From: Pseudomonas sp. S35
GTDB lineage: Bacteria > Pseudomonadota > Gammaproteobacteria > Pseudomonadales > Pseudomonadaceae
DNA length: 64,000 nucleotides
Direction of reading: 5' to 3'
NCBI RefSeq assembly: GCF_009866765.1
Contig: NZ_CP019431.1
Coordinates: 4,402,001 to 4,466,000, forward strand
The notes beneath the pieces are model-generated. The model was not told the origin of the DNA. It worked only from the letters and a program-made list of their open reading frames with translations, and ran no database searches. Below, one piece after another: positions 1-64,000 of this stretch. A program made the translations under genes and the position numbers. The stretch's first letter is position 1; every line of letters starts with the position of its first letter.

Positions 1-2185
1 TCAAGGTCGGCGGATCGATCGCTGCCCCGCTGGCTGTCGGCGCCTCAAGCCCGGAGAGAAAATCATCATCTGACTGAGAAGACGGTGGGGATAATTCCAG
101 ATCCAGATCCAGGTCGAAATCAGACAGGTCATCCGTGCTGGCCTTGGCGTCAGTCTGCTGCTGCAGTACGGACTCAAAACTCAGATCATCGTTCTGGGCA
201 ACCACTTCCGGCGAAACGGCTTCCAGATCGTCCAAGCTCAGGTCGAAATCCGTGTCGAACGTTTCTGCCTGCGGGGTGGCGACTGTGGGTTTGTCTTCCA
301 GCAAATCCTTCACGTACTGGGCATCCAGGGCCGCTGCCGCAACGGCGGCACTGACACCGGCCGCCAACACGGCCATAGCCGGGAAGCGCGACTTGAGTTG
401 CTCGACCTGGGCATGATTCTCACCCGTGGCCACCAGTTGACGCTCCTGGGTGACGAAACCGTTCTTGTCGCTCTGCAGGCCGCAGACCTCCATCAGCTTC
501 AAACGCAAGTCGCTGCGCTTGGGCTCGTGCTTGATCGCTTGTTCCAGCACATCCGCAGCCTGGTTCAGATGACCACGGTCGATGTGGGATTGAGCTTGCG
601 CCAGTGCATCGTTGGCGTTTTGCGGCGCCACGGCAGCGGCGAGGGGCGAGAGCACGGAAGCCACCGTAGGCACCACCACTGCAGGCTCGACGACGGGAGC
701 AGGCGCTGGAGCGGCTGCCAGCTTGACGTTTGGCGCCGCCACTTCGAGGCCTTCAAAGCTGTCCGGTGGCAGGTCATCGTCGATGCTGGAGGTAAACACC
801 GGCTCTTCAGCCAGTGCCCGCGCCATACGCAGGTGTTTTTCCTCTTCGCGGCGGGCATTGCGATGACGCAACCACAGCAGCAAGAGCAGCAACACCAGCA
901 GGCCAGCCGCACCGCCTACGACACCGAGGACAACCGGATTGGTCAGCAGGTCGTTGAATTTGCCTTCGGTGGCCTCAGCGGGAGCGACGGGCTTAACCGG
1001 CTCAGGCGCTGGCGCGGCAGGTGCTGGCGTGGCTGCCTCGGCCACAGGGGCTGCCGGAGTGGCAGCCGGGTCGCTCGCCAACTGCGCGGGCATCGCTGGC
1101 GTCGCCTGAGCTGCCGGGGCGCCTTTTTCCGCCTGCAGCCTGGCCAGTTGATCGTTTTTCAGTTGAATGAGTTTTTGCAGCTTGTCCAACTGGCTCTGCA
1201 AGTCTGCCGCACGGCTTTTGAGCTCGTCGTTGTCACGGCGGGTGGTGTCCAGTTGCTCCTGGGTCATCGCCAGCTTATCGCTCAGCGCCTGACTGTCACC
1301 GGCGCCGCCTTTGCCGCCCTTCTTGGCCGCTGCGGCCGAGACCAGGCTTAGATTGTCCTTGGCACTGGTAGTGGCAGGTGCACTACCAGCCTGGCTGCGC
1401 TTGGTGGCGTCCAGTTGCTGCTTGCCCGCCGCCTGATTGGCCGCCGTGCGCCGCCCCTGGCGCCAGGCGATGGTTTGCGCATTCACTTCGGCAATCGCCT
1501 GGGGCTGCGGCAGCGCGGTACTTTGTACGACGTCTGGAAGGCGCAGGACCTGGCCGGTTTTAAGACGGTTGATATTGCCGTCGACAAAGGCGCCTGGGTT
1601 CAACGCCTGGATGGCCAGCATGGTCTGCTGCACCGAGCCGCCATTGCGATTCTTTTCGGCGATTTCCCACAGGGTGTCATGGGCCGTGGTCGTATGCTGC
1701 GCGGCCTTGCTAACTGCTGGCGTACTGCGGGTTGGCGCACTCAGGCGGGGAGCCGGCGCAGCCGGGGTCGGTGCCGACTGGTCGAACTTGGCCGGGTCGA
1801 GCAGCACGCTGTAGTCGCGCATCAGGCGGCCGCTGGGCCATTGCACCTGCAACAGGAAACGTATGTAGGAGTCAGGCAACGGCTTGCTTGAAGTGACACG
1901 CACCACGCTGCGGCCGCTGGGGTTGATCACCGGGGTGAACGTCAGGTCATTGAGAAACGCCTGGCGGTCCACGCCCGCATCCACAAACGCCTGGGACGAA
2001 GCCAGGCTCGGGGTGATCTCGGACGCCGTGAGGCCGCCGACATCGAGCAATTCGATTTCCACCGACAACGGCTGGTTCAACTTCGACTTAAGGGTCATCT
2101 CCCCCAGCTGCAGCGCCTGCGCCATACCGGAAGACAGCGCCGAGGCGGCCGCTATTGCTAACACCAGTTTGCGAACTTGAACCAT
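1..2185 (-). CDS. fimV: FimV, peptidoglycan-binding pilus assembly / polar hub protein (3' end cut by window)
   Basis: The visible 728 residues start with a signal peptide (residues 1-24, cleavage after MAQA), followed by the FimV N-terminal domain, a LysM peptidoglycan-binding segment at about 164-217 (DTLWEIAEKN, then ALNPGAF), a coiled coil at about 297-353, an Ala/Pro linker and one transmembrane helix at about 415-436. A cytoplasmic acidic region with a TPR-like helical part follows, and the gene runs off the window. In pseudomonads FimV supports type IV pilus secretin assembly, twitching and polar cAMP signalling. It is the last gene seen of the minus-strand leu-asd run, the standard Pseudomonas position. 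Start: ATG reading MVQVRKLVLA. Function is from family knowledge; the domain order is read directly. Confidence 0.93.
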   Translation of the reverse strand, partial: MVQVRKLVLAIAAASALSSGMAQALQLGEMTLKSKLNQPLSVEIELLDVGGLTASEITPSLASSQAFVDAGVDRQAFLNDLTFTPVINPSGRSVVRVTSSKPLPDSYIRFLLQVQWPSGRLMRDYSVLLDPAKFDQSAPTPAAPAPRLSAPTRSTPAVSKAAQHTTTAHDTLWEIAEKNRNGGSVQQTMLAIQALNPGAFVDGNINRLKTGQVLRLPDVVQSTALPQPQAIAEVNAQTIAWRQGRRTAANQAAGKQQLDATKRSQAGSAPATTSAKDNLSLVSAAAAKKGGKGGAGDSQALSDKLAMTQEQLDTTRRDNDELKSRAADLQSQLDKLQKLIQLKNDQLARLQAEKGAPAAQATPAMPAQLASDPAATPAAPVAEAATPAPAAPAPEPVKPVAPAEATEGKFNDLLTNPVVLGVVGGAAGLLVLLLLLLWLRHRNARREEEKHLRMARALAEEPVFTSSIDDDLPPDSFEGLEVAAPNVKLAAAPAPAPVVEPAVVVPTVASVLSPLAAAVAPQNANDALAQAQSHIDRGHLNQAADVLEQAIKHEPKRSDLRLKLMEVCGLQSDKNGFVTQERQLVATGENHAQVEQLKSRFPAMAVLAAGVSAAVAAAALDAQYVKDLLEDKPTVATPQAETFDTDFDLSLDDLEAVSPEVVAQNDDLSFESVLQQQTDAKASTDDLSDFDLDLDLELSPPSSQSDDDFLSGLEAPTASGAAIDPPTL

Positions 2186-2348
2186 AGCCTCATCCTTTGT
2201 TTGAACACTCCCCGACCTGCGAGAAGGGTGGTAACCGCTTGCCATAAGGCATGGCGAGCCGATAGGTCACCGACGCGCATCTGTTCCTGCTTGGGGCCAA
2301 GCATAGCGCCTGGCTAGAATCAATCTACAAATTGCCGCCAAGTATCTT

Positions 2349-3359
2349 TTACACAAGGCGTTTTATCAACAACTGCGCCAACTGCACGGCATTCAGAGCT
2401 GCGCCTTTGCGTACGTTATCTGACGTCAGCCACAGATTTAGTTCCGCAGGGTCATCCACGCCTGCGCGCACACGTCCTACATAGACTACGTCCTGGCCTA
2501 CGGCATCACCCACGGCAGTGGGGTAATCGCCCTCCTCTACAAACTCCAAACCGGGCGCGGCGTCAAGTGCGCGGTTGACAGCAACAAGGTCCACCGGCGC
2601 GCCCAACTGCAAGGACACAGCCAGGCTATCGCCAAAAAACACCGGGGCTTGAACGCATGTCGCGGAAATCTTTAGCAAAGGAGTTTCCAGCACGGCACGC
2701 AGCTCGTGTACGAGACGTTTCTCCAGGGCTGTATGACCTTGGGCGTCTGGCGTACCGACTTGCGCCAACAGGTTGAAAGCCATTTGCCGGTCGAAGAACT
2801 TCGGCTCCAAAGGGCGTACGTTCAGCAGCTCCGCGGTCTGTCGGGCCAATTCGCTGACCGCTTCACGTCCTTGGGCCGACACCGCCAGGTTTGCGGTAAC
2901 GCTGACACGCTGGATATCCAGCAAACCCAGCAACGGCGCCAGCACCACGGCCAGGTTGGTGGCGCTAGGGCTTGGGCTGCCGAGCTGGAACGGCTTTTTC
3001 AACCCTTCAAGAACATGGGCATTGGCTTCCGGCACCACCTGCGGCGCCTGTTCGGCGGGCAAAGCACCGGACAAGTCGATCACCGAGCAGCCCGCCGCCG
3101 TTGCACGCGGCGCGAAGCTCAGGGTGACTGCCGGGCCGGCAGCGAAGAAGGCCAGCTGCACCTTGCTGAAATCGAACTCATCAACTTCCTTGACCCGCAC
3201 GTTCTTGCCGCGAAACGGCACCGAGGCGCCGGCGGAATTGTTGCCGGCCAGCAGGTACAGGGTACCCACCGGGAACGCCAGCTCTTCGAGAATCTGCACC
3301 AGGGTTTCGCCAACGGTGCCGGTCGCGCCGATCACGGCGATTTCAAAGGTCTGGGTCAT
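2349..3359 (-). CDS. Aspartate-semialdehyde dehydrogenase paralogue (USG-1-like), catalytic Cys absent
   Basis: A 336-residue protein with the N-terminal NADP-binding signature GATGTVGE and an ASD-type dimerisation domain. At the position where active ASDs carry the catalytic cysteine (pattern GNPNCS), this protein reads GSPSPSATN around residues 127-135, so the Cys is replaced, apparently by Pro131. It is therefore probably not an active dehydrogenase and resembles the USG-1 class found beside asd in gammaproteobacteria. An ATG six codons earlier (3377) is open, but the start at 3359 has GAGG just upstream and fits the family. It lies between asd and fimV on the same strand. Confidence 0.85.
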   Translation of the reverse strand: MTQTFEIAVIGATGTVGETLVQILEELAFPVGTLYLLAGNNSAGASVPFRGKNVRVKEVDEFDFSKVQLAFFAAGPAVTLSFAPRATAAGCSVIDLSGALPAEQAPQVVPEANAHVLEGLKKPFQLGSPSPSATNLAVVLAPLLGLLDIQRVSVTANLAVSAQGREAVSELARQTAELLNVRPLEPKFFDRQMAFNLLAQVGTPDAQGHTALEKRLVHELRAVLETPLLKISATCVQAPVFFGDSLAVSLQLGAPVDLVAVNRALDAAPGLEFVEEGDYPTAVGDAVGQDVVYVGRVRAGVDDPAELNLWLTSDNVRKGAALNAVQLAQLLIKRLV

Positions 3360-3449
3360 GGGGGCTGCCTCGGGCATTGCGGGGGGAGCGGCACTTTACC
3401 GGGTGGCTGGGGGTGAGGCAATTAAGCTGGGGTGTGTGGTGTGGCTTAA

Positions 3450-3525
3450 GGCCTTATCGGGAGCAAGCCCCTCCCACATTTGGAATGCGTACCCTTGTGG
3501 CAGGGGGCTTGCCCCCGATGAGGCC
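3450..3525. repeat. REP doublet, CAAGCCCC / GGGGCTTG family
   Basis: Two inverted copies of the common P. fluorescens REP core (ATCGGGAGCAAGCCCC and GGGGGCTTGCCCCCGAT) are separated by about 25 bases between the asd paralogue and asd. The same family recurs at 19233-19305, 23198-23229 and, as a half copy, at 63331. It differs from the GAGCGGGCTTGCCCCGCGC REPINs further right. Confidence 0.8.
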
Positions 3526-3534
3526 CTAAAGGGC

Positions 3535-3571
3535 AACAAAAAACCCGCGCCTGTCACCAGAACGCGGGTTT
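3535..3571 (-). terminator. Rho-independent terminator of asd
   Basis: Read on the minus strand, a 9-bp stem (AAACCCGCG with CGCGGGTTT, 13-nt loop) is followed directly by a T-rich tract. It lies 20 bases beyond the asd stop, so most transcripts should end before the asd paralogue, which would then rely on read-through or its own promoter. Confidence 0.85.
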
Positions 3572-3590
3572 CTATTATTGCCTCAAGCGA

Positions 3591-4703
3591 TCAACGCTCC
3601 AGCAAAATCCGCAGCATGCGGCGCAACGGCTCAGCCGCGCCCCACAGCAGTTGGTCGCCAACGGTGAACGCACCGAGGAACTGGCTGCCCATGTTCAGCT
3701 TGCGCAGACGGCCTACCGGTACATTCAGGGTGCCGGTGACCTTGGTCGGGCTCAGTTCCTGCATGCTGATATCGCGGTTGTTCGGCACCAGCTTGACCCA
3801 CGGGTTGTGCTGGCTGATCAGCCCTTCGATATCGGCGATCGGTACGTCTTTGTTCAGCTTGATGGTCAGCGCCTGGCTGTGGCAGCGCATGGCGCCGATG
3901 CGCACGCAGATACCGTCGACCGGGATCGGGCTCTTGAAGCGACCAAGGATCTTGTTGGTCTCGGCCTGGGCCTTCCACTCTTCACGGCTCTGGCCGTTCG
4001 GCAGTTCCTTGTCGATCCACGGGATCAGGCTGCCGGCCAATGGCACACCGAAGTTCTCGGTCGGGTAGGCATCGCTGCGCATGGCTTCGGCCACACGACG
4101 GTCGATGTCGAGGATCGCGCTGGCCGGGTCGGCCAGTTGATCGGCAACAGCGGCATGGGTCGCGCCCATCTGCTTGATCAGCTCGCGCATGTTCTGCGCG
4201 CCGGCACCGGACGCCGCCTGGTAGGTCATGGCGCTCATCCACTCGACCAGGCCGGCTTCGAACAAGCCACCCAGACCCATCAGCATCAGGCTGACGGTGC
4301 AGTTGCCGCCGACGTAGTTCTTGGTGCCAGCATCGAGTTGCTGGTCAATGACCTTGCGGTTGACCGGGTCGAGGATGATCACGGCATCGTCCTGCATGCG
4401 CAGGCTCGACGCGGCGTCGATCCAGTAACCCTGCCAGCCGGCTTCGCGCAGCTTGGGGAAGACTTCGCTGGTGTAGTCGCCACCCTGACAGGTCACGATG
4501 ACGTCGAGGGTCTTGAGCTCGTCAATGCTGTAGGCGTCCTTGAGCGGGGCAATGTCCTTGCCCACAGACGGCCCTTGGCCACCCACGTTCGACGTGGTGA
4601 AAAACACCGGCTCAATAAGATCGAAATCCTGCTCTTCCAGCATCCGCTGCATGAGCACGGAACCGACCATACCGCGCCAACCGATCAGACCTACACGTTT
4701 CAT
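3591..4703 (-). CDS. asd: Aspartate-semialdehyde dehydrogenase
   Basis: A 370-residue enzyme reducing beta-aspartyl phosphate to aspartate semialdehyde with NADPH, the branch point to lysine/diaminopimelate, threonine and methionine. It shows the nucleotide-binding start [10 protein letters not shown] and the active-site cysteine at residue 135 in [10 protein letters not shown], the position known for the Gram-negative enzyme. Length matches the family. It is 64 bases downstream of leuB on the same strand, as in other pseudomonads. Confidence 0.97.
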
Positions 4704-4767
4704 CGCAACTACACCTTGTTAAAAAGTGGGCCGCCTTGCAGCAACAACTGCAAGCGGGCCCGAGAGA

Positions 4768-5850
<1,083 letters not shown>

Positions 5851-5902
5851 GGGTTCCTCATTTCATCAAGCGACCCGCCCGCGGGCAGGTCGGGAAAAAT
5901 AA

Positions 5903-6667
5903 CTAGCGTTCGGCCCAGACCACCAGCACGTCGGTGCTGAAGGTGCCGTCGGCTTGAATCTCGTAATAATCACGCACTTCCTGGCCCATCGCCTGTTGCA
6001 GCTCCAGGATTGCGGCGCGCAGGGCTTGCGGCGTGCGCATGCGTTCGACCCACGAGGTGTACTCCAGGCGCAGGCGCTGGCGGCTGCTGTTACGTACATG
6101 CAGACCGGCTTCGCTGAGCTGGCGCATCCACTCGCCAGCAGAGTAATCGCGCACGTGGCTGGTGTCGCGCAGCACTTCGACGGTTTGCAGGTAAGTGTCC
6201 AACAGCGGGCTGCCCGGCGACAACACATCCACGAATGCCGCCACGCCGCCGGGCTTGAGCACCCGGCGCACTTCGCGCAGGGCCAGGCCAAGGTCGCTCC
6301 AGTGGTGGGCCGAATAACGGCTGAACACGAAGTCGAACTCGCCATCGGCGAACGGCAAGCGTTCAGCGGCGCCGTTAACGGTGCTGATATTGGTGAAACC
6401 GCGATCCTGCGCAGCCGCGGCCACCACGTCGAGCATCTGCTGGGACAGGTCGTAGGCCACCACTTCTTTAACCAGCGGCGCCACATGGAAACTGACATGA
6501 CCGGCACCGCAGCCCAGGTCCAGCAGTCGTGCGCTGCCCTGCCCCGCCAGTTCGGCCTGGAGCAGCGCGAATTCGGTGCCCTGGGCGTGCACGGCACTGC
6601 TCAGGTAGGCCGAGGCTTGCTCGCCGAATTGTTTTTGCACGACTTGGGTGTGGGCGGTGCTGGTCAT
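5903..6667 (-). CDS. Class I SAM-dependent methyltransferase within the leu cluster
   Basis: 254 residues with a Rossmann methyltransferase core: motif I LLDLGCGAGHVSFHVA at about 46-61, a post-I acidic segment VVAYDLSQQML, then FDFVFSRYSAHHW and the motif-III-like LKPGGVAAFVDV. This matches the UbiE/Methyltransf_11 type. The substrate is unknown. It lies between leuD (62 bases) and leuB (52 bases), and this insertion is conserved in Pseudomonas, so it is probably co-transcribed with the leucine genes; no direct leucine role is known to me. Confidence 0.85.
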   Translation of the reverse strand: MTSTAHTQVVQKQFGEQASAYLSSAVHAQGTEFALLQAELAGQGSARLLDLGCGAGHVSFHVAPLVKEVVAYDLSQQMLDVVAAAAQDRGFTNISTVNGAAERLPFADGEFDFVFSRYSAHHWSDLGLALREVRRVLKPGGVAAFVDVLSPGSPLLDTYLQTVEVLRDTSHVRDYSAGEWMRQLSEAGLHVRNSSRQRLRLEYTSWVERMRTPQALRAAILELQQAMGQEVRDYYEIQADGTFSTDVLVVWAER

Positions 6668-6729
6668 GGTGAGTTCCTTGGGTTTTGTGTGGTTAACACT
6701 GGCCCCCGATGAGGCCGGTCCTGCCTACA

Positions 6730-7371
6730 TCAATCTCGAAACAACCAAGGCTGGCTCGACCGGTGCTTGGTTTCAAACGCCGCAATCGCATCGCCGTCCT
6801 GCAACGTCAGGCCGATATCGTCCAAACCATTGATCAGGCAGTGCTTACGGAAGGCGTCCACTTCAAAGTGGTACACCTTGCCGTCCGGACGGGTCACGGT
6901 TTGCGCGGCCAGGTCGACGGTCAGTTGGTAGCCCACGTCGGCTTCCACCTGTTTGAACAGTTCGTCGACTTCTGCGTCGGTCAAGATGATCGGCAGCAGG
7001 CCGTTCTTGAAGCTGTTATTGAAGAAGATGTCGGCGTAGCTCGGCGCGATGATGCTGCGAAAGCCATATTCTTCCAGGGCCCACGGCGCGTGTTCACGGC
7101 TGGAGCCGCAGCCGAAGTTTTCCCGGGCCAGCAATACACTGGCGCCTTGGTAACGCTCGGCGTTGAGCACGAAGTCCTTGTTCAGCGGGCGCTTGGAGTT
7201 GTCCTGATAGGCGTAGCCCACGTCCAGGTAGCGCCACTCATCGAACAGGTTGGGGCCGAAACCGGTGCGCTTGATCGACTTCAAGAACTGCTTGGGGATG
7301 ATCTGGTCGGTGTCCACGTTGGCACGGTCCAACGGCGCGACTAAACCTGTGTGTTGTGTAAAAGCACGCAT
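6730..7371 (-). CDS. leuD: 3-isopropylmalate dehydratase small subunit
   Basis: 213 residues, usual length for the LeuD/aconitase swivel subunit. It shows [18 protein letters not shown] near the N-terminus and the substrate-loop region [16 protein letters not shown]. With LeuC it isomerises 2-isopropylmalate to 3-isopropylmalate. The start lies 10 bases after the leuC stop, so the pair is an operon. Confidence 0.97.
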
Positions 7372-7381
7372 CGGGTATTCC

Positions 7382-8800
7382 TCAGATCAATTCGCGAACG
7401 TCGATGAAACGACCGTTGACGGCAGCCGCAGCGGCCATGGCCGGGCTGACCAGGTGGGTACGCCCACCGGCGCCCTGACGCCCTTCGAAGTTACGGTTGG
7501 AGGTGGACGCGCAATGCTCGCCCGACTCCAAGCGGTCCGGGTTCATCGCCAGGCACATGGAACAGCCCGGCTCGCGCCATTCAAAACCGGCTTCGAGGAA
7601 GATCTTGTCCAGGCCTTCGGCTTCAGCTTGCGCTTTGACCAGGCCCGAGCCCGGCACCACGATGGCTTGCTTGATGGTCGAGGCCACCTTGCGGCCCTTG
7701 GCGATGACCGCTGCAGCGCGCAGGTCTTCGATCCGCGAGTTGGTGCAAGAGCCGATGAACACGCGATCCAACTGGATGTCGGTGATCGCCTGGTTGGCTT
7801 TCAAACCCATGTACTTCAAGGCACGCTCGATGGAGCCGCGCTTGACCAAATCGGCTTCTTTGGCCGGGTCCGGCACGTTCTGGTCGACGGCCAAGACCAT
7901 TTCCGGCGAGGTGCCCCAGCTGACTTGCGGCTTGATCTGGGCCGCGTCGAGCTCGACCACGGTGTCGAACACCGCATCGGCGTCGGAGACCAAGTCTTTC
8001 CAGGCTTCCACGGCGGCATCCCAATCGGCGCCTGCCGGTGCAAAGGGACGACCCTTGACGTACTCGACGGTCTTTTCGTCTGCCGCCACCATGCCCACGC
8101 GGGCACCGGCTTCGATGGACATGTTGCAGATGGTCATGCGGCCTTCGATGGACAGGTCGCGAATCGCGCTGCCGGCGAACTCGATGGCATGGCCGTTACC
8201 GCCGGCGGTGCCGATCTTGCCGATCACGGCGAGCACGATGTCCTTGGCGGTTACGCCGAACGGCAACGTGCCTTCGACCGACACCAGCATGTTCTTCATT
8301 TTCTTGGCGACCAGGCACTGGGTGGCGAACACATGTTCCACCTCCGAAGTACCGATGCCGTGCGCCAGGGCGCCGAAAGCACCGTGGGTGGAGGTGTGGG
8401 AGTCGCCGCAGACCACGGTCATGCCTGGCAAGGTCGCGCCCTGCTCCGGGCCGATTACATGGACGATGCCTTGACGCACGTCATTCATCTTGAATTCGGT
8501 GATGCCATATTCGTCGCAGTAGTCGTCGAGGGTCTGCACCTGCAAGCGCGACACGGTGTCGACGATGGCGTCGATGCCGCCTTTGCGCTCGGGGGTGGTC
8601 GGCACGTTGTGGTCCGGGGTGGCGATGATCGAGTCGACGCGCCAAGGCTTGCGCCCGGCCAGTCGCAGGCCTTCGAACGCTTGGGGCGAGGTCACTTCAT
8701 GGATGATGTGACGGTCGATATAGATCAGCGACGACCCATCATCGCGCCGTTTCACTTCATGGGAATCCCAAAGCTTGTCGTAAAGCGTTTTGCCGGCCAT
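7382..8800 (-). CDS. leuC: 3-isopropylmalate dehydratase large subunit
   Basis: 472 residues of the aconitase superfamily. The [4Fe-4S]-ligand cysteines are seen in FIGSCTNSR and in GCSMCLAMN, and the early motif is [16 protein letters not shown]. The open frame extends 15 codons upstream, but the ATG reading [11 protein letters not shown] has GAGGA at good spacing and matches known LeuC starts, so 8800 is chosen. First gene of the leu operon; a LysR gene is divergent. Confidence 0.96.
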
Positions 8801-8940
8801 CAGTCGGTCCTCATCATCGGTCTTGCTATGCGCCGGGTTTTTCAATAACCCTTTGGCTTGTGAGGCTGATGGTATGGCGCTACATTAAATAACTCAAATT
8901 CATATTTTTTATGCTTTGGATTACCAACTGGAATACCACA
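8801..8940. promoter_or_regulatory. Divergent leuC / LysR control region
   Basis: 140 bases between leuC and the divergent LysR gene, turning AT-rich near the LysR start. A short dyad CATA-N5-TATG lies at 8902-8914, the kind of symmetry LysR regulators bind next to their own gene. The assignment as an operator is inference. Confidence 0.4.
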
Positions 8941-9831
8941 ATGGACCTGGCCAACCTCAACGCCTTTATCGCCATCGCCGAGACCGGCAGTTTCTCCGGC
9001 GCCGGCGAACGCCTGCACCTGACCCAACCGGCCATCAGCAAACGCATCGCCGGCCTGGAGCAACAATTGAAGGTGCGCCTGTTCGATCGCCTAGGCCGTG
9101 AAGTGGGCCTGACCGAGGCCGGGCGAGCCCTGCTGCCGCGCGCCTATCAAATCCTCAATGTACTCGACGACACCCGCCGCGCCCTCACCAACCTCACAGG
9201 CGAAGTCAGCGGCCGCCTCACCCTGGCCACCAGTCACCATATTGGTTTGCATCGCCTGCCGCCGATCCTGCGCACCTTTACCCGGCAATACCCCAACGTG
9301 GCGCTGGATATTCAGTTTCTCGATTCGGAGGTCGCCTACGAGGAAATCCTCCACGGTCGTGCCGAAGTGGCAGTGATTACCCTGGCGCCCGACCCCCACA
9401 ACCTGGTGCGCGCCACTGCGGTGTGGGACGACCCACTGGACTTTGTGGTGGCGCCGGAGCACAGCCTGATCAGCAACGGCTCCATCAGCCTGGCCGACAT
9501 CGCCGGCCACCCGGCAGTTTTCCCAGGGGGCAATACCTTTACGCACCATATTGTCAGTCGACTGTTCGAAGCCCAGGGCCTGACACCGAACATCGCGATG
9601 AGCACTAACTATCTGGAAACTATCAAGATGATGGTGTCCATCGGGCTGGCCTGGAGCGTGCTGCCACGCACCATGCTCGATGATCAAGTGGCAAGTATCG
9701 CTTTGCCGGGCATACAACTCAGTCGCCAGCTAGGCTATATCGTGCACACCGAAAGGACGCTGTCGAATGCTGCGCGGGCTTTCATGAGCCTATTGGATGC
9801 ACAGGTGGATCTGCCAGGGATATCGGCATGA
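8941..9831 (+). CDS. LysR-family transcriptional regulator divergent from leuCD
   Basis: 296 residues with the N-terminal winged helix-turn-helix (LNAFIAIAETGSFSGAGERL, then TQPAISKRIAGLE) and a C-terminal co-inducer domain (LTLATSHHIGLHRLPPILR). Placement divergent from leuC suggests it controls the leucine genes or a linked pathway; the effector cannot be read from sequence. The frame extends 10 codons upstream of the chosen ATG, but MDLANLNAF is the usual LysR N-terminus. No clear ribosome site is visible. Confidence 0.9.
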   Translation: MDLANLNAFIAIAETGSFSGAGERLHLTQPAISKRIAGLEQQLKVRLFDRLGREVGLTEAGRALLPRAYQILNVLDDTRRALTNLTGEVSGRLTLATSHHIGLHRLPPILRTFTRQYPNVALDIQFLDSEVAYEEILHGRAEVAVITLAPDPHNLVRATAVWDDPLDFVVAPEHSLISNGSISLADIAGHPAVFPGGNTFTHHIVSRLFEAQGLTPNIAMSTNYLETIKMMVSIGLAWSVLPRTMLDDQVASIALPGIQLSRQLGYIVHTERTLSNAARAFMSLLDAQVDLPGISA

Positions 9832-9897
9832 CACTGTGCGGCCCCGGGTTCTGAGTCTTACCGCGTTGTTTGCCCATCGAGCCAAGGCCCTTTGCTA

Positions 9898-12800
9898 ATG
9901 CGCAACCCCGTCGATTCCGTACCACCCCTGCCCCGCATCTACGCCCTGGACCCCCAAGAGGCGGAGCAAAGCTGGGACAGCGCCCCGCAACTGCTGGCAG
10001 CCCTCAATGCTGCACGGCTGGGCGCATGGTGCTGGGAAATCGACAGCGGAAGAATAAGTTGGTCGCGGGGCACCCAGGCACTGTTTGGTTTTGACCCACG
10101 CCAACCGCTGCCCAAGGACCTGGACTACCTGGACTTGCTGGCACCGTCAGATCGCGCACGGGTGGTACGGGCGTTTCATGCGGTATTGGCGGGCGAACCG
10201 TTCGGGCAGGCCATGCACCATCGAATCCGGTGGCCAGATGGCAGCTTTCATTGGCTGGAAGTCAACGGCAGCCTGCTGCCGGACAAGGCCGGCAGGCGCC
10301 GCATGATTGGAGTGATCCGCGAGTTCACTCACCAGCGCGAGCGTGAAAACGCGCTGGGGCACTCCGAAAAACGCTTCGCCACGCTCTTTCACCTGTGCCC
10401 GAACATGGTGCTGCTCACGCGCCAGTCGGATGGCCTGATCAGCGAGGCCAACCAATACTTCGAAATGCTGTTCGGCTGGCCAGTGGCCGACGTCATTGGC
10501 CGCACCACCCTGGACCTGGGCCTGTGGCGCCACCCCGAGCAGCGCGCGCAGTTGGTCAAGGCGACTCAGCGCAAGGGTGAGCCCATCACCCTGGAGGTGC
10601 AGTTTTGCGCCAGTAACGGCCAGGTACACGATGGCACGCTCAGTGCGCAAAAGGTCGAGCTGGAGGGCGAGGCTTACCTGATCAGCACATTCCTCGACAC
10701 CACCGAACGTAAAAATGCCGAACAGGCGCTCAAGGACAGCCAGGAACGCCTTGACCTGGCCCTGGATTCCGCGCAGTTGGGCACCTGGGACTGGCACATC
10801 CCCAGCGGCCTGCTCTACGGTTCAGCCCGCGCCGCCCAGTTGCATGGCCTGCCGCCGGAGCCGTTTCATGAATCGTTCGAGGCGTTTTTCGAAGGCATGC
10901 CCGGCGAAGACCGAGACAACATGCGCAACGCCTACCGCACCCTGCGCGAAGGCCCCGCCGGCAATTATCAACTGACCTATCGCGTCCCCATGGAAGACGG
11001 CACCTCGCGCTACCTGGAAAGCCGTGCCCGCCTGTACCGCGACGAGCAAGGCACACCGCTGCGCATGGCGGGCACCCTGCTGGACATCACCGACCAAGTG
11101 GAACGCGAACAACGCCTGAGCGCCTCCGAAGAAAAATTCGCCAGCCTGTTCCAGGCGAGCCCCGACCCGATCTGCGTCACTGGCGTGGACAGCGGCGCCT
11201 TTATCGAGATCAACCCAGCCTTCACCCAGACCTTTGGCTGGACCGCCACCGAGGTGATCGACAAAAGCGCCGACCAGATCGGCCTGTGGGATGACTCGAA
11301 CCAGCGCCTGCAACGTATTGAGCGGGTGATTCGCGAACAGGCGCTGAGCAACGTGGCCGTGGTGGTGCACCACAAGGACGGCCAGAGCCTGACCTGCATG
11401 ATTTCCAGCCGCCTGATCAAAGTCGGCGACCAGTCGTGCATCGTCACCACGTTGCGTGACATCACCCAACAACAACGTTCCGAGGCCGCGCTGAAGGCCA
11501 GCGAAGAGAAATTCGCCAAGGCCTTCCATTCCAGCCCCGATGCGATTTCCATTACCGAGCGTGATACGGGCCGTTATGTAGAGGTCAACGATGGCTTCTG
11601 CCGCCTGACCGGCTACCGCGCCGAAGATGCCATTGGCCTCACGCTGTACCAGATCGGTATCTGGGCCGACGAAAACCAACGCTCGGCACTGCTGGCCGAG
11701 TTGCAGGTCAAGGGCCGTATTCACCACCTGGAGATGCTCTGGCACAACAAGCGTGGCGACGTGCTGGCGGTAGAAGTGTCGGTGGAGCCCATCACCCTGA
11801 ATGAAACCCCCTGCCTGTTGCTGACCGCGCGGGACGTGAGCCTGCTGAAAAACGCCCAGGCGCAGATCCGCCACCTGGCCTACCACGACCCGCTCACCAA
11901 CCTGCCCAACCGCGCACTGCTGATGGATCGCCTGAGCCAGCAGATCGCCCTGCTCAAGCGCCACAATCTGCGCGGCGCGCTGTTGTTCCTCGATCTTGAC
12001 CACTTCAAGCACATCAACGACTCGCTCGGCCACCCAGTGGGCGACACAGTGCTGAAAATCGTCACGGCACGCCTTGAAGCCAGCGTACGCATGGAAGACA
12101 CCGTGGCGCGCCTGGGCGGTGATGAGTTCGTGGTGTTGCTCAGCGGCCTGGACGGCTCGCGCATGGAGGTGAGCAATCAGGTGCAGGAACTGGCCGACAC
12201 CCTGCGTGAATTGCTGTCGGAGCCGATGTTCCTCGACGGGCATCGCTTACAGGTCACGCCCAGCATCGGCGTGGCGCTGATTCCCGATCATGGCTCGACC
12301 CCGGCGGACTTGCTCAAGCGCGCCGACATCGCCCTGTACCGCGCCAAGGACTCAGGACGCAACACCACGCAGATGTTCCACAACAGCATGCAAAAAACCG
12401 CCAGCGAACGCCTGCGCATGGAAACCGACCTGCGCCTGGCGCTGTCACGCGGCGAGTTCAGCGTTCACTACCAACCCCAGGTGGATGCACGCGACAACAC
12501 GATCGTCGGCGCCGAGGCCTTGGTGCGCTGGCAGCACCCGCAACTGGGTGCGCAGTCACCGTCGGAATTTATCAAGGTGTTGGAAGACAGCGGCCTGATC
12601 CTCGAAGTGGGCACCTGGATCCTCGATGAAGCCTGCGCCGCCTTTGGGCAACTGATCAAAGAGGGCAAGGTCGACCCGCTGAATTTCAGCCTGTGCGTGA
12701 ACATCAGCCCCCGCCAGTTTCGCCAGAACGACTTCGTGGAACGGGTGGAGCACAGCCTCAAGCAGCATTCACTGCCCTACAGCCTACTGAAACTGGAAAT

Positions 12801-13176
12801 CACCGAAGGCATCGTGATCCAGAACCTGGATGACACCGTCAACAAAATGCGCCGCCTGAAAAAGCTCGGCGTGAGCTTTGCGATGGATGACTTTGGCACC
12901 GGTTACTCATCGCTGACCTACCTCAAACGCCTGCCGGTGGATGCGCTGAAGATCGACCAGTCGTTTGTGCGCGACGCGACCCACGACCCCAACGACGCCG
13001 AAATCATCCGCGCCATCGTGGCCATGGCTCGCAGCTTGAACCTGGAAGTGATCGCAGAGGGCGTCGAAACCCCGGAGCAACTGGCATTCCTGCAAGCGCT
13101 GGGATGCCACCTGTACCAAGGTTTTATCTATAGCCGGCCGCTACCACTGAAAGAGTTCAGACAGTTACTGATGTAA
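9898..13176 (+). CDS. Multi-PAS GGDEF-EAL cyclic-di-GMP signalling protein
   Basis: A 1092-residue soluble protein (no transmembrane segments seen). Five PAS/PAC modules occupy about 35-650, each ending with a linker of the type TERKNAEQALKDSQERL. A GGDEF domain follows at about 655-825 with an intact GGDEF motif near residue 741 and an RxxD inhibitory site (RMED) five residues before it. An EAL domain lies at about 835-1085 with EALVRW, NISPRQF, LEITEG, DDFGTGYSSL and IAEGVETPEQ. Both the cyclase and phosphodiesterase sites look intact, so net activity cannot be predicted. The start is the ATG of MRNPVDS; a TTG two codons earlier is less likely. The PAS array implies cytosolic sensing. Confidence 0.93.
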   Translation: MRNPVDSVPPLPRIYALDPQEAEQSWDSAPQLLAALNAARLGAWCWEIDSGRISWSRGTQALFGFDPRQPLPKDLDYLDLLAPSDRARVVRAFHAVLAGEPFGQAMHHRIRWPDGSFHWLEVNGSLLPDKAGRRRMIGVIREFTHQRERENALGHSEKRFATLFHLCPNMVLLTRQSDGLISEANQYFEMLFGWPVADVIGRTTLDLGLWRHPEQRAQLVKATQRKGEPITLEVQFCASNGQVHDGTLSAQKVELEGEAYLISTFLDTTERKNAEQALKDSQERLDLALDSAQLGTWDWHIPSGLLYGSARAAQLHGLPPEPFHESFEAFFEGMPGEDRDNMRNAYRTLREGPAGNYQLTYRVPMEDGTSRYLESRARLYRDEQGTPLRMAGTLLDITDQVEREQRLSASEEKFASLFQASPDPICVTGVDSGAFIEINPAFTQTFGWTATEVIDKSADQIGLWDDSNQRLQRIERVIREQALSNVAVVVHHKDGQSLTCMISSRLIKVGDQSCIVTTLRDITQQQRSEAALKASEEKFAKAFHSSPDAISITERDTGRYVEVNDGFCRLTGYRAEDAIGLTLYQIGIWADENQRSALLAELQVKGRIHHLEMLWHNKRGDVLAVEVSVEPITLNETPCLLLTARDVSLLKNAQAQIRHLAYHDPLTNLPNRALLMDRLSQQIALLKRHNLRGALLFLDLDHFKHINDSLGHPVGDTVLKIVTARLEASVRMEDTVARLGGDEFVVLLSGLDGSRMEVSNQVQELADTLRELLSEPMFLDGHRLQVTPSIGVALIPDHGSTPADLLKRADIALYRAKDSGRNTTQMFHNSMQKTASERLRMETDLRLALSRGEFSVHYQPQVDARDNTIVGAEALVRWQHPQLGAQSPSEFIKVLEDSGLILEVGTWILDEACAAFGQLIKEGKVDPLNFSLCVNISPRQFRQNDFVERVEHSLKQHSLPYSLLKLEITEGIVIQNLDDTVNKMRRLKKLGVSFAMDDFGTGYSSLTYLKRLPVDALKIDQSFVRDATHDPNDAEIIRAIVAMARSLNLEVIAEGVETPEQLAFLQALGCHLYQGFIYSRPLPLKEFRQLLM

Positions 13177-13407
13177 CTGTTACATGACCGACTGCCACGT
13201 TCCAAGTGAACAGTGGCAGCCGCTTATTTTAAGGTTGAAACCAACGCACCAATTAGCCAACAAAAACAGTAACTCTTTAGTACAGCCCCCAATCCAATCC
13301 TGGGACTGCCCGCTTTACCAACATCACACCGGCAGGCCGATTACTGACGAAAGCCTTACCGAAAACCGCCTGGCCAAACTGGCCAAAAACTGGTGCAACT
13401 CAACTGA

Positions 13408-13743
13408 CTAACTAAACAACTTTCCAATACCACCCAGCACACCACCGATGGCGCTACCAATGCCACCAATAACGCTACCGACCGCACCCACCACACCTCC
13501 GAAGAAACCGCCAATCTTGGCAAAGAAACCTTTCTTCTCCTCAGGCTGAGGTTGAACTTGAGTTTGAACTTGAACCGTACCGGGCTGTGTATTTGACGCT
13601 TGGGGAGCTCCATAATGGATACCATGGCCCATGCATCCACCACCGGGTTGACCCATCTGATAATTATTGCCATTGGGTACACTAACGGTGGTGGTAACAA
13701 CTGGTGGTGGATTTGATGGAAAACTTAAACTTGGATTAAACAT
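13408..13743 (-). CDS. Small two-part protein: Pro/Gln-rich N-terminus, glycine-zipper C-terminus
   Basis: 111 residues. The first 65 are low-complexity (PSNPPPVVTTTVSV, QVQTQVQPQPEEKK) with GGGCMGHG in the middle. The last 40 are a hydrophobic glycine-zipper with repeated GG pairs (KIGGFFGGVVGAVGSVIGG, then IGSAIGGVLGGIGKLF). AAAGGATG lies upstream of the ATG. No signal peptide is seen. It sits alone in an AT-richer gap between the cyclic-di-GMP gene and dusC. I do not recognise the family. The C-terminal part resembles membrane-inserting or pore-forming peptides, but that is inference. Confidence 0.65.
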   Translation of the reverse strand: MFNPSLSFPSNPPPVVTTTVSVPNGNNYQMGQPGGGCMGHGIHYGAPQASNTQPGTVQVQTQVQPQPEEKKGFFAKIGGFFGGVVGAVGSVIGGIGSAIGGVLGGIGKLFS

Positions 13744-13935
13744 AAAAACTCACATCCTTTAGTTGTTCGATTTTTAGACGGCCAACAAGATGAATGCAAA
13801 AACCAACCACTCCCACGCATTACTGACCGGCCGCCCACCCTTTACGTGGCCACCAGCTCACAAAAAGTTCCTCGATAGATCCCCACACTTACAGGGCATG
13901 TTTCATACATCTAAACCGGTGCCCCTCAAAAGTAT

Positions 13936-14895
13936 TTAACCCGCTTCAGGATGGTTTATACCCAGCAGGCAACTCACTTGCCGCACATCCGTTTCACGGC
14001 GAAGAGCGGTGAACAGCTCCACGGCCTGCGGGTAATTACGCGTCAACATCGCCAGCCACTGCTTCAAACGGCCAGGCGCCTGCTTCTCAGTCAGTTGCGC
14101 GACCGATTGGGTCCAGAACTCATGAAGCATGGGCTGCATCTGCGCCCAGGTCATCTCCACCACCTCTTCACCAGCGCGCGCGGCTGCAATCTGCCGCGCC
14201 AGGTCGGGCCGCGCCACCAGGCCGCGGCCGAGCATGATGTCTTCCACCCCGCTGATTTCCCGGCAGCGGCGCCAGTCTTCGACGCTCCAGATATCGCCAT
14301 TGGCGAACACCGGCACCTTGACCACGTCCTGCACTCGCGGGATCCACTCCCAATGGGCCGGCGGCTTATAGCCATCGGTCTTGGTGCGCGCATGCACCAC
14401 AATATGCGCCGCGCCACCCTCGGCCAGGGCGGTGGCGCAGACCAGGGCACCGTCCGGGCTATCGAAGCCCAGGCGCATCTTGGCTGTCACCGGGATATGC
14501 GCAGGGACTGCGCGGCGTACGTGTTCGACGATCTGGTTGAGCAGCTCCGGCTCCTTGAGCAACACCGCACCGCCACGGGACTTGTTGACGGTCTTGGCCG
14601 GGCAGCCGAAGTTCAGGTCGATCACTTGCGAACCCAGCTCGCAGGCCAGGGCAGCGTTTTCTGCCAGGCACACCGGGTCGGAACCGAGCAATTGCACGCG
14701 CAAGGGCACGCCCGCCGCGGTGTGAGCGCCGTGCAGCAACTCTGGCGCCAGTTTGTGGAAGTACGCCGGGGTCAGCAGGCGGTCGTTGACGCGGATGAAC
14801 TCGGTCACGCACCAGTCAATACCGCCCACGCGAGTCAATACATCGCGCAGGATGTTGTCGACCAACCCCTCCATGGGCGCCAAAGCAATTTGCAT
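13936..14895 (-). CDS. dusC: tRNA-dihydrouridine synthase C
   Basis: 319 residues of the FMN-dependent Dus family. It shows the N-terminal [15 protein letters not shown], the catalytic-loop segment [21 protein letters not shown] and [10 protein letters not shown]. The APMEG variant and [12 protein letters not shown] fit the DusC subfamily, which reduces U16 in tRNA. A GTG three codons upstream is open, but the ATG of [10 protein letters not shown] is the family start. Confidence 0.92.
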
Positions 14896-14950
14896 GGGAA
14901 ACACTCAACAAAAATCGTGGCGCAGTTTACTGGGTTTCCCACAGCAACCG

Positions 14951-15385
14951 TTAACCCCCTGTCAGGGCAGGGCCATAACCGTCGAGAAACTGCGCCGGCA
15001 TGCGCTTGGGCTTGCCGCTGGACAACTCAATACACACGAAGGTGGTTTGCGCACGCAGCAGGGTTACACCGTCACACGGGCGGACCAGTTGAAAGCGGCG
15101 GGTCATTTTCAGGCGCTGGTCCCAATCGACGATCCAGGTGGCCAGTTGCAATTCGTCGCCTTCATAGCCGGCGGCCAGGTAGTCAATCTCATGGCGCACC
15201 ACGGCCATGGCGCGGTCCAGGCGGCGATACTCGGTCAGGTCCAGCCCCAGCCGCTGGGAATGGCGCCAGGCGCAACGCTCCAGCCACGACACGTACACCG
15301 CGTTGTTGGCGTGCCCCAGCCCGTCGATGTCTTCAGGGGCAACCTGCAGATCGATGATAAACGGCGTTGCCAAATCCCAGCCCAT
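14951..15385 (-). CDS. Hotdog-fold acyl-CoA thioesterase (4HBT)
   Basis: 144 residues, usual for single-hotdog thioesterases of the YbgC/4HBT type. The active-site segment DIDGLGHANNAVYVSWLE (about residues 19-36) carries the Asp and the family G-H-x-N-N pattern. It probably hydrolyses acyl-CoA or acyl-ACP in the cytoplasm; the chain-length preference is unknown. It lies between dusC and the hydrolase on the same strand with modest gaps. Confidence 0.88.
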   Translation of the reverse strand: MGWDLATPFIIDLQVAPEDIDGLGHANNAVYVSWLERCAWRHSQRLGLDLTEYRRLDRAMAVVRHEIDYLAAGYEGDELQLATWIVDWDQRLKMTRRFQLVRPCDGVTLLRAQTTFVCIELSSGKPKRMPAQFLDGYGPALTGG

Positions 15386-15426
15386 GCCTTGCTCCCGGTC
15401 GATTAATGTCGGCGGGCAGCAGTGTA

Positions 15427-16260
15427 TCAGGCACGTTGCCGCGCCTGTAGACAGCAGCCCGCCAACAGCGCCAGCACGCCGTCGATCACCCGAGGATCGG
15501 CCAGCACTTTTTGGTGCCCGCCCTGCTCCAGGCGCAGCAGGCGGCTGTCGAACCAGGCGTCATGGATGGCTTGCGAGGCGTTGACAGGCACAAAGGTATC
15601 GTCTTCGGCGTGCACGATCAGCCCGGGGATATTCATCTGGTAGTGCGCCACATCCAAATGCTTGAGCGGCATTCCGAACGCGTGCTCCACCTCCTGGATA
15701 AACGCCGACCGCGCCCGCGCCGGCAAACCGACCATGTGGGTAAAACCGCGCAGCACATCCAGGAAGCGCGACGGCGCAGCAATACTGACCAGCGCCTGGG
15801 TGCGCAACCCCAACTGCACCGCCAGCATCGCACTGGCGCCGCCCATGGAGTGACCGACCACCGCATGCAGCGGCGGCAACTCGGCAGCGGCTTCAAGCAT
15901 GGCACGGGCAAACAGCAACACATGGGCCTCACGCCCCGGTGAGCGCCCGTGGGCAGGACCATCCAACGCAATCACAGAATAGCCGTTGTCGACCAGGGCG
16001 GTGATCAGGCTGGCGAACTGAGTGGGTCGGCCTTCCCAGCCATGCATCAACAAGACAGCAGGGCCTTGCCCCCAGCGCAGGGCCGACAAGCCGAAGCGCA
16101 ATGTGATGCGCTCCGATTGCGCCAGCAGCGGCAACTCCCAGTCGCGGGGAGGCAGGTCGCGCGGCGTCATGAAGGCACGACGCATCTTGCTCGCCACCGT
16201 CTGTGGCGCCAAGTGCCCCAGCGTGCCGTTGAAACGACGAATCCAGGTTAACGTGCCCAT
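15427..16260 (-). CDS. Alpha/beta hydrolase
   Basis: 277 residues. The nucleophile elbow GHSMGGASA lies in the middle, the oxyanion-side motif LLMHGWEGRPTQF precedes it, and the acid and base are plausible in HAEDDTFVPV and GGHQKVL. The substrate is unknown. The frame is open 34 codons further upstream, but MGTLTWIRRF has GGAAGAGGG ahead of it and starts 16 bases after the TetR stop, indicating one transcript with the regulator. Confidence 0.87.
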   Translation of the reverse strand: MGTLTWIRRFNGTLGHLAPQTVASKMRRAFMTPRDLPPRDWELPLLAQSERITLRFGLSALRWGQGPAVLLMHGWEGRPTQFASLITALVDNGYSVIALDGPAHGRSPGREAHVLLFARAMLEAAAELPPLHAVVGHSMGGASAMLAVQLGLRTQALVSIAAPSRFLDVLRGFTHMVGLPARARSAFIQEVEHAFGMPLKHLDVAHYQMNIPGLIVHAEDDTFVPVNASQAIHDAWFDSRLLRLEQGGHQKVLADPRVIDGVLALLAGCCLQARQRA

Positions 16261-16276
16261 TGCGCGAGCCCTCTTC

Positions 16277-16816
16277 CTATCGCACAGCCGACTTGGCAGC
16301 GCGCAACACTCGATCCGACAGTTCACCCGGCCCCAAGGCACGGGCCAACGCCAAGCCACCAATCATCAGGGCCATGTCAGCCAAGGCCTTGTCTGTATCT
16401 TCGGGCGTGGCGGCGAGTTGCGCGGCCATCAGCTCCACATGCTCGTTCAGCGCGTCGCGGAAGGTGTCCGGCAAGCGAGCCATCTCACCGACGGTCGCTG
16501 GGATCGGACAGGCCTGGGCCGTAGAGTCCCGATGCTTGCGCGACAGATAAAACGCCGCCACCAGCCCCCTGCGCTCTTCGCCGGTCAATTGCGCGTCCAT
16601 GTCGTCGATGGATGCACGGCGCCGCGCCAGCAGCTGTGTAAAGGCCTCCAGCATCAGCGCATCCTTGCTTTCAAAGTGCGCGTAGAAACCACCGACGGTC
16701 AGCCCCGCCGCGCCCATGACTTCGCCAACGCTCGGCTCAGCCGGGCCGCGCTGGATCAACGCGGCACTGGCGGCCTGCAGAATGCGTTCGCGGGTTTGTG
16801 CTTTTTTATCGCTCAT
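16277..16816 (-). CDS. TetR-family repressor of the hydrolase operon
   Basis: 179 residues with the N-terminal helix-turn-helix (TRERILQAASAALIQRG, then TVGGFYAHFESKDALML) and a C-terminal ligand domain containing RKHRDSTAQACPIPATVGE. This is typical of the TetR group that responds to small electrophiles or aromatic compounds. The start with GGAGG upstream is chosen over one four codons earlier. Directly upstream is a 10-bp inverted repeat (16842-16864), a probable autoregulatory operator. The hydrolase follows in the same operon. Confidence 0.9.
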   Translation of the reverse strand: MSDKKAQTRERILQAASAALIQRGPAEPSVGEVMGAAGLTVGGFYAHFESKDALMLEAFTQLLARRRASIDDMDAQLTGEERRGLVAAFYLSRKHRDSTAQACPIPATVGEMARLPDTFRDALNEHVELMAAQLAATPEDTDKALADMALMIGGLALARALGPGELSDRVLRAAKSAVR

Positions 16817-16841
16817 CAAAACCTCCAACTCTCATGGGTTG

Positions 16842-16864
16842 AATATTATTACCATAATAATATT
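16842..16864. promoter_or_regulatory. Probable TetR operator, perfect 10-bp inverted repeat
   Basis: AATATTATTA and TAATAATATT flank a 3-base centre. The dyad lies 25 bases upstream of the TetR start codon in an otherwise GC-rich region. Position and symmetry fit the binding site of the adjacent repressor; this is inference. Confidence 0.7.
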
Positions 16865-16943
16865 TAGCAAGCGACAGGCGTGACCACTGGTCAGAACAGC
16901 AAGAAAGGAAGTGAGAGGAGAATTGGCCAAACGCCAGACAAAC

Positions 16944-16976
16944 AAAAGGGCCATTCAATAATTGAATGACCCTTAA
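16944..16976 (-). terminator. Terminator of the tRNA cluster
   Basis: An AAGGGTCATTCAA-type stem pairs with TTGAATGGCCCTT, followed by TTTTG on the minus strand. It lies 24 bases beyond the last tRNA. The flanking A and T runs allow it to act in both directions. Confidence 0.8.
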
Positions 16977-16999
16977 AAATCCCGCAGAGCGGGTAATCG

Positions 17000-17075
17000 T
17001 GGCGTCCCCTAGGGGACTCGAACCCCTGTTACCGCCGTGAAAGGGCGGTGTCCTAGGCCACTAGACGAAGGGGAC
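17000..17075 (-). tRNA. tRNA-Glu (TTC), copy 1
   Basis: 76 bases including an encoded CCA. The minus strand begins GTCCCCTTCGTCTAGTGG and has the anticodon stem CCGCC/GGCGG with loop CTTTCAC (anticodon TTC), then the T arm GGTTCGAGTCC. It is identical to the copy at 17283-17358. Confidence 0.97.
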
Positions 17076-17156
17076 ACAAACCTTCTATACAACTGATCAG
17101 CGCTGAGAACTGATCGATTCAAGGACGGTGTGGCCAGAACCTTGAACCTGTAAAAT

Positions 17157-17232
<76 letters not shown>

Positions 17233-17282
17233 GGATTTTTCGCCTCGCGGCGCAGCAGACCTTTCGAGCTGCTTGTTGAAAC

Positions 17283-17358
17283 TGGCGTCCCCTAGGGGAC
17301 TCGAACCCCTGTTACCGCCGTGAAAGGGCGGTGTCCTAGGCCACTAGACGAAGGGGAC
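17283..17358 (-). tRNA. tRNA-Glu (TTC), copy 2
   Basis: Same 76-base sequence as 17000-17075. The spacers after both Glu genes are also nearly identical, so the Ala-Glu unit was duplicated in tandem (period about 280 bases). Confidence 0.97.
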
Positions 17359-17436
17359 AAAACCTTCTGCACAACTGATCAGAGCTGAGTTCTGATCGAT
17401 TCAAGGACGGTGTGGCCAGACCTTGAACCTGTAAAT

Positions 17437-17512
<76 letters not shown>

Positions 17513-17614
17513 TCATCGGTGAGGACGGGGCGAATCTTAATGGCGGTTTGGAAGTGTGTCAAATTTATTTTCAACATTTTCCAAAGTTTTTTGCCGGGAT
17601 AACAATCACTTACC

Positions 17615-17644
17615 GTCGAAACCCCGGAAAACCGGGGTTTCGAC
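17615..17644. terminator. Perfect 13-bp hairpin between gltX and the tRNAs
   Basis: GTCGAAACCCCGG and its exact complement are separated by four A. It lies 15 bases past the gltX stop. No T-tract follows on the minus strand, so it may be a weak terminator, a processing site or a 3'-end stabiliser. Confidence 0.55.
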
Positions 17645-17659
17645 GTTACAACAGCGTAC

Positions 17660-19141
17660 TTAAGCGATAGCGCCCAGCAGCTTTTCCCACTCTTTGTTTT
17701 CTTTCTTCGACACACCGCCAAGCAAATCAAGGGCTTGGCGCAGACGGAAACGGGTGAGGTCCGGGCCGAGAATTTCCATCGCATCGAGCACCGACACCGA
17801 ACTGGCCTGCCCGGTGATCGCGGCGAACATCAGCGGCATGGCATCGCGCAACTTCAACTCCAGGGATTCCACCACCGCCTGGATCGTCGCAGTGATCGCA
17901 TCCTTCTCCCACTGACGCAGGCTTTCGAGCTTCCACAGGATCAACTGCATCAACTGGCGAACCTGATCGCCCGAGAGTTTCTTGGACTCGAACAGCTTGG
18001 CATCCGGGTTCACGCCCCCGGCAAAGAAGAAACTCGCCAACGGTGCGACCTGGCTGAACGTCTCCACCCTGCCCTGCACCAACGGCGCGATCTTCATCAT
18101 GTACTCAGGGTTCAACGCCCATTGCTGCACGCGGCTGGCGAACTCTTCCACCGGCAAGTCACGCAGCCACTGGCCATTGAGCCACGACAGCTTCTCGACA
18201 TCAAAAATCGGCCCGCCCAGGGACACGCGAGACAGGTCGAAGTTGTCGACCATTTCCTGCAGCGAGAACTTCTCGCGCTCGTCCGGCATCGACCAGCCCA
18301 TGCGGCCCAGGTAGTTGAGCATCGCTTCGGGCATGAAGCCCATGCGCTCGTAGAAGGTCACCGACGTCGGGTTCTTGCGCTTGGACAGCTTGCTCTTGTC
18401 CGGATTGCGCAGCAGCGGCATGTAGCACAGCTGCGGCTGCTCCCAACCGAAGTATTCGTAGAGCAGGATCAGTTTCGGCGCCGACGGCAGCCATTCTTCG
18501 CCACGCAGCACATGGGTGATGCCCATCAGGTGATCGTCCACCACGTTGGCCAGGAAGTACGTCGGCAGGCCGTCGGTCTTCATCAGCACTTGCATGTCCA
18601 TGCGGTCCCACGGGATCTCGACGTCACCGCGCAACATGTCCGGCACTACGCAAACGCCTTCGCTCGGCACTTTCATGCGGATAACGTGCGGTTCGCCGGC
18701 TGCCAGGCGTTGGGCCACTTCTTCCTTGGACAGCAGCAGCGCACGGCCGTCGTAGCGTGGGGTTTCGCCACGGGCCTGTTGCTCGGCGCGCATCTGGTCG
18801 AGTTCTTCGGCGGTACAGAAGCACGGGAACGCATGGCCCATGTCGACCAGTTGCTGGGTGTACTGCTTGTAGATGTCGCTGCGCTCGCTCTGGCGATACG
18901 GCCCGTGCGGGCCGCCGACGTCCGGCCCTTCGGCCCAGGTGATGCCCAGCCAACGCAAGGCATCGAAAATCTGCTGTTCCGACTCGCGGGTGGAGCGCAG
19001 TTGGTCGGTGTCCTCGATCCGCAGGATGAATTCACCACCGTGCTGCTTGGCAAAGCAGTAGTTGAACAAGGCGATGTAGGCAGTGCCGACGTGGGGATCC
19101 CCAGTAGGCGATGGCGCGATGCGCGTGCGGACGGTGGTCAT
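17660..19141 (-). CDS. gltX: Glutamyl-tRNA synthetase
   Basis: 493 residues, class I synthetase that charges tRNA-Glu. It shows the HIGH-type motif [16 protein letters not shown] at the N-terminus, the KMSKS-type motif SKLSKRK near residue 250, and a C-terminal anticodon-binding helical domain. The frame stays open 38 codons upstream, but [14 protein letters not shown] is the conserved start. It sits directly upstream of two copies of its own substrate tRNA-Glu. Confidence 0.97.
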
Positions 19142-19232
19142 GGCAGGTCTCGAATGGGCGATAAAACTGAAAATTGAAACAAGGGGCGAATGGTAACAGC
19201 CTGGGGGATTTCTGGAAAACCGAGGCGCGGCT

Positions 19233-19305
19233 ATCGGGGGCAAGCCCCCTCCCACATTGATTTGCGAATACCGTCAAATGTGGGGGGCTTGCTCCCGATG
19301 AGGCC
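19233..19305. repeat. REP doublet
   Basis: Inverted copies ATCGGGGGCAAGCCCCCTCC and GGGGGGCTTGCTCCCGAT are separated by about 35 bases between uvrB and gltX. Same family as 3450-3525. Confidence 0.8.
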
Positions 19306-19322
19306 AGTGGCATCACCGTCAA

Positions 19323-21338
19323 TCAGACAGCCAGCAACCGCTCGCGCAACTTGCCAATCTCATCCCGCGTCTGCGCCGCCGCCTCAAACTCCAGATCCCG
19401 CGCCAACTGGTACATCTTCTCTTCCAACTGGCGGATCCGCTTGGTGATCTCACTCGGCGAGCGCAGTTCGTTCTCGTACTTGGCGCTTTCCTCGGCGGCC
19501 TTGGCCATGCCCTTGCGCTTCTTGCTGCGCGAGCCGGGCACCACCGCGCCTTCCATGATGTCGGCGACGTCCTTGAACACACCTTTAGGCGTAATACCGT
19601 GCTCCAGGTTGAACGCGATCTGCTTGTCGCGACGACGCTGGGTCTCGCCAATCGCCCGCTCCATCGAGCCGGTGATGCGGTCCGCGTAGAGAATCGCCCG
19701 ACCATTGAGGTTACGCGCCGCCCGGCCGATGGTCTGGATCAGCGAGCGCTCGGAACGCAAGAAACCTTCCTTGTCCGCATCGAGAATCGCCACCAGCGAC
19801 ACTTCCGGCATGTCCAACCCTTCACGCAGCAGGTTGATCCCCACCAACACGTCAAACACACCCAGGCGCAGGTCGCGGATGATCTCCACGCGCTCCACGG
19901 TGTCGATGTCCGAGTGCAGGTAGCGCACGCGCACGCCGTGGTCGGCCAGGTAGTCGGTCAAGTCTTCGGACATGCGCTTGGTCAGCGTGGTGACCAGCAC
20001 CCGCTCTTCCAGCGCCACGCGCTTGTTGATTTCCGAGAGCAGGTCGTCGACCTGGGTCAGCGCCGGGCGGATTTCGATTTGCGGGTCCACAAGACCGGTC
20101 GGGCGCACCAGTTGCTCGATCACGCGGCCGGCATGCTCGGCCTCATAGTTACCCGGTGTGGCCGAGACAAAGATGGTCTGCGGGCTGATGGCTTCCCATT
20201 CGTCAAAACGCATCGGCCGGTTATCCAGCGCCGACGGCAGGCGAAACCCATATTCCACCAATGTTTCTTTACGCGAACGGTCGCCTTTATACATCGCGCC
20301 CACCTGCGGCACGCTGACGTGGGATTCGTCGATCACCAGCAGCGCGTCGTCCGGCAGGTAGTCGTAAAGTGTGGGCGGCGGCGCACCGGAGTCACGCCCC
20401 GAGAGGTAGCGCGAGTAGTTTTCGATGCCGTTGCAGTAGCCCAGCTCCAGGATCATCTCCAGGTCAAAGCGCGTGCGCTGCTCCAGGCGCTGGGCTTCCA
20501 CCAGCTTATTGTTGGCGCGCAGGTACTCCAGGCGCTCGGCCAACTCCACCTTGATGCCCTCGATGGCGCCCATCAGGGTTTCACGCGGCGTTACGTAGTG
20601 GCTTTTCGGATAGAAGGTGAAACGCGGCAGCTTGCGGATCACCTCGCCAGTCAACGGGTCGAAGGCCGAGAGGCTTTCGACTTCATCGTCGAACAACTCG
20701 ATGCGGATCGCTTCCAGGTCGGATTCGGCCGGGTAGATGTCGATCACATCGCCACGCACACGGAAGGTGGCGCGGGCAAAATCCATGTCGTTGCGGGTGT
20801 ACTGCAAGCTGGTCAAGCGGCGCAGCAACTCGCGCTGGTCGAGTTTGTCGCCACGGTCCACGTGCAGCACCATCTTCAAATAAGCTTCCGGGCTGCCCAG
20901 GCCGTAGATGCACGACACCGTGGTGACGATGATCGCGTCCTTGCGCTCCAGCAACGCCTTGGTCGCTGACAGACGCATCTGTTCGATATGGTCGTTGATC
21001 GACGCATCCTTCTCGATAAACGTATCGGAGGACGGCACATAGGCTTCGGGCTGGTAGTAGTCGTAGTAGGAAACGAAGTATTCCACCGCGTTGTTCGGGA
21101 AGAACGCCTTGAACTCGCCGTAGAGCTGCGCGGCCAGGGTCTTGTTGGGCGCCAGCACCAGCGTGGGCCGGTTGATCTGCGCGATCACGTTGGCAATGCT
21201 GAAGGTCTTGCCCGAACCGGTCACCCCGAGCAACGTCTGGTGGGCCAGGCCGGCCTCGATGCCTTCGACCATCTGGCGAATGGCTTCCGGCTGATCGCCA
21301 GCGGGTTCAAAGCGGGTGACTAGTTGGAAATCCGACAT
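19323..21338 (-). CDS. uvrB: Excinuclease ABC subunit B
   Basis: 671 residues. Walker A is [15 protein letters not shown]; the beta-hairpin region is [12 protein letters not shown]; helicase motifs DESHVS and [10 protein letters not shown] follow, then [19 protein letters not shown] and QTIGRAARN; a C-terminal UVR motif contacts UvrA/UvrC. It verifies damage in nucleotide-excision repair. The start [16 protein letters not shown] is the family start; the frame is open 20 codons upstream. I saw no clear LexA-type box upstream. Confidence 0.97.
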
Positions 21339-21680
21339 AACGTACCTCTTGAAGTCACCCCGGACTGTAAACCCGTCGGGGACGAAATAGACCACCACCC
21401 GCGAAGATTCAGAGCGGGCAGTAGGAAAAAACCATGATAGCTGTAGAAGTGGTGGCGAATGTGACGGGTTTCAAGGCAATCGTCCTGCCCGGCGTTGTCG
21501 GCCAATGCTGCAATAAGACTAACGGTCAGCAAATAAACCGAAAAACTTGGCCGAAAAGCCGTTTAGGTTGTCGCCCTCAGCCGTGATGGCCTCTATACTA
21601 GCTCCCCGTTTGTGCACCGCTCTAGTGCATTCGGCTGGAGCGCGACACGTCCCTCCTTTCCCCCATAGAGCTGCCGCAAA
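21339..21680. promoter_or_regulatory. uvrB / aminotransferase divergent intergenic region
   Basis: 342 bases between two divergent genes, so it must hold both promoters. A TATACT element at about 21594 is the best -10 candidate for the aminotransferase, but no well-spaced -35 was found. No RNA gene or repeat seen. Confidence 0.35.
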
Positions 21681-22877
21681 ATGAGCCTGTTCTCCGCTGT
21701 CGAAATGGCACCACGCGATCCTATCCTGGGCCTCAACGAAGCATTCAACGCCGATACACGAACCACCAAGGTCAACCTTGGCGTGGGCGTTTACTGCAAC
21801 GAGGAGGGGAAGATTCCACTCTTGCGTGCCGTTGCCGAAGCGGAAGCCATTCGCGTGGCGCAACACGCCGCCCGTGGCTACTTGCCGATCGACGGTATCG
21901 CCGCCTACGACAAGGCCGTGCAAACCCTGCTGTTCGGTAACGACTCGCCGCTGCTCGAAGCCGGCCGTGTCGTGACCGTCCAGGCCGTTGGTGGCACCGG
22001 CGCCCTGAAGATCGGCGCTGACTTCCTCAAGCAACTGCTGCCCGACGCCGTCGTCGCCATCAGCGACCCGAGCTGGGAAAACCACCGCGCACTGTTTGAA
22101 ACCGCTGGTTTCCCGGTGCAGAACTACCGCTACTACGACGCTGCCACCCACGACGTAAACCGCGCCGGCCTGCTCGAAGACCTCAACGCCCTGCCGCCAC
22201 AGTCCATCGTGGTGCTGCACGCCTGCTGCCACAACCCGACCGGCGTCGACCTGAGCCCGGCCGACTGGCAAAACGTGCTGGACGTGGTCAAGGCAAAGAA
22301 CCTGGTGCCGTTCCTCGACATGGCCTACCAGGGCTTCGGCGACGGCATCCACGAAGACGCCGCTGCCGTGCGCCTGTTCGCTGAATCGGGCCTGACCTTC
22401 TTTGTGTCCAGCTCGTTCTCCAAGTCGTTCTCCCTGTACGGCGAACGCGTGGGCGCGCTGTCCATCGTTGGCGACTCCAAGGAAGAAAGCGCGCGCATCC
22501 TGTCCCAGGTCAAGCGTGTGATCCGCACCAACTACTCCAACCCGCCGACCCACGGCGCTGCGATTGTGGCCGCCGTGCTCAACAACCCTGAGCTGCGCGC
22601 CCAGTGGGAAGCCGAACTGGCCGAAATGCGCCTGCGCATCCGTGGCATGCGTGAGCAGATGGTCGCCGAACTGGCCAAGGCCGCACCGGGCCACGACTTC
22701 AGCTTCGTCGGCCGCCAGCGTGGGATGTTCTCCTACTCCGGCCTGACCGTTGAGCAAGTCACCCGTTTGCGTACCGAGTTTGGCATCTACGCGCTGGACA
22801 CCGGGCGTATCTGTGTGGCGGCGCTGAACCAGTCGAACATTGGTGCGGTCACACAGGCAATCGTCCAGGTGCTGTAA
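21681..22877 (+). CDS. Aspartate/aromatic amino acid aminotransferase (class I, PLP)
   Basis: 398 residues. It starts MSLFSAVEMAPRDPILGLNE and shows VNLGVGVY, the Asn-containing CCHNPTGVD segment and the PLP-lysine motif SSSFSKSFSLYGERVG, with the C-terminal LDTGRICVAALN. These are features of AspC/TyrB-type enzymes that transfer amino groups between aspartate or aromatic amino acids and 2-oxoglutarate. Divergent from uvrB, as in P. aeruginosa. The substrate split between aspartate and tyrosine cannot be settled from sequence alone. Confidence 0.93.
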   Translation: MSLFSAVEMAPRDPILGLNEAFNADTRTTKVNLGVGVYCNEEGKIPLLRAVAEAEAIRVAQHAARGYLPIDGIAAYDKAVQTLLFGNDSPLLEAGRVVTVQAVGGTGALKIGADFLKQLLPDAVVAISDPSWENHRALFETAGFPVQNYRYYDAATHDVNRAGLLEDLNALPPQSIVVLHACCHNPTGVDLSPADWQNVLDVVKAKNLVPFLDMAYQGFGDGIHEDAAAVRLFAESGLTFFVSSSFSKSFSLYGERVGALSIVGDSKEESARILSQVKRVIRTNYSNPPTHGAAIVAAVLNNPELRAQWEAELAEMRLRIRGMREQMVAELAKAAPGHDFSFVGRQRGMFSYSGLTVEQVTRLRTEFGIYALDTGRICVAALNQSNIGAVTQAIVQVL

Positions 22878-22898
22878 ACCTGTAGCCGTTGCACAAGG

Positions 22899-22925
22899 AG
22901 GGGAAGCCGATGGCTTCCCCTTTTT
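22899..22925 (+). terminator. Rho-independent terminator of the aminotransferase gene
   Basis: A 10-bp perfect stem (AGGGGAAGCC / GGCTTCCCCT) with a 3-base loop is followed by TTTTTC, 21 bases after the stop codon. Confidence 0.92.
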
Positions 22926-22977
22926 CGTCTCCAGCCCCTAGACTGAACCCTGACCGCCCCTTTGCTGTGAGAGCCCT

Positions 22978-23187
22978 ATGCGAAACGATGACCTGGACCT
23001 GCGCGCCGACCGCGACGAGTTGCACGACTACACCCCGCGCGCGCCGCAAGCCAAACGCCAGAAAAGCCTGGTGCTGCAAGTGGCGCTGGGCGTGTTCCTC
23101 GGCGGCTTGGCGTTGTGGTTGGTGCAATTGGGCGCGACGGCAATCATGGCCAAACTGGCCATGGGCACCCTGCAATTTGGCGGCTGA
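22978..23187 (+). CDS. Small single-pass membrane protein
   Basis: 69 residues: a charged N-terminus (RADRDELHDYTPRAP), a basic stretch (QAKRQKS), one hydrophobic segment at about 32-60 (LQVALGVFLGGLALWLVQLG), then MGTLQFGG. It follows the aminotransferase terminator and is probably transcribed separately. The family is not recognised. Coding is supported by an undisturbed short frame and the plausible membrane topology. Confidence 0.6.
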   Translation: MRNDDLDLRADRDELHDYTPRAPQAKRQKSLVLQVALGVFLGGLALWLVQLGATAIMAKLAMGTLQFGG

Positions 23188-23197
23188 TGAAGATCAA

Positions 23198-23229
23198 AAT
23201 GTGGGAGCGGCAAGCCCCCTCCCACATTG
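23198..23229. repeat. REP-type palindrome between convergent genes
   Basis: AATGTGGGAG and CTCCCACATT form a perfect 10-bp inverted repeat around CGGCAAGCCCC. It lies between the small membrane gene and the convergent LysR gene and could act as a bidirectional terminator. Confidence 0.7.
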
Positions 23230-23232
23230 GAT

Positions 23233-24105
23233 TCAGGTGGCAACCAACCCGCGCTCTTCCAGCAGCTTCACAAAGCTGCTCAAACTCTGCGACACCGTCC
23301 CCCGCCGCCAGATCAACCACGTATTGAGCACGCGAAAACTGTCCATCAACGGCCACACGCTCACCGCCGCAAACCCCGGCATGCTTTCCAGCATGCTGCG
23401 TGGCATCAGCGCCAGCCCAGCCCCGGCGCTGACGCAGGCGAGCATGCCGTGGTAGGACTCGATCTCGAAAATCTTGCCCGGCACCGCACCATCCTGTGAA
23501 AACCAACGCTCGAAGTGATGGCGGTACGAGCAATTGGAGCGAAACGTATAAATGTTCTCGCCGTTCACCTCCTGCCCCCGAGTGATCGGCGCATGGTGCA
23601 GCGGTGCGATCACCACCATCTCCTCCTCGAACACCGCCACGCCTTCAAGGGTCGAGTGCAGCACCGGGCCATCGACAAACGCGGCCGTCAGCCGACCCGA
23701 CAGCACGCCCTCAATCATGGTGCCTGACGGCCCAGTGCTCAGGTCCAGCTCGACCTTGGTGTGCTTCTGGTTATACGCCGCCAGCAACGCCGGAATGCGC
23801 ACCGCGGCGGTACTTTCCAGCGAGCCAAGGGCAAAGGCCCCCTGGGGCTCCTCCCCCGCCACCGTGGCGCGGGCTTCTTGCACCAGGTCGAGGATGCGCC
23901 GCGCATAGCCGAGGAAATTCCATCCGGCCGGTGACAGCCGCAGGCGGCTCTTTTCGCGGATAAACAGCGCCACACCGAGATCCTGCTCCAGTTGCTTGAT
24001 CCGCGTGGTCAGGTTCGACGGCACGCGATGAATCAACTGCGCCGCGGCGCTGATGCTGCCCTGCTCGGCAACGGCCTTGAAGATTTCCAGCTGCACCAGA
24101 TCCAA
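23233..24105 (-). CDS. LysR-family regulator divergent from the semialdehyde dehydrogenase
   Basis: About 290 residues with the N-terminal HTH ([19 protein letters not shown], then [14 protein letters not shown]) and a co-inducer domain. There is no ATG near the expected N-terminus. A TTG at 24105 with GGAG at good spacing gives the usual MDLVQLEIF start; a second TTG at 24117 is possible. The E. coli pair yneJ (ptrR) / sad has the same divergent arrangement, so it probably regulates the adjacent dehydrogenase; that link is inference. Confidence 0.88.
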
Positions 24106-24209
24106 GTCATTCTCCAATCGTGAACGTATTGCTTAATATTATTCACTTTCCAGAAAAGAACCAGCCCCGTACGCTGACCTCCATCCCAACGTACACGCAG
24201 GACGGTGCC

Positions 24210-25592
24210 ATGAACGCGACTACCCACGCCTTATCGATCAACCCGGCCAACGGCGAAACGGTCGGCAGCTACCCATACGAAACCGCGTCGCAGCTGGACG
24301 CCGCCCTCAACCGCGCCACCGCCGCCTTCCGCACCTGGCGCCGCCAGCCGGTGAGCCAGCGCGCAGAATTACTGCTGGCCCTGGCCGCCGCCCTGCGCGA
24401 GCAAGCCGAAACAATGGCGCAGATGATCACCCTGGAGATGGGCAAACCCATCGCCCAGGCCCGTGCCGAAATCGAAAAGTGCGCGCAACTGAGCGAATGG
24501 TACGCCGCCCAAGGCCCGGCCATGCTTGCCCCGGAACCGACCCTGGTGGACAACGGCACGGCCCATATCGAATACCGCCCACTGGGCCCGATCCTCGCCG
24601 TGATGCCGTGGAACTTCCCGGTATGGCAAGTGCTGCGCGGCGCCGTGCCGACGCTGCTGGCCGGCAACACCTACGTGCTCAAACACGCGCCAAACGTGAT
24701 GGGCAGCGCCTACCTGATCCAGCAAGCCTTCCAGAAAGCGGGGTTTGCCGACGGCATGTTTGAAGTGATCAACGTGACCACCGACGGCGTATCCCAAGCC
24801 ATCGCCGACCCACGCATCGCCGCCGTGACCCTCACCGGCAGCGTGCGCGCCGGTATCGCCATCGGCTCCCAGGCCGGTGCCGCGCTGAAAAAATGTGTGC
24901 TGGAACTGGGCGGCTCCGACCCGTTCATCGTGCTCAACGACGCCGACCTCGACGCCGCCGTGCAAGCTGCACTGATCGGCCGCTTCCAGAACAGCGGCCA
25001 AGTCTGCGCCGCCGCCAAGCGCCTGATCATCGAAGAAGGCGTGGCTGAAGCCTTCACCGCCAAATTCGTCGAAGCCAGCCGCGCCTTGGTCATGGGCGAC
25101 CCCACCTCAGCCACCACCTACATCGGTCCAATGGCCCGCTTCGACCTGCGCGATGAACTGCACGGCCAAGTCCAGGCCACCCTGGAAGAAGGCGCGACCC
25201 TGCTGCTGGGCGGCGATAAAGTCCCAGGCAGCGGCAACTACTACGCGCCGACCGTGCTGGCCAACGTCACCGACCAGATGACCTCGTTCAAACAGGAACT
25301 GTTCGGCCCGGTTGCCTCGATCATCACCGCCCGCGACGCCGACCACGCCGTGGCCCTGGCCAATGACAGCGAGTTCGGCCTCACCGCCAGCATCTTCACT
25401 GCCGACGCGGCAAAAGCGCGGGATATCGGCAACCAGCTGGAAACCGGCGGGATCTTCGTCAACGCCTTCAGCGTCTCCGACCCACGTGTGGCGTTTGGTG
25501 GCGTGAAAAAGAGCGGGTTTGGCCGCGAGCTGTCGCACTTTGGCGTACGCGAGTTCTGCAATGCGCAGACCGTGTGGCTCGATCGCAAGTAA
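24210..25592 (+). CDS. sad: Succinate-semialdehyde dehydrogenase, Sad/YneI type
   Basis: 460 residues, the length of E. coli Sad. Aldehyde-dehydrogenase features in order: PWNFPVWQVLRGAVPTLLAGN, the catalytic Glu in LELGGSDPFIVL, the catalytic Cys in NSGQVCAAAKR, and the C-terminal FGGVKKSGFGRELS. It would oxidise succinate semialdehyde to succinate with NAD(P), feeding GABA or related catabolism into the TCA cycle. The frame extends 30 codons upstream; the ATG of MNATTHALS with AGGA is preferred. The symbol is tentative. Confidence 0.82.
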   Translation: MNATTHALSINPANGETVGSYPYETASQLDAALNRATAAFRTWRRQPVSQRAELLLALAAALREQAETMAQMITLEMGKPIAQARAEIEKCAQLSEWYAAQGPAMLAPEPTLVDNGTAHIEYRPLGPILAVMPWNFPVWQVLRGAVPTLLAGNTYVLKHAPNVMGSAYLIQQAFQKAGFADGMFEVINVTTDGVSQAIADPRIAAVTLTGSVRAGIAIGSQAGAALKKCVLELGGSDPFIVLNDADLDAAVQAALIGRFQNSGQVCAAAKRLIIEEGVAEAFTAKFVEASRALVMGDPTSATTYIGPMARFDLRDELHGQVQATLEEGATLLLGGDKVPGSGNYYAPTVLANVTDQMTSFKQELFGPVASIITARDADHAVALANDSEFGLTASIFTADAAKARDIGNQLETGGIFVNAFSVSDPRVAFGGVKKSGFGRELSHFGVREFCNAQTVWLDRK

Positions 25593-25691
25593 CGCCGAGC
25601 CCTCACGGGCTCGACAGCTCCCCCCAACGAGGCGGTTATATGCGTTCCCGCCTCGTTTGACGCTCCCCCTGGGCAACGCGATCGACTACCA

Positions 25692-25868
25692 TACCGCCGC
25701 CGGTTCCCCCACGGGACTAATAGGGAATTCGAAACGCCGCCCACGGCGCCAATCGAAACTGCCCCCGCAACTGTAGGTGCTGAGCCTGCTCCTTAACGCC
25801 ACTGGACCCTGTCCGGGAAGGCCGGAGCGTGGCGACGACGCATCAGTCAGGAGACCTGCCGGCCCAGC
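25692..25868 (+). promoter_or_regulatory. Cobalamin riboswitch
   Basis: The conserved order of the AdoCbl aptamer is present: GCCGGTTC, CTAATAGGGAA, the B12 box CTGCCCCCGCAACTGTA at about 25758-25774, CCACTGGACC, CCGGGAAGG, then CAGTCAGGAGACCTGCC at about 25844-25860. It lies 125 bases upstream of the importer operon, so vitamin B12 is expected to repress that operon. Confidence 0.95.
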
Positions 25869-25992
25869 ACAATCACTAACCGGCGGGGTGTCCGGGAAGG
25901 ACATCCTTGCCTGCCCGACCGGCAGCGTTCGAGGGCGTATTTCCGAGCCGTACTGCCCCTGCTTCACGTATGGTTCAAACGGAGATCGCCCC

Positions 25993-27003
25993 ATGCTGCC
26001 ACGCGTTACTGCCCTGATCACCGGCCTGGGTTTCTGTGCCCTGGCCCACGCGGCGCCCACTCACTACCCGTTGACCGTTGAAAACTGCGGCAGCGCCGTG
26101 ACCTTCCAGCAAACCCCGGCGCGCAGCGTGACCATCGGCCAGGCCGCCACCGAAATGCTGTATGCCCTGGGCGTCGGCGATAAAGTGGTCGGCACCTCGC
26201 TGTGGTTCAACAACGTACTGCCCCAATACAAGGCGCAGAACGATAAAATCGAACGCCTGGCCAACAATGAGCCGAGCTTCGAAGCCGTGATCGCCAAGCG
26301 CCCGCAACTGGTGGCGGCCGAGCTGGAATGGGTAGTCGGCCCGCAAGGTGTGGTGGGTACGCGTGAGCAGTTCCACGAGCTGAAGATCCCCACCTACCTG
26401 CTGCCCTCCGACTGCGAAGGCAAAGACAACCTGGTGGGCGCCGACGGTACGCGGCTGGAGCCGTTTCGCATCGAAACCATCTACAAAAGCATCCGCCAAC
26501 TGGCCGAGATTTTCGACGTACAGGCTCGCGGCCAACAGCTGAACGACGACCTCAAGGCACGCCTGGCCAAGTCCGTCGCCACCGTGCAGAGCAAAGGCCT
26601 CAAGCACGCCAGCGCACTGGTGTGGTTCTCCAGTTCAGAGATGACCAGCGACCCGTACGTGGCCGGCCACAAGGGCATCCCCGAATTCATGCTGGACACC
26701 CTCGGCCTGCACAACGTGGTGCAGTCCGATGAAGAGTGGCCCACCGTCGGCTGGGAAACCATCGCCAAGGCCAACCCGACCTTCCTGGTGATCGCCCGCA
26801 TGGACCGTCGCCGCTACCCTGCCGATGACCACGAGAAGAAACTCGCCTTCCTGCGCAGCGACCCGGTCACGCGCAACATGGACGCCGTCAAAAACAACCG
26901 CATCATCATCCTCGATGCCCTGGCGCTGCAGGCCAGCATCCGCATGTTCGACGGCCTTGAACAACTGGCCGGCGCCATCGACGGCTACGACCTGTCCAAA
27001 TGA
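25993..27003 (+). CDS. Periplasmic substrate-binding protein, BtuF-type (cobalamin/corrinoid importer)
   Basis: 336 residues with a signal peptide ending in ALAHA|APTHYPL and a class III binding-protein fold: ARSVTIGQAATEMLYALGVGDKVVG, the inter-lobe helix, and C-terminal IIILDALALQASIRMFDGLEQLAG. The start has GGAG upstream. The riboswitch and the downstream FecCD permease and ATPase point to cobalamin or a corrinoid as ligand. A siderophore or cobalt complex cannot be excluded from the protein alone. The stop overlaps the permease start (ATGA). Confidence 0.88.
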   Translation: MLPRVTALITGLGFCALAHAAPTHYPLTVENCGSAVTFQQTPARSVTIGQAATEMLYALGVGDKVVGTSLWFNNVLPQYKAQNDKIERLANNEPSFEAVIAKRPQLVAAELEWVVGPQGVVGTREQFHELKIPTYLLPSDCEGKDNLVGADGTRLEPFRIETIYKSIRQLAEIFDVQARGQQLNDDLKARLAKSVATVQSKGLKHASALVWFSSSEMTSDPYVAGHKGIPEFMLDTLGLHNVVQSDEEWPTVGWETIAKANPTFLVIARMDRRRYPADDHEKKLAFLRSDPVTRNMDAVKNNRIIILDALALQASIRMFDGLEQLAGAIDGYDLSK

Positions 27004-28004
27004 TCCGCACCCTACTCGCCCTGACGCTGCTGTTGATCGCCTTACTCGCCGGCGTGGCCATCGGCGAAACGGCCATCGAACCGCAGGTGGTGCTGCAAGT
27101 GCTCGCCAACAAACTGTGGAACGCCGGCTACGTACTGGACCCGATCGACGAAGGCGTGGTGTGGAACTACCGCCTGACCCGCGCCCTGGTCGCCGCCGCG
27201 TGCGGCGCGGGGCTGGCCACCTGCGGGGTGATCCTGCAGTCGCTGCTGCGCAACCCGTTGGCCGATCCGTACCTGTTGGGCATCAGCGCCGGCGCCTCGA
27301 CCGGGGCGGTGCTGGTGGCACTGATGGGCGTGGGCGGCGGGTTGATATCGCTGTCGGCCGGCGCGTTTGTCGGCGCCATGGCGGCGTTTGCCCTGGTGAT
27401 TCTGCTGGCACGGGCCAGCGGCTCGGTGAGCGGCACCGGCCAGATCATCCTCGCGGGCATCGCCGGTTCGCAGCTGTTCAATGCGCTCACCGCATTCTTG
27501 ATCACCAAGTCGGCCAGTTCCGAGCAGGCCCGCGGCATCATGTTCTGGTTGCTGGGCAACCTCAGCGGCGTGCGCTGGCCGTCGGTGTGGCTGGCAGTGC
27601 CGGTGGCGGTCGCCGGCTTGGCGGTGTGCCTGTGGCACCGTCGTGCGCTGGATGCATTCACCTTCGGCAGCGACTCGGCGGCGTCCCTGGGCATCCCGGT
27701 GCGCCGTGTGCAATTTGTGCTGGTGGGCTGCGCCGCGCTCGTCACGGCGGTGATGGTGTCGATCGTCGGCTCCATCGGCTTTGTCGGTCTGGTGATCCCC
27801 CACGCCGTGCGCCTGCTGCTCGGCACCGGGCACTCGCGCTTGCTGCCGGCCAGTGCCTTGGGCGGCGCATTGTTTTTGATCGCAGCGGATGTACTGTCGC
27901 GCACCTTGATCAAAGGCCAGGTGATTCCGGTGGGCGTGGTCACGGCCTTGGTCGGCGCACCGGTGTTTGCGTTGATCCTGATCGGCCGGAGGAACGCACG
28001 ATGA
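27000..28004 (+). CDS. FecCD/BtuC-type ABC permease
   Basis: 334 residues with about ten hydrophobic segments. Family signatures are LVAAACGAGLATCGVILQSL, RNPLADPYLLGISAGAS, and near the end GLVIPHAVRLLLGTGHSRLL, the loop that contacts the ATPase. Overlaps the binding-protein gene by 4 bases and the ATPase gene by 4 bases, so the three are translationally coupled under the B12 riboswitch. Confidence 0.92.
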   Translation: MIRTLLALTLLLIALLAGVAIGETAIEPQVVLQVLANKLWNAGYVLDPIDEGVVWNYRLTRALVAAACGAGLATCGVILQSLLRNPLADPYLLGISAGASTGAVLVALMGVGGGLISLSAGAFVGAMAAFALVILLARASGSVSGTGQIILAGIAGSQLFNALTAFLITKSASSEQARGIMFWLLGNLSGVRWPSVWLAVPVAVAGLAVCLWHRRALDAFTFGSDSAASLGIPVRRVQFVLVGCAALVTAVMVSIVGSIGFVGLVIPHAVRLLLGTGHSRLLPASALGGALFLIAADVLSRTLIKGQVIPVGVVTALVGAPVFALILIGRRNAR

Positions 28005-28765
28005 GCGTACTCAGTTGCACCGGCCTGGGCTTCAAAGTGCGCGACGCCGAATTGCTGCGCGACATTCACCTGGAGGTGCAGTTGGGCGAGACCTTGGGGA
28101 TTGTCGGCCCGAACGGCTCGGGTAAATCCACCTTGCTCAAACTGCTGGCGGGCTTGCGCGCACCGGCGTCAGGTGAGGTGCGGCTTGGGAGTGCGCGTTT
28201 GGGCGAACTGTCGCGCCGCGCCATCGCACAACAACTGGCGGTGGTGGAACAACAGGCCGACACCGACGACGCCATCCGCGTGTTCGATGCCGTGGCACTG
28301 GGCCGCACGCCGTGGCTGTCGGCGCTGAGCCCGTGGTCCAGCGACGATCACGCCATCGTAGTCCAGGCCCTGCACGATGTGGACGCCACGCACCTGAGCC
28401 AACGCGCCTGGCGCAGCCTTTCCGGCGGCGAACGCCAACGCGTGCACATCGCCCGGGCCCTGGCGCAACGGCCGCAGATTCTGTTGCTGGATGAGCCGAC
28501 CAACCATTTGGATATCCAGCATCAACTGGCGATCTTGAAAGGCGTGCAGGGGTTGCCCGTGACAACGTTGATTGCGCTGCATGATCTTAACCAGGCGCTG
28601 ACCTGTGATCGCCTGGCGGTGTTGGATCGCGGGCGCTTGGTGGCACTGGGCACACCGCTGCAAGTGCTGACGCCACAGCGCTTGCAGGACACGTTTGGGG
28701 TGCAGGGGCATTACCTGACCGACCCGTTTGATGGGGCGCAGATATTGCGGTTGCGTTCTAACTGA
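28001..28765 (+). CDS. BtuD/FepC-type ABC transporter ATPase
   Basis: 254 residues. Walker A GPNGSGKSTLLKLLAG, signature LSGGERQRVHIARAL, Walker B ILLLDEPTNHLD and the H-loop IALHDLNQAL are all present. The ATG has CGGAGGAACG upstream and overlaps the permease stop. A much longer open frame reaching back to 26825 exists but runs antiphase through the permease gene and is not the real start. Drives import through the preceding permease. Confidence 0.93.
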   Translation: MSVLSCTGLGFKVRDAELLRDIHLEVQLGETLGIVGPNGSGKSTLLKLLAGLRAPASGEVRLGSARLGELSRRAIAQQLAVVEQQADTDDAIRVFDAVALGRTPWLSALSPWSSDDHAIVVQALHDVDATHLSQRAWRSLSGGERQRVHIARALAQRPQILLLDEPTNHLDIQHQLAILKGVQGLPVTTLIALHDLNQALTCDRLAVLDRGRLVALGTPLQVLTPQRLQDTFGVQGHYLTDPFDGAQILRLRSN

Positions 28766-28789
28766 GTCACTAGGGTTGTTATGGCTGAT

Positions 28790-28940
28790 GAGTCCTTTGT
28801 GACAGTTGGGCCTATTTTGGCATGTGAGCTCTTTGTGGCACCTTGGCCTGCTGCGGCACATGAGCTCTTTGTGGGATGTGAGTTCTTTGGGGCTTGAGAG
28901 CTCTTTGTGACATGTGAGTGCTTTGTGGCTTGCGAGCTCT
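28790..28940. repeat. Short degenerate direct repeats, TGTGAGCTCTTTGTGGCA type
   Basis: About seven imperfect copies of an 18-20 base unit (core GAGCTCTTTGTGG, with variants GAGTTCTTTGGGG and GAGTGCTTTGTGG) run directly into a REPIN. More copies lie at about 29190-29250 before the second REPIN. No gene is supported here. Confidence 0.75.
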
Positions 28941-29076
28941 TTGTGGTGAGCGGGCTTGCCCCGCGCTGGGCTGCGAAGCAGCCCCACTAAGACCGCCGCG
29001 ATTCTTCAGCAAAACCTCAGCGCATGGTTCGGGGGCCGCTTCGCAGCCCAGCGCGGGGCAAGCCCGCTCACCACAA
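28941..29076. repeat. REPIN A (136 bp)
   Basis: The outer arm TTGTGGTGAGCGGGCTTGCC continues through the GCGCTGGGCTGCGAAGCAGC region and returns as the inverted GCTTCGCAGCCCAGCGCGGG and GCAAGCCCGCTCACCACAA. It is a near-perfect long inverted repeat around an unpaired core of about 50 bases, i.e. two REP sequences facing each other. Confidence 0.88.
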
Positions 29077-29246
29077 CGAGCCCGGTGCACACAACAGGCC
29101 TGCTCATCACAAAGGCCCGGGGCCACAACAGGCCTGCTCATCACAAAGGCCCAGTGACCAAAGCCCTATAAATACCGCTGCACAGGCGCTCTTTGTGACA
29201 TGTGAGTGCTTTGTGGCTTGTAAGCTCTTTGTGGCATGTGAGCTCT

Positions 29247-29382
29247 TTGTGGTGAGCGGGCTTGCCCCGCGCTGGGCTGCGAAGCAGCCCCACTAAGACC
29301 GCCGCGATTCTTCAGCAAAACCTCAGCGCATGGTTCGGGGGCCGCTTCGCAGCCCAGCGCGGGGCAAGCCCGCTCACCACAA
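29247..29382. repeat. REPIN B (136 bp), tandem duplicate of REPIN A
   Basis: Essentially identical to 28941-29076, 306 bases away, with duplicated flanking sequence on both sides. The flank includes a copy of the end of the downstream acetyltransferase gene (29165-29182 matches 29436-29453). Confidence 0.88.
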
Positions 29383-29437
29383 CGAGCCCGGTGCGCACAA
29401 CAGGCCTGCTCATCACAAATGCCCAGTGACCACAGCC

Positions 29438-29926
29438 CTATAAATGCCGCTGCATATGCGTCGTGCGCCACACTGGATCGTCCTCGACATCCACAATTTC
29501 AAAGCCTTGCCGCCCCCAAAAATCAATCGCACCCGGCAGGAACGGGTGGGTATGCAGGTACACCACGTCCACGCCATCCGCCCGCGCCGTGGCCTCTAAT
29601 GCGCGATAGAGCTGCCCCGCCAGACCAAAGCGGCGAAAGGCCGGGCGTACAAACAGGCGTACCACTTCCACGGTCTTGCGGCCCTGGTAATTGAGCTGCG
29701 AAAAGCGGTTGTCGTAAGGCAAATAACCGATGGCTGCGACGATCTGATCGTCATCGCAAGCGACCAGAAAATGCCCGTCGCCCTGAAGGTAAGTGGCTTC
29801 AAATTGCGCCAGGTCAGCGGGCATGCCCGTGGCGCTGAGCTTGGGAAACAGCTCGGCGCGAGCCGCCAGGACGAAGGCCAGTACCTCGGGAATCTCAGCA
29901 ACGGTGACCGTCTGGATGTTCATCAT
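29438..29926 (-). CDS. GNAT-family N-acetyltransferase
   Basis: 162 residues with the acetyl-CoA fold. Beta-4 and motif A read EVVRLFVRPAFRRFGLAGQLYRAL, the R/Q-x-x-G-x-A loop variant, with late motif B IDFWGRQGFEIVD. The substrate is unknown. Two adjacent ATGs (29926, 29923) are possible. The 3' tail is partly copied into the upstream tandem repeat. Followed on the left by REPINs, so it is transcribed alone. Confidence 0.85.
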   Translation of the reverse strand: MMNIQTVTVAEIPEVLAFVLAARAELFPKLSATGMPADLAQFEATYLQGDGHFLVACDDDQIVAAIGYLPYDNRFSQLNYQGRKTVEVVRLFVRPAFRRFGLAGQLYRALEATARADGVDVVYLHTHPFLPGAIDFWGRQGFEIVDVEDDPVWRTTHMQRHL

Positions 29927-29967
29927 TCACTTACTCGTTGGTAGCGCAGGTACCCGTATCGGGCCGG

Positions 29968-30849
29968 TCATGCATCCTCCAGCCTGTCGCGCAAAAACTC
30001 GATAAAGCGTTGGGTTTTCGCCGGCAGCAGGCGCGTCTCGGTCAGGGCATAGACCGAGACCGGCGAGCCGTGCCAGTCGGGCAACACCCTGCACAGGGTG
30101 CCACTGGCAACGTCTTGCTCGGCAATACCCTCGGGCAGCATCGCAATGCCCAGGTCCAACGCGGCCAAGCGCCTGAGCATGCCCACGCTATTGAGCTCAA
30201 ACCGCCCGCCCACATCGACTTCCACCGTATCCGCCCCCGATGCCAACCACCATTGATGCGCCCTTGAGCCGCGCATGCGCAAACATTCGTGATGCACAAG
30301 GTCTGCCGGTTGCGCAGGCCGGCCGGCGCGTTCCAGGTACTGGGGCGAGGCGTACAGCGCTCGGCGCATGCTCGCGAGTTTGCGCGCGATCAGGTTCGAA
30401 TTGGCGGGCTCGCCCATACGAATGACCACGTCCACTGGATCGCTGATCAAGTCGACCTGGCGCGGTGTCAAATCGAGTTCGAACGTGATGCCAGGATGCA
30501 ACCGGGAGAACTCGGCGATCAACGGCGCAAGGTAAACCAAGGCGAAATCCACCGGCAACGAGGCACGCAGCACACCACTGGGCCGGGCGAGCATTTCGCC
30601 GAGTTGCTCATGGGCCAGACGGGCCTCATCGACAATGCGCTTGCAGCGCTCAAAGTACAGCTGGCCTGCCTCGGTGGGCTCGATCTTGCGCGTGGTGCGG
30701 TGCAACAGCCGCAGGCCGATGCCTTTTTCCAACTCGCTGATGCGCCGGGACAATGTCGAGTTCGGCATGCCCAAGGTCTCGGCCGCGCGGCTGAAACTGC
30801 GGGCCTTCACCACCTCGACAAACAGCGCCATATCGTTAAGAAATTCCAC
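29968..30849 (-). CDS. LysR-family regulator divergent from the old yellow enzyme
   Basis: 293 residues. HTH: MALFVEVVKARSFSRAAETL then NSTLSRRISELEKGIGLRLL; C-terminal substrate-binding domain with LPVDFALVYLAPLIAEFSR. It belongs to the CrgA/YafC-like LysR subgroup by its N-terminal pattern (inference). It is divergent from the flavin oxidoreductase with 100 bases between starts, so regulation of that gene is likely, possibly in response to electrophilic enones. Confidence 0.9.
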   Translation of the reverse strand: MEFLNDMALFVEVVKARSFSRAAETLGMPNSTLSRRISELEKGIGLRLLHRTTRKIEPTEAGQLYFERCKRIVDEARLAHEQLGEMLARPSGVLRASLPVDFALVYLAPLIAEFSRLHPGITFELDLTPRQVDLISDPVDVVIRMGEPANSNLIARKLASMRRALYASPQYLERAGRPAQPADLVHHECLRMRGSRAHQWWLASGADTVEVDVGGRFELNSVGMLRRLAALDLGIAMLPEGIAEQDVASGTLCRVLPDWHGSPVSVYALTETRLLPAKTQRFIEFLRDRLEDA

Positions 30850-30949
30850 GGCATTATCCCATCGGTGAATTAGTCATTTCGCATTTAAGGGATTTATCCC
30901 GAAATCGGATTGATCAATCATAACCCCATCACTGATGAGGAACACCGCC

Positions 30950-32005
30950 ATGAATGCTCTTTTCTCTCCCCTTTCGCTCGGTCGCTACACCCTCGCCAAC
31001 CGCCTGGTCATGGCGCCGATGACACGCTCACGCGCCGACGACGCCGGCGTGCCTTCCGACCTGGTGACCACCTACTATGCGCAGCGCGCCACGGCGGGCT
31101 TGATCATCTCCGAGGGGGTGTTCCCCGACGCATCGGGCAAAGGGTATGTGCGCACCCCAGGTATCGAAACCGCCGAACAGGTGGCCGCCTGGAAATCCGT
31201 CACCGACGCCGTGCATGCCCAAGGCGGGCACATCTTCATGCAACTGATGCATTGCGGCCGGGTGTCCCACCCATCGTTGTTGGCCGACAACGCGCTGCCG
31301 CTGGCCCCCTCGGCGATTAAACCGGCGGGCCAGACCTGGACCGCGACCGGCCTGCAGGACTTCGTCACGCCCCACGCATTGAGCGTGGCGCAGATCGGTG
31401 GCGTGGTCGACAGCTACCGCCAGGCAGCGCGCCGGGCCATCGAGGCGGGTTTTGACGGTGTGGAGTTGCACGCCGCCTCCGGTTACCTGCCCGAGCAATT
31501 TCTCTCCAGCGCCAGCAACCAACGCGACGATCAGTACGGCGGTTCGGTGGAAAACCGTAGCCGCTTCGTGCTGGAAGTCCTCAAGGCGATGGCCGATGAA
31601 GTGGGCGCTGATCGGGTGGGCATCAAGATTTCCCCGCAGATGAACTTCAACGACATCAGCGATGCCAACCCGCAGCAAACCTACACCTACTTGGTCACGC
31701 AACTGCGCGGGCTGAAGCTCGCCTACTTGCATGTAGCGCTGTTCGGCGCGAGCTTTGACTACCACGCGGCGTTGCGCCCGTTGTTCGATGGCTGCTATTT
31801 GGTGGGCAGCGGGCTGACTCGGGACAGCGCCGACAGCTTGATCGCCGAAGGCAATGCCGATGCGGCGGTTTTTGGTAGCACGTTCCTGGCCAACCCGGAC
31901 CTGCCAGCGCGTTTTCGTAGCGGTGCCGCCTTGAATGTGCCCGACAAGGACACGTTCTACGCGCCAGGCGCCGAGGGTTACATCGACTACCCCTTCAACC
32001 ACTGA
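30950..32005 (+). CDS. Old yellow enzyme family alkene reductase (NemA-like)
   Basis: 351 residues, FMN-dependent TIM barrel. It shows LANRLVMAPMTRSRA, the substrate-anion pocket HCGRVSHPS, GFDGVELHAASGYLPEQFLS and the downstream NQRDDQYGGSVENRSRF typical of the family. It reduces activated C=C bonds or nitro groups with NAD(P)H. GAGGAA lies upstream of the ATG; an in-frame alternative five codons earlier is less likely. Divergent LysR regulator; a REPIN follows the stop. Confidence 0.9.
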   Translation: MNALFSPLSLGRYTLANRLVMAPMTRSRADDAGVPSDLVTTYYAQRATAGLIISEGVFPDASGKGYVRTPGIETAEQVAAWKSVTDAVHAQGGHIFMQLMHCGRVSHPSLLADNALPLAPSAIKPAGQTWTATGLQDFVTPHALSVAQIGGVVDSYRQAARRAIEAGFDGVELHAASGYLPEQFLSSASNQRDDQYGGSVENRSRFVLEVLKAMADEVGADRVGIKISPQMNFNDISDANPQQTYTYLVTQLRGLKLAYLHVALFGASFDYHAALRPLFDGCYLVGSGLTRDSADSLIAEGNADAAVFGSTFLANPDLPARFRSGAALNVPDKDTFYAPGAEGYIDYPFNH

Positions 32006-32014
32006 GCAATCCAC

Positions 32015-32150
32015 TTGTGGTGAGCGGGCTTGCCCCGCGCTGGGCTGCGAAGCAGACCCAATAAGACCGCCGCGATACTTCAGTAAAATCTAAGCGCTTG
32101 GTTTGGGGGCTGCTTCGCAGCCCAGCGCGGGGCAAGCCCGCTCACTACAA
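32015..32150. repeat. REPIN C (136 bp)
   Basis: Same subfamily and length as A and B (core with AAGACCGCCGCGAT), starting ten bases after the old yellow enzyme stop. Arms TTGTGGTGAGCGGG and CCCGCTCACTACAA. Confidence 0.87.
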
Positions 32151-32206
32151 CAAGCGGGCTCGCCACAACAGCCGGGGCAACACCAAGAGCGGGCTCAACA
32201 CAGAGG

Positions 32207-33142
32207 TCAAGGGCAACCTTTATAGCGGCCATCGATGCGCTCAGTGATCCACGTTCGGCTGTACGCCAACACCGCCTCCCCCATCGCCACCGGAAAATGG
32301 ATAAACCCGTGGGCCGATTCCGGCAGCAGATGGGCCTCGGCCTGGGGCCAGCGTTCAGCGATCAACAGCGTGTCATCTTTGAGCGGGTCCAGTTCACCGA
32401 CAAACATCAACGCCGGTGGCAAGCCTTCAAAGTCGCCATACAGCGGTGACAACGGCGCTTGCCGGCGTTCGTCATCGCTGATCCCCGGCGTGAGCATGCG
32501 CAGTGCCTCGACCATTCCCGGCCCGTCCAGCAGCAAGGTGTCCGGCCCGGCGTTGCGCACGCTCGGTGTACCGGTCAAATCGTAGACACCGTAATACAGC
32601 ACCGCGCCGCTCACACGCTGGAGCAGCTCGGGCCATTGCTTGAGCGCCAGCAAGGTCGCTGCCGCCAAATGCCCGCCGGCCGACTCGCCGACGACGATAA
32701 CCGGCAGGTCTTTGAACTCTTCATCACAGAGCAACCAACGCGCCGCCGCCAGGCAATCTTCCATCAGCCCCTCGACCGGCGTGTCCACCGCCAGCCGGTA
32801 ATCCACCGACACCACCGTCACATCGCACGCGTTGAGCATGCCGAGGTTAAGCGCGTCATCCATCTGCGCATTGCCAATCACCCAGCCGCCGCCGTGGATA
32901 TCCAGCACCACGCCCTTGGGCTTGCCGATAGGCCGCAAAATACGCACGGGCACACCGCCCACGGTGCGGCTTTCGGCCGGCGTTGCGCGCCTGACCTTCT
33001 GGCTCACGCGCAACAGCGCCTGGATCAAGCGCGGGGTGATGCGATTGCGGATTTTAAAGCGCGGCATCCAGGCGAGCTTTTGGTTGAAGCGGCGCATCTG
33101 GGCCAGTTCCGGCTCGCTGGCCGGCCAAGTTTGGTGGGCCAT
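32207..33142 (-). CDS. HSL-family (family IV) esterase/lipase
   Basis: 311 residues with the oxyanion-hole motif DIHGGGWVIG, nucleophile elbow GESAGGHLAA, acidic residue region LFVGEL-like FVGELDPLKDD and catalytic His in SAHGFIHFP. Cytoplasmic carboxylesterase on short acyl esters is expected. Its ATG overlaps the tspO stop by one base (TGATG), so the two are coupled. Confidence 0.9.
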   Translation of the reverse strand: MAHQTWPASEPELAQMRRFNQKLAWMPRFKIRNRITPRLIQALLRVSQKVRRATPAESRTVGGVPVRILRPIGKPKGVVLDIHGGGWVIGNAQMDDALNLGMLNACDVTVVSVDYRLAVDTPVEGLMEDCLAAARWLLCDEEFKDLPVIVVGESAGGHLAAATLLALKQWPELLQRVSGAVLYYGVYDLTGTPSVRNAGPDTLLLDGPGMVEALRMLTPGISDDERRQAPLSPLYGDFEGLPPALMFVGELDPLKDDTLLIAERWPQAEAHLLPESAHGFIHFPVAMGEAVLAYSRTWITERIDGRYKGCP

Positions 33143-33582
33143 CAGCGGTTATTGCGCAAGATCGAGAAATTCAACGCCGCCGCGACACACAGCCACGCCA
33201 GGTACGGGAACAGGATCAAACCGGTGATCAAATCCAGGCGCACCGCCAACACCACCATGGCCGCCACGGTGATCCACAGCAACACGATGATCACCATCCC
33301 GGCAAGCAGGCGATGGGCGCCAAAAAACACCGGCGTCCACAGCGTGTTCAAAGCGATCTGCGCGGCCCACAGCGCCAGCACCATTTGGCTGCCGGGGATC
33401 AGGCTAAGACGGTAACCGGCCCAGGCCAGCAGCAGGTAAATGATTGTCCATGCCACTGGGAACAGCCAATTGGGCGGGGTGAAGCTGGGTTTGACCAGGG
33501 ATTCGTACCAGGCACCGGGCTTGAAGATCACGCCGGTGCTGGCAGCGGCGGCGCAGGCGAGCAGGAAGATGAAAAAGGTCAT
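33142..33582 (-). CDS. tspO: TspO/MBR-family membrane protein
   Basis: 146 residues with five hydrophobic helices. Characteristic tryptophans and motifs are KPSFTPPNWLFPVAWTIIYLL, AQIALNTLWTPVFFG and FPYLAWLCVAAALNFSI. Members bind tetrapyrroles or cholesterol-like ligands and influence stress responses. AAGGA precedes the ATG. First gene of a two-gene operon with the esterase. Confidence 0.92.
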   Translation of the reverse strand: MTFFIFLLACAAAASTGVIFKPGAWYESLVKPSFTPPNWLFPVAWTIIYLLLAWAGYRLSLIPGSQMVLALWAAQIALNTLWTPVFFGAHRLLAGMVIIVLLWITVAAMVVLAVRLDLITGLILFPYLAWLCVAAALNFSILRNNR

Positions 33583-33686
33583 GGTCGGTCCTTGAGATCG
33601 GATGGAAGAAAGCCACGCATAGCATCAGTGACTCAAACCAGCGCCGATAAATTCAATGAACCACACAAAAATGGACTGCACGGCCT

Positions 33687-34250
33687 TCAATCCGTCGCCA
33701 CAATCCTCAGCCACGGCCACCGCGCCTGATAACTCCTGGCCTTCTGTGCAAACAACGCCGGTTCCGGATGCAGTGGGTTGATGCGCAACACTCCGTGCTC
33801 CACATCTGCCAACCCAAACGGCGCATACACCTCGCCGGTGGCAATCTCCAAGCCGATGCACGTCCCGGCCACCAGGTAACGATCCACGCCCTGCCTGGCG
33901 CAATGCAACTGAGGATACGGCCGGCCAAACCGCTGCCCATACCAAAGGTGAACCCGCGCCTGGTTCCTGACCTCCACATTCACGCCCAAGTCCTGGAACA
34001 ACCGCTCGGCCTTGCGAATCACCGCGTCCTCGGCTTCGTAGGACAGGTCGGTGTCGAAGTAGAAAACGTCGTAGTCCTTTACCCCCTGCGCAGCAGGAAG
34101 ATTGGACTGGTGATTCCACACTGCCTGGAACAGACAGCCCGCCGTGAGCATGCATTGCTCCACACCCAGGTCGGGCAAACGTGCGGTAATTTCGGCGTTG
34201 ATGGGGTTGGCCATGGCCAGGGTGAGCAAGGTGTCGACGGTCAATGTCAT
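33687..34250 (-). CDS. Nucleotidyltransferase-like protein (COG3575/DUF925)
   Basis: 187 residues with an N-terminal helical part, the DYDVFYFDTD acidic motif typical of nucleotidyltransferase folds (about residues 59-68) and a C-terminal half containing INPLHPEPALFAQKA and RWPWLRI. Members of this family are widespread and have no settled function. Stands alone; convergence with other genes is not seen. Confidence 0.82.
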   Translation of the reverse strand: MTLTVDTLLTLAMANPINAEITARLPDLGVEQCMLTAGCLFQAVWNHQSNLPAAQGVKDYDVFYFDTDLSYEAEDAVIRKAERLFQDLGVNVEVRNQARVHLWYGQRFGRPYPQLHCARQGVDRYLVAGTCIGLEIATGEVYAPFGLADVEHGVLRINPLHPEPALFAQKARSYQARWPWLRIVATD

Positions 34251-34318
34251 GGGGGTCCCTGATTTAATCAGCCCTGTGGCGGGAGTCGACTGTACAACAT
34301 CAGGTCTGGTGTTGAGGT

Positions 34319-34552
34319 TTAACCCTTCAACTCACTGGCGCGATGGCTCGCGGCATCGTCATAAGCCACATACAGCGACTCAGCGATTTGGCTCTTGATC
34401 GCCTTGGAAGCTTCCAACCCCAATACAAAGCCTTCTGCCTTACCGCCTGCGCGGTTGAGTTCTTCATGGGAGCAAGCGCCGGTGATGGCGTCGAGCAGCT
34501 TGGTGGCGTGCGGGCCGACGCCCTTGGGGAGGCTGATTTGGTCGATGGACAT
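34319..34552 (-). CDS. Small conserved-type protein, unknown function
   Basis: 77 residues, soluble, largely helical: MSIDQISLPKGVGPHATKLL then THGACSHEELNRAGG-like and LEASKAIKSQIAESLYVAYD. The ATG at 34552 has AAGGT at good spacing; the frame is open 27 codons further upstream without support. No domain recognised. It lies between the nucleotidyltransferase and the divergent periplasmic protein. Confidence 0.65.
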   Translation of the reverse strand: MSIDQISLPKGVGPHATKLLDAITGACSHEELNRAGGKAEGFVLGLEASKAIKSQIAESLYVAYDDAASHRASELKG

Positions 34553-34765
34553 GGGCGATACCTTGCAAGAGAGAGATCGGTAGCGCGTGGAACCACTGCC
34601 GGGGGTGGCATGGTAGACCGATATGCGCTGCAACGGGGTGTTTGCGAGTGAACCGGTTTGAAACTCCAGATGCCTTCGTCATGGCATTTCACTATCATGC
34701 GGCGCCCGGCACCGCTTCACCGCGCGTGCCCGCACACCTTATTCAATCAAGACCAGGGACAGGCA

Positions 34766-35917
34766 ATGCCGCCATTCAAAACACTGCTCGCCGCCAGCCT
34801 GCTGCTGATTTCGTGCCTGCCCGGCGCCGCCAGTGCCGGCCTGTACAGTTCTGATAAAAACAACTTCGGCATCCTGAAGACCAACCTCACCGACGCCAGC
34901 AAGTACCGCTACGCCGCGCTGGTGTCGACCAGCAGCGAAGGCGACGACTTTGAAACCCTGCACCAACTCGCACGCGTCTACGCCGAGGTCCTGGAAAAAG
35001 ACATGGGCGTACCCGTCGTCCTGTACAACGCTGACGCCCTGCGCCTGAAAAACATCGACACCTACCGCGCCTCGGCCATCGAGCAGATCCAGCGCAAAAA
35101 CTTCAGCGCCACCGCAGACACCTGCGCAGTGGCCAGCACCTTCCTGTACCCGTCCACCGTTTCCAACCTGCTGCGCATCATGGCCCCCGACATCGTCATC
35201 CCCCGCAACGACCCCGCGATCCATGCGCAACTGGTGGACGTGTCCAAGCACTTCCTGGCACAAGACCTGGGCGTGCTGATGAAAATGTGCGAAGCCTCGC
35301 CCTCACGCAAACAGACCGCCGCGTTCAAAGAATTCCTGGAAGCCCTGCAAAAAGAACAGCCCTACATCGCCAGCACCGCACGCCTGAGCCAGCACCGCAT
35401 GCAGGCCAACGCCGAACAAAACGCCGAAGACGCCCGCCGCGCAGACATCGACCGCAAGGCCCTCGCCCGCAAAGCCGAACAAGACAAAGCCTACCAAGCC
35501 GCCGAAGCCGCCCGCGACGCGAAAACCCTCGCCGACCAAGCCGCCGTACGCGAAGCAAAACGCCTCAAGGCCCAACGCGACGAACAAACCCGCCAACAAG
35601 CCCTGGCCGCCCGCACACCCGAACAAGTGAACCGGGACAACCAACAAAACGAAGACGTGCACGTGTGCTACAAATACGCCGCCATGAACAAAGTGGCCAC
35701 CGACGCCAACAACCAAGGGATGTCCATCGAACGCGCCGAGCAGGTCCTGGTGGATATGAGAGGCCTCAAAGGCCAGGATGCCGAAGACATGCGCAGCACC
35801 ATCCGCGTCGTGCGCCTGACCCACGCCAACGACACCCCCAACCAAGCCTTCACCGTCGAATACGACCGCTGCCTGGCACTGCGTGCCAAGAAACGCGCAG
35901 AAGGCTCACTAAACTGA
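34766..35917 (+). CDS. Secreted/periplasmic protein with a TolA-like Ala/charged helical middle
   Basis: 383 residues. A signal peptide (MPPFKTLLAASLLLISCLPGAASA) precedes a mixed domain at about 25-210, then a long Ala/Arg/Glu/Lys-rich helical stretch at about 225-330 (ARKAEQDKAYQAAEAARDAK), and a C-terminal domain with two cysteines (DVHVCYKYAAMNK and EYDRCLALRAKKR). The ATG has CAGGGACAGG upstream; the frame is open 36 codons earlier but the signal peptide fixes the start. Not recognised. The rod-like middle suggests a spacer across the periplasm (inference). Confidence 0.75.
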   Translation: MPPFKTLLAASLLLISCLPGAASAGLYSSDKNNFGILKTNLTDASKYRYAALVSTSSEGDDFETLHQLARVYAEVLEKDMGVPVVLYNADALRLKNIDTYRASAIEQIQRKNFSATADTCAVASTFLYPSTVSNLLRIMAPDIVIPRNDPAIHAQLVDVSKHFLAQDLGVLMKMCEASPSRKQTAAFKEFLEALQKEQPYIASTARLSQHRMQANAEQNAEDARRADIDRKALARKAEQDKAYQAAEAARDAKTLADQAAVREAKRLKAQRDEQTRQQALAARTPEQVNRDNQQNEDVHVCYKYAAMNKVATDANNQGMSIERAEQVLVDMRGLKGQDAEDMRSTIRVVRLTHANDTPNQAFTVEYDRCLALRAKKRAEGSLN

Positions 35918-36002
35918 CCAGCCCCCTGTGGCAAGGGCGCTTGCTCCATTGCCTACGCTTGCGTCAGAATCCGCCGACTTGTGCACAGGGGTAGCCGTCT
36001 CT

Positions 36003-36232
36003 AAGGTTGCCCGGTCGCCGACATCTCGGTGATCGGGTTTAGTAGCCTGAGTTTGGGTATCTATAAGTGCATGAGCGTCATCAATCAGACATCGCGTCTG
36101 TACTTGATGGTGGCTGTACGCAGGGCGCCTTCGGGCGCGCCGGCTTTAGATATCCACCGGTCTACTAACCTGCGTACAGCTGCCACCCACCGTTTAGTAG
36201 CGGGAAGTGGCGGCCCAATTCAGGATATCTTT
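36003..36232 (+). ncRNA. Structured leader RNA with three mutually pairable boxes, upstream of the DUF6124 gene
   Basis: About 230 bases of folded potential: CCGA-cat-TCGG-type hairpin at 36018-36030; CATCAA..CAGAC-atcgc-GTCTG..TTGATG at 36079-36109; a long stem pairing 36109-36124 with 36169-36187 (three-base bulge) capped by GCGCC-TTCG-GGCGC. Box A (36037-36046) and box C (36192-36201) share GTTTAGTAGC. Box B (CTACTAA, 36162-36168) can pair with either. The phase that continues into the next gene is open throughout. The layout recalls the seqA/seqB/seqC elements of P4-type phage immunity RNA. The RNA and its function are inferred. Confidence 0.6.
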
Positions 36233-36472
36233 ATGCTTAATGTCACACCGGATTCAACCACCCTCTTCACCGTCGCCCCCGACGCCAGCAACGAAACCCT
36301 CATCACCAACAGCTACGAGACCTTCACGTCCGTCAGCACCTTGCTGCTCGACTTATCCGAAGACCTCAACGGCAAACACCGCGACATTGCGCTGGCGATT
36401 CACCAACTGAGTGAATTGGGCGTACTCATGACCGCCAAATTGCTCGACCGCGAAGTGCCTCGCCCCGGCTGA
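36233..36472 (+). CDS. DUF6124-type small protein
   Basis: 79 residues: LFTVAPDASNETLITNSYE, then TLLLDLSEDLNGKHRDIALAIHQLSELGVLMTAKLLD, matching the C-terminal pattern of the Pseudomonas small-protein family DUF6124 (formerly DUF3077). It is shorter than usual at the N-terminus. AGGA lies seven bases before the ATG. Function unknown. The reading frame is open back to 36029 through the structured leader, so a longer product is possible. Confidence 0.72.
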   Translation: MLNVTPDSTTLFTVAPDASNETLITNSYETFTSVSTLLLDLSEDLNGKHRDIALAIHQLSELGVLMTAKLLDREVPRPG

Positions 36473-36756
36473 TACCGGGCCCTTCAATGCGCTAGCATCA
36501 ACGCTCGCCGCGTCGCTGTAAGGCATACAGCGATTCGGCGAGTTAGGTTTTGACAGACTTGATAGATGATCATGGCCGCGACCTATAGGAAGGGTAGGTA
36601 AGGAGTGAAATCACTACGGGGCCTACATGGTGAAGTTGTTAGCCGCTAAGGACCTGCTTCCGGCCAAAAGCGGACCTCAATGAGCAATACAAGAAGTAGC
36701 CATCGCGTAGATCTTGTCCCCTTGCCAACCAAGCACCGTGGAGATACTGTCCACTT
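36473..36756. other. Intergenic region before the attenuator
   Basis: 284 bases without a supported gene. A 20-base palindrome-like element CTGCTTcCGGCCAAAAGCGG at 36654-36673 recurs in similar form at 37482-37501 beyond the hydrolase gene. TTGCCA (36722) and GATACT (36743) are a weak, closely spaced promoter candidate for the leader peptide. Confidence 0.4.
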
Positions 36757-36816
36757 ATGAATCAGCTACGTATTGCCTCGACCACCACTACCACGACCGC
36801 CCGAGGCGGGTCGTGA
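36757..36816 (+). CDS. Six-threonine leader peptide
   Basis: A 19-residue frame MNQLRIASTTTTTTARGGS ending in TGA. Six consecutive threonine codons (ACC ACC ACT ACC ACG ACC, 36781-36798) end exactly in the first strand of a hairpin. GGAG lies 13 bases upstream of the ATG. The composition resembles the E. coli thr operon leader. Expected role: the ribosome stalls here when charged tRNA-Thr is low. Confidence 0.72.
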   Translation: MNQLRIASTTTTTTARGGS

Positions 36817-36885
36817 GAGGTGTCGTGAGCCAATAACGCACGAACTTCAAAGGCCCGCCAGTGATGGATAGGGCCTTTTCTTTTG
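36793..36885 (+). promoter_or_regulatory. Transcription attenuator (1:2, 2:3, 3:4 hairpins)
   Basis: Strand 1 ACGACC-GCC (36793-36801) pairs with strand 2 GGC-g-GGTCGT (36805-36814). Strand 2 GGCGGGTC (36805-36812) can instead pair with strand 3 GGCCCGCC (36852-36859), 8 bp with one G-U. Strand 3 region AAAGGCCC (36849-36856) pairs perfectly with strand 4 GGGCCTTT (36871-36878), followed by TTTTCTTTT. Antiterminator and terminator are mutually exclusive because both use 36852-36856. Located 38 bases before the hydrolase start. Confidence 0.78.
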
Positions 36886-36922
36886 CCCTTGTGTCGCTGG
36901 TCCAAACGCAAGGAAAAGCACA

Positions 36923-37441
36923 ATGCATGCACTGTTGATTCTCGATATGCAGGTTGGATTGTTTCATGGCCCAGATAAACCATGGGCTGGTGAGGCGCTG
37001 CTAAATACGTTGAATAGTCTGTTGAATAAAGCCCGCAGGGCCGGCACGCCAATTTTTCTTGCTCGCCACGTGGGGCCGCCCGGCTCGCCTATCGAACCTG
37101 GAAGCCCGTTGACGCAACTGGTGCAGGAACTGTTGCTGCAAGGCGACGAAGTGATTTTCGAAAAAAGCCGACCTAACGCTTTCGCCATGACTGACCTGGC
37201 CGATCGACTAAAGGCTTGTGGTTCTCAAGGCGTGGTTATTGCCGGAATGAAGACCCAGTATTGTGTCGATAGCACCTGCCGCGCCGCACGAGATCTTGGA
37301 TTCGATGCAGTGCTGATCGCCGATGGTCATACCTGCACTGACACTCCCGCATTGAAGGCCGAAAGTATCGTCGCTCATCACAATGCAACCCTGGCGGGCC
37401 CATTCTGTCGTGTCGTTCACGCTGAGGACTGGCATTTCTAA
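36923..37441 (+). CDS. Isochorismatase-family cysteine hydrolase
   Basis: 172 residues. The catalytic triad is visible: Asp in LLILDMQVGLF (residue 8), Lys in EVIFEKSRPNAF (about residue 79) and Cys in GMKTQYCVDSTCRAARDLG (about residue 114). Members hydrolyse amides or C-O bonds of small molecules such as nicotinamide or carbamoyl sarcosine; the substrate here is unknown. AAGGAAAA precedes the ATG. Expression should be set by the threonine attenuator upstream, which is unusual for this family. Confidence 0.88.
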   Translation: MHALLILDMQVGLFHGPDKPWAGEALLNTLNSLLNKARRAGTPIFLARHVGPPGSPIEPGSPLTQLVQELLLQGDEVIFEKSRPNAFAMTDLADRLKACGSQGVVIAGMKTQYCVDSTCRAARDLGFDAVLIADGHTCTDTPALKAESIVAHHNATLAGPFCRVVHAEDWHF

Positions 37442-37632
37442 CCTGCATTGATAGGTCGACTCAAGTTCTGGGTCGATCTGTCCGCTTTGGCCAAAAAGCG
37501 GTCATACGACGCTTCTACAAAGCGGGGCAATTCAATTGATGAGGTTGATTTTGCTATTGGATAAATTTACAACTCTATCGTGCACTGATTAAAATAAAGT
37601 AAAATTTAAAAAACCATGCCTTAGGTGAGCTC

Positions 37633-38265
37633 ATGAAAAGTATTCATATTGCATATATCTTGTTCGGCTCCGCGCTTTCTTTAAAGGTGATGGCGAGCGG
37701 GCTAGACGTCGAGCACACCCTAATTGAGCATCGCTGGTATACTTTCGAAGACGTGATAGAAAAGAGAACAAAATACAACAGGGTGGATATTTCGCGAGGG
37801 TACATCGAATACTATTTCGAGGGTGACGAATATACACCCAAGCAGCCAGAAGAGAAATTGTCGCCGCGACAAAAATTCTATTCCAACCATGGCAGCGTTG
37901 GAACATACGCGGCTGCTGATTATGAAACCGCGCTAGACAGGGAGTGCATAGATGTTGTCTCTGGTTCTTTAGGATCATTTATAGGCGACTATGAAAACTC
38001 CAAAAGACCTGATAGACAAAAATATAAGCGCACCGTTGCTGGCATAAAGTCTTTAACGTACAAAGGCCCTGAGTACAACTTCAAGAGCCCTTCATCTTGG
38101 TCGCCTGTTGTGTTACCCAAAAATAATAAAAGTCTTCTTTGTGAAATTTATGAAGTCAAGAGCAAAGAAAGTGATGTGAAATACATTGTTTATGCTGCTT
38201 CAGTGGCAACTGCTATGTTTGACGAAATTCATACGGCCCCATTGCCAGATAACAAGGTCGAGTAA
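37633..38265 (+). CDS. Secreted protein of unknown function in an AT-rich islet
   Basis: 210 residues with a signal peptide (about 1-22, KSIHIAYILFGSALSLKVMAS). The body is polar with many Tyr, Lys and Glu (RGYIEYYFEGDEY, YKGPEYNFKSPSSW) and two cysteines that could pair (RECIDVV and LLCEIYEV). Base and codon use is far more AT-rich than the neighbours, which suggests recent transfer. The immediate upstream sequence is AT-rich, with TTAAAAAACC. No family recognised. Confidence 0.75.
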   Translation: MKSIHIAYILFGSALSLKVMASGLDVEHTLIEHRWYTFEDVIEKRTKYNRVDISRGYIEYYFEGDEYTPKQPEEKLSPRQKFYSNHGSVGTYAAADYETALDRECIDVVSGSLGSFIGDYENSKRPDRQKYKRTVAGIKSLTYKGPEYNFKSPSSWSPVVLPKNNKSLLCEIYEVKSKESDVKYIVYAASVATAMFDEIHTAPLPDNKVE

Positions 38266-38502
38266 TTAAAGTCTTCGCACTCATGCTGCGGCATTAGCTG
38301 GATCAACCTTGAGGCGGCGAACTGAATAATCGGTTTTGAGCAATTGGCTCAGCTACGTGACCGACTTCAGGCTGGGCAGGAACAAGAGCTGCCTGGCACG
38401 ATGGGCGGCAATTGGCCGATAACTGCCAGTCACCAAAGCCTAAAATAGGGCTGAATGCCAACCCAAAGAGCTCAACTCACATCGCCCAACGACCGCATAA
38501 AC

Positions 38503-38817
38503 TCAGCCATAACCAGCCACCCACGGCTCTTGCTCAATAGTCGCAACATCCCCCTGCACCAATAAACCCCATAATTCCAGGATCTTGCCCCCCGGCACTT
38601 GCTTCATGTGGCGAGGGTCACCGGACTCCAGGTTTTCAAAGGTGACGATGCCCGACAGGTTTACAGCGATGCACCACTCTGCGTCGTTGGTCACCGACAC
38701 CTGCCCGTGTTCCTCATCGTGCGCACGCGTTTTCAGTTCGCCAAGAAGCGCAGGGAACGTGTGTATGCCAGGCGCCGAGCTCATGGCACCGTATCTGTGG
38801 GTGACGTGATAGCCCAT
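38503..38817 (-). CDS. Small soluble protein, possible immunity protein
   Basis: 104 residues: MGYHVTHRYGAMSSAPGI then ELKTRAHDEEHGQVSVTND and ILELWGLLVQGDVATIEQE. GAGGT lies close upstream of the ATG; an upstream in-frame alternative (38853) overlaps the preceding lipoprotein gene. The acidic, compact composition and the accessory setting resemble bacterial toxin-immunity proteins, but no family is recognised. Probably co-transcribed with the lipoprotein gene 22 bases upstream. Confidence 0.65.
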   Translation of the reverse strand: MGYHVTHRYGAMSSAPGIHTFPALLGELKTRAHDEEHGQVSVTNDAEWCIAVNLSGIVTFENLESGDPRHMKQVPGGKILELWGLLVQGDVATIEQEPWVAGYG

Positions 38818-38839
38818 ATTGACCTCGTGGTTAGCCTGT

Positions 38840-39442
38840 TTATAAAACGTCAACGCCGGGATAGAGATCCGCAGGTGGATGGTAATCGGGATCCTCGAAG
38901 CGGCTATTGTTGTAGTGGGTTTTGGCTGTCGGCCCTTCGCCCTTGTACGTCACCTGCGAGTTTGGCGTGAGATGCCACCCGCCTCCATCCTTGTCGCGCT
39001 CGATCAGCGACGGGTACAGCGTACAGGTGCCTGACGAACCTGATGTCAGCCTGAACTGGTAAAAGCGCCCAGCCTGGGGCGTGAACTTCGCCGTGACGTA
39101 GCAAGATTGCGTGCGCGCGCCCTGCCAGGACATACCCACGTGCGTTTCGATGCCGGGCCGGATTTGCGTTTCGTAATAGTCCGACGTGAGGTTTTGCCCC
39201 GCTTTCGGCATCCCCTGATCCTGCGTATGAATGAACGGAAGCGGCCCGCTGCGAATCACGCCACCCGAACGTTTACCGTTTTCGTATTGGTACAGATCGG
39301 CATGCTGCGTGAAGTTGACGATGCGTACCCAGGCGGGGTTGGGCTCGTTTGCAGGTGCCGTGAAGTAATCGGTGTGGGGTAAATACTGGCAGCCTGCGAA
39401 CAACGGCAGGGTCAGCAGGCAGAGCGCAGTGCGTATCGACAT
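38840..39442 (-). CDS. Predicted lipoprotein
   Basis: 200 residues with a lipoprotein signal (MSIRTALCLLTLPLFAGC, lipobox LFAGC, Cys18). The mature part contains WVRIVNFTQHADLYQYENGK, GIETHVGMSWQG and a two-cysteine segment (QSCYVTAKF, GTCTLYPSL). Function unknown; the fold is probably beta-rich. An IS256-family element sits 92 bases upstream of its start and may have displaced its promoter. The small gene downstream is likely in the same transcript. Confidence 0.75.
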   Translation of the reverse strand: MSIRTALCLLTLPLFAGCQYLPHTDYFTAPANEPNPAWVRIVNFTQHADLYQYENGKRSGGVIRSGPLPFIHTQDQGMPKAGQNLTSDYYETQIRPGIETHVGMSWQGARTQSCYVTAKFTPQAGRFYQFRLTSGSSGTCTLYPSLIERDKDGGGWHLTPNSQVTYKGEGPTAKTHYNNSRFEDPDYHPPADLYPGVDVL

Positions 39443-39534
39443 GAAGCCTGTCCTTTTGCGGAGTCAGGGTAGAGACCACAAGAAAGGAGGAGCATTGCGT
39501 AACCGGTGATAAATTCGTTGGAGCCGATAGCGAC

Positions 39535-40908
39535 GAGACTGTCAGAAATTTTGTGTTCGGGCATAACATGTAGCTAGAGGTGCATCTATGCCGACCAAAA
39601 AGAAGCCCGCCCATGCAGCAGCGAGGGAGTTACCCTCGATTCCCCAAGAGCTGATCGAGCAGTTTGTTAAAGGCCCGATGAGCGCCGAAGCCATTCAAGA
39701 CGCGTCCATGGCGTTCAAGAAGGCTCTGATCGAGCGCGCGCTAGGTGCCGAGCTGGGTCACCACCTTGGTTATCCTCAGGGCGCGGAGCGCCCTGAGGAG
39801 TCGACCAATCAGCGCAATGGCAAGAGTGGCAAAACGGTTCTTACCGACGATGGGCCGCTTCGCCTGGATATCCCCAGAGACCGCGATGGTAGCTTCGCCC
39901 CGATCCTGATTCCCAAGCACGAACGCCGTTTTACAGGCTTCGACGACAAGATAATTGCCATGTACGCCCGGGGTATGACGGTGCGTGAGATCCGCGCTTT
40001 TCTGTCTGAGCAGTATGGAACTGACGTGTCCCATGACTTCATCAGCTCAGTCACCGATGCCGTAATGGAAGAAGTCGGCTCTTGGCAGCAGCGCCCCCTG
40101 GAGCCTATGTACCCGGTCATCTTCTTTGATGCGCTACGGGTCAAAATCCGGGACGAGGGGTTAGTGCGCAACAAGGCCATTTATCTGGCGCTGGGCGTAT
40201 TACCCGATGGCACACGTGACATTCTGGGGATCTGGATTGAGAGCACCGAGGGCGCCAAGTTTTGGATGAAGGTCTTCAACGACCTCAAAACGCGTGGGGT
40301 AGAAGATGTTCTAATCGCCGTCACGGATGGCCTTAAAGGGATACCGGAGGCTTTGGGAGCGGTTTTTCCTGCCACGACGCTGCAAACCTGCATCGTGCAT
40401 CTGATCCGCAACAGCTTGGACTATGCCGCTTGGGATAAACGTCGGGCATTGGCCAAAGCCCTCAAGCCGATCTACCAGGCGATCAATGCGGACGTGGCCG
40501 AGCAAGAGCTCAACGCCTTTGAAGCGGGGCCTTGGGGTAAGCAGTATCCGACAGTAGTTGCTGCATGGCGTCGCGCCTGGGATCGGGTTATACCGTTTTT
40601 TGTATTCCCGGCGGGTATCCGAAAAGTGGTCTACACGACCAATGCCATCGAAAGCATCAACGCTCAGCTACGAAAGATTATTAAAACCCGTGGGCACTTC
40701 CCGACCGACGATGCGGCAACGAAGCTGATCTGGCTGGGACTACGAAATATCACGGCTAACTGGGGGCACCCGGCGCATGATTGGAAAGTGGCAATGAATC
40801 AGTTTGCGATTCTTTACGGAGACCGATTTACCAGACCGAGCTGGTAAAACAACGGCCTGCCTGACGGCAGGCCCTAACCAGCCCGAACACAAAAAAACTG
40901 ATACTCCC
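39535..40908 (+). mobile_element. IS256-family insertion sequence, copy 1 (1374 bp)
   Basis: Left end GAGACTGTCAG..TTTTGTGTTCGGGC and right end GCCCGAACACAAAAAAACTG..CTCCC form imperfect 28-bp terminal inverted repeats sharing TTTTGTGTTCGGGC. An 8-bp target duplication ATAGCGAC flanks it (39527-39534 and 40909-40916). The whole element appears identical to 47015-48388, so at least one copy moved recently. Confidence 0.95.
39588..40847 (+). CDS. IS256-family transposase, copy 1
   Basis: 419 residues of the Transposase_mut type. DDE acidic residues fall in FFDALRVKIRDEG, AVTDGLKGIPEA and YTTNAIESINAQLRK; HLIRNSLDY is the family hallmark before the last domain. The frame is intact, so transposition should be possible. 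The ATG follows the left inverted repeat by about 25 bases. Confidence 0.96.
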   Translation: MPTKKKPAHAAARELPSIPQELIEQFVKGPMSAEAIQDASMAFKKALIERALGAELGHHLGYPQGAERPEESTNQRNGKSGKTVLTDDGPLRLDIPRDRDGSFAPILIPKHERRFTGFDDKIIAMYARGMTVREIRAFLSEQYGTDVSHDFISSVTDAVMEEVGSWQQRPLEPMYPVIFFDALRVKIRDEGLVRNKAIYLALGVLPDGTRDILGIWIESTEGAKFWMKVFNDLKTRGVEDVLIAVTDGLKGIPEALGAVFPATTLQTCIVHLIRNSLDYAAWDKRRALAKALKPIYQAINADVAEQELNAFEAGPWGKQYPTVVAAWRRAWDRVIPFFVFPAGIRKVVYTTNAIESINAQLRKIIKTRGHFPTDDAATKLIWLGLRNITANWGHPAHDWKVAMNQFAILYGDRFTRPSW

Positions 40909-40979
40909 ATAGCGACGCGCTTGATCATCGCTACAAAAACTCGGCCAGCTTTAATTTATTTTCATAGAAATCACATCAC

Positions 40980-41339
40980 CTATAAAATATAACGCCCTAC
41001 CGACAACAAAACTATCTGCACAATCAAGTAGTCCGGCCATAGCGCCCAACGTTTGAGGGAAACCGGAACGCAAACAAGCTCTTCTTCACTCACATCACCC
41101 AACCGGGTGTAACTTTTCGGGAACATAAAAAACAAACCGATCTGCCCCATGCGCATGGCTTTATCCCTCGGTCGATTACCGGGCCAAAGCCGCTTATTGT
41201 GTTGAACAATCTTATTGCCCTCAAAATACTGCTCCAGCTTTTCAAGCTTGAAGTAGTACGAGTACAGCAGTAACGCGACGGCAATAATGACCTCTACGCC
41301 CACAAGAACTGTGATGACCCTGTAGCCAGCTATATCCAT
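40980..41339 (-). CDS. Membrane immunity protein candidate (partner of the upstream toxin)
   Basis: 119 residues with hydrophobic segments at about 8-28 (VITVLVGVEVIIAVALLLYS) and near the C-terminus (LIVQIVLLSVGRYIL) separated by a basic loop. Its ATG lies inside the end of the toxin gene (10-base overlap), the usual arrangement of an immunity gene. Pore-forming toxins are commonly neutralised by integral membrane immunity proteins. No family recognised; the role is inferred from topology and coupling. Confidence 0.65.
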   Translation of the reverse strand: MDIAGYRVITVLVGVEVIIAVALLLYSYYFKLEKLEQYFEGNKIVQHNKRLWPGNRPRDKAMRMGQIGLFFMFPKSYTRLGDVSEEELVCVPVSLKRWALWPDYLIVQIVLLSVGRYIL

Positions 41340-42304
41340 AGGTCATCTGCCATATAGAGTTCTTCACCCAACTGCGCGCCATGACCACCGAAATAGCTGC
41401 CACCCATATACCCACCCGTAGCCCCACCAACAACGCCGCATGAAACACGGCCTACACCTTTGGTAGCAATGCCCAAAAACAACCTACATAAAGCGAGTCC
41501 AACTTTACCGCCTGCCTCACCCCCCATAATGGATCCACCAACACTCCCCGCCAACCTGCCCACTTCGACAAACTGCGCTTTACGACACTCTTCCTCCCGC
41601 CCCTCCGTACACGCCGCGCTCACCTTCAAGCCTGCCCCTCCCACGTCCAGCGCCAGACCGATGTAACTGCCCTTGCGCAAATGTCGAGCTATCGCAGCAA
41701 TGCGTTCGATGCGCTCTGCATAGCCTTTGATATCGCCTTTGTGCAGGACGCTTTTGGTCGATATCTGCAGAATCCACTTCAACGAACTATTACTGCGCAA
41801 CCCCGTGCCAAACCGCGCGGCGCCTTGTAGTTGGTCATTCAGTTGTTTAAGCAGCGCTCGGCGTTGCTCAAAGAACGTCTCCCTGCCCACGGTGCCATTC
41901 TTGAGCCGAGCATAGGCCTGTTCGATGTCTTCCAGAGTGTGGCGGACGTCATTGAGGTGGGTACTCCAAGCGGATGTAGCGCTACCGATGCCCAAGGAGG
42001 TGTAACCCGCCAAGCTCTGCAGCAAATCGTAGTGACTGATCACCAAGCCACCGACCTCTGGATCGCGGTCCAGCACTTGGCTGATCTCCGCGGCCCGGGT
42101 CATTAACCAGGCTTCGTCAGCGGTACTTTCTTTGGTGGTATGACTCGGCACGATAACCAGGTACCCCGCTCTTACAAAAGGACGGGGTAGATGCGCGTTC
42201 AGTGCATAGAATTTCTGCGCGGCCAGGGGCGATGCGCCACTGAGTTCCATACGCCTCAGACTCGCGTAATCAATGAATTTTTGATTGATATAAGCCGTTG
42301 CCAT
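41330..42304 (-). CDS. Orphan glycine-zipper toxin candidate (pore-forming effector-like)
   Basis: 324 residues. The N-terminal 200 are helical and soluble (FIDYASLRRMELSGASPLAA, then VIVPSHTTKES). The C-terminal third is a hydrophobic glycine-zipper: GRLAGSVGGSIMGGEAGGK, GLALCRLFLGIATKGVG, GVVGGATGGYMGGSYFGG. Such GxxxG-rich tails occur in membrane-inserting antibacterial effectors. No signal peptide, so delivery by a secretion machine would be needed; no such machine is in the window. The overlapping downstream gene encodes a small membrane protein that fits immunity. Confidence 0.65.
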   Translation of the reverse strand: MATAYINQKFIDYASLRRMELSGASPLAAQKFYALNAHLPRPFVRAGYLVIVPSHTTKESTADEAWLMTRAAEISQVLDRDPEVGGLVISHYDLLQSLAGYTSLGIGSATSAWSTHLNDVRHTLEDIEQAYARLKNGTVGRETFFEQRRALLKQLNDQLQGAARFGTGLRSNSSLKWILQISTKSVLHKGDIKGYAERIERIAAIARHLRKGSYIGLALDVGGAGLKVSAACTEGREEECRKAQFVEVGRLAGSVGGSIMGGEAGGKVGLALCRLFLGIATKGVGRVSCGVVGGATGGYMGGSYFGGHGAQLGEELYMADDLWI

Positions 42305-42503
42305 GTCCGATTTCCGACCTCAATAAAAGAAGAGTTCGAAATATAAAATCGGAATTTTCTATATGGACAGAAAACAACAGGGGCAAATACTCACTTTCAG
42401 AAAGAAGCTACAAGCCAGCAGATCAAAACCTACAGGCATCAGGTATTCTGCCCAGCGTAAAACCCGCCCCCGGCCTGTTTTAAACGCGCATCAGGAGAGT
42501 TGC

Positions 42504-43442
42504 ATGTTGATTGGCCATCACTTCGAGCGCACCCCACAGGGTGACTTGCACGTCCACTCGCGCAACGGGGTGCAAAGCGTGTTTGTGCTGCTGACAGGCG
42601 CGATGGCGTTCATCCTGCCTTTGGTCTTCGTGGTGTTCTGGTTCACCGATAGCGGCTCGCAGCTGGCAGACATGGATCCGCTGAGCTCGCTGCTGATCGT
42701 ACTCCTGCTGCTGCTCATTCCCGCCCTTGGCCTGCTGCTGATGGTGTACACCGGCATCCGCGAGACGCTGCTGTTGTCGCGAGTGAACGGTGAGGGCAAG
42801 CGCCGCACCCATAACTTTTTCGGTGGCCGCGAGCGTGTGCAGTCGGTCTTCAGCATCGATAAACCCCACCACCTCGAACTTCGCCGCCGCCCGCAGGCCG
42901 AGCCCGCCTACACCCAGCTGTGGCTGGTGATGCGCGACGGCACCGAGCAACGGTTGAGCACCGATAACGTGCCGGTGGTGCCGGGGAGCAAACGCACCGA
43001 TGTGTGGCTGCGTGAACTGGCCGATTACCTGGGTGTGGTTGTGCCCACTGAGGTGGTCGTGGGGTCGGCAACGCCGGCGCCCTATAGGCCTGCGCCAGCA
43101 CCTGCGAAAGCCGCCAAACCACGCAAAAGCACAGGGCTCGCGCCAGTCGCTGAGTCCACCGATAAGCTCGGCATTGCGGCACGTGCCCTGCTCTCACTGC
43201 TGGGTGCTTTCCTGGCGGTGTTGGAGCTGACTCACGTGATCGCCTTGGTGCGCGCGCTGTTCACCGGGCGGCTGCGGGTCAGCGGTGTTCGCTCGGGCTC
43301 GGCGAGCTTTTATTGGGCCGAGCAGCCGTGGGTGTTTTCATTCAATGTGCTGGTGGGTGTCGCCGAGGTGCTGATTGTCGGCGTGATCGCCTGGGGATGT
43401 ATGCGCACGGCGATTCTGGGGCGGATCAAGGCCAATCCTTAA
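42504..43442 (+). CDS. Multi-pass membrane protein, unknown function
   Basis: 312 residues. Two membrane segments near the N-terminus (VFVLLTGAMAFILPLVFVVF and SSLLIVLLLLLIPALGLLLM), a soluble middle with HHLELRRRPQAEPAYTQLW, a Pro/Ala linker, and two more segments near the C-terminus (ARALLSLLGAFLAVLELTHV and FNVLVGVAEVLIVGVIAWG). AGGAGA precedes the ATG. The soluble middle resembles a PH-like or kinase-adjacent domain but is not assignable. Possibly an accessory to the adjacent DUF1963 gene. Confidence 0.7.
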   Translation: MLIGHHFERTPQGDLHVHSRNGVQSVFVLLTGAMAFILPLVFVVFWFTDSGSQLADMDPLSSLLIVLLLLLIPALGLLLMVYTGIRETLLLSRVNGEGKRRTHNFFGGRERVQSVFSIDKPHHLELRRRPQAEPAYTQLWLVMRDGTEQRLSTDNVPVVPGSKRTDVWLRELADYLGVVVPTEVVVGSATPAPYRPAPAPAKAAKPRKSTGLAPVAESTDKLGIAARALLSLLGAFLAVLELTHVIALVRALFTGRLRVSGVRSGSASFYWAEQPWVFSFNVLVGVAEVLIVGVIAWGCMRTAILGRIKANP

Positions 43443-43511
43443 CGGTATGGCACCCGCACACTGCTAATCTGCGGCCCTTGAGCCTGTAGCAAAAGGAAGC
43501 TTTGCATCGTC

Positions 43512-44207
43512 ATGGATATTCCACAAATCAAGCAACGCCTGGCCCGCCCGGCCGTCAAGTTCATTGCCGGCGGCTTTCGCCCGCTTGGTACCGATGAGGA
43601 AAGCTGGCTGGGCAATGTCTTCCTGTTCCGGCCTGACGAAGGCGTACCGACCAATCACGCGGGGCAACCGCTGCTCCCCTTCGCGCAGTTTTACCTGCCC
43701 GCCCTGCCCTTCAACAGCCCGTTGTTGGCCGAGGTTCGGGTACTGACGGTGTTCATGTCTAACCCGTTTCCAGCGTGCTTTGAGCCGATGGGAAATAACT
43801 GGGTGATCCGCGAATACGGGCCTGATGACGTGCTGGTGCGCAAGGCACTGCCGGTGGCGGGTGCATTTCTCAAGCCCTTCCCACTGAAGGCGCAAGCGGT
43901 GCCCGAGGACTACCCACTGTGGGATGGCGGCGGTGTCCCGGCGGACCTTGAGCAAGCCGTCCTCGCGCTGGAACGTGCGGGAAAGATAGAAAGCTATTAC
44001 GACCTGACCACCCACACCTACGAACACAAGATCGGCGGTTACCCCTCGTTCTGCCAGTCAGGCGTTGATCCGGGCGAGGGTTTCGAGTTTGTGTTCCAGA
44101 TCTCATCAGACGCGAAGATCAACCTCAACGTGGTCCACAGTGGCAGCCTGATGTTCTGGAAGCACAACCAAACCGGGGAATGGGCACTTTATTATGATTT
44201 TTACTAA
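43512..44207 (+). CDS. DUF1963 (YwqG-like) protein
   Basis: 231 residues. Family features: LPLLPFAQFYLP near the middle-front, HKIGGYPSFCQSG, then FEFVFQISSDAKINLNV and GSLMFWKHNQTGEWALYYDF. DUF1963 proteins are often found in toxin-immunity loci. An ATG at 43512 is used; AGGA is rather far (14 bases). Followed after 17 bases by a SUKH gene, so the two form an operon. Confidence 0.85.
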   Translation: MDIPQIKQRLARPAVKFIAGGFRPLGTDEESWLGNVFLFRPDEGVPTNHAGQPLLPFAQFYLPALPFNSPLLAEVRVLTVFMSNPFPACFEPMGNNWVIREYGPDDVLVRKALPVAGAFLKPFPLKAQAVPEDYPLWDGGGVPADLEQAVLALERAGKIESYYDLTTHTYEHKIGGYPSFCQSGVDPGEGFEFVFQISSDAKINLNVVHSGSLMFWKHNQTGEWALYYDFY

Positions 44208-44224
44208 GGCGCCGGGAGCCCTCA

Positions 44225-44848
44225 ATGACTGACTACCGTGGATTGATCTTCGACGACACCCGAGAAGGCGCATCCGACCAGGCCCTCGCGCAGTTGGAAG
44301 CCACTCTCGGCGCCCGCCTGCCGGATGACTACCGGCAGTTTCTCAAGACCTGCAACGGCGCCACCGTGGACTACGACGTGCTGGCAACCATGAGCAATGG
44401 CGATAAGGAGTTGCTGAGTTTCCTGCTGTATGGCCTGGACCCCGGTGAAACCTACGAGTCCAACCCTTTTGAACTGGAACAACTGCGCCAGCAATCTGGT
44501 TTCCCCGCGACGGGGTTGTTGCCGATCGGCCGCGATGGCGGCGCGAGTGTGTTGCTGCTTGACCTGCGCGACGGTCGCCAGGACGTGGGCGCGATGGTCG
44601 CAGGTTTACCCGCCTGGACAGGGCGTCGCCAGCACGGTGATGAGTACGTCGTACTGGCGAACTCGTTCAATGCCTACCTGGACTTGCTGCATTTGTCCCA
44701 GGAACGAATCGCGGAGCACATCAATCACTTCGTCATCAGCGCGGTTACGATTGAGGCGACGCTGGCGTGGCTGGATCAAGGCAGTCCGGGTTGGCGCGAG
44801 CGCTATCGGGCTGTGTGGAATGCGCGAGTGCTGCAGAGGCCGATTTGA
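44225..44848 (+). CDS. SUKH (SMI1/KNR4) family protein, immunity type
   Basis: 207 residues. The SUKH core reads ALAQLEATLGARLPDDYRQFLKTCNGATVDYDV, followed by GLLPIGRDGGASVLLLDL and VVLANSFNAYLDLLHL. This superfamily includes immunity proteins against nuclease and other polymorphic toxins. GGGAG precedes the ATG. It is second in an operon with DUF1963; no cognate toxin is encoded beside it. Confidence 0.9.
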   Translation: MTDYRGLIFDDTREGASDQALAQLEATLGARLPDDYRQFLKTCNGATVDYDVLATMSNGDKELLSFLLYGLDPGETYESNPFELEQLRQQSGFPATGLLPIGRDGGASVLLLDLRDGRQDVGAMVAGLPAWTGRRQHGDEYVVLANSFNAYLDLLHLSQERIAEHINHFVISAVTIEATLAWLDQGSPGWRERYRAVWNARVLQRPI

Positions 44849-44856
44849 AGCATGGA

Positions 44857-45414
44857 TCAGGTTGCACAGGGCGCGTCTTGAAGGAACGCTTTTAGCGCTG
44901 CCGAATAGAGCGTTAAGGGTTGGTCCTCGGTATCGAGCATGGCAAATGGAATCACGGTGATATGTGAAAACGTCTGGGCGCTTATTGAATAGGTTTTCTG
45001 CCTGCACAGGCCGTGAGTGTTATTAAGTATGAAATCAAACTTGAACAACTCCTGACGCGTGCACCAACTGGGAATCAAGCCAAGACTCAAGCCCGTCAGG
45101 TATTCCTGCGCGCACGCCCCGCCCGAGGAAAACGCCGAGATTTTTATGGCCAGTACGGGGAAGTTCGCAGCCGCTGGGGTTGAGCTGATGTCTTGTGCGT
45201 GTGGAATGATTTTTTGTGTCGCTTGATAGGCGCGCTTGCCGAAGCGGCTGTCTTTCCAAGGCGCGTCAACTGCATACGTGAAGCTGGGGACATTTTCATT
45301 GCTTGCGGCGTCAACAGGTTCGTTGATGGGCGGTTTGGAAGCATATGAAGTACAGCCGGCGCAGAACATTGCCATGCTGAGAACAGCCAAACTGTTAACG
45401 ATTAGGCCTCGCAT
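44857..45414 (-). CDS. Predicted lipoprotein
   Basis: 185 residues. Signal and lipobox MFCAGC place the lipidated Cys at about residue 21. The mature part has ISAFSSGGACAQEYLTGLSL and LIPSWCTRQELFKFDFI with several cysteines, and resembles small outer-membrane or periplasmic lipoproteins. No function assigned. Convergent with the SUKH gene, 8 bases between the stops. Confidence 0.75.
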   Translation of the reverse strand: MRGLIVNSLAVLSMAMFCAGCTSYASKPPINEPVDAASNENVPSFTYAVDAPWKDSRFGKRAYQATQKIIPHAQDISSTPAAANFPVLAIKISAFSSGGACAQEYLTGLSLGLIPSWCTRQELFKFDFILNNTHGLCRQKTYSISAQTFSHITVIPFAMLDTEDQPLTLYSAALKAFLQDAPCAT

Positions 45415-45590
45415 CTTGAGTTTTCCCTAACGATTCATTAGCCGACTTCATCCAGTCGGTGCTTGATTATAGGGGCATGGGTTCAGAACGCATTAATCAT
45501 GCACACTCTCTTTGTCGATACGCGCCCTGCTGTGGTGGGTTGTCTTTGAACAGCGTCGCCAGGTCGATAGCGGCATCACGGCAACCTCCC

Positions 45591-45724
45591 GTGGTGAGCG
45601 GGCTTGCCCCGCGCTGGGCAGCGGAGCAGCCCCAATAAGGCCGCTGCGATGCTTCAAGAAAACCGCAGGGTATGGTTTTGGGGCTGCTCCGCTGCCCAGC
45701 GCGGGGCAAGCCCGCTCACTACAA
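45591..45724. repeat. REPIN D
   Basis: Arms GTGGTGAGCGGGCTTGCCCC and the inverted GGGGCAAGCCCGCTCACTAC around core AATAAGGCCGCTGCGATGC. Second subfamily: GGGCAGCGGAGCAGCCCC in the arm instead of GGGCTGCGAAGCAGCC. First unit of the 234-bp array. Confidence 0.85.
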
Positions 45725-45824
45725 AAACCTGCGTGCGTGGGTTAAGCCTGTGTACTGAACCGCTGCGCCCCGCCGGCACCATGCTGTGCTTTTCTTTGAG
45801 ATAGCGGCATCACGGCAACCTCCC

Positions 45825-45958
45825 GTGGTGAGCGGGCTTGCCCCGCGCTGGGCAGCGAAGCGGCCCCAATAAGGCCGCTGCGATGCTTCAGGAAAACCGC
45901 AGGGTATGGTTTTGGGGCTGCTCCGCTGCCCAGCGCGGGGCAAGCCCGCTCACTACAA
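45825..45958. repeat. REPIN E
   Basis: Same subfamily as D, 234 bases further. Arm variant CAGCGAAGCGGCC differs from D and F by a few bases. Confidence 0.85.
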
Positions 45959-46058
45959 AAAACTGCGTGCGTGGGTTAAGCCTGTGTACTGAACCGCTGC
46001 GCCCCGCCGGCACCATGCTGTGCTTTTCTTTGAGATAGCGGCATCACGGCAACCTCCC

Positions 46059-46192
46059 GTGGTGAGCGGGCTTGCCCCGCGCTGGGCAGCGGAGCAGCCC
46101 CAATAAGGCCGCTGCGATGCTTCAGGAAAACCGCAGGGTATGGTTTTGGGGCTGCTCCGCTGCCCAGCGCGGGGCAAGCCCGCTCACTACAA
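46059..46192. repeat. REPIN F
   Basis: Third unit of the array, near-identical to D, ending 18 bases before the stop codon of the gene at 46210-46938. Confidence 0.85.
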
Positions 46193-46209
46193 AAACCTGC
46201 GTGCGTGGG

Positions 46210-46938
46210 TTAAGCCTGTGTACTGAACCGCTGCACCGCCCGCCGCGCCAACATCGCCGCTTCCGTCGCCTCGGTCGCCCGTTCGCCTTTGTAGGCCAGT
46301 TGGGTCAAAAACTCTGCATCCCTGAATTCCGCCGGTACCAGGCTGTGCTTATCTTTGAACAGTGGCGCCAGGTCGATGGTGTTGGCGAAGTTTTCCTGGG
46401 TCAGGCTGTAGTAGCCCATGGCGCTGCCGGACCAGGGCGAGCTGGCGTCCGTCGTGTCGATGGCGGCATCTCGGTAGGCAACGGCTGCGGTCTTGAGGCC
46501 CAGGGATTTGTTGAGCAGATCCGTGAGCCGCTGGGTGTCCGAGCTGTTGAGCTGGCCGGCGGTATTGAGCACTTTAAGGCTGCCGTCAGCGTCTACCGTG
46601 AAGCCATATTTCTTGCTGGCCAGGTCGGGGGCGGTGGTGGAGAGCGTTGCCTGAAAGGTCTGGAAAGAGGCTTTCAGCACGCTGTTCGCAGTCCTGAAGA
46701 GCTCGGCGAATCGATGGTACTCCGGCGATTCTGAGCGACCGACCCAGGTGTCGACGACTTCCAGCGGTTTCGTCGTGCTGCTGGTGTCTTCGCTGGGATG
46801 ATAGATGGCGGCGGGCGCGGCGTTTGCCAGGGCGTCCTTGGCAACATCCGTCAGCGGTTGGGGCACCAGCGCCTGGTCGGAGGGTGCGAGGCGGCTGCTG
46901 GCTGGGGGAAGATAGGCGGAGCTGACGGAGAGTGCCAT
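46210..46938 (-). CDS. Protein of unknown function, source of the tandem-repeat tails
   Basis: 242 residues, soluble, Ser/Thr/Ala-rich N-terminus (SSAYLPPASSRLAPSDQAL) without a classical signal peptide, then a helical body with ESPEYHRFAELFRTANSVLK and a C-terminus EAAMLARRAVQRFSTQA. The N-terminal low-complexity part is compatible with a secreted effector-like protein, but this is a guess. IS256 copy 2 begins 77 bases upstream of the start, so the promoter may be interrupted. Its 3' end has been copied into the downstream 234-bp repeats. Confidence 0.7.
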   Translation of the reverse strand: MALSVSSAYLPPASSRLAPSDQALVPQPLTDVAKDALANAAPAAIYHPSEDTSSTTKPLEVVDTWVGRSESPEYHRFAELFRTANSVLKASFQTFQATLSTTAPDLASKKYGFTVDADGSLKVLNTAGQLNSSDTQRLTDLLNKSLGLKTAAVAYRDAAIDTTDASSPWSGSAMGYYSLTQENFANTIDLAPLFKDKHSLVPAEFRDAEFLTQLAYKGERATEATEAAMLARRAVQRFSTQA

Positions 46939-47014
46939 TTAATCGGTCCATGATTGGCGGGTTCATGAAGGTTATCGACGGGAACCGGCCAAGCTTGAAC
47001 TTGCAGGATCGTAC

Positions 47015-48388
47015 GAGACTGTCAGAAATTTTGTGTTCGGGCATAACATGTAGCTAGAGGTGCATCTATGCCGACCAAAAAGAAGCCCGCCCATGCAGCA
47101 GCGAGGGAGTTACCCTCGATTCCCCAAGAGCTGATCGAGCAGTTTGTTAAAGGCCCGATGAGCGCCGAAGCCATTCAAGACGCGTCCATGGCGTTCAAGA
47201 AGGCTCTGATCGAGCGCGCGCTAGGTGCCGAGCTGGGTCACCACCTTGGTTATCCTCAGGGCGCGGAGCGCCCTGAGGAGTCGACCAATCAGCGCAATGG
47301 CAAGAGTGGCAAAACGGTTCTTACCGACGATGGGCCGCTTCGCCTGGATATCCCCAGAGACCGCGATGGTAGCTTCGCCCCGATCCTGATTCCCAAGCAC
47401 GAACGCCGTTTTACAGGCTTCGACGACAAGATAATTGCCATGTACGCCCGGGGTATGACGGTGCGTGAGATCCGCGCTTTTCTGTCTGAGCAGTATGGAA
47501 CTGACGTGTCCCATGACTTCATCAGCTCAGTCACCGATGCCGTAATGGAAGAAGTCGGCTCTTGGCAGCAGCGCCCCCTGGAGCCTATGTACCCGGTCAT
47601 CTTCTTTGATGCGCTACGGGTCAAAATCCGGGACGAGGGGTTAGTGCGCAACAAGGCCATTTATCTGGCGCTGGGCGTATTACCCGATGGCACACGTGAC
47701 ATTCTGGGGATCTGGATTGAGAGCACCGAGGGCGCCAAGTTTTGGATGAAGGTCTTCAACGACCTCAAAACGCGTGGGGTAGAAGATGTTCTAATCGCCG
47801 TCACGGATGGCCTTAAAGGGATACCGGAGGCTTTGGGAGCGGTTTTTCCTGCCACGACGCTGCAAACCTGCATCGTGCATCTGATCCGCAACAGCTTGGA
47901 CTATGCCGCTTGGGATAAACGTCGGGCATTGGCCAAAGCCCTCAAGCCGATCTACCAGGCGATCAATGCGGACGTGGCCGAGCAAGAGCTCAACGCCTTT
48001 GAAGCGGGGCCTTGGGGTAAGCAGTATCCGACAGTAGTTGCTGCATGGCGTCGCGCCTGGGATCGGGTTATACCGTTTTTTGTATTCCCGGCGGGTATCC
48101 GAAAAGTGGTCTACACGACCAATGCCATCGAAAGCATCAACGCTCAGCTACGAAAGATTATTAAAACCCGTGGGCACTTCCCGACCGACGATGCGGCAAC
48201 GAAGCTGATCTGGCTGGGACTACGAAATATCACGGCTAACTGGGGGCACCCGGCGCATGATTGGAAAGTGGCAATGAATCAGTTTGCGATTCTTTACGGA
48301 GACCGATTTACCAGACCGAGCTGGTAAAACAACGGCCTGCCTGACGGCAGGCCCTAACCAGCCCGAACACAAAAAAACTGATACTCCC
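47015..48388 (+). mobile_element. IS256-family insertion sequence, copy 2 (1374 bp)
   Basis: Same length and apparently same sequence as 39535-40908, same orientation, with its own 8-bp target duplication GATCGTAC (47007-47014 and 48389-48396). The different duplication shows an independent insertion. Confidence 0.95.
47068..48327 (+). CDS. IS256-family transposase, copy 2
   Basis: 419 residues, translated sequence identical to copy 1 at 39588-40847, intact DDE residues (DALRVKIRDEG, VTDGLKGIPEA, NAIESINAQLRK). Confidence 0.96.
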   Translation: MPTKKKPAHAAARELPSIPQELIEQFVKGPMSAEAIQDASMAFKKALIERALGAELGHHLGYPQGAERPEESTNQRNGKSGKTVLTDDGPLRLDIPRDRDGSFAPILIPKHERRFTGFDDKIIAMYARGMTVREIRAFLSEQYGTDVSHDFISSVTDAVMEEVGSWQQRPLEPMYPVIFFDALRVKIRDEGLVRNKAIYLALGVLPDGTRDILGIWIESTEGAKFWMKVFNDLKTRGVEDVLIAVTDGLKGIPEALGAVFPATTLQTCIVHLIRNSLDYAAWDKRRALAKALKPIYQAINADVAEQELNAFEAGPWGKQYPTVVAAWRRAWDRVIPFFVFPAGIRKVVYTTNAIESINAQLRKIIKTRGHFPTDDAATKLIWLGLRNITANWGHPAHDWKVAMNQFAILYGDRFTRPSW

Positions 48389-48421
48389 GATCGTACAAGC
48401 CCGCTGGCCCCCTTGGACCTC

Positions 48422-48718
48422 TCAAGCACCCGAGGACAAAAGCGCCAGCAGCTCGCGCAGCACTTCAACCGCCTCCAGCTGATAGCCCTCACGCCAGCGC
48501 GCCGACCAATCATCCGGCCGACCGTCTTCTTCCCACGCCGATAACGCCAGGCCGTTGACGATTTCCAGCTCAAACCACTGGCGCTGCCACGCGCCAGCAT
48601 CCGTTACCAGAGTGGTGTCGTGCCACAGGAACTCGGTGTGGGCGACAAAAAGGCTCCAGCGGAACAGATCTTCTGAGGCCTGTTCTGCGAGTCTGATCAG
48701 TTGTGCTTTGTTGTCCAT
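48422..48718 (-). CDS. Small acidic protein, unknown function
   Basis: 98 residues, Trp-rich and acidic: LFRWSLFVAHTEFLWHD then WQRQWFELEIVNGLALSAWEE and WREGYQLEAVEVLRELL. ATG with a moderate upstream context. It resembles small immunity or regulatory proteins in composition only. It lies between the IS256 copy and a divergent secreted protein. Confidence 0.6.
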   Translation of the reverse strand: MDNKAQLIRLAEQASEDLFRWSLFVAHTEFLWHDTTLVTDAGAWQRQWFELEIVNGLALSAWEEDGRPDDWSARWREGYQLEAVEVLRELLALLSSGA

Positions 48719-48862
48719 GACTGGCTATTTGCCCTTGATTTCTTCCAACCGCGTGACAGCGCCCGCATCGCAGCAATTGCCGTGTACGCCTGCAACGCTA
48801 GTGGCTAGCGCCCAATCTCTGGATAATACCCTCCTCCCGCCCCGATACGGATATCCCGCTTT

Positions 48863-50113
48863 ATGAAGTCGCCCGCGTCCGCCCTGCTACTCGCGTCTGC
48901 CCTGTTGCTGCCAGCCATCGCCCACGCCGACGACGCCGCGCTAACCGACACGCTCAAGGCCTTCACTCGCTGCGACGCCACCTTCTTCAGCAGCCTGAAC
49001 ACCCACCGCGCCGCGTGGCAGGCCTATGCGCCGCTCAAGCAGGACAAGGACTTCACCTGGATCGCGGTTAAAAACCGTGCCGATCGCAACGCCAACCAAG
49101 TGCCGGTCAGTGCACCGCCCATCGCCGGCCTGAAGCTGCTGACGTATGCCGACGAGGCCAGCGACCTCGACGAGTTGGGGCGCTACTACTACTGGGGTTT
49201 TGTGGTGCAGGGCGGTGTCGACGAGGTGGCCCAGCGCCTGGCTCCGCTGTTGGACCAGCCCGCGCGCCTGCAAAAAATCGACGGGGGCTATATTCGCAGT
49301 GAGCTCAAGCTCGACGACCGCTGGCAGGCGATCAAGCCGCAACCGGGCAAGGCGCCCGGCACACGCAACGTTGAGCGGGTGCTGATCGTCGAGCCCGACG
49401 GCGAGCACACTCGCGTCAGTTGCTCGGTACAAGGTGGCGTCGATGCGGCGCTGCTGGCTTGGCTGCGGCCGGACATTGCGCCGGTCGACTACCCGCGCAC
49501 CGTGGTCGAAACCAGCATCAACGATGTCGAGGTACCTGCCAGTGTGCTCCAAGGCCTCGACGCGCCACTGCTGCAGCCGAAATTCAAGAGGTTGAGCTAC
49601 ACCTATCTCTCCAAAAAAAGCGACGGCAGCCCGGACAGCCCCACCTCGGTGACCTTCACCGCCGACGGCGGCCTGCTGAAGAAGAACGAGCTCTACGGCA
49701 ACGCCTTCAACGTCGACCGCCTGATGCTGGCCGACCTGATCCAGTTGAAGTCGAAGATGAACGGCGTCGGCGATGGGCGAGTGCTGCAAACCCTCGCCGT
49801 CGAGATGAAGGTGCCGAGCAGTTGGGCGCCAGGCCAGACCTTGCGCGCAGACCTGCAGATGCTGAACGTGCCCGCCAAGCCCACCGACACACCCACCGCC
49901 ACCTCATTGATCTGCAAGATGGGCGAACGCTTCCCGGCGCGGCAGGTGTTTGCCTCGCTGACCGGAGACGCCATCAAGCTTGAGTGCGACCAGGGCGACT
50001 ACAAGACCTCGCGGGCGTTCATCTTGGACTTGGGCGTGGCCTTGACGCTGGAGTCGACATCGAGCCAGTTCCACTACGTGAATCAATACACGGCGCTGGA
50101 TGTTGTGCGCTGA
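48863..50113 (+). CDS. Secreted protein of unknown function
   Basis: 416 residues. Signal peptide MKSPASALLLASALLLPAIAHA|DD. The first half has ALTDTLKAFTRCDATFFSSL and a region LGRYYYWGFVVQGGVDEVAQ; the second half has FNVDRLMLADLIQLKSKMNG and SLICKMGERFPARQVFASL. Three to four cysteines could form disulphides in the periplasm. No family recognised. ATG chosen by the signal peptide. Confidence 0.75.
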   Translation: MKSPASALLLASALLLPAIAHADDAALTDTLKAFTRCDATFFSSLNTHRAAWQAYAPLKQDKDFTWIAVKNRADRNANQVPVSAPPIAGLKLLTYADEASDLDELGRYYYWGFVVQGGVDEVAQRLAPLLDQPARLQKIDGGYIRSELKLDDRWQAIKPQPGKAPGTRNVERVLIVEPDGEHTRVSCSVQGGVDAALLAWLRPDIAPVDYPRTVVETSINDVEVPASVLQGLDAPLLQPKFKRLSYTYLSKKSDGSPDSPTSVTFTADGGLLKKNELYGNAFNVDRLMLADLIQLKSKMNGVGDGRVLQTLAVEMKVPSSWAPGQTLRADLQMLNVPAKPTDTPTATSLICKMGERFPARQVFASLTGDAIKLECDQGDYKTSRAFILDLGVALTLESTSSQFHYVNQYTALDVVR

Positions 50114-50135
50114 TCGACACATCAGGAGGCAGGGC

Positions 50136-50236
50136 ATGGAACTGAGATGCCCATGCGTTTTGGGCATTTCTCTATGCAGATCCTGGAAGAGAAAGGGCTG
50201 CAAGCCTTTATCGAAGAGGCGTTCAACGCCGATTGA
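50136..50236 (+). pseudogene. Possible remnant of a small gene
   Basis: A strong ribosome site (CAGGAGGCAGGGC) precedes an ATG at 50136 whose frame soon turns into low-quality Arg/Cys-rich sequence. A different frame from 50147 reads PMRFGHFSMQILEEKG then LQAFIEEAFNAD and a stop at 50236, which looks like a genuine protein C-terminus. A deletion plus frameshift joining a start to a tail would explain both. Parent gene not identified. Confidence 0.35.
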
Positions 50237-50296
50237 GGGCACTCTACGGCGGCGCCGCAGTCTGTTCCTTCACACCCCTTGCCCAGCGGAGTTCCC

Positions 50297-50923
50297 ATGA
50301 TCATTGTTCACCACCTCAACAACTCACGCTCGCAGCGCATCCTGTGGCTGCTGGAAGAGCTTGGCCTGGCCTACCAGATCAAGCGCTACCAGCGCGACCC
50401 GAAGACCAACCTCGCACCGCCTGAACTCAAGGCGATCAACGCCCTGGGCAAGTCCCCGGTGATTGAAGACGGCGCCCATGTGGTGATCGAGTCCGGCGCC
50501 ATCGTCGACTACCTGATCCGCCGGCATGGCGACGGTCGCCTGCAACCTGACCCAGCCTCGGCGGACTACGATAAATACGTGCAATGGCTGCACTTTGCCG
50601 AAGGTTCGGCCATGTTGCCGTTGATGCTCAACCTCTATGTGGGACGCCTGGGCGATGCTGGGGCGCCGTTGCATCCGCGCATCGAATCCGAAGTCGCCAA
50701 CTACTTGGGCTATCTGAACGATGCGCTGGCGCACACGCCGTATTTGCTCGGTGATGAGCTGAGCGGGGCCGATATCCAGATGAGTTTTATCGGTGAAATC
50801 GCCAAGGCCCAGGGCAAGTTGCAGGCCTACCCGCACCTCGCGGCGTGGGTGCAGCGCTTTCAGGCACGGCCGGCGTATCGCCAGGCACTGGAACAGGGTG
50901 GCGAGTACGCGTTTGCCCAGTAA
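50297..50923 (+). CDS. Glutathione S-transferase
   Basis: 208 residues. Thioredoxin-like N-terminal domain (HHLNNSRSQRILWLLEELGL, then LGKSPVIEDG with the cis-Pro and ESGAIVDYL) and helical C-terminal domain (LSGADIQMSFIGEIA, HLAAWVQRF). Conjugates or reduces small electrophiles with glutathione; substrate unknown. Start at the ATG of MIIVHHLNN with GCGGAG upstream. Confidence 0.92.
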   Translation: MIIVHHLNNSRSQRILWLLEELGLAYQIKRYQRDPKTNLAPPELKAINALGKSPVIEDGAHVVIESGAIVDYLIRRHGDGRLQPDPASADYDKYVQWLHFAEGSAMLPLMLNLYVGRLGDAGAPLHPRIESEVANYLGYLNDALAHTPYLLGDELSGADIQMSFIGEIAKAQGKLQAYPHLAAWVQRFQARPAYRQALEQGGEYAFAQ

Positions 50924-51012
50924 CTGAAGCGCGGCCAAATGGTGTACTCGACCTCATAGGGGGCATCTAGCTCCATGTAGTGAGCGGCCTTCATGTAGTA
51001 AGCGACCTTCAT

Positions 51013-51145
51013 GTGATGAGCGGGCTTGCCCCGCGCCGGGCTGCGAAGCAGCCCTAAAACCAGACACTGCGTTTTACCTGAAAAATCGCGGCAGCCTCAT
51101 TGGGGCTGCTACGCAGCCCAGCGCGCGGCAAGCCCGCTCACCACA
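51013..51145. repeat. REPIN G (and rest of the 50924-51290 gap)
   Basis: Third REPIN subfamily: arms GTGATGAGCGGGCTTGCC and inverted GGCAAGCCCGCTCACCACA around core CAGACACTGCGTTTTACC, which is the D-F core in the opposite orientation. The remaining gap holds GTAGTGAGCG(G)CCTTCAT-like short repeats and no supported gene. Confidence 0.85.
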
Positions 51146-51290
51146 TGAAGCCCTGCTCACCACAAGAGCCCGCTCACCACAAAAAACGGGCGGACGTTGC
51201 GCTGCTATCCCTTCTTGCCGACTCAGGAACCTTCAGCCTCTACAGGGCTCACTTGTTAGGTCGCCCTGTTTCACGCCGAAAGGAATCCGC

Positions 51291-53027
51291 ATGCTTTCAG
51301 CCTCGCCCGCCATTCCCCAGTACGCTCCCGTCGAACGCGAACTCAGCCTGCGTGCCGTCATCACCGGCACGGTGCTCGGTATTCTGCTCACGCCCTCCAA
51401 TGTGTATGCCGGCTTGAAGATCGGCTGGTCGTTCAACATGTCGATCATTGCCCTGCTGATCGGTTACGCCATCTGGCAAGGGCTGGCCAAGCGTTCCCCG
51501 CAACAGCTGCCGTGGACCCTGCATGAAAGCAATATCAACCAGACCGTCGCCTCGGCCGCGGCCTCGATCATCTCCGGCGGCTTGGTGGCGCCGATCCCGG
51601 CCTACACCTTGCTGACGGGCAACCAATTGGACGCACTGCCGATGATCGCCTGGGTGTTCTCGGTGAGTTTCCTGGGCATCTGGATCGCTTGGTACCTGCG
51701 GCCCTCCCTGCTCAATGACAAGGCACTGAAATTTCCCGAAGGCATGGCCACCCTGGAAACCCTGCTGCACATCTACAACCATGGCCGCGAAGCCGCGACA
51801 CGCTTGAAGGTGCTGCTCAGCGCCGCCTTGCTGTCCGGCGTGGTGAAGTGGGTGGACACGTTTATGTGGGCCTTCCCGCGCTGGTCGCCCAGCGCGCAGT
51901 TGGAGCGCCTGACGTTCACTGCCGACCCTTCGCTGTTGCTGCTGGGGTTTGGCGGCATCATCGGCATTCGTGTAGGCCTGACCCTGTTGCTCGGCGCCTT
52001 GCTCGCGTGGGGCGGCCTGGGGCCGTGGCTGCTGGCGCAACACCTGGTGACGTTGCCGGCAGACAACAGCGGCCCGCAATTCGCTGCGTTGGTGGAGTGG
52101 TTGCTGTGGCCGGGGGTGAGCCTGATGGTGTGCTCCACCGTGGCCTCGTTGGCGATTCGTTTGTGGGCGTTGCGCACCGCCACCAAGGCCAGCGGTGGTG
52201 CACTCTGGACCTGGCCAAAACCCGGGCCTGCCGCGGGTTTCGGGTTGGCGATCTGCTTGGTGGTGAGCCTGCAAGCGCTGTTGTTCGGCATCAACCTGTG
52301 GATGGCACTGCTGACCATCCCCCTGGCGATCTGCCTGGCCGCCGTCGCCGCCCGCGTGGTGGGCGCTACGGGGATTCCGCCGATTGGCGCCATCGGGCAA
52401 TTGTCCCAGTTGAGCTTCGGTATCGTCGCCCCCGGCCAGGTGCCGATCAACCTGATGAGCGCCAACACCGCCGGTGGCTCTGCCGGGCAATGCACGGACT
52501 TGATGAACGACTTCAAGGTGGGCAAGGCGATTGGCGCCACGCCGCACAAGCAGGTGATCGCGCAGATCCTGGGGATTTTCATCGGCAGCATCGTTGGTGT
52601 GTTTGCGTACTTGGCGCTGATCCCCGACCCGCAGTCCATGCTGCTCACCGAACAGTGGCCGGCGCCAGCGGTGGCGACGTGGAAAGCCGTGGCGCAAACC
52701 CTGACCCATGGGTTGGATTCGTTATCGGCGAGCATTCGCTGGGCGATTGCCATTGGCGGCGGCGTAGGCGTGTTGCTGGGTGTGCTCGACAGCCTGTTGC
52801 CGGCCCATCGCTCCCGATACTTGCCAAGCGCCGCCGCATTGGGGCTGGCGTTTGTATTGCCGGCGTCGGTGTCGTTGATGATGGCGCTGGGCGCGGTGCT
52901 GACCTGGTGGGTGAGCTGCCGTTGGCCGAGCATCACCGAGCGCTTTGCGATTACCGCGGCGGCTGGGTTGATTGCCGGAGAGAGCATCACCGGCGTCGGG
53001 GCGTCGTTGTGGCAGATGGTGCAGTAG
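51291..53027 (+). CDS. OPT-family oligopeptide transporter
   Basis: 578 residues with about 13-15 hydrophobic helices. It opens ELSLRAVITGTVLGILLTPSNVYAGLKIGWSFNMSI, typical of OPT proteins, and contains HESNINQTVASAAASIISGG, ATGIPPIGAIGQLSQL and TAGGSAGQCTDLMNDFKVG. Imports small peptides or metal chelates by proton coupling. GAAAGGAATCC precedes the ATG. Stands alone; RAYT gene convergent downstream. Confidence 0.92.
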   Translation: MLSASPAIPQYAPVERELSLRAVITGTVLGILLTPSNVYAGLKIGWSFNMSIIALLIGYAIWQGLAKRSPQQLPWTLHESNINQTVASAAASIISGGLVAPIPAYTLLTGNQLDALPMIAWVFSVSFLGIWIAWYLRPSLLNDKALKFPEGMATLETLLHIYNHGREAATRLKVLLSAALLSGVVKWVDTFMWAFPRWSPSAQLERLTFTADPSLLLLGFGGIIGIRVGLTLLLGALLAWGGLGPWLLAQHLVTLPADNSGPQFAALVEWLLWPGVSLMVCSTVASLAIRLWALRTATKASGGALWTWPKPGPAAGFGLAICLVVSLQALLFGINLWMALLTIPLAICLAAVAARVVGATGIPPIGAIGQLSQLSFGIVAPGQVPINLMSANTAGGSAGQCTDLMNDFKVGKAIGATPHKQVIAQILGIFIGSIVGVFAYLALIPDPQSMLLTEQWPAPAVATWKAVAQTLTHGLDSLSASIRWAIAIGGGVGVLLGVLDSLLPAHRSRYLPSAAALGLAFVLPASVSLMMALGAVLTWWVSCRWPSITERFAITAAAGLIAGESITGVGASLWQMVQ

Positions 53028-53041
53028 CCCGCTCACCCTCC

Positions 53042-53500
53042 TCAGAGCCACGCAGCATCCCACAACGAGTAATCCCCCACTCGTTCCACCAAACCGGCGC
53101 GTAAGGGGTTGGCAATGATGTAACGCGCCATTTTGCGAAGATCATCCTCCACACGCACTGCCCTATCGTGATAACCGGGTTGCCAGACACGCTCTTTGCT
53201 TTGACGACGCCGGTTGATGACCAGCGTGCTACATGACTTGGTACGTCGCACCACGTCAGCCAACTGCTTTTGTTTGAGCTCAAACAACCAGTGGATGTGG
53301 TCAGGCATGATGACCCAGGCAAGAGAGTCAACCAGCCCCATCTCATGAGCCTGCCGGAGCTCGGCGACTAGCAGACGGCCCAGGTAAAGGTCAGTGAACA
53401 AGCGCTGGCGCTGATGAACGACGATAGTGACGAGGTAGCTGCGACCGTGCTCCGAGTAACGACCGTGGCGCAGACGATGGGATTGAGGTGTGGGGCGCAT
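53042..53500 (-). CDS. REP-associated tyrosine transposase (RAYT)
   Basis: 152 residues (163 if the earlier ATG at 53533 is used). HUH/Y1 features: the N-terminal LRHGRYSEHGRSYLVTIVV, the metal-binding His pair in VIMPDHIHWLFELKQKQL, RRRQSKERVWQPGYHDRAVR with the catalytic-type Tyr, and ARYIIANPLRAGLVERVGDY. RAYTs mobilise REP/REPIN sequences. Two REPINs (H, I) lie directly upstream and one more (G) beyond the OPT gene, so this is a likely driver of the repeats. Start choice is uncertain. Confidence 0.93.
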   Translation of the reverse strand: MRPTPQSHRLRHGRYSEHGRSYLVTIVVHQRQRLFTDLYLGRLLVAELRQAHEMGLVDSLAWVIMPDHIHWLFELKQKQLADVVRRTKSCSTLVINRRRQSKERVWQPGYHDRAVRVEDDLRKMARYIIANPLRAGLVERVGDYSLWDAAWL

Positions 53501-53608
53501 TCCATTGCTCTTGGTGAACAGTCTGAAGAACATTAACGCTAGCGCGGTGTGTGGAATGAGCCCGTGGCACTTGGTGACTGAATGTATCCCTGTGGTGAAC
53601 AGGCTCCT

Positions 53609-53742
53609 GTAGTGAGCGGGCTTGCCCCGCGCCGGGCTGCGAAGCAGTCCTAAAACCAGACACTGCGTTTTACCTGAACAATCGCGGCCGCCTCATTGGG
53701 GCTGCTGCGCAGCCCAGCGCGGGGCGAGCCCGCTCACCACAA
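53609..53742. repeat. REPIN H
   Basis: Third subfamily (GTAGTGAGCGGGCTTGCCCC arm, core AAACCAGACACTGCG, closing GGGGCGAGCCCGCTCACCAC), 109 bases upstream of the RAYT start. The 53501-54038 gap contains only H, I and a duplicated spacer. Confidence 0.87.
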
Positions 53743-53855
53743 AAAGCAAGCTTGCCGCATATTCGCTGGCTGACCACAAAGAGGCTTGCTCGCGGGACGG
53801 TTTGACGACTTGTGGTGGCTTGCTGCGGTGCTCTGAAGAGGATAAACAGGCTCCT

Positions 53856-53989
53856 GTAGTGAGCGGGCTTGCCCCGCGCTGGGCTGCGCAGCAGTCCTAA
53901 AACCAGACACTGCGTTTTACCTGAACAATCGCGACGGCCTCATTGGGGCTGCTGCGCAGCCCGGCGCGGGGCGAGCCCGCTCACCACAA
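53856..53989. repeat. REPIN I, tandem copy of H
   Basis: Same subfamily, 247 bases from H. Both are followed by AAAAAGCAAGCTTGCCGCATA and TCGCTGGCTGACCA, so REPIN plus about 50 bases of right flank were duplicated together. Confidence 0.87.
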
Positions 53990-54038
53990 AAAGCAAGCTT
54001 GCCGCATACTCGCTGGCTGACCATAGCAAGCACGCTCG

Positions 54039-54911
54039 CTACTGAAGGCGTGCCTTTTCCACTAGCCGCTGCACCCAAGGCGCATCGTGTGGATTGACCA
54101 CGCCATAGCGCTCCGGCGGAAAAAACGTCCAGTGGTGCGCAGCTTCAACCAAACGCTTGAGTTCTTCGGCAGACAGCCAATAGGCGGTGTGGGTCAAGGG
54201 TATCGGCTCACCCTCAAAGCGTCGCCCCAGCAGCAGGTTCGTGCGGGGGGCGAAGGCCAATACTACGTCACGGCTTGGCTGCATGCGCTTTTGCGCGGCC
54301 GGCATGCAGCCGACGCGGTTGTAGGTGAAGTCACCCGGGTATTCGTCCTTGATCACCAGCCAATGACCGGCCGTGGTCAGCGCCACGACCCATTGCGACA
54401 CCCCGCTGCTCTGGGTGCGCTCAAGGCGGCCGTTGTTCCATTGCATGAGGGCGTTGCAGTCCGGGTCGAAGTCCGATGCCCACAGGCTAATACCCGACAC
54501 CAGGGTATGACGCTCCACCTCGACCACTCCCTGCCCCGGCATCGCCTGCCAGTAAGCGTTGATCGGGTCATGCCTATCGCGCAGGTAGTTACGCAGCGCC
54601 CATGCAGCCGTGAACACCAGTCCCGCCAGCACCTGCCAGCCAAACGAATCGCCGATGATGCGATCCACGTCGAGCCCAGCGTCGAATACCGCGCGGTACA
54701 GCAACAGGCTCAGTAAGAACGCCAGGCTAGGCAGGAACAATCCGAAACACAATGGCGGACACAACACTGCGATCCAACTGAAGCGGTGCCCACCCCCGTG
54801 TTCACGCGCCCAGGCCAGCTCCTGCGCGAGCATCGGCACCTGTTCGCGCGGGCCAATGCCAGGATCGGGTGTGTAGAAACGCCAATACAGTGCGATAGGA
54901 TCGTTATTCAT
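54039..54911 (-). CDS. Membrane protein of unknown function
   Basis: 290 residues. Two hydrophobic segments at about 40-70 (FSWIAVLCPPLCFGLFLPSL then AFLLSLLLYRAVF) and one more at about 90-110 (VLAGLVFTAAWALRNYL), then a soluble C-terminal domain with EVERHTLVSGISLWASDF and AHHWTFFPPERYGVVNPHD. Three possible ATGs lie within 12 bases; the shortest is listed. The Trp-rich C-terminal part resembles YcxB-like domains but this is not certain. Confidence 0.72.
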   Translation of the reverse strand: MNNDPIALYWRFYTPDPGIGPREQVPMLAQELAWAREHGGGHRFSWIAVLCPPLCFGLFLPSLAFLLSLLLYRAVFDAGLDVDRIIGDSFGWQVLAGLVFTAAWALRNYLRDRHDPINAYWQAMPGQGVVEVERHTLVSGISLWASDFDPDCNALMQWNNGRLERTQSSGVSQWVVALTTAGHWLVIKDEYPGDFTYNRVGCMPAAQKRMQPSRDVVLAFAPRTNLLLGRRFEGEPIPLTHTAYWLSAEELKRLVEAAHHWTFFPPERYGVVNPHDAPWVQRLVEKARLQ

Positions 54912-55037
54912 GGAGCGCATCATGCCCGTGGCTGGCTGCAAGATACACAGCCAGTCGACCGATAAAACAACCATTGCTGTGACTCACTTACAGTCATACG
55001 ATAACTGACCACAACCACAACAATAAAAGGATTCCTT

Positions 55038-56159
55038 GTGACTAAACCCCTCCTCCTGGCCGCTGCCATTGCCTGCGGCCTCAGTGCACAGGCCCACGCT
55101 GCAACCTTCGCGTACATCTCCAGCCCCGGCGACGGCCTGATTTCCCAGTACCGTCTCGACGAAAGCAACGGCGCCCTGAGCCTGGTCGACCAGGTGACGG
55201 CCGGTGACCAAGTCAACCCTATGGCCCTGAGCCCCGACGGTAAAAGCTTGTTTGCCGCGCTGCGGGTCAAGCCGTTCCAGGTACAAGGCTTCAGCATTGA
55301 CCCGGTCACCGGGCGCTTGACGCCACAGTCCAAGGCGCCCCTGGCCGAAAGCATGGCCTACCTGGCCACCGACCGTGCCGGGCGTTATCTGCTCGCAGCG
55401 TCCTACGGGGCCGATACCCTCAGCGTGCAGCCCATCGGCAAGGCCGAGCCGATCCTCACCTACAAAACCGGGCTGCATGCGCATTCCCTGCGCACCGACC
55501 CGAGCAATCGCTTTGCCTACGCGGGCAACCTGGGCAATGACCATGTGCTGCAATACCGCTTCGACGCCAACACCGGCGCACTCACGCCCATCGGCAGCGG
55601 CTTCGTGAGCGTGCCGGCCAACACCGGGCCGCGGCACCTGGCGTTTTCGGCCGACGGTAAATACCTGTATGTGGTCGGCGAGATGAGCGGCACCGTCACG
55701 GCGTTCGCCATCGACGACAGCAGCGGCGCGCTGAGCCAGATCGGCGTGGCCAATGGCATTCCGGCGCGCTTGCAACTGGCCCACGGCGAAGTGCGCGATG
55801 CCCGCAACAATGACTTGAAGGACGACCCGACACCACGCATCTGGGCCGCCGACCTGCGCCTGTCGCCAGACGGCACGCTGCTGCTGATGAGCGAGCGCAC
55901 CAGCAGTTCGGTGTCGGCGTTTGCGGTGGATGCGGCGACGGGCGCTTTGAAGTTCCTCGACAACTACCCGGTCGAAGAGAAACAGCCACGCAATATCGCG
56001 TTTTCGCCCAATGGCCAATGGTTGCTGGTGACCGGCGAGAAAAGCGACAAGGTCGGCACCTATGCGGTCAGCGGCAGCGGCGCCTTGAAGCGAGTGGGTG
56101 AGGCGGCTTCGGGCAAAGGTGCGCTGTGGATTGAAGTCCTGCGCACCGCAGCCCAATAG
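55038..56159 (+). CDS. Periplasmic lactonase-family beta-propeller (6-phosphogluconolactonase type)
   Basis: 373 residues. GTG start with AAAGG seven bases upstream. Signal peptide (KPLLLAAAIACGLSAQAHA). Seven-bladed repeats with the lactonase signatures NPMALSPDGKSLFAAL, GPRHLAFSADGKYLYVVGE and QPRNIAFSPNGQWLLVTGEKS. The family includes YbhE-type 6-phosphogluconolactonase, but the signal peptide points to a periplasmic lactone or a binding role instead. Downstream gene is convergent. Confidence 0.9.
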   Translation: MTKPLLLAAAIACGLSAQAHAATFAYISSPGDGLISQYRLDESNGALSLVDQVTAGDQVNPMALSPDGKSLFAALRVKPFQVQGFSIDPVTGRLTPQSKAPLAESMAYLATDRAGRYLLAASYGADTLSVQPIGKAEPILTYKTGLHAHSLRTDPSNRFAYAGNLGNDHVLQYRFDANTGALTPIGSGFVSVPANTGPRHLAFSADGKYLYVVGEMSGTVTAFAIDDSSGALSQIGVANGIPARLQLAHGEVRDARNNDLKDDPTPRIWAADLRLSPDGTLLLMSERTSSSVSAFAVDAATGALKFLDNYPVEEKQPRNIAFSPNGQWLLVTGEKSDKVGTYAVSGSGALKRVGEAASGKGALWIEVLRTAAQ

Positions 56160-56162
56160 CCC

Positions 56163-58220
56163 TCAGCTCAAACGGAACCGTGCGGTGTTGTCACTCAACG
56201 CCTGGCTGCCCTTGCTCAAGGTGTCCGCCGCCCGGTTGACCGCTCGCGCGCCGTCCAGCAAGCGACCCGCCGCCTGGTCGACTTGCTGGATATTGCCGCT
56301 CACTTCATCGGCCGTCGCCGCTTGTTCTTCCACCGCCGTGGCGATCTGCGCCAGGGTGTCGGTGACGTTCTGCACGGCGCCGGCAATCTCGCCCAAACGC
56401 GTGCCCAGCCCGGTAACGGACTCGGCATCGGTCAAGGCTTGCTCGCACGCGGCGCCCATCAGAGTGACTGCCTGGCTGACCGTGGCGCGCAGGCTGTCGA
56501 CGGTGCCGGCGATCTGCGCCGTGGAGGCCTGGGTGCGTTGCGACAGGCTGCGCACTTCATCGGCCACCACTGCAAAGCCCCTGCCCTGCTCACCGGCGCG
56601 GGCCGCTTCGATGGCGGCGTTGAGTGCCAGCAGGTTGGTTTGCTCGGCGATGCCGCGAATGGTATCAACCACCGATTGAATCTGCTGGCCCTGCTGGCTG
56701 ACTTGCTGCAACGCGTCGGCCGTGTCGGTGAGGCGCTGGTTGAGTTGCTGGATGCTGGCCGTGGTGCGCTGGCTGTCGCGGCTGCTGTCCTCGGCAATAC
56801 GTCGGGTTTGCTGGGCGCTGCCCGAGGCTTGCTCGCAGCTTCTGGCGACGCCCATCGACGTGGCCGCCAACTGCGTCGCGGCGGCGGCGATCTGGCTGAT
56901 CTGGTGCTGTTGGTCTTCGACTTCGCTGAGGGTGCTGCCCGATTGGGAATTAAGGGTGAGCACCGCTGAACCGAGCTGCTGGGTTTCGTGATTGACCCCC
57001 AGCAGGCTGGTGCGCAGTTGCACCACCGCCACGTTCAGCGCGGTGCTGATGATCGCGAGCTCGTCGCGGCCTTCCACGGCCACTTCGACGCACAAGTTAC
57101 CGTCGCGCAGGGACTCCGCCAGGGTGGTGATGCCGCTGGCACTGCGGCGGATCGAGGCTTGCAGGCACATGAACAGGTACAGCGCAGCCAGGGCCAGCAG
57201 GCTGAAGGTGGCCGCCACCGGGATGATCTGCTGCAACGAGCGATCGTGGTAGTGAGTCAGGCGTGCATCCAGCGACGTCAGCGACTGGTTGCGCAGTGCG
57301 CCCAGGCTGCCGAGCATGGCATCGACACTGCCCTCGAACGCCGTGGTATCGAGCTTGATGGTGCCGCCGAACACGCCGTCGTCGAGCACTTTGAGTTCGT
57401 TATCCAGCCGTTGCAGGCTGTTGTCGTACTGCGCCGTCCACGGTTCCATGCCCGCGTATTGCTTGGCCTTGAGCGACGCCGCAGCTTTGACCAACTGATC
57501 CCGCGCATCGCCCATGCGGCCACGCAGGTCACGCATCTGCAAACGACTTTGCAGGGTGAACTGCCCCGACGCGATGGACGACTGCCCGACACTGGCCATG
57601 CGGCCGATGCGCTCGATCAGGTCGGGCGTGTGCTGGGTGCAAATCTGCATCAGCAGATAGGTTTCCAGCCAAGGGTCGAGGATCAGCCCGGTATCGAGGG
57701 CGATCTGTTCACGCAGCGCTTGCATCGCGCTCAACGCCGAGGTGAAACGGTCGTAGCCATCCGGCCACCAGCCCACGGTGCGCAGGGAGGCCGAGTCCAT
57801 GCCCTTGACGGTGGCCTGCAACGCCTCGAAACGCGCGAGGATATCGGCGCTGGCGTTCTGGGCTTTGAGCGCATCGCCCAAGGTTTGCAGGCTTTGCAGG
57901 ATCACCGGGAAATTGGCATCGACCTTATCCATCGCCGCCTTGGCCGCCGGTGTCGGCGCGTGCAGGATGTCTGCCGCCTTCCAACGCGCAGCCAGGTTGC
58001 GCTGGGCTGTCAGCTGGCCATCCAGCGTATCCAGGGCCAGCAATTGGCGAACGCCGGACTGCTCGTTGGTAATCACACCTAGCTTGGCGCGATAGTCCTG
58101 GCCGATCATCCACAGGCTCCCGGCCAGGGGCAGCATGAACAGGAGGAACAACACTTGGAATTTACGCGCAAAACCGAAACGTCCGAGCAGGCGGATACCG
58201 GGTGATAACAAACTGTGCAT
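56163..58220 (-). CDS. Methyl-accepting chemotaxis protein
   Basis: 685 residues. TM1 at about 21-41 ([20 protein letters not shown]), a large periplasmic sensor of about 290 residues, TM2 at about 336-357, a HAMP region ([20 protein letters not shown]) and a signalling domain with the hairpin tip [21 protein letters not shown] and [10 protein letters not shown]. No C-terminal receptor-methylase pentapeptide is present. The ligand cannot be read from sequence. Confidence 0.95.
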
Positions 58221-58485
58221 GTCCGACTACTCCATCAAACCACCCACGTGGTGCACGGTGGGCGAAGCCTTGAAATGACTAACGGCAAAGTGCCATGTCA
58301 TTGATTGAGAAGGCTCTAGCAAGATACGGGCCGTTGGTGCCAAGCCCTGAAACAGGGCGGGTGGCGCGTTTTTAGCGCCCGTTGCGTGCTCGAAAATGGG
58401 GCAAAAACACTCAGGGGTAAGGACACACCTGTAACCGATGGCGCAGGCGTTCCACGGACATGATGAAAAGGGCCGTACTGCTGGC
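58221..58485. other. Intergenic region between DUF3144 gene and MCP gene
   Basis: 265 bases. It contains a hairpin GCCCTG-ttt-CAGGGC at about 58344 and a GC-rich dyad GGCGCG..CGCC at about 58364, plausible 3' ends for the DUF3144 transcript. No gene, tRNA or repeat seen. Confidence 0.35.
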
Positions 58486-58776
58486 CTACTTGGCCTGCAT
58501 GTACTGCTCGAAATTTTTGATGTGATCATCCAGATTGTCCTCAAGCATCATCCGGTACTGATCACAGCAATACTTGAGCATCGCTTCACGCTCCTCGGCC
58601 ATGTGCGCGCCGGACTTGAAATTGCGCGCGAGGGCCCAGGCATTGAAGCGGGTGGTGCCGAACATCATTGACGCGCTGACCTGGCCGAGGTTTTCGAAGG
58701 TTTTGAGTTGTTCGTTCGACAGTTCGATATGCGCGTCTGCGCGGTCATAGAAGGCTTGGTCGGTAGCGTCTGCCAT
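58486..58776 (-). CDS. DUF3144 family protein
   Basis: 96 residues: FYDRADAHIELSNEQL then ASMMFGTTRFNAWALARNF and EEREAMLKYCCDQYRMMLE, DNLDDHIKNFEQYM. Matches the small helical DUF3144 family of gammaproteobacteria, function unknown. A separate transcript is likely. Confidence 0.88.
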   Translation of the reverse strand: MADATDQAFYDRADAHIELSNEQLKTFENLGQVSASMMFGTTRFNAWALARNFKSGAHMAEEREAMLKYCCDQYRMMLEDNLDDHIKNFEQYMQAK

Positions 58777-58815
58777 TGCGGGGTTCCTGGGTAATCACGA
58801 TTGAATGAAGGGTCA

Positions 58816-59511
58816 TCAAGCCAACAGCGTGGTGATCCATCTGATCTGCCGGCTGATTTCTTGCAGCTTCGCCTCGGGCACCGCCTGCAACGCCTGCTCA
58901 AAACCCGCCAGGGTCTTGTGCTTCAGGCGCAACGCACGCTGCCACTTGGCTAAAAACACCGGGCTGCGGGCCTGCATTTGCAGCGGGCCGAAGTACAACT
59001 GCTCGGCGGTATAGCTCACCGGTCCAGCACGCTCGGCAACGATGATTTCATAGTAAAAACGGTTTTCGTGCAGCAGCTCTTCACTGACGATGCGATAGCC
59101 GTTGTTCATCAACCAGAGGCGTAGCGGTTGCTCACCGCCGTTGGGTTGCAGGATCAAGCGTTCAACGCCGTCCAGATGAGCCTTGCCGGCTTCAAGGATG
59201 TCGCGGATCGTCTCGCCGCCCATGCCGCAGAGGCTGACGGCAGTGATAGCGTCACTCGCTTCGATGGCCGCTAAACCATCGGCCAGCCGCACGGTGATCT
59301 GCTGTTGCAGGCCATTGTCACGCACGGTGCGTTCGGCCGCCTGGAACGGTGTGCTCGCCACCTCCCCCGCCACCGCCGCCGCGATCGTGCCACGGCGCAA
59401 CAACGCCACCGGCAGGTAGGCATGGTCCGAGCCGATATCGGCCAGGCGCGCACCGTGCGGCACCTGCGCGGCCACGCGTTCCAGGCGCATGGACAAGGTG
59501 TGTTCGTTCAA
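58816..59511 (-). CDS. trmK: tRNA (adenine-N1)-methyltransferase TrmK family
   Basis: 231 residues. SAM-binding motif ARLADIGSDHAYLPVALL, AGEVASTPFQAAERTV, ADGLAAIEASDAITAVSLCGMGGETIRDIL and LQPNGGEQPLRLWL are the TrmK (COG2384) signatures; the family methylates A22 of tRNA. TTG start with AAGGAACACAGG upstream; an ATG at 59490 is the alternative. Directly follows the GntR regulator gene (13 bases). Confidence 0.85.
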   Translation of the reverse strand: MNEHTLSMRLERVAAQVPHGARLADIGSDHAYLPVALLRRGTIAAAVAGEVASTPFQAAERTVRDNGLQQQITVRLADGLAAIEASDAITAVSLCGMGGETIRDILEAGKAHLDGVERLILQPNGGEQPLRLWLMNNGYRIVSEELLHENRFYYEIIVAERAGPVSYTAEQLYFGPLQMQARSPVFLAKWQRALRLKHKTLAGFEQALQAVPEAKLQEISRQIRWITTLLA

Positions 59512-59524
59512 CCTGTGTTCCTTA

Positions 59525-60235
59525 TCATTCCCCGGAAAACCGATCCCGGCTGTTGGTCAGATGCAACACCATGGCGGCACGTGCGGCGTCCGGGTCCTGG
59601 CGTTTGATCGCGTTGAAAATCGCCTCGTGCTCCAGGTTCGCCAACTGCCCGAGTTTGGCAAAGTCCGCGCCGCCACGCTCGTCGCTCTTGACTTGGGTGC
59701 GCGGAATCATCGCGTTGCCCAGGTGCAGCATGATTTCGGTGAAGAAGGTATTGCCGGTGGCTTCGGCGATCAACTGGTGGAAGCGCTTGTCCTCTTCCAC
59801 GCAGCTGTCGTTGTTGGCGAGGCAGGCTTGATAGTCGTCCAGCGCGGCGCGCATGAGGGCCAACTGCGCGTCGCTCCTGCGCAGTGCCGCCAGCGCCACC
59901 GCTTGTACTTCCAGGCCCAGGCGCAGTTCCAGCATGTTGCGCACGCTGGCGACCGTGTCCACATGCAGGCGCAAGCCTTGCTGGGCGTGTGGCGCCAGCA
60001 CAAAGGTGCCGATGCCGTGACGCGTCTCCACCAACCCAGCCGCCTGCAACTTCGACAGTGCCTCACGCACCACCGTGCGGCTGACGCCATGCTCCAGCAC
60101 GATGGTGGATTCCGACGGTAGCTTCTCACCCGGCTTCAACTGCCCGAGCAGGATGCGCTGGGTCAGGGCGTCGACCACGCCCTGGGCCAGGTTGGTGGAG
60201 CGTCTACGCACGGGAGTTGGGGCTTCACTGGGCAT
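59525..60235 (-). CDS. GntR/FadR-subfamily regulator of the glucarate module
   Basis: 236 residues. N-terminal winged helix (LAQGVVDALTQRILLGQLKPG, PSESTIVLEHGVSRTVVREAL, GIGTFVL) and an FCD C-terminal domain with metal-binding His pattern (LRLGLEVQAVALAAL, RFHQLIAEATGN, HEAIFNAIKRQD). Divergent from the glucarate transporter and dehydratase, with two CTTGTATGA elements between them. Expected to sense a sugar diacid. The frame is open 72 codons further upstream, but MPSEAPTPV gives a FadR-like N-terminus. Confidence 0.9.
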   Translation of the reverse strand: MPSEAPTPVRRRSTNLAQGVVDALTQRILLGQLKPGEKLPSESTIVLEHGVSRTVVREALSKLQAAGLVETRHGIGTFVLAPHAQQGLRLHVDTVASVRNMLELRLGLEVQAVALAALRRSDAQLALMRAALDDYQACLANNDSCVEEDKRFHQLIAEATGNTFFTEIMLHLGNAMIPRTQVKSDERGGADFAKLGQLANLEHEAIFNAIKRQDPDAARAAMVLHLTNSRDRFSGE

Positions 60236-60319
60236 TGTTGCGGGTCCACGGGGTTGGGCTGCGGGGAGCTTAACACCCAGAACAAGGGCGCTGCCGAGGT
60301 TGATTGAAAAACCGCCAAA

Positions 60320-60331
60320 CTTGTATGACAA
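60320..60331. promoter_or_regulatory. Candidate GntR operator 1
   Basis: CTTGTATGACAA contains the dyad TTGT-ATG-ACAA, 85 bases upstream of the regulator start. The left half recurs at 60510. Confidence 0.5.
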
Positions 60332-60509
60332 CCAACCTGGATCACCTAAACCCGGACGGTCAACGCAATCGCCGACGCGGGGCGCTGCCGCGGTCAATAA
60401 ACCGCATAAAAACCCAATAAACGCGGACAAATAACCAAAACACTCAATCACACAAGGGCCTTATAAACACAAAAACATCCATCAACAGATTGCGAACCTC
60501 AGAAATCAA

Positions 60510-60532
60510 CTTGTATGATGTCTATCAACAAG
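60510..60532. promoter_or_regulatory. Candidate GntR operator 2
   Basis: CTTGTATGATG followed by TCTATCAACAAG has CTTGT / ACAAG outer arms and shares CTTGTATGA with operator 1. It lies about 45 bases before the transporter start. Confidence 0.5.
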
Positions 60533-60575
60533 ACACGCAAACCCGCATAAAAATAATCAGGGGGAGTTTTGAATT

Positions 60576-61937
60576 GTGAACAATTCAAGCCATGCATCTG
60601 CCGCGCCACACAGTGATCCCGTCCTCGCACGCGCCGTACGCAAAGTGAAGAGCCACGTGCTCCCACTGTTCGTGATCATGTTCATCCTCAACTACATTGA
60701 CCGGGTCAATATCGGCTTTGTGCGCACGCACATGGAGCACGACCTGGGCATCGGCGCAGCGGCCTACGGGTTCGGTGCCGGGCTGTTCTTCATCGGTTAT
60801 GCCTTGTTCGAAGTGCCTTCCAACATGCTGCTGCAAAAGGTCGGCGCGCGTATCTGGCTGACGCGCATCATGTTCACCTGGGGCATCGTCGCGACGATGA
60901 TGGCCTTCATCCAGAACGAAACCCACTTCTACATCCTGCGCTTTCTGCTGGGCGTGGCCGAAGCCGGGTTCTTCCCTGGGGTGATCTACTACTTCACCCG
61001 TTGGTTGCCGGGCGTTGAGCGCGGCAAGGCCATTGCGATTTTCCTCAGCGGCTCGGCGGTGGCCTCGCTGATCTCGGGCCCGCTGTCGGGTGTGTTGTTG
61101 CAGATCGAAGGCTTTGGCTTCCACGGCTGGCAATGGATGTTCGCCATCGAAGGCCTGGCCTCGGTGGTGATCGGCTTCTTTGTCTGGTTCTGGCTCGACT
61201 CCAAGCCCCACGACGCCAAATGGATGACCCGCGAAGAACAGGACGCGCTGGTCGGCGCCATCGACGAAGAACAACGCCAGCGTGAAGCGCTGACCAGCGT
61301 CAAACCGACCATCGGCAAGCTGCTCAAAGACCGCCAGATCCTGCTGTTCTGCGCGCTGTACTTCTGCATCCAGCTGACTATTTACGCGGCAACGTTCTGG
61401 CTGCCGAGCATCATCAAGAAGATGGGCGACTTGAGTGATGTGCAGGTGGGCTTCTTCAACTCGATCCCGTGGCTGATCTCGATCATCGCCATGTACGCCT
61501 TCGCGTCGCTGTCGGGCAAGTTCAAGTTCCAGCAAGCCTGGGTGGCGGCGGCGCTGTTGATTGCGGCGGCGGGCATGTTCATGTCCACCACCGGCGGGCC
61601 GGTATTTGCCTTTGTGGCGATCTGCTTTGCAGCCATCGGCTTCAAGTCGGCGTCGTCGCTGTTCTGGCCGATTCCCCAGGGCTATCTGGATGTGCGCATC
61701 GCCGCTGCCGTGATCGCGCTGATCAATTCCATCGGCAACCTGGGCGGCTTCGTTGCGCCGACCACGTTTGGCTTTTTGGAGCAGACCACCGGCTCGATCC
61801 AGGGCGGCCTCTACGGCCTGGCCGGCACCTCGGTGCTGGCAGCGATCCTGGTGTTCTTCGCCAAGACCGCGCCCTCTGCCGCATTGACTTCGCCCAGCGT
61901 GACGCCAACGGGCGCCGCCCTCAGCAAACCTCTTTGA
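60576..61937 (+). CDS. MFS D-glucarate/galactarate-type transporter
   Basis: 453 residues, 12 hydrophobic helices of the anion:cation symporter group (GudP/ExuT): FVIMFILNYIDRVNIGFVR at the start, LFEVPSNMLLQKVGARIWLTR, then LLGVAEAGFFPGVIYYFTRWL. GTG start with GGGGGAG nine bases upstream. Followed 19 bases later by glucarate dehydratase, which makes glucarate the likely substrate. Confidence 0.92.
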   Translation: MNNSSHASAAPHSDPVLARAVRKVKSHVLPLFVIMFILNYIDRVNIGFVRTHMEHDLGIGAAAYGFGAGLFFIGYALFEVPSNMLLQKVGARIWLTRIMFTWGIVATMMAFIQNETHFYILRFLLGVAEAGFFPGVIYYFTRWLPGVERGKAIAIFLSGSAVASLISGPLSGVLLQIEGFGFHGWQWMFAIEGLASVVIGFFVWFWLDSKPHDAKWMTREEQDALVGAIDEEQRQREALTSVKPTIGKLLKDRQILLFCALYFCIQLTIYAATFWLPSIIKKMGDLSDVQVGFFNSIPWLISIIAMYAFASLSGKFKFQQAWVAAALLIAAAGMFMSTTGGPVFAFVAICFAAIGFKSASSLFWPIPQGYLDVRIAAAVIALINSIGNLGGFVAPTTFGFLEQTTGSIQGGLYGLAGTSVLAAILVFFAKTAPSAALTSPSVTPTGAALSKPL

Positions 61938-61956
61938 GCCTCTTTAGGAATTTGCC

Positions 61957-63282
61957 ATGACCACTCCCGTCGTTACCCACTTCCAGGTCATCCCCGTGGC
62001 CGGCCACGACAGCATGCTGCTCAACCTCAGCGGCGCCCACGGGCCATTTTTTACGCGCAACATCGTCATCCTCAAGGACAGCTCGGGCAACACCGGCGTC
62101 GGTGAAGTGCCGGGCGGCGAACGCATCCGCGAAACCCTGGAGGACGCGCGCAGCCTGGTGATCGGCCAACCCATCGGCCAGTACCAGCGCATCCTCAACC
62201 AGATGCGCCGCACCTTTGCCTCGCGGGATTCGGCCGGCCGTGGCCTGCAAACCTTTGACCTGCGCATCACCATCCACGCCGTCACCGCCATGGAAGCCGC
62301 CCTGCTCGACCTGCTGGGGCAGTTCCTCGAAGTGCCGGTGGCCGCCTTGCTCGGCGAAGGCCAGCAGCGCGACGCGGTGAAGATGCTCGGCTATCTGTTC
62401 TATGTGGGCGACCGCAGCGCCACCGACCTGGCCTATCGTAACGAAGCGGATGCCGACGACGATTGGTTCCGCCTGCGCCATGAAACAGCCCTGACGGCTG
62501 AAGCCGTGGTGCGCCTGGCCGAAGCCGCGAAGGCCAAATACGGCTTCAACGACTTCAAGCTCAAGGGTGGCGTCTTGAGCGGCGACGAAGAGATCGAAGC
62601 GGTCACCGCCCTGGCCGAACGCTTCCCCGATGCGCGCATCACCCTCGACCCGAACGGCGCCTGGTCACTGAAAGAAGCCATCCGCCTGTGCCGCGACCAG
62701 CACCACGTACTCGCCTACGCCGAAGACCCGTGCGGGGCCGAAAACGGCTACTCGGGCCGCGAAGTCATGGCCGAATTCCGCCGCGCCACGGGCCTCAAGA
62801 CCGCCACCAACATGATCGCCACCGACTGGCGCGAAATGGGCCACGCGATCCAATTGCAATCCGTGGACATCCCCCTGGCCGACCCGCACTTCTGGACCCT
62901 GCAAGGCTCGGTACGCGTGGCGCAAATGTGCAACGACTGGGGCCTGACCTGGGGCTCGCACTCCAACAACCACTTCGATATTTCCCTGGCGATGTTCACT
63001 CAAGTGGCCGCTGCCGCACCGGGCGACATCACCGCCATCGACACCCACTGGATCTGGCAGGACGGCCAGCGTTTGACCAAAGAGCCGCTGAAGATCGAAG
63101 GCGGTTATGTGAAAGTACCGGCCAAGCCGGGCCTGGGCGTGGACATCGACATGGACGCCTTGGCCAAGGCCCACGAGCTGTACAAAGGCATGGGCCTTGG
63201 GGCGCGGGATGACAGCGTGGCGATGCAGTTCCTGATTCCGGGGTGGAGTTTCAACAACAAGCAGCCTTGCCTGGTGCGCTGA
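61957..63282 (+). CDS. gudD: D-glucarate dehydratase
   Basis: 441 residues of the enolase superfamily. Catalytic Lys pair K201/K203 in DFKLKGG, metal Asp231 in TLDPNGAW, then AYAEDPCG and NMIATDW, and catalytic His335 in WGSHSNNHF. These match E. coli GudD with an offset of four residues. Converts D-glucarate to 5-keto-4-deoxyglucarate in the cytoplasm. TTAGGAATTT precedes the ATG. Operon with the MFS transporter. Confidence 0.96.
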
Positions 63283-63330
63283 AGGCGCTGGTTTCTGGGA
63301 GTAGCTCGGTCTCGAAAACACAATCAATCC

Positions 63331-63352
63331 AATGTGGGAGGGGGCTTGCCCC
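63331..63352. repeat. Half REP (GTGGGAGGGGGCTTGCC)
   Basis: A single copy of the REP core seen at 3450 and 19233, without an inverted partner, 48 bases after gudD. Confidence 0.65.
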
Positions 63353-63585
63353 GGTACAAACCGGGGACATCGTTTACATTTCTAACCGGGCACACGGTTT
63401 GCCGTTCCCGCTGGGACCGCCAGCGTGGAATCTCGGCACAAAGCGGCATCTACTTCTTGGGCCTGCCGAACCTGGTGAATCGCACGTCTTCGTTTATCTA
63501 TGAGGTGTGTGGCGGACCATATCGTGTTGCAGGACGAGTAAAAGGCCTACGAGAAGCCTTGACTGCGCCTGTGGCGATGGAGCCT
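63353..63585. other. Gene-free stretch, possibly degenerate
   Basis: It begins with a short dyad ACCGGG..CCGGGC-like and includes CATCGTTTACATTTC. One forward frame stays open with a plausible segment (NRTSSFIYEVCGGPYRVAG), which might be a relic of a transposase or repeat protein. No start, no family. Confidence 0.3.
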
Positions 63586-63828
63586 TCAGCCAGGCTGTTC
63601 GAACCGCCGCCGCTTCAGGAACAACCCCACCCCCAACGCCACCGCAAAGATCGACAGCAACCCCAGGTCAGCCCCCCATGGACGGACCTGGCTTGCCGCC
63701 ACACAGCCGACCGCCCCCGCCACCACCAGCAGCACCCCCAGCCACTTGCGAAGCAGGTACGGTTTAACAAACCGATCGAGCAGAAAAAACAGCACCAGGG
63801 CCAAGACCAGTTGGGTAATGTCAGACAT
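63586..63828 (-). CDS. Small two-helix membrane protein
   Basis: 80 residues with two hydrophobic segments (ITQLVLALVLFFLLDRF, LLVVAGAVGCVAA) and a third weaker one (LLSIFAVALGVGLFL), ending KRRRFEQPG. CTGGAGAAGC precedes the ATG. Function unknown. It starts 12 bases after the gene at the right edge, so the two are probably one operon. Confidence 0.7.
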   Translation of the reverse strand: MSDITQLVLALVLFFLLDRFVKPYLLRKWLGVLLVVAGAVGCVAASQVRPWGADLGLLSIFAVALGVGLFLKRRRFEQPG

Positions 63829-63840
63829 GTGCTTCTCCAG

Positions 63841-64000
63841 TCAGGTCTTGATGATCAGTGCCGAGGCGCTGCGTTGTGGGCCAATACCGCCGTTGACCTG
63901 CGCCTCGATGCTGGCCAGCACGTCGCCGGCATGATAGGTGGGCAGGACTTCATTGGCATACATGCGCACACCCGCACCTACAGGAACACCCACGTAAGGG
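63841..64000 (-). CDS. C-terminal end of an unidentified protein (cut by window)
   Basis: The last 52 codons are visible: VGVPVGAGVRMYANEVLP, then HAGDVLASIEAQVNGG and a C-terminus SASALIIKT before TGA. The family cannot be identified from this fragment. It is upstream of, and likely co-transcribed with, the small membrane protein. Confidence 0.7.
   Translation of the reverse strand, partial: PYVGVPVGAGVRMYANEVLPTYHAGDVLASIEAQVNGGIGPQRSASALIIKT

Follow-up and report, generated by a model that had tools for sequence, protein, structure and literature searches.

A stretch of 129 nucleotides in front of a small hydrolase gene of Pseudomonas sp. S35 is, judging from its sequence, very probably a ribosome-mediated transcription attenuator that senses the supply of threonyl-tRNA through a leader peptide. 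The stretch lies in what we call the window, which is the whole 64,000-nucleotide piece of DNA that was analysed. A short frame with a run of Thr codons is followed by mutually exclusive RNA helices, an intrinsic terminator and the hydrolase gene. This anatomy is conserved among relatives, the Thr codons are exchanged synonymously, and the inner 2:3 and the 3:4 helices co-vary between leaders. The initial annotation had read the region as an attenuator of the thr/his type, a reading supported by the conservation of the Thr codons, by the co-varying helices and by the non-biosynthetic gene downstream. The analysis adds to it an inner antiterminator helix, a probable leaderless start, a further helix beyond the T-tract, a sister family of Met-codon leaders before GNAT acetyltransferases, and genomic contexts that shift from copy to copy.

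The leader and its alternative structures

On re-reading the sequence, the leader frame, the hairpins and the T-tract were all where the initial annotation had placed them. The leader ORF (36757-36816, plus strand) is made up of 19 codons, MNQLRIASTTTTTTARGGS, ends at the stop codon TGA (36814-36816) and has no Shine-Dalgarno (SD) sequence upstream. Its six consecutive Thr codons, ACC ACC ACT ACC ACG ACC at 36781-36798, overlap strand 1 and hence the hairpin 1:2, as had been claimed, whose core (ACGACCGCC...GGC-G-GGTCGT, 36793-36814, plus strand) is seen in the sequence and in folding. Strand 2 (36805-36812, GGCGGGTC) can instead pair with strand 3 (36852-36859, GGCCCGCC) over the expected 8 bp, one of them G-U, and this forms the outer helix of an antiterminator that is predicted by folding to span 36805-36859 on the plus strand. 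Nested within it is an inner helix, GAGGUGUCGUG (36817-36827) with CACGAACUUC (36839-36848), on the same strand, to which both folding and partner swaps point. The terminator, 3:4 (36849-36884, plus strand), is the perfect 8-bp helix that had been described, made up of AAAGGCCC (36849-36856) with GGGCCTTT (36871-36878), with an apical CCA-GUGA-UGG loop and the T-tract TTTTCTTTTG, and it too is indicated by folding and swaps. The T-tract ends 38 nt before the hydrolase gene. A simple terminator scan of the window, with a loop limit of 8, did not return this terminator, whose loop is 14.

Two further pairings lie partly or wholly beyond the T-tract. The 3' part of the terminator, comprising its loop and strand 4 (36858-36874), is complementary to strand 5, GCCCUUGUGUCGCUGG (36885-36900), so that the 4:5 element covers 36858-36900 on the plus strand, as indicated by swaps. 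A possible hairpin 5:6 (CCUUGUGU/ACGCAAGG, 36887-36913, plus strand) may hide the SD sequence of the hydrolase, whose ribosome-binding site is at 36910-36914, although we propose this element only tentatively.

The region thus shows two hallmarks of the ribosome-mediated attenuator class: the codons of a single amino acid, clustered in a short ORF over strand 1, and mutually exclusive 1:2, 2:3 and 3:4 helices, the last of them an intrinsic terminator. Of 200 dinucleotide shuffles of the 129-nt RNA, 199 fold less stably than the native sequence (z -3.08). On both strands of the 6.6-Mb genome there are 5 places where six ACN triplets follow one another, the leader among them, while the reversed control, runs of CAN triplets, gives 173 sites in the same genome.

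Predicted promoter and proposed mechanism

A sigma-70 promoter is predicted directly upstream of the leader by a promoter-box search (36722-36750, plus strand), with TTGCCA at 36722-36727, a spacer of 17 nt and TACTGT at 36745-36750; a stricter promoter scan did not pick it up in the window. When the best pair of -10 and -35 boxes was sought upstream of related leaders, with a gap of 16-18 nt and the -10 box permitted to end 3-12 nt before the ATG, in 75 of 78 distinct Thr leaders the -10 box ended 6-7 nt from the ATG, and in 74 of the 78 the -35 box agreed with TTGACA at 4-6 of its 6 positions. The Met-family leaders discussed below have the same spacing of the -10 box, 6-7 nt, in all 36 collected. 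An SD-like AGGA upstream of the leader ATG was found in none of the 78 Thr leaders and in 2 of the 36 Met-family leaders. The simplest explanation of a -10 box this close to the ATG together with the missing SD is a leaderless mRNA, and the leader transcript is therefore probably leaderless, with its predicted start at or next to the ATG. A leaderless start is also stated for the trpL leader of S. meliloti (PMC7298713).

In the mechanism that we propose, RNA polymerase would start at or beside the leader ATG, and a ribosome would load on the leaderless 5' end and reach the Thr codons. If threonyl-tRNA were ample, this ribosome would proceed to the stop codon and cover strand 2, which would allow 3:4 to pair and transcription to end near 36880. 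If threonyl-tRNA were scarce, the ribosome would stall on the Thr codons over strand 1, and strand 2 and the inner arm would be able to pair with strand 3 as a two-part antiterminator. Polymerase would then read through into the hydrolase gene, which would in this way be induced by low threonyl-tRNA.

Conservation of the Thr leader

Among the hydrolases most closely related to that of the window in 57 related genomes, a Thr-rich leader and the terminator precede 10 of 11 (9 of 10 when the window's own copy, L001, is left out; the other ten proteins are 53-74% identical). The exception, L003, has a decayed leader and keeps a terminator remnant alone. The leader-terminator arrangement was not found at 19 more distant hydrolases of at most 39% identity (L012-L030), one of which, L030, has a Thr-containing ORF with the terminator absent. 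A search of named-species genomes, in which the best 80 of 267 hydrolase relatives were retained, gave a Thr-rich leader (at least 4 Thr in 8 codons, at most 260 nt away) at 77 of the 80 loci. The three exceptions differ in kind: in L060 the hydrolase match begins at residue 19 of a gene truncated at its 5' end, L078 keeps the hydrolase and the hairpin strands with the Thr run deleted, and L100 has lost the leader. An alignment across Pseudomonas had been suggested as a check on the attenuator, and it speaks for it in that Thr codons are kept at 77 of 80 loci and helices co-vary, and against it in that L078 and L100 retain the hydrolase without the Thr run.

As the 57-genome and 80-locus sets overlap (L002/L089, L004/L103), distinct ORFs were counted. 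The Thr criterion was passed by 87 of 91 loci, and these 87 leaders reduce to 72 peptides and 78 distinct ORFs. In the latter, the six run columns are 90, 92, 87, 90, 95 and 100% Thr, figures computed after selection for Thr, with the last column's 100% following from the choice of anchor. Three to four different Thr codons are used in every one of these columns, which implies that it is the residue, and not the DNA, that is kept. The length of the run varies, with nine Thr in L077 and seven in L071, and the ends of the leader peptide differ among clades. The variable length is what might be expected if an ACC repeat had fortuitously come to lie before a terminator, but such an artefact is contradicted by the alignment and is almost inconceivable in view of the synonymous codon diversity, the co-variation, the mere five such runs in 6.6 Mb and, as the strongest argument against a chance origin, the conservation of the leader.

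Partner exchange and ribosome modelling

The isolated segment from strand 2 to strand 3 folds as the antiterminator in 37 of 37 diverse leaders. RNAalifold on MAFFT alignments recovered four antiterminator pairs only, and neither the inner helix nor the SD hairpin. Since the register varies from clade to clade, which defeats RNAalifold on alignments, we adopted a swapped-partner test, in which the duplex energy of the true partner arms is compared with that of arms exchanged between leaders, kinship not being corrected with a tree. In the main set of 28 hydrolase leaders less than 90% alike, from which L051 was dropped, none of 5000 swaps was as good as the true partners for the inner 2:3, 3:4, 4:5 or 5:6 helix, whereas all five control pairs were no better than swaps. 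With 12 leaders less than 80% alike, the corresponding counts for these four helices were 0, 3, 1 and 2 of 5000. The signal was weaker in five very different leaders, at 52, 241, 370 and 275 of 5000, where one control pair reached 408 of 5000, on par with 4:5. For the outer 2:3 helix, true partners did not stand out from swapped ones (151/2000).

Counting by columns gave partial support for the antiterminator. Paired cells made up 77.7% (reached in 0 of 500 shuffles) and the covariation score was matched in 15 of 500, while changes on both sides (252/500) and the number of pair types (425/500) did not stand out. The SD hairpin 5:6 was paired in 78.7% of cells compared with 78.4% in shuffles, and occlusion of the SD was no stronger than with shuffled upstream arms (19/28, p 0.34). 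The 4:5 helix, which joins the 3' arm of the terminator to the sequence beyond the T-tract, requires read-through RNA. There it may hold the ribosome-binding site open and so provide a second, translational layer of control, a suggestion kept tentative because neither the column counts of the SD hairpin nor SD occlusion exceeded shuffles.

Ribosome positions were modelled on 30 leaders by equilibrium folding of the whole RNA, without kinetics, which leaves out of account that 2:3 has the chance to pair before strand 4 is transcribed; treated in this way, the terminator is less probable with the ribosome on the Thr codons than at the stop codon in 27 leaders. For the window leader, its probability is 0.00 with the ribosome stalled on the Thr codons and 0.99 with the ribosome at the stop codon. 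A clear switch, with the terminator below 0.5 when stalled and above 0.5 at the stop codon, is seen in just 10 of the 30, while the terminator dominates in both ribosome states in another 10 and in neither in the remaining 10. It is for this limited share of clear switches that we place our confidence in the attenuator no higher. In the leaders with the terminator dominant in neither state, either the 4:5 helix competes or the strand-4 coordinates miss the clade. The SD of the hydrolase becomes more open on stalling in 27 of 30 leaders, by a median gain of just 0.05.

Genomic context

The promoter, attenuator and hydrolase form a self-contained unit of about 0.8 kb. Its boundaries were drawn by blastn against five close relatives and by an all-against-all comparison of the window and the 80 named loci. 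In the window the unit extends over 36661-37490 on the plus strand, where homology to L031 ends; the two sequences are 95% alike and have this stretch alone in common. The all-against-all comparison gave 460 ordered pairs whose hydrolase regions are at least 88% alike, and in 426 of these the homology is shorter than 1300 bp, with median limits of -208 to +555 from the hydrolase ATG. Judged by these sequence comparisons, the two copies of the unit lie in unrelated surroundings in 426 of the 460 pairs of close relatives. P. frederiksbergensis 36C6 has four loci with the leader (L041, L042, L044 and L075), among which L041 and L042 are identical over 8.5 kb, possibly through duplication or an assembly artefact.

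The window unit carries inverted edge sequences, GGCCAAAAGCGGAC and TGTCCGCTTTGGCC, at 36662-36675 and 37479-37492. The chance expectation for the 14-mer and 12-mer at the edges is about 1.06 and 0.52 per window at the mismatches allowed; both are exact and at the edges. They are a possible clue to how the unit moves. By eye, they resemble the ends at some other copies (L031, L065 and L037).

Several other elements were recorded in the neighbourhood. A C4 antisense RNA (36103-36190; Rfam RF01695, 78.4 bits) lies shortly upstream of a DUF6124 gene (36239-36472), and L002 has a C4 RNA (2655-2742) near its hydrolase too. A transposase-like ORF of 419 aa (39588-40847), IS256/mutator-like by eye, is found about 2 kb 3' of the hydrolase. 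Elsewhere in the window are a cobalamin riboswitch (25684-25877; Rfam RF00174, 103.7 bits) and four consecutive tRNA genes on the minus strand (17003-17512), comprising two equal-score pairs.

A sister family with Met codons

A covariance model built from 37 Thr leaders and run on 298 genomes of the genus gave matches in 171 of them at E ≤ 0.01, and in at least 134 at E ≤ 1e-6 among the matches listed. From these matches 39 loci, mostly secondary hits, were chosen for inspection. Eight are Thr-type leaders before a hydrolase (L174-L180, and L173 with its Thr run deleted), 26 are Met-family leaders before a GNAT acetyltransferase that matches PF00583, and one is a leader remnant beside a transposase-like ORF. 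The remaining four (L145, L153, L157 and L183) are Thr-type leaders without a hydrolase, in which the terminator is present and the start or run altered. One could take them, together with a predicted leaderless start like that stated for S. meliloti trpL (PMC7298713), as a sign that the main product acts in trans, as rnTrpL/peTrpL do, and is either the leader peptide or the attenuated RNA of about 125 nt, with the hydrolase a passenger. The apparent alteration of the start or Thr run belongs to the same four cases. We consider a trans-acting product highly improbable, as the hydrolase is accompanied by the leader in 77 of the best 80 of 267 loci despite changing contexts, and the peptide ends vary by clade.

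The Met-family leader is exemplified by L150 (L150:1001-1129, plus 35 more leaders collected), with the leader MTYIRRMNMMCSSMTAAGGP. In the 36 collected leaders Met stands at codons 9, 10 and 14 in 32, 32 and 33 cases, and at codon 7 in 23. A covariance model made from 25 Met leaders only detects the Thr leader of the window at 50.7 bits (E 1.1e-9), and on this sequence evidence the Thr and Met leaders are homologous. Met and Thr are mixed in the leader of L148, whose GNAT appears broken. At L188 (1498-1628) a GNAT-type leader, MTTQSRMHIIRSSIFAFGGA, has Ile codons (ATT) at the family's Met positions and may be an Ile version or a product of decay.

The 4:5 helix is also favoured in 13 GNAT leaders, where 31 of 5000 swaps were as good; the swap tests of inner 2:3 and of 3:4 were not significant in this set. 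Ribosome positions were also modelled in 14 GNAT leaders: stalling lowered the terminator in 12, with a clear switch in 4, and left the SD more open in 6. A search with the GNAT itself gave 36 matches in 35 of 119 genomes, and among 30 loci retrieved 14 have a Met leader and 16 lack one.

Both kinds of leader extend to other genera of the family: a family-wide search gave matches at E ≤ 1e-5 in 21 of 248 genomes, and these fall in 4 of 19 genera, one of which is that of the window. The 16 loci taken from this family-wide search comprise six Thr-type leaders with hydrolase, seven Met-type leaders with GNAT and three broken copies; outside the window's genus, Thr-type units occur in three genera and a Met-type unit in one. 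Of 26 further hits inspected, weak ones included, 12 proved related and another 12 unrelated; the other two are remnants that keep just the terminator (L207) or just the Thr run (L208). Hits near E 1e-3 are thus mostly false.

The constancy of residues in both families bears on whether the leader is tuned to one amino acid. In a general monitor of slow translation of the ermC type, any ribosome slowdown would expose the antiterminator, and the Thr codons would merely set the stall site. A short leader located over strand 1 suits such a device, as does B. subtilis vmlR, a known case of transcription and translation attenuation of a resistance gene (PMC9226507). A slowdown sensor, however, needs no particular residue, whereas Thr is kept at 87-100% in 78 leaders with free synonymous change and the Met family holds Met at three fixed codons (32, 32 and 33 of 36). 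We regard a general monitor as quite improbable and retain the reading that the leader senses threonyl-tRNA.

The hydrolase and possible functions

The gene downstream of the leader (36923-37441, plus strand, starting at ATG 36923) encodes an isochorismatase-family cysteine hydrolase of 172 aa. It matches PF00857 at 116.5 bits against a cut-off of 27, in agreement with the initial annotation, which had named the controlled gene as a member of this family and not a threonine biosynthesis gene. Residues D8, K81 and C114, which we take to be the Asp-Lys-Cys catalytic triad of isochorismatase-like cysteine hydrolases, are invariant in 11 of 11 aligned sequences. Matches to the NCBIfam models for biuret hydrolase and RutB are weak and far below cut-off, and PADLOC profiles gave no match at E 0.01 for the hydrolase or for one GNAT.

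The fold families of both enzymes often act on small molecules. Our best guess, offered tentatively, is that the hydrolase removes a compound that blocks the charging of tRNA-Thr and that the Met/GNAT unit does likewise for Met. Detoxification is favoured because the units are single-gene, patchy and set in changing contexts, because the leader implies a need that arises when one tRNA is uncharged, and because Met supply is not an obvious role for an acetyltransferase under a Met leader. Alternatively, in a threonine shortage the hydrolase could release threonine, or ammonia for its synthesis, from a carbamoyl or amide compound. Such a supply circuit would suit a fold family that hydrolyses amides, as in the weak biuret hydrolase and RutB matches, and attenuators normally serve the amino acid that they sense; we nevertheless think it unlikely, given that a GNAT acetyltransferase under a Met leader is no obvious source of methionine and that the unit has a patchy distribution, more than one copy in some genomes and unrelated surroundings. 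Supply and detoxification both concern purpose, and either is therefore compatible with the core attenuator mechanism.

Extending detoxification to both families is more speculative. The Pseudomonadaceae might harbour a family of wandering protection units, each pairing one inactivating enzyme with a leaderless attenuator that senses an amino acid, possibly with further codon types, in which any agent that blocks charging is sensed by its effect and then destroyed. The agents that we have in mind, with the same reserve, are synthetase inhibitors or toxic amino-acid analogues. Obafluorin is a candidate target of the Thr unit; this compound, from P. fluorescens, is stated to inhibit ThrRS, and its producers to have a second ThrRS, ObaO (PMC10619133).

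If the units work in this manner, the codon run would name the stress in which an anonymous enzyme is wanted. Isochorismatase-like hydrolases and GNATs are large, poorly assigned families, and the members found here could be tested with compounds that cause a shortage of charged Thr- or Met-tRNA. The units may likewise be a new place to seek aminoacyl-tRNA synthetase inhibitors from soil bacteria.

Relation to known systems

Rfam gave no leader family match at cut-off for the window leader or for six related loci. In open-licence papers, covered by titles and abstract openings among the matches listed and with most subscription papers outside this set, no description of a Thr leader before such a hydrolase was found, and a term search did not find the word isochorismatase in the main text of a paper on premature terminators (PMC2965389). 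The class of ribosome-mediated attenuators is old, and the Thr unit does not belong to the family of thr operon leaders. Control of amino-acid synthesis is the textbook role of amino-acid attenuators. Here their logic is joined, with strong conservation, to single small enzymes outside amino-acid synthesis, and one ancestral leader has exchanged Thr codons for Met codons, or Met for Thr, together with a change of enzyme.

The thr operon leader (Thr_leader, RF00506) was considered as an identity for the window leader and rejected, as it scores 14.5 bits against a cut-off of 55 and the next gene downstream is the hydrolase, with no thrABC. Enterobacterial thrL has a leader peptide with Thr codons, alternative hairpins and a terminator before the gene, and the window has all of these. 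It differs from RF00506 in its probable leaderless start and the extra 4:5 helix, and no homology is evident at 14.5 bits.

The nearest logical precedent for detoxification is the Trp attenuator of an auxiliary, antibiotic-resistant TrpRS gene that was reportedly described by Vecchione and Sello in 2010, a study cited in PMC4787780. In both cases an amino-acid attenuator would switch on protection when charging is blocked, as we propose for the Thr unit. The TrpRS attenuator controls a resistant synthetase, whereas the Thr and Met units control a hydrolase or a GNAT whose protective role is a guess. The trpL leader of S. meliloti has its leader ORF at the 5' end of the RNA, a position predicted for the Thr unit, but it controls trp genes and its start is known, according to the account in PMC7298713. 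The vmlR leader of B. subtilis is tied, in the account of PMC9226507, to translation-inhibiting antibiotics, and it combines transcription and translation attenuation of one protective gene, as is proposed for the Thr unit. The Thr unit would sense an amino acid and not antibiotics, and is likened to vmlR (PMC9226507) by logic, not by homology.
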